DNA of 32,904 nucleotides from a virus. Below are positions 1-32,904 of the stretch, piece by piece. The notes under the pieces are model-generated. The model saw nothing but the letters and a program-made list of their open reading frames with translations, made no database searches and was not told where the DNA came from. The DNA lies in the IMG/VR virus record IMGVR_UViG_3300027712_000012, positions 1 through 32,904 of that record; one strand, written 5' to 3'. Both the position numbers and the translations under genes were made by a program. Within the stretch, counting starts at the first letter, position 1, and each line of letters begins with the position of its first letter.

Positions 1-127
1 CATCAAGCCGTTGACCACGAATCAAATGCGTAATGCCACGTTTTGCAATTGCCTCTGTCAAAGGTTGCCCTACGTTTGCCCAACAGCAATTTAAATAACT
101 CTGTACTCGTACTGGCTTATCGCCTGA
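1..127. repeat. Terminal direct repeat, left copy (circular closure)
   Basis: Bases 1-127 are identical to 32778-32904. The PAPS-reductase-like gene reads in frame across the join, so the sequence is a closed circle of 32,777 bp with a duplicated end. An odd length of exactly 127 bases is typical of a k-mer overlap left by a short-read assembler. It need not be a physical terminal repeat of the virion DNA. Confidence 0.95.
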
Positions 128-379
128 AAATTGCATACCTTCAAAACTATGATCAACCGGCACAACATCGCTTGGATAACCATAAAATTTAATTTGTTGC
201 TCTTGATTTGACTTTACTTCAATAAACTCAACTGCATCTGCTTTAACCTGTTCAATGATTTCCATTGTTTCAGGGTACGCTTTACCAGTATTTGCCCAAA
301 AGACAATTGGATTCTTTTCACGGTACAAGTACCAACACGCTAAAGAATCCTTCCCACCTGAGAACGCTAATCCAAGCAT
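1..379 (-). CDS. PAPS/APS reductase-family protein, N-terminal part (split by window ends)
   Basis: This is the N-terminal 126 residues of a 230-residue protein; the rest is at 32464-32777 on the joined circle. It starts at ATG 379, sharing one base with the stop of the upstream 550-residue gene (TAATG), so the two are probably translationally coupled. The first residues contain the PP-loop SGGKDS (residues 7-12) of ATP-pyrophosphatases and PAPS reductases. A Cys-Cys pair at 98-99 is followed by PLTEA and then HLIRGQRLDES, which parallels the CC...PL...GLRRDQS order of CysH. Members activate or reduce adenylyl-sulfate compounds or catalyse related sulfur transfer. The phage substrate is unknown. 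Family membership is well supported; the precise reaction is inference. Confidence 0.85.
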   Translation of the reverse strand, partial: MLGLAFSGGKDSLACWYLYREKNPIVFWANTGKAYPETMEIIEQVKADAVEFIEVKSNQEQQIKFYGYPSDVVPVDHSFEGMQFSGDKPVRVQSYLNCCWANVGQPLTEAIAKRGITHLIRGQRLD

Positions 380-2031
380 TAGAAATACATTGCCGCCATG
401 CCGCCTAATGAAGTAAGGCCTTGCATGGTTGAGTTGTTGCCTGCTTGCTGAATCCCGTAAGCTTGATTTGCCGCTTGACCTTGAGCTTGTGCGCCTGCAA
501 AAGTCGGCGCTGGTGCAACTTGTGTACCCTGATAACCTTGGAATTGCGGCAATTGAATTTGTGAGCCGCCCATTAAGCCAAGAATCTCATTTAATGGTTG
601 CGCCCGTAATGCAGATTGCTGGGCTAAAGATTGTTGTATGGCTTGGTTATTAAATTGTGCGTTGTTTAAGTTCTGACCGTATAACTGTTGTTGTGCTGCA
701 TTGTTTAATTGAACATTATTTGCATTTTGACCGTATAACTGCGCTTGTGCAGCATTTGTAAATTGACCTGCACCTACGTTTTGACCATATTGCTGTGCTT
801 GTGCTGCATTATTAGCTTGTTGCGCTGCCAAAGCCTGATTAAAGTTTTGACCAACAGCCGAGTTATACAATTGATCGGCTGTTACGCCTTGACCAAAGTT
901 TTGTGCCACAGCTTGATTTTGAAGTTGATTAGCAGTAATACCTTGACCAAAGTTTTGACCAACCGCTTGATTGTATAAACCTGCACCCGCCAATAAAGCC
1001 TGATTGCCAAATGTGCCAGTTGTATTTAATTCATTTAACCCTTGTTGCCGAGCCGCCATATCAACGTTAATACTTTGCAAGGCCGCTTGGTTATACAAGT
1101 CATTTTTGCTCATTTCACGGTTTCTAAACGCAGCATCGTAGGCAGCTGTGCCTGGCGCTAACCCTTGATTTGCCAACGCTTGTTTAAATGACGTATCGCC
1201 TTGTTGAATTGTTGGGTTTAACCGATCAAGAATAGCTTGTTGTGCATTAATACCTGCATTAGTAGGCATTTGCGTTAAATTGCTTGTGTTTAATGATGTT
1301 TGCAACGGCACATAGCCTTGTGCTAAACCATAAGTATTGGCATTAACGTTACCGCTTGCCAAACCATAAGTATTTGCTTGAGTGTTTGCTCTTGCTAATC
1401 CATAATCACCTGCGCCCAATCCCGTTTGCACATTAGAAACTTGTACAGGGTTATATCCCGCAATAGTTGATTGAATATTGCCCGATGGCGCAACTGTATT
1501 TTGAATGTTGCCTGAATTAGCAACTGTATTTTGAATAGGCGCTAAATTTGGATTAAACGATTGATTTAAAACGTTCTGAGCATTATTTGCGCCTGTCTGA
1601 CCAAGATTAGCCAAAGCAGTTTGGACACGCATTTGAGCGTCAAGTGTTTGTTGCGCTTGCGGATTTAATGACTGCGTAATTGTTGGTTGGCCGCCGCCAG
1701 TTGTAAATGCTTCACGGGTTGGCGCTGCACCTCGCTGTGCATTAGCTGCATCAAATCCTGCTTGATCAAAAGTTGTTTGACCGCTTTCACCAGACCGATA
1801 ATAAGAATTTGGATCAATTTTATTTGCGTTGTATTTAGCCAACGCTGTTTCGTATGAAGATTGGTCAAATGTCGGGTTTGAATAAGTAACCGTTTGATTG
1901 CCAAACGGTGTGTACATATTTGGGTTAGACATAATATTGGATTGCTTTGCAGAGGCAAGATTATCAATACCTTGCTGCTTGGCTGCGCCGACATAATCCG
2001 GTGTTGGTGGTGCTGATGCTGACTTACCCAT
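379..2031 (-). CDS. Gln/Asn/Ala-rich repeat-containing virion protein (550 aa)
   Basis: I do not recognise a catalytic domain. The composition is dominated by Gln, Asn, Ala and Gly. Three repeat zones are visible: 10-residue units around residues 165-190 (IQNTVANSGN and variants), NTYGLA-type units around 208-240, and six tandem 18-residue units at 352-459. There is no signal peptide or clear transmembrane segment. The gene lies downstream of the nozzle and acetyltransferase genes and upstream of the PAPS-reductase-like and ejection-type genes. Podoviruses encode internal core or ejection proteins at this position, and such proteins are often long, low-complexity and Gln/Ala rich. I infer a structural or ejected protein. 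It overlaps the acetyltransferase gene by 8 bases at its start and the next gene by one base at its stop. Confidence 0.75.
   Translation of the reverse strand: MGKSASAPPTPDYVGAAKQQGIDNLASAKQSNIMSNPNMYTPFGNQTVTYSNPTFDQSSYETALAKYNANKIDPNSYYRSGESGQTTFDQAGFDAANAQRGAAPTREAFTTGGGQPTITQSLNPQAQQTLDAQMRVQTALANLGQTGANNAQNVLNQSFNPNLAPIQNTVANSGNIQNTVAPSGNIQSTIAGYNPVQVSNVQTGLGAGDYGLARANTQANTYGLASGNVNANTYGLAQGYVPLQTSLNTSNLTQMPTNAGINAQQAILDRLNPTIQQGDTSFKQALANQGLAPGTAAYDAAFRNREMSKNDLYNQAALQSINVDMAARQQGLNELNTTGTFGNQALLAGAGLYNQAVGQNFGQGITANQLQNQAVAQNFGQGVTADQLYNSAVGQNFNQALAAQQANNAAQAQQYGQNVGAGQFTNAAQAQLYGQNANNVQLNNAAQQQLYGQNLNNAQFNNQAIQQSLAQQSALRAQPLNEILGLMGGSQIQLPQFQGYQGTQVAPAPTFAGAQAQGQAANQAYGIQQAGNNSTMQGLTSLGGMAAMYF
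655..978 (-). repeat. Six tandem 54-bp units encoding 18-aa repeats
   Basis: Within the 550-residue protein, residues 352-459 split into six units of exactly 18 residues: LYNQAVGQNFGQGITANQ, LQNQAVAQNFGQGVTADQ, LYNSAVGQNFNQALAAQQ, ANNAAQAQQYGQNVGAGQ, FTNAAQAQLYGQNANNVQ and LNNAAQQQLYGQNLNNAQ. A degenerate seventh unit (FNNQAIQQSLAQQS...) follows. The invariant features are N at position 3, A at position 5 and a Q-(F/Y)-x-Q core. The DNA copies are diverged, so this is an old amplification held by selection on protein sequence. Confidence 0.9.
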
Positions 2032-2470
2032 TATTTACCCCTAGAAACCGGCAATTTTCTTTTGCCAATGTCAAAAATATAATATCGCCATCCGGTGCTG
2101 CATTTTTAACCCTTGCTTCTTCAATAAAACCCATCTTAGTAACTAATTTTAAACTTTTTGCATGGGTACTGCTTACCGGCACAATAATCTTTTTTACCTT
2201 ACAAAACTCAAAAGGGTAACTAAATATCGCTTTTAAATACCCTTTTGTCATACGGCCTTCAATTGCTATATGGCACACAATCGAGGCTTTGTTCCAATTC
2301 TCGTAAATTACGCCTGCAATAATTTGACCATCATGCTCTAACCCAATTGCTTGCGAATTATCTGCAAAATACTTACCTTGTACTCGGTCAGCTACCCAAT
2401 AGCCAATTACATCGCCCTGGACTATATGCCAGCCCAACCTTGTTGATAAACAATGTCCGTCGATGCCCAT
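2024..2470 (-). CDS. GNAT-family N-acetyltransferase-like protein
   Basis: This 148-residue protein resembles small phage GNAT acetyltransferases, which move an acetyl group from acetyl-CoA to an amine. The middle (residues about 40-125) has the GNAT order: IGLEHDGQIIAGVIYENW (beta strands), then the segment ending GRMTKGYLKAIFSYPFE, then KKIIVPVSSTHAKSLKLVTKMGF with the typical C-terminal xxNxxSxxLxxKxGF-like element. The ATG at 2470 lies 49 bases inside the nozzle gene with an AAGGA about 11 bases upstream, so the true start could be slightly further in. Its place between two virion genes suggests it acts late, perhaps on a virion or host-surface protein, but the target is unknown. Confidence 0.7.
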   Translation of the reverse strand: MGIDGHCLSTRLGWHIVQGDVIGYWVADRVQGKYFADNSQAIGLEHDGQIIAGVIYENWNKASIVCHIAIEGRMTKGYLKAIFSYPFEFCKVKKIIVPVSSTHAKSLKLVTKMGFIEEARVKNAAPDGDIIFLTLAKENCRFLGVNNG

Positions 2471-3951
2471 AGAATTGTCGTTCCTTGAGAGGCCGTTTTA
2501 AATTGAGTTGCAGCGCAATAACCAATGCCAGTCACGCCTTGCCAGTTGTTTGTGATAACCGTATCTGTAGCCCAATAACCAACATCCCATAGCGCAACGT
2601 CCCATTTTGCAGATACTTGTGGGCTAAAACTTAGCGCCGCAGTTGTGTCTGCCAAATCAAAATCCATGTTTAAACCAATAAAAATTGATGGCGTACCGTT
2701 TGTGAAAATTGACGGTCTTGCTCTAGTAAAATACTTTTTTACCCCACGGGCATCAAAGTAGTTAAATGCTTGCAACGCGTAACCGTTTATATCGCTTGTG
2801 TCATTTGCGTAATTGTCATCCCATGCATGGGCAACAAATCCGTTACCGCCCCAATATGGTTCGTTTTCAAAAATTGTCCAACAATTAGCATATTGGCCTG
2901 TAAAATTACACCATGCTTTAGTAATGTTATTCATCACATATTGCTGTTGCTGCCCTTCTTGAATTGGCACATTTACAGTCAAAGCGTTGTGTTTAGGATC
3001 AAAACTAATATCCCAACCAAAATTATCACCATAAGACTGCGTTGCCGCAGAAAATGCGCCTTGAATCTTGTCTGATAATGCAATTCTTGGGTCTAGTCTA
3101 GATGATTGAAGACTAGCGGCAAGTGGATAAAGACCGTTATAGGTAAGAATAATCATATCCCCGCCATACTTCATCAAGCATCGTTTGCCAACAGGCTTAC
3201 CAATGCGCCAAACGCCCACTAGAGCAAATTTTGTAATATCTGATGGGTCAGTACCAGAATAAACAATAACCTCGCCATTGGAAGTTATGAACACTAGGTT
3301 ATCGTCTACTCCATAGCCAGCATCAATTGTCCAAGTCCCCGCTGCAACTAAATATCCACCTAATTGAGCAACTGAACTCATGTCAATTGCGTTTGCAGCA
3401 CCTTGAATGGATAAGGTAGGTAAGTACCATGCTTTTAATGTTGATGCTTGCGTAAACCAAACTTGGTTTTTAAACGTGGTGATATTGCTTAAAGTTGATG
3501 CGGTTACACCAGTAATGGTTGGATTTGTCCAAATCGATCCGTTATACAGCAACGGCGCATCAATTCCATTGACCGCATATAAGTAACCACCGGCAGGCGT
3601 TGTGACGTTGGTATATTCCCATTTAGCGTTGCTTAAACTTGTCTTTACAGCTGCGCCAACAGCACCGCCATTGGTGCAGTCGTAAATTGATGTTCCCGCA
3701 ATTGCAAATAATTTGTCAATTGCGCCGCTTGAATAACCCATCAATGTCTGAACTTGACCTGAAATGCCGGTTGAATATTTTGTGTATCCACCACGCAACA
3801 CCACATTATTGACTGTGGGGAACAAATTGGTTAATTGAACGGCATCGAGCGTATCCATGTTTGCAATAGAATCTCGCACGTTCCAACCACCAATAGGCGC
3901 TGGCAATGATTGAACACGAGCCGCCGCACCTTGAACAAGTCGGCTTGCCAT
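2422..3951 (-). CDS. Podovirus tail nozzle / tail-tube-like protein
   Basis: A 509-residue protein that I assign to the nozzle (tail-tube B-like, beta-propeller) class of short-tailed phages. The N-terminus (SLPAPIGGWNVRDSIANM, then DAVQLTNLFPT and VLRGGYTKY) is the usual opening of this family, in which a long beta-rich chain follows. Trp, Tyr and Gly are frequent, as expected for a propeller. Start choice: ATG 3951 has AAGGGAAAG about six bases upstream, whereas the earlier in-frame ATG at 3969 has no ribosome site. It follows the adaptor gene, interrupted only by an HNH gene on the other strand. Nozzle proteins close the tail and gate DNA exit. The family call is fairly sure; the fold is inferred. 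Confidence 0.75.
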   Translation of the reverse strand: MASRLVQGAAARVQSLPAPIGGWNVRDSIANMDTLDAVQLTNLFPTVNNVVLRGGYTKYSTGISGQVQTLMGYSSGAIDKLFAIAGTSIYDCTNGGAVGAAVKTSLSNAKWEYTNVTTPAGGYLYAVNGIDAPLLYNGSIWTNPTITGVTASTLSNITTFKNQVWFTQASTLKAWYLPTLSIQGAANAIDMSSVAQLGGYLVAAGTWTIDAGYGVDDNLVFITSNGEVIVYSGTDPSDITKFALVGVWRIGKPVGKRCLMKYGGDMIILTYNGLYPLAASLQSSRLDPRIALSDKIQGAFSAATQSYGDNFGWDISFDPKHNALTVNVPIQEGQQQQYVMNNITKAWCNFTGQYANCWTIFENEPYWGGNGFVAHAWDDNYANDTSDINGYALQAFNYFDARGVKKYFTRARPSIFTNGTPSIFIGLNMDFDLADTTAALSFSPQVSAKWDVALWDVGYWATDTVITNNWQGVTGIGYCAATQFKTASQGTTILWASTDIVYQQGWAGI

Positions 3952-3988
3952 GTTATACTTTCCCTTCATTTAACATGAGGGAATTATT

Positions 3989-4474
3989 ATGGAACAATGG
4001 CGTGATGTTATTGGTTTTGAGGGTCTTTACCAAGTTTCTGATTTTGGCAATGTTAAAAACGCAAAAACCGGACTGATTAAAAAACTTCAATTGAATAAAA
4101 GATTGAATCGTCCGCAAATTTGTTTGTCTAAATTTGATAAAGTGACCACTTTTTACCCGCACAAATTGGTTATGGAAGCGTTTGTAAGTAAACGACCAGA
4201 GGGAATGGAATGTTGCCATGCTGATGGCGATCCTTGGAATAATGCGTTGACCAATCTTCGATGGGATAACAGAACAAATAACAGCCAAGACAAGTTTAAA
4301 CATGGCACGCAAAAGATGGGCGAAAAGCACCCAATGTCTAAATTGACTGTTGAAAAAGTTTTGGCAATTAGACAAGACAACCGTGTTCATAGAATTATTG
4401 CAATTGAACACGGAGTTAGCCAATCCGTTATTTCTGAAATTAAATCTAGAAAGTCTTGGGCACACGTTAGTTAA
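3989..4474 (+). CDS. Free-standing NUMOD4/HNH homing endonuclease
   Basis: A 161-residue homing-type HNH endonuclease. Residues 2-22 (EQWRDVIGFEGLYQVSDFGN) match the NUMOD4 DNA-binding motif. The HNH_3-type core is around residues 70-105 (CHADGDPWNNALTNLRWD...N). A C-terminal helix-turn-helix (TVEKVLAIRQ ... IAIEHGVSQSVISEIKSR) is at about 117-155. It has a clear ribosome site (GAGGGAA) before ATG 3989. It is encoded against the late genes, exactly in the gap between the nozzle start and the adaptor stop, overlapping the latter by 8 bases. It interrupts no reading frame and is not within a visible intron. It is probably a selfish element that cuts genomes lacking it. Confidence 0.9.
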   Translation: MEQWRDVIGFEGLYQVSDFGNVKNAKTGLIKKLQLNKRLNRPQICLSKFDKVTTFYPHKLVMEAFVSKRPEGMECCHADGDPWNNALTNLRWDNRTNNSQDKFKHGTQKMGEKHPMSKLTVEKVLAIRQDNRVHRIIAIEHGVSQSVISEIKSRKSWAHVS

Positions 4475-5375
4475 CCCCATAACCCGTGTCGGGCACGTTA
4501 TCATACCCAATCAAAACTGTGCCTGGGCGTGGTGCAAACGACAAATTAGCTGCTGACGTATCTTGCGCCCGAACAATCTCGAATTCTTCAATATAATTTC
4601 GATACATTGCTGTGGTATCAAAGCCTTTAGCCTCAAAATACTTGAGTTTGGTAGCCAAAACCATCAAGCGATCTGGGTAAATACAAGTATCGTTGTCGGC
4701 AGTGAAAGATGTTTTTACAACGCCGGTATCTGATAACGCCCAACCATTTGACCGATATTCGTAACCTAACAACTCGTTAGTCGAAACGCCAGGCCAAATC
4801 TGAAAGTATTTGCCAAGCAATCGGTAACGAATCCGTGGGCCAGTTGAGATAAAGCCAGACAACAGCCATTCCCATTGCTGTGGGCTTTCAGGACCAAGCA
4901 TTTCCCAATGTTTCGATTTGTCCCAATGGGTTCTTGGAACGGTTGATTCGTAATCTGAGGGTAATGCGTACTTCACCTTTTCAAAAGTGATCGTAGCCCC
5001 TGTATACGTCCCTGTAGATGGCAAGTTGACGGTTACTTGCGTGGCTGAGTCAACCGACTCAATGTAACAAGCGTTTGAAATACCGTTGCCCACCACTTGA
5101 TACGTTGAATCAAGCCCAGCAGTCGATGGGATGCCGGTGATGGTGTAAGTGTTCAGCGTCACGTTACCCGTTGTTTGGGTATAGACCGTTGTGAATGTAT
5201 ATTGCTTTGTTAATTGCCGCCAGTCATGCTTTCTTAAAAATTCATAACCGGCAGCGTTCATTAACGCCAAGATTTGAATTACATCTTGGTTGGTATTTGA
5301 TGCCACAGTAGTTGGCGTTGATACCCCAAGCTCATTAGTGACTTGGGTTACTAGCTGTAGCATCGTTGATGACAT
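4467..5375 (-). CDS. Head-tail adaptor / neck protein (podovirus type)
   Basis: A 302-residue protein with the features of adaptor proteins found between portal and nozzle in short-tailed phages. It has a helical N-terminal part (MLQLVTQVTNELGV ... QILALMNAAGYEFLRKHDWRQL), a beta-rich insertion (residues about 55-130) rich in Thr and Val, then ALPSDYES and the aromatic segments typical of the family. It starts at ATG 5375 with GAGG six bases upstream, immediately after the stop of the preceding 178-residue gene. Adaptors form a ring under the portal and anchor the nozzle. I rate the role as likely, based on N-terminal pattern and gene order. Confidence 0.7.
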   Translation of the reverse strand: MSSTMLQLVTQVTNELGVSTPTTVASNTNQDVIQILALMNAAGYEFLRKHDWRQLTKQYTFTTVYTQTTGNVTLNTYTITGIPSTAGLDSTYQVVGNGISNACYIESVDSATQVTVNLPSTGTYTGATITFEKVKYALPSDYESTVPRTHWDKSKHWEMLGPESPQQWEWLLSGFISTGPRIRYRLLGKYFQIWPGVSTNELLGYEYRSNGWALSDTGVVKTSFTADNDTCIYPDRLMVLATKLKYFEAKGFDTTAMYRNYIEEFEIVRAQDTSAANLSFAPRPGTVLIGYDNVPDTGYGVN

Positions 5376-5912
5376 TTAGTCCTCTTTTTTTGGCCTCCCA
5401 ACCTTCTTTTCTGATAATTGAGCCATCAAAGCCGCCATTTGCTCTTTAACTTCAGCAAGCTCTTGCTTTGTTTTTTCAATTTCAGTTTGACTTGAAGATT
5501 GGTTTTTAACTTGTAAATAACGCCTTGCCTGCTCTCGCAAGCCCACCGCACCCATGCCAATACGCTGCAATTGGTTATCGGTAGCGGTAGCAACTTGCTC
5601 AACGGTCTGAAACTTAAAAATTTGCAATTCTGCCATCTGCATATCGTTAAAGTTTTCAGGATCGTCTTGTACCCATTGTTTCAACGGCACACCAATAATT
5701 TCTGCATTATTGTTTTGCATTTGAAAGTGCAACCATTGGCGAGGGAAACGCTGCTTATGATCGTCCCGAACGGGTTGATCAATAATCGTCGTTTTATCGC
5801 CTGGCACTATGATTCTAACAAACGGCTTATCTTTATAAGGATCTTTATCGTAAACATAGAACTCGACATGTAGGTGAGAATCTGCGTTGAAAACATCGCT
5901 GTCTAAAGCCAA
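5376..5912 (-). CDS. Conserved phage protein with C-terminal coiled coil (178 aa, TTG start)
   Basis: I do not recognise an enzymatic domain. The N-terminal half (ALDSDVFNADSHLHVEFYVY ... PRQWLHFQMQ) looks like a compact alpha/beta domain. The C-terminal half includes LQRIGMGAVGLREQARRYL, then a Glu/Lys/Gln-rich helix predicted as coiled coil, and a basic tail (KKVGRPKKED). The frame is open upstream to an ATG at 5984, but that would overlap the preceding gene by about 70 bases. TTG at 5912 has AGGGG six bases upstream and starts directly after the previous stop, so I choose it. It sits between two structural genes and is probably virion- or assembly-related. Confidence 0.7.
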   Translation of the reverse strand: MALDSDVFNADSHLHVEFYVYDKDPYKDKPFVRIIVPGDKTTIIDQPVRDDHKQRFPRQWLHFQMQNNNAEIIGVPLKQWVQDDPENFNDMQMAELQIFKFQTVEQVATATDNQLQRIGMGAVGLREQARRYLQVKNQSSSQTEIEKTKQELAEVKEQMAALMAQLSEKKVGRPKKED

Positions 5913-5913
5913 T

Positions 5914-6276
5914 TTATGCCCCTGTGATTGAAACCCATGTAGTGGCGGAAGTTGCTGCCAACAGAATTGTTTTTGCTGTTGCAACCGTTACGCTTGATGC
6001 AGCTGCGTTAATTGTGCTGCTTGTATTGTACGGATAAATTGTAATTGTTTGACCAGAATCATTACGAATAATGACCTGTGCGCCAACTTCAGTCGGTGGC
6101 AATTTAACGCCAGTTGATGCAGACGAAGTGGTAATTGTGTTATTAACGGCTGAGATTTGCAACGCATCTGATGCAGTTGAACCTGTTGCAACTAAGCCAG
6201 TTGCACCGTCACCGCAAATTGTTGAAGCAGATAGTGGCGAGTTGCCTGCGCCTTGAATTCTTGATGGAAATGCCAT
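5914..6276 (-). CDS. Small Ser/Thr/Ala-rich virion-associated protein
   Basis: This 120-residue protein has no charged core and is very rich in Ser, Thr, Ala and Ile, suggesting a beta-structured virion component. Its second half (VGAQVIIRNDSGQTITIYPY ... AKTILLAATSATTWVSITG) is a pattern common in small phage proteins that accompany capsid or tail genes. ATG 6276 has AAAGGA six bases upstream. It lies between the MptE-like gene and the 178-residue gene in the structural block. A decoration or fibre-associated role is plausible but unproven. Confidence 0.65.
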   Translation of the reverse strand: MAFPSRIQGAGNSPLSASTICGDGATGLVATGSTASDALQISAVNNTITTSSASTGVKLPPTEVGAQVIIRNDSGQTITIYPYNTSSTINAAASSVTVATAKTILLAATSATTWVSITGA

Positions 6277-6291
6277 GATAGTCCTTTAAGT

Positions 6292-7059
6292 TTAATTACT
6301 CATTGCTTTTGCCATTTCGTGCAAAAGCCCATCGCCACATACTTCAATCGTGACATCTTCAAAGCCTGCCACGACATTCTGAAAATCCGTTACTTGCTGT
6401 GCCATCCACGGCGCACACTTATAGGTTACATCGTTCACCATAGCGTCAATAATACGTTCGCCATTGTTACTTGTTTGCTCGTAAGCGTGGTGTTCGCCAT
6501 TTCGATAGCTTGAATCCATGCCAAACATAAAGATACGTTTAAAGCCTTGCAACTTAGCCAATATCAACGACAAAATGCCAACAGTTGTAAACCCACCCAT
6601 CAAATGAACTGGTCGAGCTTTTTCATGCTCAAGCAATTCATAAACACCAGGCGTATTGGCGTGTACTAGCACTACTTTGTAACCTTCCAACGCATCAAAT
6701 ATTGCATCGTCGCATTGGCTTGTAATGTAAAACGTAGTCGATTGCTGTGGATTTTGAACAAATCTCACGTTCTCTGGTCGAGCGTCTAACATTACCATCG
6801 CATCAGGAATAATGCCTTGCCCAATCATATAGTCGTAAGTGCCGTTTACAGCCCATACTTTTGCACCGTTTTGATGGCGTAACCGCAACTGGTCAATTGT
6901 GTCAACCAGACTTGGCCCACCACCAACAAGACAGACGCTGCCTTGGCGTGACTCGTCAAAATCAAACCAAGGCAGCGATCTTTTTACGGATCGCTGCACA
7001 TTGCCCAACAAAACGTCAGGCTCTGTGTTTCCAACTACATCAAGAACAGCTTCAATCAT
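6292..7059 (-). CDS. MptE-like / DUF115 domain protein
   Basis: A 255-residue protein with the DUF115 / 6-hydroxymethylpterin pyrophosphokinase MptE-like pattern. It has the glycine-rich loop SVCLVGGGPSLVDTI near residues 41-55, the AVNGTYDYMIGQGIIPDAMV segment and MLDARPENVRFV at about 91-102. A later region (GGFTTVGILSLILAKLQGFKRIFMFGMDSSY) carries the second nucleotide-fold half. Bacterial relatives include motility-associated factors linked to flagellin glycosylation; phage members sit among surface-sugar genes. It starts at ATG 7059, sharing a base with the stop of the upstream gene. Together with the glycosyltransferase and methyltransferase upstream, it may modify virion or host-surface glycans. 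The exact substrate is unknown. Confidence 0.75.
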   Translation of the reverse strand: MIEAVLDVVGNTEPDVLLGNVQRSVKRSLPWFDFDESRQGSVCLVGGGPSLVDTIDQLRLRHQNGAKVWAVNGTYDYMIGQGIIPDAMVMLDARPENVRFVQNPQQSTTFYITSQCDDAIFDALEGYKVVLVHANTPGVYELLEHEKARPVHLMGGFTTVGILSLILAKLQGFKRIFMFGMDSSYRNGEHHAYEQTSNNGERIIDAMVNDVTYKCAPWMAQQVTDFQNVVAGFEDVTIEVCGDGLLHEMAKAMSN

Positions 7060-7592
7060 TAGGTAATTTGTGACTGTAGATGTGGACGGTTGATGGTCAC
7101 AGTGACCGTGGAAGTCGTAGAAGTAACGGTAGTCAGGTTGGCTGAACGAGCAGCAACAACTTGCAAGCCAGCAGATGCCAAGACTTTTACACGACCGGCT
7201 GTAGCCGACAAGAACAGAGTGACGTTAGGTGCAACGGTCACAGCAGTTTTCTTGATGACTGCATTACCAGCAATCTGATACCAACCATAAAGACCCGCTG
7301 TGCAAGCCGACATAGCGACTGCAACAGGCACGTCTTGAACGGCGGTGTTGACAACCAAAGTTGTTTGATAAGTTGTAGCGTTGTAACGCACAACCGAGCC
7401 AACAACAGTTGATGCCACGCCTAACAGCAAGATGAACTCGCCTTCGCCGTAAGTTGGATCAAATGCACGAACGATAGTACCTAAAACAGCTGGGGGCGTT
7501 GGGATGGTCGTGCCGCCTGCTGTAGTAATACCAGAATCCGTTTGAGCAATTTGCAGGAGTCCTGCACGGGGTTCGTCGAATGTATATGCCAT
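7059..7592 (-). CDS. Putative capsid decoration / head-associated protein
   Basis: A 177-residue protein placed directly after the major capsid gene, the usual site of decoration or head-stabilising proteins. It is rich in Val, Thr and Ala with alternating hydrophobics, indicating beta structure. Readable segments include FDPTYGEGEFILLLGVASTV, DVPVAVAMSACTAGLYGWYQ and a Thr-rich tail. ATG 7592 has AAGGA eight bases upstream. There are no catalytic motifs. Proteins opening MAYTFDEPRAGLLQIAQTD are recurrent next to coat genes in environmental podoviruses, as far as I recall. The decoration role is inferred from position and composition. Confidence 0.65.
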   Translation of the reverse strand: MAYTFDEPRAGLLQIAQTDSGITTAGGTTIPTPPAVLGTIVRAFDPTYGEGEFILLLGVASTVVGSVVRYNATTYQTTLVVNTAVQDVPVAVAMSACTAGLYGWYQIAGNAVIKKTAVTVAPNVTLFLSATAGRVKVLASAGLQVVAARSANLTTVTSTTSTVTVTINRPHLQSQIT

Positions 7593-7603
7593 GATGGTTT
7601 TCC

Positions 7604-8605
7604 TTAAGCGATCAGCACGCCGCAGAATTGCGGGCCTGAAGATGTGAGGTTGCCGGCAAATCCGATGAGCTTAACGATTGCGTCTTGGTTAACTGCTTGA
7701 CGCTCGCCGCCGATTGGCACGAAATTACGATCAGCGTGTGGACGGAACATAATGTATTTAGTGTTCAAGAACCACATATGGTTTGCTGTTGCGGCTGAAC
7801 CGATACCACCGTCCAAAATTACGTCAGATGCCATACCTGCGCCGTAGTATTTCAACGATGCGAAACCAGCGCCAGCTTGCGAATTGCCACCGTCTGTGAT
7901 ACGTTGGATCGACTGCAACGATTGCAAATACAATTTGTAATAGTTGTTGTCGCAAACGATCAGATCAGGCTTGTCAGTTCCACGAATCAACTGAACAGCT
8001 AGAGCATCCATATATGATTGGATGTTCGATGCCGAAACAGCAGAGCCGCCGTTGGTCACGCCTGAATAGGCAACAGATTGCCAAAACGTGAAAGTCGCAC
8101 GATTGATGCCGCCGTATGTGCCGGTTGTTGGTGCGTCAGGAATTGCAGCACCGAGGCCAGTAATGTTTTTGCCTGAGTTACCCGTACCGTCTAGGTAAAT
8201 GTCACCCGAAATACGGTTAGCCAACTGAGCTTCAGCCACATTCATACGACCGTCAAGCAAGTCGATAATCGCTTCTTTACCGCTGTTTTGGATCATTTCC
8301 AAGCCGCTGATCGAAACTGCCGATGCGTACTGGGTGATTGAGAACTGAGCAGCCGAAATGGGGCTGTTTTGCGACACGTTTAACACTTCATAGCCTGAAT
8401 AGCTGTTGGTGTTGTTGGTTGTTGAGTCGTTATACATGATCTCTTGCAAAATCACGTTACCGCCTGAAAACGTCTTTACGTTGCCACGTTCTTTCAAACG
8501 GCGCAGTAAAGCGTTGTTATTTGTTACGTTATCAGCAAGTTCACCTGTGCGGCTTTGAATGTTAGTCGCAATGATGTCGCTGATCGAGCTATTGGCAAAT
8601 GCCAT
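7604..8605 (-). CDS. Major capsid protein
   Basis: This 333-residue protein is the coat subunit, expected to have the HK97 fold. It follows the scaffold gene and has the length, composition and N-terminal pattern (MAFANSSISDIIATNIQSRT, then LADNVTNNNALLRRLKERG) of coat proteins of environmental podoviruses. The QEIMYNDSTTNNTNSYSGYE segment (residues about 54-73) resembles the E-loop part. The following ITQYASAVSISGLEMIQNSG and LDGRMNVAEAQLANRI segments resemble the spine helix and P-domain. GGAG lies seven bases before ATG 8605. There is no protease domain nearby, so maturation probably relies on scaffold exit rather than a dedicated prohead protease. Confidence 0.85.
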   Translation of the reverse strand: MAFANSSISDIIATNIQSRTGELADNVTNNNALLRRLKERGNVKTFSGGNVILQEIMYNDSTTNNTNSYSGYEVLNVSQNSPISAAQFSITQYASAVSISGLEMIQNSGKEAIIDLLDGRMNVAEAQLANRISGDIYLDGTGNSGKNITGLGAAIPDAPTTGTYGGINRATFTFWQSVAYSGVTNGGSAVSASNIQSYMDALAVQLIRGTDKPDLIVCDNNYYKLYLQSLQSIQRITDGGNSQAGAGFASLKYYGAGMASDVILDGGIGSAATANHMWFLNTKYIMFRPHADRNFVPIGGERQAVNQDAIVKLIGFAGNLTSSGPQFCGVLIA

Positions 8606-8625
8606 AGTAATCTCCGATTAGGTTA

Positions 8626-9540
8626 TCAAAAACGCTCATTAAGATTGTCAAATTGCTCCAACAATAATGAACGCCTATCTTGCGCTTTGGTACTCGTTGC
8701 CGCCCCTGGTGTGGAACTTTTAACGCTGACCGCTGCCGCCCGAGCCGCTTTCGCTGCCCTGTTCGATTGTTCCCGTTTTGCCGCATCTGCTTGACCCTGT
8801 GAGGCTTGCTGATGCTTAGTAAACAAGTCATTATCTAGGCGTATTGCTTTTTGATACGCATCATCCAGGTCTTTCGCCACGCCGCTGTTAAGCAACTGGA
8901 TCATTGTTGGACGTGCTTCCTCAAAATACTCTGCTTTTGTTTGAAATTCACTAATTTCATTCAAAAGTGCTTGATTCTGTGCTGCTTCCTGCTGTTGCTT
9001 CCAATTTAACACCTCGCCACGAACTTGTGCAAGCTCGTTTTGAATAGCGTAAAAATTAGGATCAGTTGGTTGAATCTGCACTTCGCCCATATTGATCCCA
9101 TACTGTTGGGCTAGTTGGGCAAAATATGCTTGCTTCTGTTGTGGTGAGCCGTGGCGCAATAAATTATCAGCTTCCATTAAGGCTTTTACCGCCTGCGGTG
9201 CTTCAATGCCAAGCCCACGAATGTTTTGCATATAAGGCTCAATGGCCTGCTGCATTTGATCGGCAAATTGCGCTTTTGACAGCAGAGGCTGAACCCCTGC
9301 TTTCATTTCTTCTTCACGTTTCCAAGCGTATTCTTTTAGCTTTGGATCAGCGGTTGTCCAGGCTTCGTGATAATCCTTTTTCCACGATGCTGGCGGTCTT
9401 TCCCAAACGGGTGGTTCTGGCGGTGGCTCAAGATCGGGTTCGGGCTGAGTCCTGACTGCCTCGACGGGTGTTTCATTCTGAACCTCGTCAAACTGCTGTG
9501 ACAGTAATTCTCGACGATCTGGCTGTTCAGTATTGTCCAT
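8626..9540 (-). CDS. Capsid scaffolding protein
   Basis: A 304-residue, highly charged, Gln/Ala-rich, mostly helical protein immediately upstream of the coat gene, the standard scaffold position. The N-terminus is acidic and Pro-rich (EPDLEPPPEPPVWERPPASW), followed by WKKDYHEAWTTADPKLKEYA, a motif common to phage scaffolds. Long helices follow, and the C-terminus (KREQSNRAAKAARAAAV, then RRSLLLEQFDNLNERF) is basic and may bind coat. AAGGGG lies five bases before ATG 9540. The N-terminal RRELLSQQFDEVQNE and the C-terminal RRSLLLEQFDNLNE echo each other, an unusual internal symmetry. Confidence 0.85.
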   Translation of the reverse strand: MDNTEQPDRRELLSQQFDEVQNETPVEAVRTQPEPDLEPPPEPPVWERPPASWKKDYHEAWTTADPKLKEYAWKREEEMKAGVQPLLSKAQFADQMQQAIEPYMQNIRGLGIEAPQAVKALMEADNLLRHGSPQQKQAYFAQLAQQYGINMGEVQIQPTDPNFYAIQNELAQVRGEVLNWKQQQEAAQNQALLNEISEFQTKAEYFEEARPTMIQLLNSGVAKDLDDAYQKAIRLDNDLFTKHQQASQGQADAAKREQSNRAAKAARAAAVSVKSSTPGAATSTKAQDRRSLLLEQFDNLNERF

Positions 9541-9550
9541 TCATACCCCT

Positions 9551-9871
9551 TTAGGTAAATTTACGGCGTAGTTGTGAAAGAATCTGATTTGCTTGCTTGT
9601 GTGTCATATTTCCCAATTGTTGCCGCATAACTTCCCGCCGTGTATCTTTTGGTGGTGGCAACTTGGTTTCCATCTTTTCGTTACCTACTTCAATGCAGCC
9701 ATGCTGTCGCAAATGGTCACGATGCACCGAACGGCTCGTAATCATCGAACCGTCGATCATAGATTTGTAAGGTGCAATGTCAGGCATAACCATTGGGCCA
9801 AGGCTCTCGTAATGCTCTTTTGAACCTTTCTCGACCAGTTCGCCATTAACGTATATGTAAGTTTTTTTCAT
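9551..9871 (-). CDS. Conserved small phage protein in the head module (106 aa)
   Basis: I recognise this as a recurrent phage protein of unknown function: MKKTYIYVNGELVEKGS, then APYKSMIDGSMITSRSVHRD and HLRQHGCIEVGNE. It is basic at the C-terminus (SQLRRKFT). It has no membrane segment or catalytic motif. It overlaps the upstream 119-residue gene by the ATGA pattern and lies between portal and scaffold, so it is probably an assembly factor or minor head component. Confidence 0.75.
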   Translation of the reverse strand: MKKTYIYVNGELVEKGSKEHYESLGPMVMPDIAPYKSMIDGSMITSRSVHRDHLRQHGCIEVGNEKMETKLPPPKDTRREVMRQQLGNMTHKQANQILSQLRRKFT

Positions 9872-10227
9872 ATCAAAGCTAAAACGTCCTCATCATCCAT
9901 TTCTATGTGTTCGTTGTAAATCCTGTTTACTCGATTCAAATCAGCCAACATTGCATCGTAATCAATCACAGCTGGCGCTTGCGCTGTTGCTTCAATCACA
10001 AACGGTTCTGCAATTTCCTCCGCAATTCTTGGTTTACCCTCAACTATTTGCTCAAATAACGCTAAAACCTCATCTCGTCTTGCTTTTGCTTTGTCTGCCT
10101 CTGCTTTAAGGTAGGCATCTTCCTCTTTTTTGCGTTTACCGCCATCGTGCATATCCATCTCGACGATGACAGGCACATAATCCCATGTCGCATCGTCCCA
10201 CGTTCCGGTATCCCAGTAACCGTTCAT
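9868..10227 (-). CDS. Acidic small protein downstream of portal (119 aa)
   Basis: No family is recognised with confidence. The N-terminus (MNGYWDTGTWDDATWDY) is Trp/Asp rich and resembles short phage proteins found beside portals. It is followed by a charged helix (KKEEDAYLKAEADKAKARRDEVLALFEQI) and an acidic C-terminus (NEHIEMDDEDVLAL). The start overlaps the portal stop by the ATGA pattern, implying coupled translation. It may be a minor head protein; function unknown. Confidence 0.7.
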   Translation of the reverse strand: MNGYWDTGTWDDATWDYVPVIVEMDMHDGGKRKKEEDAYLKAEADKAKARRDEVLALFEQIVEGKPRIAEEIAEPFVIEATAQAPAVIDYDAMLADLNRVNRIYNEHIEMDDEDVLALI

Positions 10228-12572
10228 GCAAGCTCGACCCCCGCGGCTCTCCCATCTGCGCCACGGACAATCTTCTTAGGTGCTGCAATAACCGTCATTA
10301 CGCCATTAATCTTATCCATTGCCATGTTGTGCATATTGTTCATGTTTTCGTGCATCTGAACCATACGGTTCATTGCTTGCGTCACATTGTCACCCAGTTC
10401 TGCGGCAATCTTGGTGCTTGCAGCCTCTTGAGCCTCAAGCAATGGCAAGTCTAAGCCTGGGTTCGCCCCAATCCTAGCCACCATAATCTTGGTTGCAGAC
10501 TCTAGCTCAGTTTTCCACTTTTCCAATTGTTCAGCGGCTTGCAACTTGGCTTGTTCCATTGCCTGCATATACTGTTGTTTTTGCGCCTCAAGTTGTGTTT
10601 CGGCTTGCAGTTTCATTTGGTGCATTTGAACGTCTGCCTGCGCCTTGGCTTGAGCTACCTGAATATCGGCTTGCGCCCGTAGTTGTTCAGCCTGCGCTGT
10701 GGCCTGCATCTTCATTTGCTCGTTTTGGGCTTGAGCTTGCATCTTCATTTGCTCAAACTGCTGCTCTGCCTGCATCTTCATGATTTCAGGGTTTGGCGGT
10801 GGTGGTTGTTGCGCCATCATTTGCTGCTTTTTCTGCAACTCTTGCATAGCCTGGTCAATCGTACCCTCAATCGGTGTGGCTTTTTTGTATGCGCCAACGC
10901 CAAACTTAACCAATTCAATCAACATAGGCACTAACTCTGGCGCTTGTTGACCCATTGGCAAGGCTTGCGTCAAGAACCCACCCATCGCTTGCAAGAACTC
11001 AACTCGCTCACGTTTGTTTTGATTTTCGTCAATCTGCACCAGACTATCTGAGTCAACTTGGATGCGGAACGAACGTAATGGCTTGTCTTGGATTAACTGC
11101 AACGCCTGTGGGATAAGCGCCTGATCTGCCGGTTGCATACCTTGTGCGGCAGCGTACATTAAGATAGTTGTGGGCTGAAATTTAGTGCAAATGACTTGGG
11201 CTTTTAACTGGAATAACTCACTTGCAAACAAGGCAACATCTTCTTGCATCGAGCGCAAGCGCAGTCCTGCATACTGACCCTTAATCTGTTGTGCCGTAGC
11301 GGTTTCACTAGCTGCTGTCTGTCCCCGAACAATGTCACTAATACCTGTGATTTCATAAATTTGGTTTTTGATTTCATCTCTTGCCCGATAGCATTGCAAT
11401 AGAGCATTTGACAGGGTATCCAACGGCAACAAGTCAATAGACCCTTTTAAGCCGCCTTTTTCAGAGAACGCCATCCATTTATCAACAGGGATAAGTGTGT
11501 TGTTATCGCCTTCAGTCAAAAGACGCTGTAAAGTGGGTTGTGATGCGTCATAGACCCCACGCACACGCAATGCCTTAACTAACCCGTCGATACGATCAGT
11601 CAAAATGTCTAGCTCTGTGGCTTGATCTTGATAAAGCACAAAGTCAGGCACAGGCACAAGCGTGTCGCTCGTCATTGTGGCGTACAACGGTTTAGCGCAT
11701 GGAAAGAAATTCTCTAGCTCTAGCGGATCTTCACGTTCATCCAATATGTCTGGGCAACTCTTGCTAATCCAGTACACCTTGCCACTTTCTTTGTCCCAAA
11801 TCTCGCAAATCTTTGCCCTTGTGAAATCTTTGGACTGGGTTGAATACTGTTTATTCGTTTCAGGCCCTGCATCTAATGGTATTTTTTTAGCCATTTCTTC
11901 GCCAAATCGTTCGGCAAGGCTTTCTTTTGTCATGTACACCCAACGCCAGACGCTTGTGACTTCTTCCCATGTTCGTGCAACTGAATGACCAAAATCTTTC
12001 CAATGCACATAATCAGTTGGCGCACACTCGTACTCAATTTCTTCTTGTGGCTCGACTTCTTCACCCAAAGCGCCATCAATGCCAGGCATTGCTGTTTTAA
12101 TTTGTTGGCCTTCGCTGTCAACTTCGTCTACATCTTCTGTGATTTGCAGCCCATCTTCAGGAATGTCTTGCGCCCGAACGTGTGGCTCGTAGCGCACCCA
12201 TGCCACGCCTCGACCACCTAAGAACCTGTCCTCAACTGCGTGTTTCATTGTCGATCTGAAATCGGTGTAATGCTCAATCTCAAAGTCCAAGGCACGTTCA
12301 ATGAGTTGTGCGGCAACACGGGCAACTGGATCGTTATCGCCAAAGCGTCTAGCAACGTCTGCTTTTGGTAATCGAGCGTATACGGCAGGGATCAGCGTTT
12401 GTACGTTAGACCACAGAATATTAAATTTAGCGGTTTCGTTTGTATTCTGATTGCGGTTGTCATCACGGTAACGCTTAACAATCTTAGTGGTGCGACCTTC
12501 CCACTTTTTAAATTCATTGTCGTATTGGCTGATTGTATTCAGCCATTTTTGCACACCAGTCAATGCTTCCAT
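10224..12572 (-). CDS. Portal protein with long Gln/Met/Ala coiled-coil C-terminus
   Basis: A 782-residue portal, the dodecameric DNA channel at one capsid vertex. The N-terminal part (LNTISQYDNEFKKWEGR ... NILWSNVQTLIPAVYARLPK) and the central wing/stem segments (RGGRGVAWVRYEP-like, EITGISDIVRGQTAASETAT) are typical of large podovirus portals. Residues about 590-705 form an extended helix with repeats of MKMQAQAQ/AQADIQVAQAKAQADV type, matching the barrel seen in P22-like portals. The frame is open to a TTG at 12587, but ATG 12572 with GAGAA upstream, just after the methyltransferase stop, is a better start. It is upstream of the scaffold and coat genes. Confidence 0.9.
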   Translation of the reverse strand: MEALTGVQKWLNTISQYDNEFKKWEGRTTKIVKRYRDDNRNQNTNETAKFNILWSNVQTLIPAVYARLPKADVARRFGDNDPVARVAAQLIERALDFEIEHYTDFRSTMKHAVEDRFLGGRGVAWVRYEPHVRAQDIPEDGLQITEDVDEVDSEGQQIKTAMPGIDGALGEEVEPQEEIEYECAPTDYVHWKDFGHSVARTWEEVTSVWRWVYMTKESLAERFGEEMAKKIPLDAGPETNKQYSTQSKDFTRAKICEIWDKESGKVYWISKSCPDILDEREDPLELENFFPCAKPLYATMTSDTLVPVPDFVLYQDQATELDILTDRIDGLVKALRVRGVYDASQPTLQRLLTEGDNNTLIPVDKWMAFSEKGGLKGSIDLLPLDTLSNALLQCYRARDEIKNQIYEITGISDIVRGQTAASETATAQQIKGQYAGLRLRSMQEDVALFASELFQLKAQVICTKFQPTTILMYAAAQGMQPADQALIPQALQLIQDKPLRSFRIQVDSDSLVQIDENQNKRERVEFLQAMGGFLTQALPMGQQAPELVPMLIELVKFGVGAYKKATPIEGTIDQAMQELQKKQQMMAQQPPPPNPEIMKMQAEQQFEQMKMQAQAQNEQMKMQATAQAEQLRAQADIQVAQAKAQADVQMHQMKLQAETQLEAQKQQYMQAMEQAKLQAAEQLEKWKTELESATKIMVARIGANPGLDLPLLEAQEAASTKIAAELGDNVTQAMNRMVQMHENMNNMHNMAMDKINGVMTVIAAPKKIVRGADGRAAGVELA

Positions 12573-12573
12573 C

Positions 12574-13185
12574 TTAAATTCTCGCAAAAATTACGTCACG
12601 GTTGACCCGCCCGACGATCTGATAGCCCCAATTCGCAAGCAAATTAATCGTATTTTCATTGCTATAACCGTATCTTTCGCCACAACCTTTAAGCTCTAGC
12701 GTGATAACCGGATATGTTTTTTTAATGGTTTGTTCTGCGCCAAGCAACGCCAAATGTTCGTAACTTTCAATATCTAACTGGATAAAATCACAATCATTTA
12801 CATCAAACGAGTCAATCGTAAGGACTCGCACCTCATTGCCTGCTTTGATTTGATGCGCTCCTATATTGTCAGGCTGGATTCTGTCAACAGCCGCAATACC
12901 TGTTTTGTCACCAAACGCAGCTTGCGTATGTTCAATGTTTAAAATGCCTTTTGTATTTAATACCAAGGCTGAATAATTTAACGCATCAGGCTCGACGGTA
13001 ATCACTCTTTCAAAATAGTTAGCCATATTTGCAGGAAATAATCCAATGTTGCCACCTGCTTGAATGACAGTTCTGAAGTTGTTAACGTAAATGTAACTTA
13101 ACGTTAAATCAGGCAATTCGTTTAACAATGCCGTGATGCAAACTTCATCAAAGTCAGGTACGTACCAGCCTTCAACCAATTTCAT
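12574..13185 (-). CDS. FkbM-family methyltransferase
   Basis: A 203-residue SAM-dependent methyltransferase of the FkbM type, which usually O-methylates sugars. The SAM loop is RTVIQAGGNIGLFPANMA (residues about 38-56), followed by the acidic ribose-binding VITVEPDALN. The late FkbM signature is complete: LTIDSFDVNDCDFIQLDIES, then YEHLALLGAEQTI and YPVITLELKG. It overlaps the glycosyltransferase gene upstream by 14 bases and ends one base before the portal start. The pairing with a glycosyltransferase suggests methylation of a sugar added to a virion or host-surface molecule. Family is confident; substrate is inference. Confidence 0.88.
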   Translation of the reverse strand: MKLVEGWYVPDFDEVCITALLNELPDLTLSYIYVNNFRTVIQAGGNIGLFPANMANYFERVITVEPDALNYSALVLNTKGILNIEHTQAAFGDKTGIAAVDRIQPDNIGAHQIKAGNEVRVLTIDSFDVNDCDFIQLDIESYEHLALLGAEQTIKKTYPVITLELKGCGERYGYSNENTINLLANWGYQIVGRVNRDVIFARI

Positions 13186-13762
13186 ACGGTATCCTTGTTT
13201 GTTCCCACGGTCTAGGTTTGCCGTGGAATATTACTACCTTGGCATCGTCTAACCCGTTTGGCAGCACATCAGCCTTAAAGCTCACTATCCCATCCGCAAT
13301 ATCCTGCCAGTATGTCACTTTGTCCCGCATAAAGTGTTCAATGTAAGTCTGGTCACCACCCGCCGTATACATCTGTAATGCAGCAAACTTGTCGTACAAA
13401 TCAACAGATTTTGACCAATACATCATGCTTGATTGCATTGCTTTCGGGTTGTATTGACCCCGATAAACATCACGCATAATCACAAAATCATGCTGCTTTG
13501 CCGCCTCAATCATTGCCGTACAGTCACCAGTCAACACGGTATCTAAGTCAAAATACAGCGCACTTGGTAACCTAAACAACTCCATCTTTGACCACCAACC
13601 GTCCCAATTGTGCAGCAAAGGCAACGTGTGGCAATCCAGTTTTAGATCAGATAAACAAACAAACGCATGGCTTGGCAAATATTTGGCACACATCTTTTCA
13701 AGCGCATAAACGTGTTCAGGCTTGAAATCACCACCAGACCGCAATACGCTTGCTACGATCAT
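13172..13762 (-). CDS. GT-A-fold glycosyltransferase-like protein
   Basis: A 196-residue protein with glycosyltransferase family 8-like features. It begins with MIVASVLRSGGDFKPEHVYA (nucleotide-sugar-binding strand). It has the DxD metal site in LYFDLDTVLTGD (residues about 69-80), the acceptor-side GGDQTYIEHF (about 135-144) and the C-terminal VVIFHGKPRPWE that closes the active site in this class. It is shorter than cellular GT8 enzymes, as is common in phages. It overlaps the gene upstream by ATGA and the FkbM gene downstream by 14 bases. It probably transfers a sugar to a virion protein or host envelope component. Confidence 0.82.
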   Translation of the reverse strand: MIVASVLRSGGDFKPEHVYALEKMCAKYLPSHAFVCLSDLKLDCHTLPLLHNWDGWWSKMELFRLPSALYFDLDTVLTGDCTAMIEAAKQHDFVIMRDVYRGQYNPKAMQSSMMYWSKSVDLYDKFAALQMYTAGGDQTYIEHFMRDKVTYWQDIADGIVSFKADVLPNGLDDAKVVIFHGKPRPWEQTRIPYEIG

Positions 13763-14082
13763 TGCGTAAAAATACCTACCGCCATGACTTCAACGCCTGC
13801 GCCAGTTGTAATCTTCCAAGCGCCGTTTGCAGATACTGCGTTTAGCTCGATGTTATACACACCAATGCCGCCGCCGACCGCAGCTGGCAACACAGTATGC
13901 GTCAAAATGCCTGCGCCTGTACCGTCAACGATTTGAACCGTTGAAGTCAATGCTGTATTGACCGTACAAACCAATCTGTGAATGTAATCACCAATTGCGC
14001 CTGTACCGCCTAAAACCTGCGCCGATGAACTTGCTGCAATGTGTTCGTATTGGTAACGATAAGGATTTGCTACGCCACTCAT
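13759..14082 (-). CDS. Small conserved phage protein after terminase (107 aa)
   Basis: A 107-residue, low-charge, beta-rich protein opening MSGVANPYRYQYEHIAASSS and continuing AQVLGGTGAIGDYIHRLVC, with a C-terminal WKITTGAGVEVMAVGIFTQ. I recall similar small proteins near terminase or coat genes in podoviruses, probably a virion-surface or decoration component. It overlaps the terminase stop upstream by ATGA. No catalytic motif is visible. Confidence 0.7.
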   Translation of the reverse strand: MSGVANPYRYQYEHIAASSSAQVLGGTGAIGDYIHRLVCTVNTALTSTVQIVDGTGAGILTHTVLPAAVGGGIGVYNIELNAVSANGAWKITTGAGVEVMAVGIFTQ

Positions 14083-15416
14083 AATCTTCTACTCCGTTGT
14101 GTTGTGTGGGTTGCCCACATATCATTTAAAGTTACTGTGTTTTCTGGCCCGACCATAAGAGGCTTTTCTGTATCTGCTTGCTTAACCTTTGGCTCTAGCC
14201 TCCAAGCAATCGCCAACATCCTAAATGCGTCAGCTGGGTGAGAAGTCCAATCATGCCTGGGCGTTTGCCTAAATGCCTTCTTGTCCTCGTCATATTCCCG
14301 TTGATATTGCCTTAGTGCTTCTAACCCATCGTGTGTGCGTTCAGCATCAAACCAACATTGCGACAACATCTGCCTGACCGCTTGAATCCCATCTTGCACC
14401 GACAAGTCAGGCACGATAGCCATGTTGTTGATACCTAAATACTCTGCCAATTGCTCAATGACTGACTTACCCGCAGCTGCCAAGGTTTTAGCCCTCGCGT
14501 CATGCGGTAGGTAATGTTTACCGTAAATATACGGCTTTTGTAGCACTATTTTAGCTATTTCCTCGATATTTGCACCACTTATTGCAAAATAATCAATGAT
14601 GTGGATTTCGTTACGCACGACTTGATACCACCAAATTGCCGTGTCATCTCGATAACCCAAGTCCCAAGCCGTGTGGCAAGGTATGTGCGGATCGTAGTCA
14701 ACACGCCTAACTTGTCCGGCCTCGGTCACTTTGCGTAAGTCCTCGCCATAGAACGCGCCAAGAATAGCCGCCTCAAACGAACACTCATACTCTTGTAGAA
14801 ACTGGTCATCGCTGATCTGTGCGGCAGCTGCTCGTAGCTCTGTGTCAGGCAATAGACCAGACTCACTAGCCTTTAAAACAAGGTGAAACCACTCGTCAGG
14901 CGTTTTCTTAGCTGTTTCAAATATCTGCCAAAACTGGTTTTTACCCTTTGGCGTACCGGCAAACACAGCCCAACCCTGCTTGTCTGACAAAGTAGGACGA
15001 ATGACGTTACCCCACACGCTAGGTCTAAAGTCCCCGTATTCGTCCATAAACACGCCATCAAAACCTAAACCGCGCATTGCATCTGCATTATCAGCACCGA
15101 ACAAACGTATTTTGCCACCAGTTATAAGCTCAACCGTCAGCTCGGCCTCGTTGCTTGATGCAAGAACTGGTGCTGCAAAGCGTTTGATGTAGTCCCAAGC
15201 CACAGACTTAGCTTGGCTGCGAAAAGGTGCAATGTAGGCAAATAGTGGGCTTTCAGTCTTGCACATGAGTGCGGCACGGATAATGTCGTTGATTGCTGCG
15301 ACAGTCTTGCCTGCTCGACGGTGGGCAACCAAGCAAGCCCAACGCTCGGTGCGGTTATGGAATGGTTTGAAAGCGCCCCTTGGAGAGTAGGGCAGAGTTA
15401 CTTCCCGTCTTGCCAC
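14079..15416 (-). CDS. terL: Terminase large subunit
   Basis: A 445-residue packaging motor that cuts concatemeric DNA and pumps it into the prohead. The ATPase domain shows the Walker A variant AHRRAGKT (31-38), the Walker B VFMDE (122-126) and the coupling motif FAGTPKGKNQFW (about 153-164). The RNase H-like nuclease domain begins at HTAWDLGYRDDTAIWW (about 239-254), whose Asp residues are the likely metal ligands. Length is normal for short-tailed phages. It overlaps the putative small subunit by 19 bases and the next gene by ATGA. Relatives with this motif set often package headful style, but the packaging mode cannot be read from sequence alone. Confidence 0.95.
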   Translation of the reverse strand: MARREVTLPYSPRGAFKPFHNRTERWACLVAHRRAGKTVAAINDIIRAALMCKTESPLFAYIAPFRSQAKSVAWDYIKRFAAPVLASSNEAELTVELITGGKIRLFGADNADAMRGLGFDGVFMDEYGDFRPSVWGNVIRPTLSDKQGWAVFAGTPKGKNQFWQIFETAKKTPDEWFHLVLKASESGLLPDTELRAAAAQISDDQFLQEYECSFEAAILGAFYGEDLRKVTEAGQVRRVDYDPHIPCHTAWDLGYRDDTAIWWYQVVRNEIHIIDYFAISGANIEEIAKIVLQKPYIYGKHYLPHDARAKTLAAAGKSVIEQLAEYLGINNMAIVPDLSVQDGIQAVRQMLSQCWFDAERTHDGLEALRQYQREYDEDKKAFRQTPRHDWTSHPADAFRMLAIAWRLEPKVKQADTEKPLMVGPENTVTLNDMWATHTTQRSRRL

Positions 15417-15694
15417 TTGACCACCATTTCAATCGGGCCATCATTAGCGCCAGTATGTTCGGTTCGTGCAAGTTTAGGAACGTGGTACTCAGCGACAGCC
15501 ATGAAACATTCAAATGCTGTCTTTGGCCCATATCGATCATCTACAGCGATCTGCTCAAGCCACGTTTGTAATAAGTGTGCATTACCATCAACAAACGCTG
15601 CAATCGCCTCACGAGCCTTTGTGGTGGATTTGTTAGGCACTCCCTTGGGTCTGCCTGCACCTTTAATATTTGTTAATTGTTTTTTAACTGCCAT
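15398..15694 (-). CDS. terS: Putative terminase small subunit
   Basis: A 98-residue basic protein just upstream of terL, overlapping it by 19 bases. The N-terminus (AVKKQLTNIKGAGRPKGVPN) is a basic, DNA-binding-type tail, followed by STTKAREAIAAFVDGNA and a helical body to VAEYHVPKLARTEHTG. This arrangement is that of small terminase-like proteins which recognise the packaging site. The frame is open further upstream, but ATG 15694 has GAGAAAG upstream and avoids overlap with the 94-residue gene. The assignment rests mainly on position and the GRPKGVPNK element. Confidence 0.75.
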   Translation of the reverse strand: MAVKKQLTNIKGAGRPKGVPNKSTTKAREAIAAFVDGNAHLLQTWLEQIAVDDRYGPKTAFECFMAVAEYHVPKLARTEHTGANDGPIEMVVKWQDGK

Positions 15695-15737
15695 ATCTTT
15701 CTCAATTGTCGTAGATTTAAGATATTTTAAGTTTAGC

Positions 15738-16022
15738 TTACTTATTCCGTTCGCTGATATTCTTGGCTTTTGCCCTTGCATCTTCTTTGCTTGATGCGCC
15801 CCATGCTTTTAAGGCTAGGGCTAGTCTGGTCGGTTTCCCGTCTTTTTCCATTGGCCCTGGCATATTGCCCATTCGTGCAAGAAAACTGGCTCGGCGTGGG
15901 TTATCGCCTGCCTTAACGGGTGGCTTGAGGTTCATGCCCTCTGCTTTGGCACTCGCTCGACCCTTGGCATTTAGACCGCCAGCAGGGTTCTTGCCCTCCT
16001 TACGTTGCCAAGCCGCTGTCAT
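15738..16022 (-). CDS. DUF6321-like basic phage protein (94 aa)
   Basis: This 94-residue, very basic protein opens MTAAWQRKEGKNPAGGLNAK and continues GRASAKAEGMNLKPPVK with RRASFLARMGNMPGPMEKDG. I recognise it as a family of small phage proteins usually labelled DUF6321, often found near structural genes; function unknown. High Lys/Arg content suggests a nucleic-acid or capsid-interior role. It overlaps the stop of the 51-residue gene by the ATGA pattern. Confidence 0.8.
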   Translation of the reverse strand: MTAAWQRKEGKNPAGGLNAKGRASAKAEGMNLKPPVKAGDNPRRASFLARMGNMPGPMEKDGKPTRLALALKAWGASSKEDARAKAKNISERNK

Positions 16023-16174
16023 TTCTTAGTGTCCTTGGCTGTCTTCGCTGATTCTTTAAAGTCTTTAGCCGTAGGTGCGCCTGGTGAGCCTGGCTTTCTC
16101 ATGTGTTCGCCGCTGCCTGCTTTAATTCGTTCCTGTTTGGCAAGAATGTTTGCGTAGAGTCCAGGCTTATTCAT
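16019..16174 (-). CDS. Small basic phage protein (51 aa)
   Basis: A short gene translating to a protein that opens MNKPGLYANILAKQERIKAG, then has SGEHMRKPGSPGAPTAKDF and a Lys-rich end. The LYANI...KRI.AGSGE.MRKPG pattern recurs in small proteins next to DUF6321-like genes in environmental phages. It is bounded by ATGA overlaps on both sides, which strongly supports that it is real. Function unknown. Confidence 0.8.
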   Translation of the reverse strand: MNKPGLYANILAKQERIKAGSGEHMRKPGSPGAPTAKDFKESAKTAKDTKK

Positions 16175-16527
16175 TTGAACGCCTTTAATTTATAAAGTGT
16201 TGAATCAATTAAGTCAGCAATCTCATCGACAAGGTTTTGCAATTCTGAATCTTTAGGCAATTCATCACGAATATCTTTAACAAATGATTTAATTGCCGTA
16301 ATGTATTTTACTGGGTCTGTAGCTAGGTGAAAATCTTTAGGATAGCTTTTGATCTGCTCGTAACAACCTTGATACGCCTCGGCCCAGCTGTCGGTCAAAT
16401 CAATGATGCCTTCGTAGTATTTTTGCAACGCTTTATGCTTGGCGTAACTGTCCGTTTGTAAATGCATAAAGTGAGCATTTGTTCCGCTATGAAACAATGT
16501 AGACACGAAAACGGCAGGATAATCCAT
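16171..16527 (-). CDS. Ferritin/Dps-like helical protein (DUF5856-type)
   Basis: A 118-residue helical protein resembling phage proteins of the DUF5856 / Dps-like type. The opening helix FVSTLFHSGTNAHFMHLQTD contains two His residues, followed by SYAKHKALQKYYEGIIDLTDSWAEAYQ, which places H, E and D residues as in ferritin-like metal sites (H...H...E..D...E). Later helices carry IKSFVKDIRDELPKDSEL. Dps proteins bind DNA and oxidise iron; whether this one does is unknown. Of two adjacent ATGs, the second (16527) has GAGG at better spacing than the first (16530). It lies between nuclease genes and the small basic proteins. Confidence 0.7.
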   Translation of the reverse strand: MDYPAVFVSTLFHSGTNAHFMHLQTDSYAKHKALQKYYEGIIDLTDSWAEAYQGCYEQIKSYPKDFHLATDPVKYITAIKSFVKDIRDELPKDSELQNLVDEIADLIDSTLYKLKAFK

Positions 16528-16534
16528 CATGGCC

Positions 16535-16795
16535 TCACAATGCTAAAACATCGTCAATAGACTCAATTCTAACAAAAATACCACCTTTCCAACCGTTTTG
16601 CCACTCAATTTGCTGCGGTGTGAATTTTGCTTTATTGTCCCGTTTAATTTCAAATAGGTAAGTAATACCGCTTTTTCCCGCTAGTAAATCTGGGCAACCT
16701 TTGCCTACGGCTGACAAATCTGTAACAGAAAACCCTAATTGTCGCAGCGCATCAACAATTTCTTTTTGATTAACGTCAACCCGTTTAGCTCTCAA
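16535..16795 (-). CDS. Small PD-(D/E)XK (VRR-NUC-like) nuclease
   Basis: An 86-residue protein with the compact PD-(D/E)XK nuclease pattern: NQKEIVDALRQLGFSVTDLS, then GKGCPDLLAGKSG with the metal-binding Asp, then TYLFEIKRDN with the E-x-K pair, and TPQQIEWQNGWKGGIFVRI. Such proteins are similar to VRR-NUC or Holliday-junction-resolvase-like nucleases of phages and may process branched DNA before packaging. It overlaps the Ref-like gene by ATGA. Confidence 0.82.
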   Translation of the reverse strand: MRAKRVDVNQKEIVDALRQLGFSVTDLSAVGKGCPDLLAGKSGITYLFEIKRDNKAKFTPQQIEWQNGWKGGIFVRIESIDDVLAL

Positions 16796-17055
16796 ATTAG
16801 CGCCTCAGTCTGGGTTAATAAATCCTCCTCTGTCACGCTATATTTTACTGCAAAGGCTTTGCGACCCATGCCATGTACACCCGTGTTGCCTCGGTGGTGT
16901 TCTGGGCATAGTCCTATAACTGGTGCTGAGTCCCTGCGTCCTGCGTGGCGTAAGTGATGAATCTCGCACGGAGTTTCTCCGTACCCTAAATGTCGGCACA
17001 GCGAGCATCCAAGAATGGCAAGTTTTTCGTAATGCTTACGTTGCGCTTTGGTCAT
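16792..17055 (-). CDS. Ref-like (RecA-dependent nuclease family) HNH protein
   Basis: An 87-residue protein matching the nuclease domain of the P1 Ref family. It has a zinc-binding CSLCRHLGYGETPCEIHHL (residues about 17-35), then APVIGLCPEHHRGNTGVHGM and the characteristic KAFAVKYSVTEEDLL. Ref makes breaks in DNA paired by RecA. This protein lacks the N-terminal extension of P1 Ref, as other phage homologues do. Its neighbours include a second nuclease, so the pair may resolve recombination intermediates made by the ERF system. RecA dependence here is inferred. Confidence 0.85.
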   Translation of the reverse strand: MTKAQRKHYEKLAILGCSLCRHLGYGETPCEIHHLRHAGRRDSAPVIGLCPEHHRGNTGVHGMGRKAFAVKYSVTEEDLLTQTEALI

Positions 17056-17381
17056 TTAGTTAATTTCTCAATTTGACGGTTACTGGCCTGCTCTGTACGC
17101 CAGGCATCGAATCGTAGTTGTGCGCTTGTTAGCCGCCACTTTAACAACTCAGCTTTCTCAGTTGCTGCCCCAATTGCATTACATAGGTTCTGATAATCAG
17201 GATGAGCATATGCCTCGCGCTCTTGGGCAGTTACAGCAGATTCTCCTGATTTCTTCATCAGAATAGCCTTTAGGCTTGATTTAAACGCCTCCAACTGCGC
17301 CAATTCTCCCTTGGCCTTGGCGTAATGTGGTGCGTTGTCGTAAATGTATTCTATGCAGGGATGTGGGCTGTATTCACTCAT
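17052..17381 (-). CDS. Conserved early phage protein (109 aa, helical)
   Basis: A helical protein of a recurrent phage family of unknown function: IEYIYDNAPHYAKAKGELAQ, then LKAILMKKSGESAVTAQERE, then AYAHPDYQNLCNAIGAATEK and RLTSAQLRFDAWRTEQASNR. It overlaps the upstream gene by 8 bases and the Ref-like gene by ATGA. Position in the DNA-metabolism cluster suggests a nucleic-acid role, but no catalytic residues are evident. Confidence 0.8.
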   Translation of the reverse strand: MSEYSPHPCIEYIYDNAPHYAKAKGELAQLEAFKSSLKAILMKKSGESAVTAQEREAYAHPDYQNLCNAIGAATEKAELLKWRLTSAQLRFDAWRTEQASNRQIEKLTK

Positions 17382-18006
17382 GCCTTTCCTTAATATCGTA
17401 AAACCAATCGTTACCCGCTGACCATTTGCGAGACCCGTCTACAGTCCAAATGTGGCGTGATGCCTGAAAGTCTGGAAAGTCAGTCTTTGCCGGTATCAGC
17501 GACTGGTCGTACCAAAGGCATCTGTTGTTAGGCTGCGCTGCAAACTGCCCATTATCCAACCGGATAAAGTTAAATGATTTGTGTTCTTCAGCAACTTCAG
17601 TAAAACCTGTGTCTACATCCATACCGTCGGCACAAAAGTCTACCGTAAACAAGTATTTACCAAAGTGCCATTCTTTGTCTTTACCTAAGAATTTAACGCC
17701 AAAGTTACGCAGACCAATCTTTTCGTGGACGGTAAACCTATAGCCCATGCAATCCCAAAGTTGCAGAATGTCAAAATCTAAATCGCCATGCTTAGTATTC
17801 CAAACATAAGCCTGAATAGGCAGTTTGTCGTACAAAGCGCCGTATCGTGGCAATAAGCTCTCAATGCGAAACACTTGCCCACGAATTGCCTTGATGCTTA
17901 CCCAAATGCAAGGCTCAAGTTCACCGTGGCCTTTTTCAAAATTATACAAATACTCACGCCGCACAAAGCACTTAACTGGCGGTAAATTTCCAATTATGTA
18001 GCTCAT
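17374..18006 (-). CDS. Conserved phage protein of unknown function (210 aa)
   Basis: No function is recognised. The protein is aromatic-rich with many Trp and Tyr and no membrane segment. Readable blocks are YIIGNLPPVKCFVRREYLYN, IWVSIKAIRGQVFRIESLLP, LQLWDCMGYRFTVHEKIGLR, HFGKYLFTVDFCADG and NRCLWYDQSLIPAKTDFPDF. The frame is open to 18039, but ATG 18006 overlaps the upstream stop by ATGA and is the better start. I recall such proteins in other phages near small nuclease genes. Confidence 0.75.
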   Translation of the reverse strand: MSYIIGNLPPVKCFVRREYLYNFEKGHGELEPCIWVSIKAIRGQVFRIESLLPRYGALYDKLPIQAYVWNTKHGDLDFDILQLWDCMGYRFTVHEKIGLRNFGVKFLGKDKEWHFGKYLFTVDFCADGMDVDTGFTEVAEEHKSFNFIRLDNGQFAAQPNNRCLWYDQSLIPAKTDFPDFQASRHIWTVDGSRKWSAGNDWFYDIKERHE

Positions 18007-18299
18007 ATCAAATCCATTTGCCGCGGCATAACTTTCCATTCCCGTTCGGCACGACCTGATTTGCTTTGCACGTTGCGCCCAGTTAAAACAATTTTATGAT
18101 CCCGTTGCAACTCACTCAGGCGCCTGGCTACTTGATTGCCATCGAGTCCCGTAACAGTGGCTATACCGTCTTTTCCTTGCGGGCCATACCTAAGTAAGGC
18201 AGAAAGCACCAACTCACCGTGTAGACCTGCTAAAACCCTAGCACGGTCAGCTGCGTCCCAACTGGTTGACGGATCGGTGTTGCGAGCAACTTGGTTCAT
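18003..18299 (-). CDS. Winged-helix-like DNA-binding protein (98 aa)
   Basis: A 98-residue protein opening NQVARNTDPSTSWDAADRAR. A helix-turn-helix-like stretch follows: LVLSALLRYGPQGKDGIATV, then TGLDGNQVARRLSELQRDHK as the recognition helix, then a wing (IVLTGRNVQSKSGRAEREWK). This layout is typical of small phage winged-helix proteins. The frame is open to 18332, but ATG 18299 overlaps the upstream stop by ATGA. It may regulate phage or host transcription. Confidence 0.78.
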   Translation of the reverse strand: MNQVARNTDPSTSWDAADRARVLAGLHGELVLSALLRYGPQGKDGIATVTGLDGNQVARRLSELQRDHKIVLTGRNVQSKSGRAEREWKVMPRQMDLI

Positions 18300-18661
18300 G
18301 TGTTTTTGTCCTTTAAAGTTTGTTCTATCCAATCAAACAATTCAGCGTCACGTTCACAACCTTGTTTGCCTGTGTCTGGCGTGTTTTCCCAATCTTCGCT
18401 AGTCAGCCCGACCCATTGACGCTTAGGTGCTTCATAAAATTGTGAGTGAATAATTTCATTACCCCTTCTAACAATTAGGTGCATACCTTCTTCGATTACA
18501 TCCGTGCCAATATGTAGAATATTAATATCTTGCTCAGGCTTGGCTAACTCTTGTTGCAACTTACGGGCTGCGTATATAGCTTCATTGACTTTTTCAACCC
18601 AGCCGGGTGTGTCCTCGTACGCTTGTCGAAGCGCATCAATAATTAAATCAATTTTGTTCAT
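18296..18661 (-). CDS. Hypothetical protein (121 aa)
   Basis: No family is recognised. The N-terminus is an amphipathic helix (MNKIDLIIDALRQAYEDTPG, then VNEAIYAARKLQQELAK), followed by a beta-rich middle (HLIVRRGNEIIHSQFYEAP) and an acidic C-terminus (ERDAELFDWIEQTLKDK). ATGA overlaps at both ends place it in the accessory operon. It has no membrane segments. Confidence 0.75.
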   Translation of the reverse strand: MNKIDLIIDALRQAYEDTPGWVEKVNEAIYAARKLQQELAKPEQDINILHIGTDVIEEGMHLIVRRGNEIIHSQFYEAPKRQWVGLTSEDWENTPDTGKQGCERDAELFDWIEQTLKDKNT

Positions 18662-18891
18662 TTCTCACCCCTTGCTCTGATTGTTTCTCGAATATTTAAA
18701 GCCGCACCTGCTTCATGGTCTAAACTGCTTTCTGCTAATTCATCACACAACTTCGCACAAGCCTCACGCTCGTCAGCCCGTACTAGCTCGGCAAAGCGTT
18801 CGAGATGCGGAGGATTTGCTAACCAACACCAAATGTGCGTGTCCCATTCCATACCGGCTTGAATTGCTAGTTTTTTAATGTAATCGCTCAT
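18658..18891 (-). CDS. Small phage protein with FAxLVRADEREACA motif (77 aa)
   Basis: A 77-residue protein containing LERFAELVRADEREACAKLC (residues about 30-49). This helix is found in many phage and prophage proteins of otherwise variable sequence, and its role is unknown. The N-terminus is Trp-rich (MEWDTHIWCWLANPPH). It overlaps both neighbours by ATGA. No enzymatic motif is visible. Confidence 0.75.
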   Translation of the reverse strand: MSDYIKKLAIQAGMEWDTHIWCWLANPPHLERFAELVRADEREACAKLCDELAESSLDHEAGAALNIRETIRARGEK

Positions 18892-19148
18892 ACATCCTCC
18901 TGCCGATACATAGCAACAGCACCAGGCTCAGGCGTAAACACAATCCGTGCTTTAGGCCCATCGCAATGCATCCAATACGCTGGCTTGCGTTCTAATTCTT
19001 TAGTAATCCGTTTGATTTCCTGTTGCAAATCGGTAATAACTTTCTGATGGTCTGGGTCAACGTTGCTGTAATCCTCTGCCCAAATGGTCAGCACAAGGTA
19101 AGCACGTTCATACAAATCAAGTTGTTTTACTAATCGTTGATCAGTCAT
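18888..19148 (-). CDS. Hypothetical protein (86 aa)
   Basis: No family is recognised. The first two thirds are a charged helix (MTDQRLVKQLDLYERAYLVL ... ITDLQQEIKRITKELERK), followed by a short beta-like end (ARIVFTPEPGAVAMYRQED). The frame is open to 19217, but ATG 19148 forms an ATGA overlap with the membrane-protein gene upstream and is the better start. Confidence 0.72.
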   Translation of the reverse strand: MTDQRLVKQLDLYERAYLVLTIWAEDYSNVDPDHQKVITDLQQEIKRITKELERKPAYWMHCDGPKARIVFTPEPGAVAMYRQEDV

Positions 19149-19342
19149 AACATCACCAATGATAAAAGTGGAAAAAAACCAAACACCATTGCAAGCATTA
19201 GTAGACCAACAACCCAAGCAACAGGCGGTATACGTTCGTCATCTGCCGAATAGCGTGTCTGGTTACGCATTGTGCGAGTGGTTCTACCTGTCCAGTTAGG
19301 ATCGCCTAAGTCTGTCAAGAAAGGCCAGTTACGCTTATTCAT
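19145..19342 (-). CDS. Small single-pass membrane protein (65 aa)
   Basis: A 65-residue protein with a hydrophilic N-terminus (MNKRNWPFLTDLGDPNWTGR) and one C-terminal transmembrane segment (VAWVVGLLMLAMVFGFFPLL). No cleavable signal is seen. It is probably tail-anchored in the inner membrane with the N-terminus in the cytoplasm. It overlaps the 85-residue gene by 8 bases and the next by ATGA. Role unknown; early phage membrane peptides sometimes affect host processes or superinfection. Confidence 0.72.
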   Translation of the reverse strand: MNKRNWPFLTDLGDPNWTGRTTRTMRNQTRYSADDERIPPVAWVVGLLMLAMVFGFFPLLSLVML

Positions 19343-19592
19343 AATCTTCTTCGTTAGCTGTCACGGTTTCAATGTGGTTAATGTCAATAAAGTGGGTGTA
19401 CAACGGCACAGCACACACCAGCACCTCGTCACGATCAATTTTGATGTACGGTTCGCCATTGCTGTCTGTTTTTACCCCATCGGCAAATTGATCCATAAGC
19501 TCTGCAATCTTTTTGTCGGTCAGCTCACGGCTAAGTTCTCGCATCAGCTGGCGTTTGCCTTCGTCCGTTAATTGAATGTATGAATATTTCAT
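19335..19592 (-). CDS. Hypothetical protein (85 aa)
   Basis: No family is recognised. The N-terminal half is helical (EGKRQLMRELSRELTDKKIA) and the rest is beta-rich and acidic (EVLVCAVPLYTHFIDINHIE). AAGGGG precedes ATG 19592 at good spacing. It starts three bases after the stop of the 49-residue gene, in the accessory operon. Confidence 0.72.
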   Translation of the reverse strand: MKYSYIQLTDEGKRQLMRELSRELTDKKIAELMDQFADGVKTDSNGEPYIKIDRDEVLVCAVPLYTHFIDINHIETVTANEEDYE

Positions 19593-19595
19593 GGC

Positions 19596-19745
19596 TTACC
19601 CCTTAAACCCGTTAGATTTTAAAAATTGCTGCTCGTCTGGGCTTGCCATGCAAATTGCCATCATGTGCTTTTGCAAGTATGCCGCTAGCTTTGCGCGGTT
19701 CTTGTCGGATGGGTCTGCTTTAAATGCTTCAATCAATTTACTCAT
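19596..19745 (-). CDS. Small hypothetical protein (49 aa)
   Basis: A short gene encoding MSKLIEAFKADPSDKNRAKL, then AAYLQKHMMAICMASPDEQQ and FLKSNGFKG. It is helical and ends with a Gly-Phe-Lys-Gly tail. It is preceded by a leader (ACGACAAAAGGTACATAAA) almost identical to that of the next gene upstream (66 residues), which supports translation. It fills the space between two longer genes. Function unknown. Confidence 0.65.
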   Translation of the reverse strand: MSKLIEAFKADPSDKNRAKLAAYLQKHMMAICMASPDEQQFLKSNGFKG

Positions 19746-19789
19746 TTTATGTACCTTTTGTCGTAGTAATGGGGCTTGCGCCCTTTGGG

Positions 19790-19990
19790 TTATTTTGCTG
19801 ATTTTAAAATTTCTGTATCAATCCAATCATTAATTTGTGCGCCACAAAAACCATTTTTTTGAGTGCGACCACGGTGCAAATTAAGCAAAAGGCAAAAAGT
19901 GTTTTGCTCTGTTTGTGTACCAACACCAATAATTTTCCAAACTTCGCCCATGTGAACGATTGTTTTGTCGAGGAATGTTTGCTTGTTCAT
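19790..19990 (-). CDS. Hypothetical protein, first gene of accessory operon (66 aa)
   Basis: A 66-residue protein: MNKQTFLDKTIVHMGEVWKI, then IGVGTQTEQNTFCLLLNLHR, and a C-terminal GAQINDWIDTEILKSAK. No family is recognised. It is the first gene after the 20.04-kb promoter and operator. Between it and the next gene lies a small GGGC-GCAA-GCCC hairpin (GNRA-type loop). The leader before ATG 19990 (ACGACAAAAGTTACATAA) lacks a strong Shine-Dalgarno sequence but is shared with the next gene. Confidence 0.68.
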   Translation of the reverse strand: MNKQTFLDKTIVHMGEVWKIIGVGTQTEQNTFCLLLNLHRGRTQKNGFCGAQINDWIDTEILKSAK

Positions 19991-20033
19991 TTATGTAACT
20001 TTTGTCGTGGTTGATCGCGTGTTGCGATGACTA

Positions 20034-20050
20034 ATATTAAGCTATCTAAA
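20034..20050 (-). promoter_or_regulatory. Leftward promoter -10 with operator-like site, accessory operon
   Basis: On the minus strand TTTAGATAGCTTAA (20037-20050) overlaps a -10 hexamer TAATAT (20034-20039). It differs by one base from the sites at 22100-22113 and 23023-23036. The -35 region is weak here (around 20057-20062), so the promoter may need activation. Transcription would start near 20028 and give a leader of about 38 bases. Confidence 0.6.
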
Positions 20051-20111
20051 CAATAAAAGCATAGGTGTTAACCCTATTTTTGCAATTATTTTTAATTTAT
20101 TTGGATTTTTA

Positions 20112-20137
20112 CAACAAAACGCCCCATTTACGGGGCG
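20112..20137 (-). terminator. Rho-independent terminator of the recombination operon
   Basis: On the minus strand the perfect stem CGCCCC/GGGGCG (20120-20125 with 20132-20137), with a six-base loop, is followed by TTTTGTTGT. It lies about 40 bases beyond the stop of the exonuclease gene and just upstream of the next leftward promoter. Confidence 0.85.
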
Positions 20138-20174
20138 GTCGATGGAACAAGGAGTGAACAACACCGACGGTTAA

Positions 20175-20909
20175 TTATATGTTGTTCTTACGCTTGTAGA
20201 ACGCTAACAAATACTGAAAGCAATCCCACGCCTGTTGCAAATCATCCTCACTATGCTCAATCAGTTTTACGTCACCAGATTCTGTAAAGAACACATTGGC
20301 GCATCTGGCTGTGGGTTTGCCAAGACCAACACGATACGCTGCCAGTTGCATCAATTGTTCGTGGTACGAAACAACTTTGTCGAGCTTATCTTTGCTCTTA
20401 AAGTCAATCACGATGTTCTCAGCAATCAAATCAACCTTGCCGCCAAACCCTTCGTAAGCAAAAGATCGTTCTGCCTCCCAAATATGATCCTGCCCAAAGT
20501 GGATTCTGATTGACGCATCAACTTGGTCAACATAACGTGGATAATCGTCACGTTCGCCGCTGTAAAACCGTTCTAACACGCCGTGCATTTGTGTCCCGCG
20601 ATCCATAGCGTCACGGCCTGTAGATTTAGAATCAGAAATAACCCGTTCTAGCCAGTTTTCCTCAGTTTCGCCAGCAATGCGTGGCAACGTTAGCGCAGCC
20701 AATAACACTTGTTGTTGCAACCAAGTATTAAGCCCAGGCTTGGCAATAATTCCAAGAATTGTTGTCACCGACGGTACAAGGTTTAATTCTCTAGCGTCAC
20801 GCAAATTAGTATTGCGTTCTTTGCCGTTTTTGCCAATGATTCGATAAGCTGGTGACCCGTCTTGAGCATACCAATGGCTACTTTCTGTATCTACGGATTT
20901 AATAATCAT
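20175..20909 (-). CDS. PD-(D/E)XK exonuclease (Cas4/RecB-like)
   Basis: A 244-residue RecB/Cas4-like nuclease. Conserved elements in order are NLVPSVTTILGIIAKPGLNT (residues about 43-62), GTQMHGVLERFYSGE (about 105-119, with the motif I His), the metal-binding Asp in FGGKVDLIAEN (about 154-164), the D-x-K element VIDFKSKDKL (about 167-176) and the QxxxY motif EQLMQLAAYRVGL (about 182-194). This set degrades one DNA strand and makes single-stranded tails for annealing. No CXXC iron-sulfur cysteines are seen, unlike true Cas4. It is the last gene of the ERF-SSB operon, followed by a terminator. Confidence 0.88.
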   Translation of the reverse strand: MIIKSVDTESSHWYAQDGSPAYRIIGKNGKERNTNLRDARELNLVPSVTTILGIIAKPGLNTWLQQQVLLAALTLPRIAGETEENWLERVISDSKSTGRDAMDRGTQMHGVLERFYSGERDDYPRYVDQVDASIRIHFGQDHIWEAERSFAYEGFGGKVDLIAENIVIDFKSKDKLDKVVSYHEQLMQLAAYRVGLGKPTARCANVFFTESGDVKLIEHSEDDLQQAWDCFQYLLAFYKRKNNI

Positions 20910-21049
20910 TTTTGCACCTGTTTAGCTAATGTTTTAAGCATCTCGATTGCATCCTGCAAATCTTGCATAGCTCTAGCGTCTAAAACCATGCCTTCATACC
21001 ATTGCTGGATGCGCCAAGAAATAAGTATTGCCTCTTCCGTCTGCGTCAT
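20906..21049 (-). CDS. Small helical protein between SSB and exonuclease (47 aa)
   Basis: A short gene encoding MTQTEEAILISWRIQQWYEG, then MVLDARAMQDLQDAIEMLKT and LAKQVQK. ATG 21049 shares a base with the SSB stop and its own stop overlaps the exonuclease start by ATGA, so it is tightly embedded. It is almost entirely helical. It may be a partner of the recombination proteins; function unknown. Confidence 0.72.
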   Translation of the reverse strand: MTQTEEAILISWRIQQWYEGMVLDARAMQDLQDAIEMLKTLAKQVQK

Positions 21050-21486
21050 CAGAAAGGTGGGTCGTTAAAGTCAGATTCCATCGGGACAAACGTGCCTTCC
21101 TTCATAGCTCGATAACCACCGTCTGCTTTTTCTTTTACTGCTGCTGGCGTTGGCGCATCCTCCGCAGGCCGACCACCAAGCATTTGCATTTGGTCAGCAA
21201 CCACCTCAGTTGTGTATTGATCCACGCCATCTTTGTTTTGCCACTTACGGGTAGTCATACGACCCGCTACAAAGACCTGTGAGCCTTTCTTTAAGTAGTC
21301 GGCACATATTCCTGCCAACTTGCCAAACGCCGTGATCCTGACCCATTCTGTCGTTTCTTTGGTTGCGGTCTTGTAGCCCACCGCAATTGAGAAATTACAA
21401 ATTGCATTGCTGTCAGCGGTGTAACGTACTTCAGGGTCTTTGCCCAAGCGTCCAATAAACTCGCAGCGGTTAAGATCGTTTGCCAT
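21049..21486 (-). CDS. ssb: Single-stranded DNA-binding protein
   Basis: A 145-residue SSB with the OB-fold signature. The start is NRCEFIGRLGKDPEVRYTAD, then AICNFSIAVGYKT, then TEWVRITAFGKLAGICADYL and KKGSQVFVAGRMTTRKWQNK. The acidic tail ends ESDFNDPPF, a near-match to the bacterial DFDDDIPF tip that binds host repair and replication proteins. It overlaps the ERF stop (TAATG). It protects ssDNA made by the exonuclease and feeds the annealing protein. Confidence 0.95.
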   Translation of the reverse strand: MANDLNRCEFIGRLGKDPEVRYTADSNAICNFSIAVGYKTATKETTEWVRITAFGKLAGICADYLKKGSQVFVAGRMTTRKWQNKDGVDQYTTEVVADQMQMLGGRPAEDAPTPAAVKEKADGGYRAMKEGTFVPMESDFNDPPF

Positions 21487-22052
21487 TATTGTTGTTCCCA
21501 GTTTGCTTTAAATTGATCGTATGCAGCCTTTAACGGGATTTGTTGTTCTTTCAAACACACAGTCCATGCTGCCCTAAATATGTCCTTCAGGCTTTCGTAA
21601 CTAACCGCGGATGCCATTTGAGCCACGATGTTGTCCAACTCAATACCTTTGGGTTTCTCAATAACTTTAACTGGCGGTGATTTGGTTGCTGCGTTTCCGT
21701 CATCATCTTCAGATGCAATGCCCAACGCACTTTGCAAACTGTAGCGTTTTGCATACGAAATCGCTGAACCGTAGCCTTGTGCATCTTGTTTGCTTGCAGG
21801 AATAAACAACGTGCCACAAGACAGCTGCTCACCTGATTCATGGATAAGAACTGTTTCGACTGCTACGCCACCGTCTGCCGTATGCAACATCTGCACAAAA
21901 GCTAAACCGTTTGCTGACAAAGCAGGCCGCACAGCGTCGATAACCGATGCCAGGCTGCTGTATGCAGATTTAAAGTGTGGGTTTTTACTATCTTTGGCTG
22001 CGTGTGACATAGCTGCCTGAGCCGTGACTAATGCTTTTGCTAGTTCTTTCAT
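21486..22052 (-). CDS. erf: ERF-family single-strand annealing protein
   Basis: A 188-residue annealing recombinase of the ERF superfamily. The diagnostic run is DAQGYGSAISYAKRYSLQSA followed by LGIASEDDDGNAA (residues about 90-122). The N-terminus (AAKDSKNPHFKSAYSSLASV) matches the family too. The C-terminal quarter, after a Pro/Lys linker, is a helical region (KEQQIPLKAAYDQFKANWEQ). ERF proteins form rings and anneal complementary ssDNA, circularising phage genomes and supporting concatemer formation. AGGTG precedes ATG 22052. It is the first gene of the leftward operon under the operator-bearing promoter at 22.1 kb. Confidence 0.93.
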   Translation of the reverse strand: MKELAKALVTAQAAMSHAAKDSKNPHFKSAYSSLASVIDAVRPALSANGLAFVQMLHTADGGVAVETVLIHESGEQLSCGTLFIPASKQDAQGYGSAISYAKRYSLQSALGIASEDDDGNAATKSPPVKVIEKPKGIELDNIVAQMASAVSYESLKDIFRAAWTVCLKEQQIPLKAAYDQFKANWEQQ

Positions 22053-22096
22053 TTATGCACCTGTATGTTTTCCTGGCGGGTATGCCAGTAAGATAG

Positions 22097-22125
22097 ATAT
22101 TAAGCTAACTAAACAGATTCGTCAA
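22097..22125 (-). promoter_or_regulatory. Leftward early promoter with operator-like site
   Basis: On the minus strand, TTGACG (22120-22125), 17 bases, then TAATAT (22097-22102) forms a good sigma-70 promoter. The 14-base site TTTAGTTAGCTTAA (22100-22113) covers the spacer end and half the -10, so a bound regulator would block it. The predicted start is near 22090, about 38 bases before the ERF start codon. Confidence 0.78.
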
Positions 22126-22151
22126 ACATATTCTGCAAATACAAACAGTCA

Positions 22152-22167
22152 TGTTAAGATAGCTTAC
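22152..22167 (+). promoter_or_regulatory. Extended -10 promoter and operator of the YdaS-like gene
   Basis: TG-T-TAAGAT (22152-22160) is an extended -10. The expected start is at about 22167-22168, that is, on or next to the ATG, giving a leaderless or near-leaderless mRNA. The operator variant TTAAGATAGCTTAC (22154-22167) overlaps the -10 and start, suggesting autoregulation. The -35 is poor (around 22132-22137). Confidence 0.6.
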
Positions 22168-22383
22168 ATGAATACAACAGAAATCATCAATTGTTTAGGT
22201 GGCACGTTTGCCGTAGCAAAGATGTGCCGAGTTTCGCCAGCTGCCGTGAGTCAATGGAAACATAACGGGCTGCCTGGTTACCAACTGGTGTGGATTGCCG
22301 CCGAACTTGAAAAAAAATCTGATGGCAAATGGAATCGTAAAATGGTTCGTAATTGGCAACAAATATGGCCAGAGTTGCATTAG
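22168..22383 (+). CDS. YdaS/Cro-like regulator
   Basis: A 71-residue protein of the YdaS_antitoxin / Cro-like group: TEIINCLGGTFAVAKMCRVS, then PAAVSQWKHNGLPGYQLVWI and AAELEKKSDG. The helix-turn-helix spans about residues 10-34 and the VSQWKHNGLPG recognition pattern is characteristic. It is divergent from the leftward recombination operon, like cro/cI genes in lambdoid phages. There is no Shine-Dalgarno at good spacing, consistent with a leaderless transcript. It is the best candidate to bind the repeated operator in this window. No partner CI-like repressor or integrase is seen. Confidence 0.85.
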   Translation: MNTTEIINCLGGTFAVAKMCRVSPAAVSQWKHNGLPGYQLVWIAAELEKKSDGKWNRKMVRNWQQIWPELH

Positions 22384-22454
22384 ACTGATTAAGCCTTTAG
22401 CAAGCAGAAACAACAACTGGTAAGGGTCTAGTTTCAACAGCCTAGCTTTAGGGC
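22384..22454. other. Gene-free start of control region
   Basis: This is the beginning of the 675-base stretch without a gene (22384-23058). I see no reading frame with a start and ribosome site here and no clear terminator for the YdaS-like gene. A weak AGCC...GGCT inverted repeat near 22439-22455 has no U-tract. Confidence 0.5.
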
Positions 22455-22484
22455 TTGGCACATCGGAACAGACGGTGGTAGAAT
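22455..22484 (+). promoter_or_regulatory. Strong sigma-70 promoter upstream of predicted small RNA
   Basis: TTGGCA (22455-22460), an 18-base spacer and TAGAAT (22479-22484) match the consensus at five of six bases each. The TGG just before the -10 (22476-22478) gives an extended -10. Transcription would start near 22491. No operator copy is present, so it is probably active regardless of the early regulator. Confidence 0.75.
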
Positions 22485-22490
22485 CAAATT

Positions 22491-22627
22491 GTTGTCTTGG
22501 TCGACGATGTAAGCCGTTTTAGTGTGTATCTTGATTTTTTGATAAATGACGTAAAGAATATTTATCAAAGAATGTCCTCTTTATAAGAGGTCGACCAACA
22601 AGATGCACTCTAAAACGGCTTTTTTAT
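22491..22627 (+). ncRNA. Predicted structured small RNA with intrinsic terminator
   Basis: Bases 22511-22533 pair with 22599-22621: 12 perfect pairs, one U-U mismatch and ten more pairs with one G-U. The 3' strand runs straight into a U-tract (22620-22625), so the long stem also acts as a terminator. Inside the stem are two hairpins: TTTGATAAAT with ATTTATCAAA (22538-22547 with 22560-22569) and CCTCTT with AAGAGG (22576-22581 with 22585-22590). A further nine-base segment, 22497-22505 (TTGGTCGAC), is complementary to 22590-22598 (GTCGACCAA) and could form an alternative pairing. The strand is fixed by the promoter and the U-tract. No known RNA family is recognised; a transcript of about 135 nt is predicted. 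Confidence 0.72.
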
Positions 22628-22920
22628 TGCTCAAAATAACTGTCAGGGCGCATTAGCTAACATGGTAGCCGCCAGTACCCAGAACAGGTTAAATAAAGAA
22701 TTAAAGTTGTATCCCGTGTGACCCGCACGCCCCAGTAGAGAAATCGAACAGGATATAGACAGAGTTTGGAAACAAACTAAAACCATTTACTCTAGGTAGT
22801 GATCTTTTACAGCTGCAAGGACTGCTACTGTTTTAGGGAATCTAGGGGTGGGGTGAGATGCCTGCCATAAACCTAACAAGGTACAGGTCTGTCGTAAAGG
22901 ATTTATCCTCAACTACTATC
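22628..22920. other. Gene-free region, possible origin or control DNA
   Basis: Neither strand has a convincing reading frame. It contains G-run clusters GGG...GGGG-T-GGGG (22836-22853), one tract short of a quadruplex, and a small AGGAT-TT-ATCCT dyad near 22899-22910. Together with the G4 motif and the AT-rich segment that follow, this is where I would look for a replication origin, but no iterons or known initiator sites are visible. Confidence 0.4.
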
Positions 22921-22934
22921 AGTAGCTTGCTACT
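22921..22934. repeat. Perfect inverted repeat AGTAGC/GCTACT
   Basis: AGTAGCTTGCTACT is a six-base perfect dyad with a two-base centre, directly before the G-rich motif. It may be a protein-binding site or a small hairpin; there is no U-tract. Confidence 0.7.
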
Positions 22935-22939
22935 ACGGT

Positions 22940-22960
22940 GGGTGGGTATAAGGGTAGGGG
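22940..22960 (+). other. Canonical G-quadruplex motif
   Basis: Four G-tracts on the plus strand, GGG-T-GGG-TATAA-GGG-TA-GGGG, fit the standard G3+N1-7 rule with short loops. It is followed at once by an AT-rich stretch (22961-22985) and lies about 50 bases upstream of the rightward early promoter. Confidence 0.8.
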
Positions 22961-23010
22961 AACTATATTTAAATAAAACAAAGTAAGGGTTATCACCTAG
23001 TTAATATTTC

Positions 23011-23039
23011 TTGATTGATCTGTTTAGTTAGCTTAATGT
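23011..23039 (+). promoter_or_regulatory. Rightward early promoter with operator-like site
   Basis: TTGATT (23011-23016), a 17-base spacer and TAATGT (23034-23039) form a sigma-70 promoter. The site TTTAGTTAGCTTAA (23023-23036), identical to the one in the leftward ERF promoter, overlaps the spacer and -10. The start is predicted near 23046, a few bases before the ribosome site AAAGGG of the next gene. Confidence 0.75.
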
Positions 23040-23058
23040 ATCCTTTTAAAGGGAATAT

Positions 23059-23331
23059 ATGTCAACAGAACAAAAGATATTGCGGTATTGCATTGAGCCT
23101 AAAACAACAACTGATATTGCTGATTATTGTGGCCTTGAAAAGATCAGCATCTACACACAACTTGCCAAACTTCAGCGCAATAACAAGATTGAGAAACGTG
23201 GGGACGGTAGGCGTGGCTCACCTTGTGTTTATGTCACTATTCGACAAGCACCGACTGCTACAGAATCTTCAGATAATTACGAAAACTTAGTTGTTAAACA
23301 CGCTCATAACCCGTTTGGACTGCGCTTATGA
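23059..23331 (+). CDS. Winged-helix DNA-binding protein (90 aa)
   Basis: A 90-residue protein with a winged helix-turn-helix in residues about 2-60: STEQKILRYCIEPKTTTDIA, then DYCGLEKISIYTQLAKLQRN as the recognition helix, then a basic wing NNKIEKRGDGRRGSPCVYVT. The C-terminal 30 residues look flexible. AAAGGG lies five bases before ATG 23059. It is first in the rightward operon and is probably a transcription regulator; the target could be the repeated operator or later promoters. Confidence 0.8.
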   Translation: MSTEQKILRYCIEPKTTTDIADYCGLEKISIYTQLAKLQRNNKIEKRGDGRRGSPCVYVTIRQAPTATESSDNYENLVVKHAHNPFGLRL

Positions 23332-23549
23332 ACAAAGCCGACTATATCCATCTGTTTAAAGAGGCTTGTGGTGGTCGCTGCAACGCTGAATACAATCCTT
23401 GTGCGTTTATGCAGGCTGCTCAATCAATGGCTAAATTAAAGCCTACAGGCTACATTGGTGACAAAGGTGTGTTGATTAACGACACAACGCATCCGCATCT
23501 GTATACCGCCCTCTATGCTTTAGACAAGGCAAACAATGAACCCACTTAG
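23328..23549 (+). CDS. Hypothetical early protein (73 aa)
   Basis: A 73-residue protein: MNKADYIHLFKEACGGRCNA, then EYNPCAFMQAAQSMAKLKPT and NDTTHPHLYTALYALDKANN. Two Cys and one further Cys near the N-terminus could bind metal, but the spacing is not a standard finger. It overlaps the upstream stop by ATGA and the next gene by 14 bases. Function unknown. Confidence 0.72.
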   Translation: MNKADYIHLFKEACGGRCNAEYNPCAFMQAAQSMAKLKPTGYIGDKGVLINDTTHPHLYTALYALDKANNEPT

Positions 23550-23739
23550 CCCAAAAAAATTATTAAGAAACCTTGAAAATGGTTTTTATATGACTCATCA
23601 AGAACAAACCGAAGCGGCGGATTACATTCGCCAATTGCAGGCATTAAACCAATCATTAACTGAGGGAATGATTAAATACGCAGAAGAAATAGTTGCTCTG
23701 CGCCGTGATTTAAGCAATGCCACAAGAGGTGTGAAATGA
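23536..23739 (+). CDS. Small helical protein (67 aa)
   Basis: A 67-residue protein: MNPLSPKKLLRNLENGFYMT, then HQEQTEAADYIRQLQALNQS and a charged helix EEIVALRRDLSNATRG. The TAADYIRQLQALNQ part resembles a short coiled coil found in many small phage proteins. It overlaps both neighbours. Function unknown. Confidence 0.7.
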   Translation: MNPLSPKKLLRNLENGFYMTHQEQTEAADYIRQLQALNQSLTEGMIKYAEEIVALRRDLSNATRGVK

Positions 23740-24014
23740 CGTTATCCAACTTGTACCTGGCTGCTGCTGACAAACTGCGCCACAAAGGTTTGTTGCCAGA
23801 CTCTAGAACCACAACGTTATCAATGTGTGCGTCAGAACTTGGAAACATTGCACCGACTGGCGAACGTGCGTTACTTGAGAAATTCCTAACCCACGTTGAA
23901 AAAAAGATCGACAGGTTTGACCGCCCTGCATACAGGCTATCGCCAGCCATGCGTATAGCCGCTGAGAGAGCCGCAAAAGAGCAAACGGTACTCATGGGTG
24001 TGGGAGGCTGGTGA
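23736..24014 (+). CDS. Hypothetical early protein (92 aa)
   Basis: A 92-residue protein: MTLSNLYLAAADKLRHKGLL, then PTGERALLEKFLTHVEKKID and RLSPAMRIAAERAAKEQTVL. It is mainly helical and basic. It starts by ATGA overlap and its stop overlaps the following start by TGATG. No family is recognised. Confidence 0.72.
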   Translation: MTLSNLYLAAADKLRHKGLLPDSRTTTLSMCASELGNIAPTGERALLEKFLTHVEKKIDRFDRPAYRLSPAMRIAAERAAKEQTVLMGVGGW

Positions 24015-24223
24015 TGACGCTATGGGACTGGATTTTTATATTTTATTGCGCTGCCGCTGCATTGGTTGCTACAGCTCTTTGGGTTCGCTGGTCACGCCCG
24101 ACAAACTTTCCCAAAGAGTTTGTTTGTGATGGTTGCGGTCAAGTCTGTACAACGTTGCGTGAGGGGCTTTGCGTGTACTGCGACAGGCACTTCAAACCAA
24201 CATCGCAGAAGCCTTTACCTTAA
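24014..24223 (+). CDS. Small membrane protein with zinc-ribbon tail (69 aa)
   Basis: A 69-residue protein with one N-terminal transmembrane helix (LWDWIFIFYCAAAALVATAL) and a soluble C-terminus with two CxxC pairs: CDGCGQVCTTLREGLCVYC. The four cysteines at that spacing suggest a zinc ribbon. ATG 24014 has GGGAGG six bases upstream; the GTG at 24011 is less likely. The gene ends tail to tail with the endolysin, overlapping it by 32 bases. Function unknown. Confidence 0.75.
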   Translation: MTLWDWIFIFYCAAAALVATALWVRWSRPTNFPKEFVCDGCGQVCTTLREGLCVYCDRHFKPTSQKPLP

Positions 24224-24704
24224 CGTCAACAACTCGATTTAGCCAGCCTTTGCCAAACGTTGCAAAGGTAGTCAAAGACCGATAGAAGTCCTCTTTGGCT
24301 TGGCTAAATCGCTCAATCAGATCAACAGGGTCAACGGCCTGCACAGCTGCCATTGTCATCGGGCCAAACTTACCGTCTGGCGTAACACCCACGGCAGATT
24401 GCATGACCTTGATAGCGCGCCCAGGCCCCGCATTGACCGCAAAATCAAACACAAGGTAGTCCAGCCCTACAGGCAGCTCATCGCCGCGTACAGCGTCGAA
24501 ATACTTCTTCTTGTACAAAGGCTCAACCTTCTCTGGAGTCAGGCTGCGCATCTCAGCTTTGTCAGACGGGCGCCCGACCCAGCTTTCCCAAGTGCCTTGA
24601 GTAACGCCTAAGTTTGTACGTCCACCTGGGTCGAGAGGATTGTTAACGTAACCACCTTCAGATTTCAGCATCAATTCAAACGATTTTTGCCAGTTACTTT
24701 TCAT
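24192..24704 (-). CDS. Endolysin (glycoside hydrolase 108 family)
   Basis: A 170-residue muramidase-type lysin. The N-terminal catalytic domain shows LMLKSEGGYVNNPLDPGGRT (Glu 16 in SEGGY is the expected acid), then NLGVTQGTWESWVG. The middle has YLVFDFAVNAGPGRAIKVMQ, and the C-terminal peptidoglycan-binding part has VGVTPDGKFGPMTMAAVQAV. This matches GH108 with a PG-binding-3 domain. There is no signal peptide, so it needs the upstream holin to reach the wall. It overlaps the holin gene by ATGA and ends antisense to the rightward operon by 32 bases. Confidence 0.95.
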   Translation of the reverse strand: MKSNWQKSFELMLKSEGGYVNNPLDPGGRTNLGVTQGTWESWVGRPSDKAEMRSLTPEKVEPLYKKKYFDAVRGDELPVGLDYLVFDFAVNAGPGRAIKVMQSAVGVTPDGKFGPMTMAAVQAVDPVDLIERFSQAKEDFYRSLTTFATFGKGWLNRVVDVKVKASAMLV

Positions 24705-25102
24705 TTTGCAGCTACACCTTTAATTTTGTCGAGTGTACGCAAGCCACCCATGCCAAGCATACCCAAAAGAACTTGCATGGTGAGCGTTGTATCAATGTTA
24801 GGAAACGCACCTGTGTAGCCTACAATGGTAGCCACAAGCCTTGCAACAGGCTCTATGATCGACACATACGCCAAGCCTATACCACACACCCAACCTGCAA
24901 ACGGACGCCACCCAGCCACAAATACGCTGCTTGATCCAGCTTCAATTTTGTTAATTTCCATCTGCCCGCTGATTGCGGCCAACTCACCATCCTGCTGCAT
25001 TTTGAGCAACGCCAATTGCGCTTGAGCCGCTTGCGCAGGGTCAGGGAATAACTTGTTTATCAGCGTATTGCCAATGTTAAGGAGGGCGCTAATCGGGTCC
25101 AT
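24701..25102 (-). CDS. Holin (GTA-type 3TM holin-like)
   Basis: A 133-residue membrane protein in front of the endolysin. After a helical, Gln/Ala-rich N-terminus (INKLFPDPAQAAQAQLALLK) come the segment SSSVFVAGWRPFAGWVCGIG, then LAYVSIIEPVARLVATIVGY and LTMQVLLGMLGMGGLRTLDK. These features match the three-helix GTA-type phage holins. It permeabilises the inner membrane at the end of infection. It overlaps both neighbours by one to four bases. Confidence 0.88.
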   Translation of the reverse strand: MDPISALLNIGNTLINKLFPDPAQAAQAQLALLKMQQDGELAAISGQMEINKIEAGSSSVFVAGWRPFAGWVCGIGLAYVSIIEPVARLVATIVGYTGAFPNIDTTLTMQVLLGMLGMGGLRTLDKIKGVAAK

Positions 25103-25335
25103 TATTTATCTGCCTTTTGATCGACCTTGTCTAAAATCTTATCTAGCTGGTTTTCTATTCGGCTGAACATTCGCTGAATGTCTTCTGTCTTCATGTAGTT
25201 TGTTGACACATGAAGTTTTAAGTCGCCGATCTCTTTTTTTAGTTCGTCAACAGCATCCCACAACTGACGGGCAAACCAACCAATTGCGCCCAAAGCAGCG
25301 CCAGCACCAATGTTAAATAGTTGTTGCCAATCCAT
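25102..25335 (-). CDS. Single-pass membrane protein with coiled coil (lysis cassette)
   Basis: A 77-residue protein with a short N-terminal hydrophobic helix (LFNIGAGAALGAIGWFARQL) and a long charged helix after it (DAVDELKKEIGDLKLHVSTN ... IENQLDKILDKVDQKADK). The layout suits a spanin-like inner-membrane subunit or an XhlA-like lysis helper. No outer-membrane Rz1-type lipoprotein is visible in overlapping frames, so the spanin idea is weak. AAGGG lies six bases before ATG 25335. It overlaps the holin start by one base. Confidence 0.78.
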   Translation of the reverse strand: MDWQQLFNIGAGAALGAIGWFARQLWDAVDELKKEIGDLKLHVSTNYMKTEDIQRMFSRIENQLDKILDKVDQKADK

Positions 25336-25361
25336 TATTTACCCTTAAACATTGCAAAAAT

Positions 25362-25436
25362 TTACCACGGTATCAACCACACGCTGCATAGCAGTATCAA
25401 TGGTGAAATCAACAATATGGCAATAAAGTTAAGCAC
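25362..25436 (-). CDS. Possible 24-aa hydrophobic membrane peptide (GTG start)
   Basis: In the only sizeable gap of the lysis region, GTG 25436 begins MLNFIAILLISPLILLCSVW then LIPW, a single transmembrane helix. It overlaps the upstream gene stop by 8 bases. The ribosome site is weak (GGGTAACAA). Phages often carry such tiny membrane genes near lysis genes, but with this length chance cannot be ruled out. Confidence 0.4.
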   Translation of the reverse strand: MLNFIAILLISPLILLCSVWLIPW

Positions 25437-25827
25437 TTGTTACCCAAGATTCTGTAGCCTCGTCCCAAGAATATGGCTCACCAGTTTTTGGCATTGGAAC
25501 TGGCGCTTCCCACAAATACGTTTGAGTATTTAAAACCCATGATGGATATGGTTGTGGCGCATAAAACACCCCAGTTACGCCATCTTGAACCACAGTTGTA
25601 TCAAGTGTGTAGCCAATACCCGCATAATTTGCCCTAAATGCTACCCCGCCATCCGGTTGACCGTCTTGACCGTAATGAACATTACCATGTGTGTTGTATG
25701 AAGTTTGCCACCACATACTTGGGTTGCCTTCCGAGCCTGAGTCAATAACCGCTTGGTCAGCCGCAATGACGTTGTTAACAATGCCTTTGCCATCTGTAAG
25801 CGTAGATACTTTTGCAAAATAACTCAT
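25429..25827 (-). CDS. Conserved tail-associated protein (132 aa)
   Basis: A 132-residue protein of a type frequent in aquatic phages, especially cyanophages: MSYFAKVSTLTDGKGIVNNV, then WWQTSYNTHGNVHYGQDGQP and FRANYAGIGYTLD, with a C-terminal YPSWVLNTQTYLWEAPVPMP. Related segments occur at the end of tail-fibre proteins. Here it is separate and directly follows the polyglycine protein (start overlapping by four bases), so it may be a fibre tip or a fibre assembly helper. Confidence 0.75.
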   Translation of the reverse strand: MSYFAKVSTLTDGKGIVNNVIAADQAVIDSGSEGNPSMWWQTSYNTHGNVHYGQDGQPDGGVAFRANYAGIGYTLDTTVVQDGVTGVFYAPQPYPSWVLNTQTYLWEAPVPMPKTGEPYSWDEATESWVTSA

Positions 25828-26717
25828 GCCGTATAACTCCCTGATGCCGTAAATTTTAATATTGTATTTACGCCCGAAGTAGTAACTGTTGGAGAGCCGG
25901 TTGTTTTTCCGGTATATCTTGTAGTTGGAATAGACAAGATAACAACACCTGAGCCACCATTTCCTGAAGAAAAAGTTGAATAACCACCGCCGCCGCCACC
26001 GCCAGTATTAGCAGTTCCAGCTACTCCATTGCTCACACTCTGGTATGCACCCGCACCACCACCGCCAGTTCCTCCTGCACCATTAGGTACAGTTTCAGAA
26101 GAACCACCACCACCACCACCATAAAAAACTGCTGAACCTGTGATTGAATTTGACAAGCCGACACCACCCGCACCAGCAGCGACTCCGGCATTGCCATTTG
26201 CACCAACACCGCCTGCGCCACCGCCACCGCCTGCTGATCTTGTCCCCGCACCAGAGCCAGTCCCGCCAGCATTGCCTTGTCCCGATGTTCCCGCACCACC
26301 TGCGCCGCTGTCAAAAGAACCGCCGCCACCAGAGCCACCAGTTGCGCCGCTAGTTGTTCCTCCAAAAGAACCACCAGTGCCACCGCCAACCGCTGCTGTA
26401 AGAGAAATCCCCGTTCCGGTTAATGTGGAATTAGAACCATTTGTCCCTAACGAACCAGCACCAGAACCACCACCACTACCTCCCGCACCAACCGTAACCG
26501 TGTAAACAACTGTGGAACTTAACGTTGCTGTACCAGAAATTAAACCCCCTGCGCCACCACCGCCACCGCCGCTACCACCAGAACCACCAGCGCCGCCTGC
26601 AACAATTAAGTAATTTGACGAATAATAAGCAACGCCTTGTTGCAAAGAACTTAACCGCAACATTCCGCTAGTTGGGCCGCGATACGGGCCTATCTGCCCT
26701 TGGTTTCCTAAAGCCAT
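25824..26717 (-). CDS. Polyglycine tail fibre / adhesin
   Basis: A 297-residue protein. The first 40 residues (QIGPYRGPTSGMLRLSSLQQ) give an attachment part. From about residue 40 to 255 runs a glycine-rich domain (GGAGGSGGSGGGGGGAGGLI, then many GGGGSG blocks separated by short variable segments). A C-terminal strand region (SGVVILSIPTTRYTGKTTGS) closes it. The 'GGSGVVILSIP' ending is typical of glycine-rich phage fibre domains. Polyglycine II sandwiches of this kind form receptor-binding tips in gp38-like adhesins. The segments between the glycine blocks would be the host-range determinants. Confidence 0.85.
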   Translation of the reverse strand: MALGNQGQIGPYRGPTSGMLRLSSLQQGVAYYSSNYLIVAGGAGGSGGSGGGGGGAGGLISGTATLSSTVVYTVTVGAGGSGGGSGAGSLGTNGSNSTLTGTGISLTAAVGGGTGGSFGGTTSGATGGSGGGGSFDSGAGGAGTSGQGNAGGTGSGAGTRSAGGGGGAGGVGANGNAGVAAGAGGVGLSNSITGSAVFYGGGGGGSSETVPNGAGGTGGGGAGAYQSVSNGVAGTANTGGGGGGGYSTFSSGNGGSGVVILSIPTTRYTGKTTGSPTVTTSGVNTILKFTASGSYTA

Positions 26718-27091
26718 TACGAAATGTCCTCATAAGAACAAACCACTTTTAATTTGCTTGCTGTACCAGCTACAGCACCAATTGACATATTTTCTTCAAG
26801 ATAGATCATGGTTGTTTTATCAATCACAATCAAACTTGCCGCAGGTGGAATGGAAATAACAGATGCAATTGGTGTTGCAGTACCGCCTAACGCAGCCGCC
26901 GAATAATGATTAATTGTAATATTTACAGCGTTTGCCGTATCAATATTAGCCACCACAAGAGAATCAATTTTAAACACTTTGCCACTTGATGCAGCATTGC
27001 TTAAAACTGAAATTGCAGAGGTTGAAGTTAAATCGGCAGTTACGACTTTGCCATAAATTGCGCTAACGTTAACAATATTAGGTGCGGCCAT
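26717..27091 (-). CDS. Small tail-associated protein (124 aa)
   Basis: A 124-residue beta-rich protein: MAAPNIVNVSAIYGKVVTAD, then SGKVFKIDSLVVANIDTANA and VNITINHYSAAALGGTATPI, with IPPAASLIVIDKTTMIYLEE. Such proteins are common next to tail-fibre genes. It overlaps the polyglycine gene start by one base and may form part of the fibre assembly. No catalytic residues are evident. Confidence 0.75.
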   Translation of the reverse strand: MAAPNIVNVSAIYGKVVTADLTSTSAISVLSNAASSGKVFKIDSLVVANIDTANAVNITINHYSAAALGGTATPIASVISIPPAASLIVIDKTTMIYLEENMSIGAVAGTASKLKVVCSYEDIS

Positions 27092-27094
27092 GAT

Positions 27095-27661
27095 TTATAA
27101 TCCAAAAATAATTGAAAAAGCTATTGATTTGCCAGCTGTTACGCCGCCAGCCCCGATAAGTTGAAATTGTGTACCATCATAAACAATTTGATACATTGAA
27201 CCGCTAACCAATTCACCCGCAGATAACGCTGTTGAACCGTTTTTAACAATAGATTTAGCACCAAGCGCACTAATGTTTATCGTAACTGCGCCTGTGTTCG
27301 TTGCAGCAGCAATAAACTTAAACGTTTGCCCAACAGCATATGCAGACAATGACGGGCTTACCGACGCTGTAATTGTGTCTGTGCCGGCTGCTGTTAAAAA
27401 CGATCCGGTCGAGCTTTGCACTTGCGATAAGTTTGCAGAGTCAGTTGCAGACGAACCCGCCCCCAATCCCGTAAACTTAAAAGTTCCCATGGGGATATTA
27501 GCAGTCGGAGTTGTTTGACCGTCTTTAGTCAAAGCAGTCGTTAAACCAGTCGCAAGATCAGCAGTCAGCGCATTGAACGCTGTTGATGAAATAACCGTGT
27601 TTGTAACAACTGGCTGACCAGTTGAGTTGATTACAAACGTCCCTGAACCATTGTAGCTCAT
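27095..27661 (-). CDS. Tail fibre-like protein (188 aa)
   Basis: A 188-residue fibre-type protein: MSYNGSGTFVINSTGQPVVT, then SSTAFNALTADLATGLTTAL and KDGQTTPTANIPMGTFKFTG. The TKDGQTTPTANIPMG.FK.TG run is a common feature of phage tail fibre N-terminal parts. A later part has AVGQTFKFIAAATNTGAVTI and a C-terminal FQLIGAGG. The frame is open to ATG 27685, but ATG 27661 has GGGGG seven bases upstream. It is the first tail-fibre gene, next to an HNH gene on the other strand. Confidence 0.85.
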   Translation of the reverse strand: MSYNGSGTFVINSTGQPVVTNTVISSTAFNALTADLATGLTTALTKDGQTTPTANIPMGTFKFTGLGAGSSATDSANLSQVQSSTGSFLTAAGTDTITASVSPSLSAYAVGQTFKFIAAATNTGAVTINISALGAKSIVKNGSTALSAGELVSGSMYQIVYDGTQFQLIGAGGVTAGKSIAFSIIFGL

Positions 27662-27711
27662 TTGCATCCCCCATGAATAAGACATATACTGTTATTTAAC
27701 AGGAGATGCCA

Positions 27712-28272
27712 ATGACTTACCAAGTTAAAACAACGATTCCGTGCAGCATTTGCAGCGAAAAATCTGTTGCTCGACATTTGTGCCGCACTCATTACAATCG
27801 AGCTAGAGCAAAAAACGAATTGCATTTGTATTTGCCTGTAACCATGCAAGAATCGTTTGAAGCAAAAATTAATAAAACTGATACTTGTTGGATTTGGAAC
27901 GGAACTAAAAATAGTTACGGGTATGGGATTGTTCGTTGTGGCGAACACCAAATGAGAGCGCATAGATTTTCTTATGAGCATTTTATTGGAAAAATACCTA
28001 ATGGCAAAATAATTATGCACTTGTGCGATAACCCGCCATGCGTAAACCCAGAGCATCTTAAAGTAGGAACAAAAGCCGAAAACAATGCTGATGCAGCTAA
28101 TAAACGTAGACATAATTACGGATTGGATCATTGGAACGGCAGACTTTCTGAACAAGATATTGCAGACATTTGGCAAAGCACCGAACGTCAAAGCATCATT
28201 GCCAAAAAGTATGGGGTTCATCAATCGCATATTAGTCGGTTAAAAAAACTTGTAACAGGATATAAGAGATAG
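27712..28272 (+). CDS. Free-standing HNH endonuclease with N-terminal zinc finger
   Basis: A 186-residue HNH protein. Residues about 10-30 hold a C2CH-type finger ([20 protein letters not shown]). The HNH_3 core [19 protein letters not shown] is near residues 103-121 with [10 protein letters not shown] after it. The C-terminal helix-turn-helix ([10 protein letters not shown] ... [18 protein letters not shown]) parallels that of the HNH gene at 3989-4474. ATG 27712 has AGGAG six bases upstream; ATG 27706 abuts it. It fills the gap between the ejection-protein stop and the tail-fibre start, on the opposite strand. Confidence 0.9.
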
Positions 28273-28287
28273 CTCATTGATTACCTC

Positions 28288-30558
28288 TTATTGTTGACCA
28301 ACTTGGGGATTAGTCAAAAGCCCCGCATAAATGGATGCCGGCACTACTCGTTCGCCGAGAGAAAAGCCTGGCACTTTAGTTGATAATGCTTTGCCCATGT
28401 CTAATGCTCGTTGTTGCTCTGCTGAGTTTAACGTTCCTTGCATCATTTTTTTAGCAAATGGAATGGCAAGCGTTGCCCCAACACCGAATCCACTTAAACC
28501 CGTAGCAGATGCAAGCAAATCAATACCAGCACCAAGCACCAAAGCGCCAGAGTTGCTATTGTTAACTGCCGAGCCTTTAGGCTGTACGGTTGTGTATTCA
28601 GCAACACGGCCTAAACGCTTTAATTCACCAATTTCTTCAGGCGTAAAAAACAAAGCTAATTTTTTATCGCCAATTTCTTTAAGCGTTTTATTGTACGTTG
28701 CAGCGCCAAATGTACCAACCTCGTCTGATCTGCCGCCCAACGCTCGATCTTTCAAATGCGTCAAGATAGCCGACTTTGTGGCTGCTGGATCGCCTGATTT
28801 GGCTACTGATGCTGCATCTGCAACATCCCCATTAAGTACAAACTTTCGCACAAACTGGTCTGGTTGCATCCCATCAACGGTTTGTTCAATTGGCTTAGTT
28901 GATTCTTGCCAATTCATGCGTTCACGGTGTGATGCTCTTGCTTTGTTCAATGCTGATAACAATTCACCGGCTTGAGCGTCTTGCGTTTGCAAAAACTTGC
29001 CACCGGCCTCAGTTACCAATTGATTGCCGCCAAACTCTGTTTTAACTGGTTTAATTTCTGTGTTATCAATGGCTTGACGCACTAAACTTAAAGCAGTCTT
29101 TGTATTACCATCTGCACCACGTTGCGCTGTTGCAATTTTAGTCATCAAAGTATCAAGTGCATTGGTATCAAACGGTACAGGAAACGTTTTGCCGTTAATT
29201 GTTGTTTGACCAGCGCTTATTTCATTCAACATTGATCGGATACTTTCAGGCAAAAATGCATTAGCGTTTTGTTTTGCCAACAAAGTGTCAATATTGTTCA
29301 TCAACTCCGAACGATCTAATGGCGTTGTGCCACCAGGCATATTTTTAGCTTGTTTATATAACTTCGATGTATCGGCTTGTTTTGCGGCATCTTCAGCAGC
29401 AATCTTTGCTGCACTTGCTTCGCCTGCTTCCATCAAATACGGCGCTTGTACATTACCCGCACCTCTTGCGTTTAAAGCATCAATCAACGCTTTGTTGTTT
29501 GCCGCTTGTACATTGCCCAATGTTTGCAAATTAGGGTCTGCCGAATTCATGCCAGTTTTGGCTAAGTTTTGCTCTAGCGTGATTTGCCGTGGATCAAGCG
29601 TAATCATGCCTTTGGTTGGCGTTGTACCCTCAACCATGCGGAAATCAAGCAATCGACGCATTGCATCGCCGCCCAAGTCACCGCCCGTCCGCAAAGCATT
29701 TGCAACGTCTGCGGTCAACGACTTGCGTACTTGATCTGGCAATCGACTGAAATCAATGCCTGATTGACCGAGCTTTAAAGTAATGATCTGATCAACTTCA
29801 GCAGGGTTTGGGATTGCAGCTTCCGGGTTTAGCTTGCCAGTTAGCGTAGGCGCTACCTTTTGACCGGCAGACGTAAGCAAAGACTTTGCCCCACCGTATG
29901 CCGCAGGCACAGCAACACCACCCGCCAAGCCTGCAAAGAATTGTTGCAAGGGATCGCCGCCTGATTCTCTTGTTAACCCGCTGCCGTACCCTGCTCCAAC
30001 TGCCGAACCGTATTGCAGCATAGGGTTTGCAGCCAACTGGTTGGCAACGTTGCTTGTAATGCCGGTGGTATTTTTGGCTATAGTTGCCGCTGGCCCAACC
30101 ATAGCGGCAGAAGATGCTATAGATTTAGCAATATCGCCAACTACTTCTTCACTTGGCAATACGTTGGCTAAACCTGTCCGAGTGTCCATGACAGACGTTT
30201 CTTTAGGCTTAGGCAATCCAAGCAAATCCGCTAACTTTGTGCCATACGTTGACATTGATGCTGCTGGTGGCCCACCGGCAAGTTGTGAAATTGCGCTAAC
30301 ACCCATCCGCATAGGTTCTAAAGGCAACCCTAACGTGTTTGCTGCACCTTCAATAGCATACCGGCCTGTCAACCCAACTTGTCGGGGAAAGTCTTTAACC
30401 GCCGACATAATGCTTTCGCCCGTAGATTTTTCGGGTGGCGCAGGCGGTGGGGTTTGAGCGTGAAACGTATTAGCTAGTTTCCACGCTTCATTTTCGTCTT
30501 TGGCATCTACCTCGTAGACTTCTTTGCCAATCTTTACTTCGAAAGTGGCTGTTGTCAT
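28288..30558 (-). CDS. Putative ejection (internal virion) protein (756 aa)
   Basis: A 756-residue protein, the second largest in the phage, mainly helical, with Ala/Gly-rich hydrophobic stretches at about residues 150-235 (e.g. FFAGLAGGVAVPAAYGGA) and 670-705 (ALVLGAGIDLLASATGLSGF). The N-terminus (ATFEVKIGKEVYEVDAKDEN, then WKLANTF) is a small alpha/beta unit seen in other phage virion proteins. No lytic transglycosylase motif is evident. Position after tail genes, together with the 101- and 535-residue genes, fits the ejectosome group (E proteins of P22 or gp14-16 of T7). The role is inferred. Confidence 0.75.
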   Translation of the reverse strand: MTTATFEVKIGKEVYEVDAKDENEAWKLANTFHAQTPPPAPPEKSTGESIMSAVKDFPRQVGLTGRYAIEGAANTLGLPLEPMRMGVSAISQLAGGPPAASMSTYGTKLADLLGLPKPKETSVMDTRTGLANVLPSEEVVGDIAKSIASSAAMVGPAATIAKNTTGITSNVANQLAANPMLQYGSAVGAGYGSGLTRESGGDPLQQFFAGLAGGVAVPAAYGGAKSLLTSAGQKVAPTLTGKLNPEAAIPNPAEVDQIITLKLGQSGIDFSRLPDQVRKSLTADVANALRTGGDLGGDAMRRLLDFRMVEGTTPTKGMITLDPRQITLEQNLAKTGMNSADPNLQTLGNVQAANNKALIDALNARGAGNVQAPYLMEAGEASAAKIAAEDAAKQADTSKLYKQAKNMPGGTTPLDRSELMNNIDTLLAKQNANAFLPESIRSMLNEISAGQTTINGKTFPVPFDTNALDTLMTKIATAQRGADGNTKTALSLVRQAIDNTEIKPVKTEFGGNQLVTEAGGKFLQTQDAQAGELLSALNKARASHRERMNWQESTKPIEQTVDGMQPDQFVRKFVLNGDVADAASVAKSGDPAATKSAILTHLKDRALGGRSDEVGTFGAATYNKTLKEIGDKKLALFFTPEEIGELKRLGRVAEYTTVQPKGSAVNNSNSGALVLGAGIDLLASATGLSGFGVGATLAIPFAKKMMQGTLNSAEQQRALDMGKALSTKVPGFSLGERVVPASIYAGLLTNPQVGQQ

Positions 30559-32162
30559 TTTGGAGTAATCCTACGAACAGAGCCTGGCGGTGGTGCGCTT
30601 GGTGTTGGTGCGTATTTTTCGTTTAACTCAATAACCGTATTTAACGCTTTCATGCGAGTTTGATACGGTCTATTTGGATTTGCAACTTCAGCTGCCATTT
30701 GTTGATACAAAATACTGTCTGCGTTACTTTGTGGCCCTTCCATGCGAGGCTGTGCTAACGTTAGCTGTCCACCAAGAACCCGCAATTGTGCATCCGCAGC
30801 AGATTTGTCTGTTGGAATTCCCGCAGCATCAGTTGCCATTGTGAACAAATTACTAATAATGCCAGACGATGCTTTTGGTAATACTAATTCAGCCCTTCTT
30901 GCTACATCAAGAACCGTGTTTCCTTGTTGAGCTTTTGTATCAACTTGAGAAATTGCAGGCGTTCCTTTTTCCGCTTGCGTTACAAGCTGTGATCTTGGAA
31001 TTAAAACTTTAGCGCCAGTTCCTTTTGGATCGGGAACGCTTACAAGATCAAGTTCAGCTTCAGCTTGTCCCGTAGATTTTGCAACCATGCCTTTAAATTT
31101 AGCAGTCAATTCTGCGGCTTGTGCAATTGGAACGGCAGTAAGTTTTCCATCGATCATCACGTTTACCGTGTTTTCAGCAGGGGCTGGTGCGGTTTGTTGT
31201 GGTTCTTTACCAGGCCTTTCAACTGTTGCATTAGGTGCAAAAGATTGCGTTAATTTCTTGTTAATAAACGCTTGGGCTAATTCTTGGAATTTAGGATTGT
31301 CAGGTGTAATTCCTGCGTCAGCTAATTCTTGTGCAAGAGGTGTTTGAGTCGGTACTGGGGAAATACCTTCAACTTCAACGTATTTACCATCTTTGCCCAT
31401 CTGCACAAGAACAAGTTTTCCATTACGCATAACTGGAATAGGCGCACCCGCTGGCATATTAACTACGTTATTACTAATTGCTCGACCTGCTTGTATTTGT
31501 CTTGTTTTGTAAGCATCAATACTGAGAGGTGTTTGACCTGCGGCTTTAGCTTGTTCAGCATAAAGTTTATATTCAGCCAATGGGCCGCTGTCTTGTTTTT
31601 CTAAACTTTCGTACATTAATTTAGCAACTGGTGAAGCGTATGGGTTTTGACCCATCATTATTTCAACAAGTTTTTGACGCTTTAATTCTGGCGTCATTTG
31701 CACCGCTGCTTGTGGTGGGATTGCCGCTTGTGGTGCAACGGCAGGCTGATACGGCACAGCAGGCGTTTCCACATTTCCCGACGGTGCTGTTTGCAAATTT
31801 GGATTGTCCTCATAATCAGCGCCCATTGGGGTAAATGACGTTGCAGGCCGCGCTTGAATCTCAGGCATACCCATGACCGCAGCACGACCAGGTGATGCTG
31901 GCCTGTCTTGCAATCCTGACAACATTTGTTGCGCTTCTGTCTTAGCTTCTTGATTTAGCTTGATGCGTACTTCATCGCCCGTACCTTTTGCGCCCATGTA
32001 GGCTTGTAAAACTTTTGCTAACCCCGACAAAGGACTGATTGGCGCTTGAATACCTTGATAACTTTGAATATCAATAGGCTGAAATGCTTGTTGTTGCATA
32101 ATCTGCGCTAACTTTTCGTTACGCTGAATCGCCGCTAGTCTGGTGTTGTAATCTAAATCCAT
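30555..32162 (-). CDS. Putative ejection/internal virion protein (535 aa)
   Basis: A 535-residue Gln/Ala/Pro-rich protein. The N-terminus (TRLAAIQRNEKLAQIMQQQA, then SPLSGLAKVLQAYMGAKG) is helical. The middle is a Pro/Gln linker (PAVPYQPAVAPQAAIPPQAA). The C-terminal part (LDVARRAELVLPKASSGIIS, then LRVLGGQLTLAQPRMEGPQS) is a helical domain commonly seen in large phage virion proteins. GGGG lies six bases before ATG 32162; it ends by ATGA overlap with the 756-residue gene. DNA-ejection role is inferred from context. Confidence 0.75.
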   Translation of the reverse strand: MDLDYNTRLAAIQRNEKLAQIMQQQAFQPIDIQSYQGIQAPISPLSGLAKVLQAYMGAKGTGDEVRIKLNQEAKTEAQQMLSGLQDRPASPGRAAVMGMPEIQARPATSFTPMGADYEDNPNLQTAPSGNVETPAVPYQPAVAPQAAIPPQAAVQMTPELKRQKLVEIMMGQNPYASPVAKLMYESLEKQDSGPLAEYKLYAEQAKAAGQTPLSIDAYKTRQIQAGRAISNNVVNMPAGAPIPVMRNGKLVLVQMGKDGKYVEVEGISPVPTQTPLAQELADAGITPDNPKFQELAQAFINKKLTQSFAPNATVERPGKEPQQTAPAPAENTVNVMIDGKLTAVPIAQAAELTAKFKGMVAKSTGQAEAELDLVSVPDPKGTGAKVLIPRSQLVTQAEKGTPAISQVDTKAQQGNTVLDVARRAELVLPKASSGIISNLFTMATDAAGIPTDKSAADAQLRVLGGQLTLAQPRMEGPQSNADSILYQQMAAEVANPNRPYQTRMKALNTVIELNEKYAPTPSAPPPGSVRRITPK

Positions 32163-32165
32163 GAC

Positions 32166-32471
32166 TTACCCCGTGTAATTGTTCGCAGTCATCGATGGCG
32201 CTTGAGCATTAGCCGAATCAAACATACCACCAGTTTGCGCTTGACCAAGTTTAAACCGAGCCAAGTAATCTTGCATATCTTGCATTTGATTTTGTTTTTG
32301 CATTTGCCCATACATACTCATAGCGTTTTGTGCGCCAGCTAATGGGTTTTGCATTTGAGGCATTTGAGCTTGGTTAACATCTTGACCTTGCAACGGAGTT
32401 TGTTGCCCTTGCTGTTGCAGCATTTGAGCCATTTTCTGCTGCGGAGTCATGTTGACGTATTGATTAAGCAT
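32166..32471 (-). CDS. Small Gln/Met-rich ejection-type protein (101 aa)
   Basis: A 101-residue protein: MLNQYVNMTPQQKMAQMLQQ, then QGQQTPLQGQDVNQAQMPQM and MQKQNQMQDMQDYLARFKLG. About a third is Gln or Met. It resembles small internal virion proteins that accompany ejectosome genes. AAGGA lies before ATG 32471, which overlaps the PAPS-reductase-like stop by 8 bases. No domain is recognised. Confidence 0.72.
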   Translation of the reverse strand: MLNQYVNMTPQQKMAQMLQQQGQQTPLQGQDVNQAQMPQMQNPLAGAQNAMSMYGQMQKQNQMQDMQDYLARFKLGQAQTGGMFDSANAQAPSMTANNYTG

Positions 32472-32904
32472 CGCAATTCCTTAATAACTCTAAAGTAGGC
32501 AACAAGGCAGACTTTAGTGCCGCCATGTTTATTTTATATTTTTCATGCAGATTTGGGTGTTTTTCTTTCATCCATGCCACTCGATCCGCTGAGTGCGCCA
32601 AATACGCTGTGCAATCGTAACAATCAAGGCTTGAATGGTCGATTGCATAATGTTCTGGTAACTGGCATTGAGTCCGTAAAAACGCCAAAACTTGCTCTTT
32701 AGTCCATGTTTCTATTGGTTGAATGTAAGTCACACCATTAATTACCGACCCATGTCGAGCCGTGGATTTGTGGCTTTCATCAAGCCGTTGACCACGAATC
32801 AAATGCGTAATGCCACGTTTTGCAATTGCCTCTGTCAAAGGTTGCCCTACGTTTGCCCAACAGCAATTTAAATAACTCTGTACTCGTACTGGCTTATCGC
32901 CTGA
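32464..32904 (-). CDS. PAPS/APS reductase-family protein, C-terminal part (residues 85-230)
   Basis: This is the C-terminal portion of the gene that begins at 379; it continues off the window end into the duplicated 127 bases. It contains the CC pair (98-99), HLIRGQRLDESHKSTARHG, the YIQPIETWTKEQVLAFL block (CysH: NPLxxWTxxDVWxYI) and LDCYDCTAYL with CxxC at 179-182. A CC pair followed about 80 residues later by CxxC is the [4Fe-4S] signature of APS-type reductases. The usual CysH catalytic ECGLH tail is missing; only a lone Cys 228 near the C-terminus (RNCDA) is seen. Fe-S binding is thus plausible, and the reaction unknown. Confidence 0.88.
   Translation of the reverse strand, partial: SGDKPVRVQSYLNCCWANVGQPLTEAIAKRGITHLIRGQRLDESHKSTARHGSVINGVTYIQPIETWTKEQVLAFLRTQCQLPEHYAIDHSSLDCYDCTAYLAHSADRVAWMKEKHPNLHEKYKINMAALKSALLPTLELLRNCDA
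32778..32904. repeat. Terminal direct repeat, right copy (circular closure)
   Basis: Exact copy of bases 1-127. It closes the circle inside the PAPS-reductase-like gene, which gives a 693-base reading frame on the joined molecule. Confidence 0.95.

Follow-up and report, generated by a model that had tools for sequence, protein, structure and literature searches.

What kind of element occupies the non-coding stretch behind the cro-like gene in the control region of this phage? The window analysed here is the whole 32,904-nt virus record IMGVR_UViG_3300027712_000012, and all coordinates refer to it unless a locus is named. An initial annotation, made by reading the letters, had proposed that positions 22491-22627 give rise to an independently transcribed, structured small RNA. 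On sequence grounds that observation is confirmed and the RNA structure is real; its parts, its relatives and the pairing of its 5' loop are described below, followed by a model of how this pairing might act.

Architecture of the RNA

The element lies on the plus strand, as do all the parts described in this section, and begins 107 bases after a gene for a cro-like helix-turn-helix protein (22168-22383; P22_Cro, 29.1 bits, below the cut-off of 30.2). It is preceded by a putative promoter (22455-22484) with 10 of 12 consensus matches, composed of a -35 TTGGCA, an 18-base spacer, a TG and a -10 TAGAAT, exactly where a promoter with a TG before the -10 had been noted. Transcription is predicted to start at G22491, where a 5' hairpin, P1 (22491-22508), begins; this hairpin is absent from the initial annotation, and we draw it from folding and from relatives. 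P1 has a 6-pair stem and a 6-base loop, UUGGUC (22497-22502), and this loop is the start of the nine-base complement, 22497-22505 with 22590-22598, that had been pointed out earlier and that is exact and correctly located. By covariation, the loop together with the first base of the P1 3' arm (22497-22503), carrying a U-turn-like U-N-R motif, pairs with a partner segment, a' (22592-22598); the helix can extend to 9 bp if 22590-22598 is matched with 22497-22505. The 9-mer of the P1 loop has no further exact site within the window.

The main stem, P2, is supported by folding and covariation and joins 22511-22533 to 22599-22621 through 22 pairs and one U-U mismatch (22523/22609), which reproduces the previously described 23-position stem with one mismatch. 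Two internal hairpins had also been seen and are present in the predicted fold: P3 (22534-22573), an apical hairpin that is variable in relatives and whose 15 pairs plus one isolated pair contain the 10-pair core recorded earlier, and P4 (22576-22590), a second apical hairpin of 6 pairs. The U-tract expected after the stem is found at 22620-22625 and, read as that of an intrinsic terminator, places the 3' end at probably ~22624-22627. The 146-base stretch 22485-22630 has a minimum free energy of -54.2 kcal/mol, compared with a mean of -25.77 kcal/mol (sd 3.36) in 200 shuffles, none of which folds as well (z -8.46); the opposite strand gives a z of -6.54, the palindromic stem being common to both strands.

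Genomic surroundings

The likely next gene downstream starts at 23059, 432 bases past the terminator, and has a promoter-like site of its own. This site holds an 18-mer, CTGTTTAGTTAGCTTAAT, that is shared with the site upstream of the leftward ERF operon: the motif occurs exactly at 22099-22116 (-) and 23020-23037 (+), in two early promoter-like sites that diverge, and again, with two mismatches, at 20036-20053 (-). It is a probable early operator, judged by sequence, and likelier in that role than the dyad CATCGGAACAGACGGTG (22461-22477). The dyad was rejected as a Cro operator, its arms differing in two loci (L371 and L275) whose Cro is 100% identical to that of the window.

Two non-coding stretches flank the RNA. 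Behind it, some 380 bases (22628-23010) are matched in 92 viral loci and are possibly an origin or a leader; the idea that they form another folded RNA was discarded, their folding being no better than that of shuffles (z 0.23). In front of it, after the cro-like gene, 22393-22477 is a second conserved and apparently structured element, with an invariant GCCTTTAGCAAGC and AGCTTYAG (28 distinct sequences), whose hairpin arms change together by eye and whose last hairpin (22461-22477) fills the spacer of the RNA promoter. In L089, L194 and L222 this element has no promoter directly after it, and in L389, L386, L011, L238 and L222 a conserved non-coding stretch with GTTGGTATGT follows the cro-like gene, perhaps the rest of the same element. 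The terminase gene (14079-15416) is far from the RNA (22491-22627); among named phages, those of Pelagibacter, Microcystis and Rhodoferax give the best terminase matches (38-43% identity). The two ends of the window (2-379 and 32464-32904) encode overlapping parts of one protein, and the contig is therefore likely to be a phage genome that is circular or has terminal repeats.

Distribution of the RNA

Relatives were collected through an ERF-protein search, from which the best 80 of 588 viral loci were taken, a cro-like protein search (50 loci) and pattern scans (at least 119 and 86 stretches) with patterns drawn from the RNA. A nucleotide profile detects the RNA in 141 of 289 loci, at 142 sites with 87 distinct sequences, a proportion that is not a frequency because the loci overlap in their contigs, three of them are the window itself, type B copies (see below) are included and the patterns derive from the RNA. 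The covariance model R1 detects forward-strand copies in 28 of 83 sources, one of them the window, and further copies in 31 of 49 cro loci; the fiftieth, L282, was left out of that search and carries the RNA in another. Eighteen cro loci have no R1 match. Nine of these contain type B and two, by eye, type C, six end no more than 110 bases from cro, and one, a distant relative, is without the RNA. An RNA of the same plan follows the cro-like gene in 42 of the 43 loci with room for it, two of which were judged by eye.

Two phage records match the window region, MW202520 with a type B copy and MW202674 with a copy of the window's own form, type A. No copy was detected in 399 genomes from the order of a Comamonadaceae MAG under strict filters (E <=1e-6, without a positive control), nor by a profile search of 74 genome-contig stretches, where the best hit (E 0.049) is a chance match by eye; plasmids searched with the window's copy and phage records searched with the L027 copy likewise yielded no match. 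Two weak matches fall in one genome (E 1.2e-4 and 5.5e-4). Among phage pairs with cro more than 90% and the downstream region more than 85% identical, RNA alleles differ in 19 of 24. Hypervariability of the RNA under diversifying selection was considered and rejected: the RNA ranks last in similarity among the three segments in 34.5% of all 226 non-identical pairs from 22 loci, as expected if the segments are exchangeable, and ordinary mosaicism suffices.

Covariation and the loop pairing

Alignment A3 comprises 81 rows, 79 of them distinct; three antisense matches of the palindromic stem as well as L061 and L064 were removed beforehand, and type B was excluded from both A1 and A3. Over P1, P2 and the loop pairing, 95.9% of cells hold standard pairs and 28 of 35 pairs change on both sides. 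The initial annotation had looked to homologous phages for compensatory changes, and these are found in P1, in P2 and in the loop pairing. None of 500 shuffles of A3 reaches the observed value on any of five measures, under a null that ignores the kinship of the rows, which are related; sliding the pairing partners lowers the paired cells to 38-47%.

The loop pairing stands out even though it is absent from the structure on which the covariance model was built. Taken alone it is 98.9% paired, five of its six pairs vary on both sides among the 79 distinct relatives, and it is nearly strictly Watson-Crick, with one G-U in 462 scored cells. In an APC-corrected G-test the top seven of 5,610 column pairs are PK5, PK6, a P2 pair, PK4, a P1 pair, PK3 and PK1. 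The one loop pair missing from this list does not vary (U-A) and ranks 2,431 of 5,610, and the column pair at rank 12 would lengthen the loop pairing to seven. Since the partner is shifted in a few A3 rows, a per-sequence test of loop against partner was used: all 54 distinct loop/a' combinations contain at least 6 contiguous Watson-Crick pairs, and only 34 of 2,652 cross-combinations of sequences with different loops reach 6. There are 24 loop hexamers, and cross-matches between them are rare.

The P1 loop has a U at position 2 and a G or A at position 4 in every one of the 81 rows. The rule for a U-turn is YUNR; its Y is kept in 23 of 81 rows, mostly being replaced by G, and the UUGGUC of the window retains it. 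Lower P2 is conserved in sequence as well as in pairing. In this alignment, made by fitting to the model, gaps are absent from the 23 positions of the 5' strand of P2 in 80 of 81 rows, and the apical stretch ranges from 13 to 64 nt.

Transcription signals

Between 21500 and 23700 there are three promoter-like sites, fewer than the 5.0 that shuffles average, so the promoter match by itself is not significant; the evidence for a promoter comes from the fixed position of the -10 in relatives. In 66 of 80 contexts the best TATAAT match, searched over +/-6 bases, has its end six bases ahead of P1, with a mean of 4.5 of 6 matches as against 1.9 in shuffled upstream sequence. Its second base is A in 73 and its sixth base T in 74 of the 80, and in 14 contexts no more than three bases match. 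A -35 that matches at 5 or 6 of its 6 bases is present in 41 of 80 contexts, the predicted start is G in 74 and A in 6, and at least 6 T of 9 stand at the RNA end in 79. In L026 and L027 a tRNA replaces the upstream sequence and the -10 is kept. The conserved -10, the U-tract and the covariation all support the earlier proposal of an independently promoted, terminated and structured RNA of ~135 nt, and a discrete terminated transcript is a well-supported prediction.

Sister RNAs and DUF1376-like genes

Type B has little sequence in common with type A and shares with it the promoter position, a P1 with a UUG-type loop, the terminator stem and the three-way junction. Loop and partner form 7 contiguous pairs in 21 of 22 copies when the partner is sought over a window (10 of 19 in one register), the 22nd copy needing one G-U, and across different loops 5 of 304 combinations reach 6 pairs. 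P1 and P2 of type B change in step, as seen without a shuffle control. The loops are often exactly UUGGCG, with CGCCAA as partner. Both types occur together in L235 and L269, where their loops differ.

The T run of type B stops 9-21 bases short of an ATG in 14 sites. Nine of the 14 proteins that follow begin MHYYQFN and are DUF1376-like; five do not, which counts against an attenuator reading. The L016 protein is a DUF1376 (PF07120), in Pfam a family of unknown function, and a Pfam search of the guessed L070 stretch gave no family. Presumably DUF1376 proteins have a role in replication. From a search with the L016 protein the best 80 of 592 loci were taken and the upstream regions of 76 examined; 19 of 65 distinct regions have at least 6 T within 60 bases, 18 being type B by eye and one (L464) not, and the type B terminators in those 18 end 8-13 bases before the start codon. 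This placement before a gene suggests a terminator tuned by a putative pseudoknot.

Many other DUF1376-like upstream regions (L430 1843-1909, L493, L437) have a conserved leader, ACGGCTAGG..GAAAAG..CCTGCCG, directly before the gene; in L430 the leader coincides with a match to the int-alpA RNA (RF02996), and by eye it can pair further with the stretch before the gene. The int-alpA RNA thus lies in L430 directly before a DUF1376-like gene, the position that type B has elsewhere, but it does not match type A or B copies in the scanned loci. Type C, directly after the cro-like gene in L376 and L379, is a terminator RNA unrelated in sequence that by eye has a similar 5' hairpin and loop partner.

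Relation to known RNAs

Rfam 15 at gathering cut-offs gives 0 matches in the window, and over 38 related loci, 28 of which have a type A or B copy, no match covers any such copy. The remark in the initial annotation that no described RNA family has this layout is borne out by this search, in which no family reached its cut-off over the RNA. Below the cut-offs only microRNA and snoRNA models appear, the best being a microRNA family with 32.4 bits against 100 (E 0.00042). The Polynucleobacter-1 RNA, whose motif is listed in a table of PMC2864571, is not among the Rfam matches of the window or of the scanned loci, and no description of the RNA was found in open-licence PubMed Central titles and abstract openings, among the matches listed.

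The Betaproteobacteria-1 RNA (RF02932) follows the phage RNA at a distance of 7-82 bases in seven loci (L089 2200-2316, L235 5962-6078, L251 92-209, L220 1051-1176, L240 3352-3477, L028 4280-4405 and L032 3177-3302). It resembles the present RNA as a structured RNA of the same phage regions and differs from it as a separate, adjacent element that gives no match over the RNA. It was seen in 2 of 200 bacterial genomes and may itself be a phage element.

Three systems in which RNA loops find complementary partners invite comparison. The packaging RNA of phi29 is a small phage RNA with complementary loops that assembles through intermolecular loop-loop contacts and is linked to packaging motor genes; the window RNA, in contrast, is distant from the terminase gene and has no Rfam match in the window. 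In the repZ leader, a hairpin loop and a downstream partner pair with each other. PMC10724649, PMC8383071 and PMC4878617 jointly give a leader hairpin loop motif 5'-rUUGGCG-3' for IncI-alpha, IncB and IncL-M (ColIb-P9 repZ), a dependence of ColIb-P9 repZ translation on a pseudoknot upstream of the ribosome site and, for the pT181-type attenuator, loop-loop kissing and an RNA pairing that decides whether a leader terminator forms. Like the IncI/IncB rep leader, the phage RNA has a U-turn-type hairpin loop complementary to a downstream segment (self-match 54/54), and the plasmid motif UUGGCG is the loop of many type B copies. The plasmid pseudoknot, however, affects translation, with an antisense RNA working against it, whereas the phage pairing lies inside the terminator stem; the window's copy is directly before no gene, the gene of type B comes after a terminator, and neither the window nor type B has a pseudoknot adjoining the ribosome site of a replication gene. 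With the pT181-type attenuator the likeness is a leader terminator that may be governed by RNA pairing, in a placement before a gene that fits type B but not the type A of the window. The competing pairing of the phage RNA differs in joining a 5' loop to a segment beside the terminator strand, and the RNA is described without a counter-transcript or a sequestering anti-terminator hairpin.

A model for the loop pairing

We propose that the element is an autonomous phage RNA of ~135 nt, belonging to a new family, in which the loop pairing tunes the terminator, type B being an attenuator and type A a released RNA; we assign this reading a probability of about 0.45. A tuned terminator is the best fit for the family, and we infer its mechanism as follows. 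The promoter would start the RNA at P1, and P2 would serve as the intrinsic terminator. During synthesis the U-turn-like P1 loop would capture a' before the 3' strand of P2 emerges, after which P2 would zip down to the U-tract from its apical end, P1 staying docked at its side or being displaced in part. The race between loop capture and P2 would set how often polymerase stops at ~22627. In type B this stop would fall just before a gene, often DUF1376-like, and the RNA would be an attenuator; in type A the released RNA would probably be the chief product, and read-through into the early region would come second.

Do the loop pairing and P2 exclude each other? The initial annotation took the nine-base complement and the main stem to be possible alternative states. 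The complement stands; the exclusivity is a possibility, since by a rough estimate both fit in all 81 rows if fraying is allowed. The linker between P1 and P2 has 1-3 bases in 68 of 81 rows and 6-7 in 13, and P1 with the loop pairing makes up a rod that would lie along P2. By this rod-and-tether estimate a full P2 and a 7-bp loop pairing can coexist as drawn in 45 of 81 rows, and in all 81 once two A-U pairs at the stem base fray. Such coexistence would make a race unnecessary. Folded simply and in stages as it grows, the window RNA prefers the loop:a' helix at 22598, before P2 closes, and P1 with the full P2 from 22621 on. For the finished RNA thermodynamics favours the full P2, which we count against a tuned terminator. 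At the stage when a' has just emerged, 4 of 79 relatives form P1 in a program without pseudoknots, and otherwise the loop pairing takes its place; because such a program cannot draw them, an intact P1 with a kissing loop at this stage is an assumption.

The suggestion that the RNA works like an attenuator gains indirect backing: sister RNAs stand directly before a gene, but the gene after the window's copy has its own promoter-like site. A cis target of type A is doubtful in view of this site, of the 432 bases that separate the gene from the terminator, and of the type A rows with a downstream plus-strand ORF, which in 61 of 69 lies 200 or more bases off. A released RNA acting elsewhere is a strong rival for the window's own copy. 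The RNA would then be a stand-alone, trans-acting small RNA in which loop and a' only compact the molecule, while the action on host or phage targets falls to a different segment or to a bound protein. The promoter-like -10 and the U-tract present in most contexts fit this well, as do the persistence of the -10 where the upstream sequence is swapped, for instance for a tRNA, the distant ORFs of type A and the sequence conservation of lower P2; the P1-loop 9-mer is without a second exact site in the window, which speaks against it, and the position of type B in a gene leader suggests cis action for that form. For the family we hold a trans-acting role to be possible, if doubtful.

Pairing between molecules is rather unlikely in the form of a self-kissing dimer, in which two copies join, P1 loop to a', as in the phi29 packaging RNA or in antisense copy-number control. 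The nearly strict Watson-Crick pairing, the U-turn-like loop, the scarcity of cross-matches among the 24 hexamers and the short linker, which makes an intramolecular contact tight, are in its favour, but that contact is possible in every row with two frayed A-U pairs, and the terminase gene is remote. A related idea, which we consider improbable, is self-recognition through lineage-specific alleles, with terminated copies kissing nascent ones and so tuning termination as copy number rises. If true, it would make the RNA a phage counterpart of the plasmid incompatibility RNAs, working from a single strand without an antisense gene, and co-infecting phages with the same allele would repress each other. 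Finally, the element might be no more than an elaborate terminator for cro transcription, its promoter-like sequence having arisen by chance. The strong terminator at its end, its location 107 bases past the cro-like gene, promoter-like matches no more numerous than in shuffles and the -10 with only 1-3 of 6 matches in 14 of 80 contexts agree with this, yet a plain terminator needs neither a covarying 5' hairpin nor a loop partner, and the -10 keeps its distance in 66 of 80 contexts even with a tRNA or another element upstream. We regard this last explanation as quite improbable.

What are the implications of the tuned terminator that we favour? A previously uncatalogued phage RNA family, with a loop nearly strictly paired with a deeper segment of the same RNA, is well supported by comparative sequence evidence, and with it phage control regions gain an RNA family linked to a sister RNA in the leader of an often DUF1376-like gene. 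The 24 loop hexamers and their few cross-matches make the role of the loop directly testable by swaps. If the loop pairing tunes termination, the RNA would be an RNA-only dial for early or replication genes of phages, comparable to the control of plasmid copy number.
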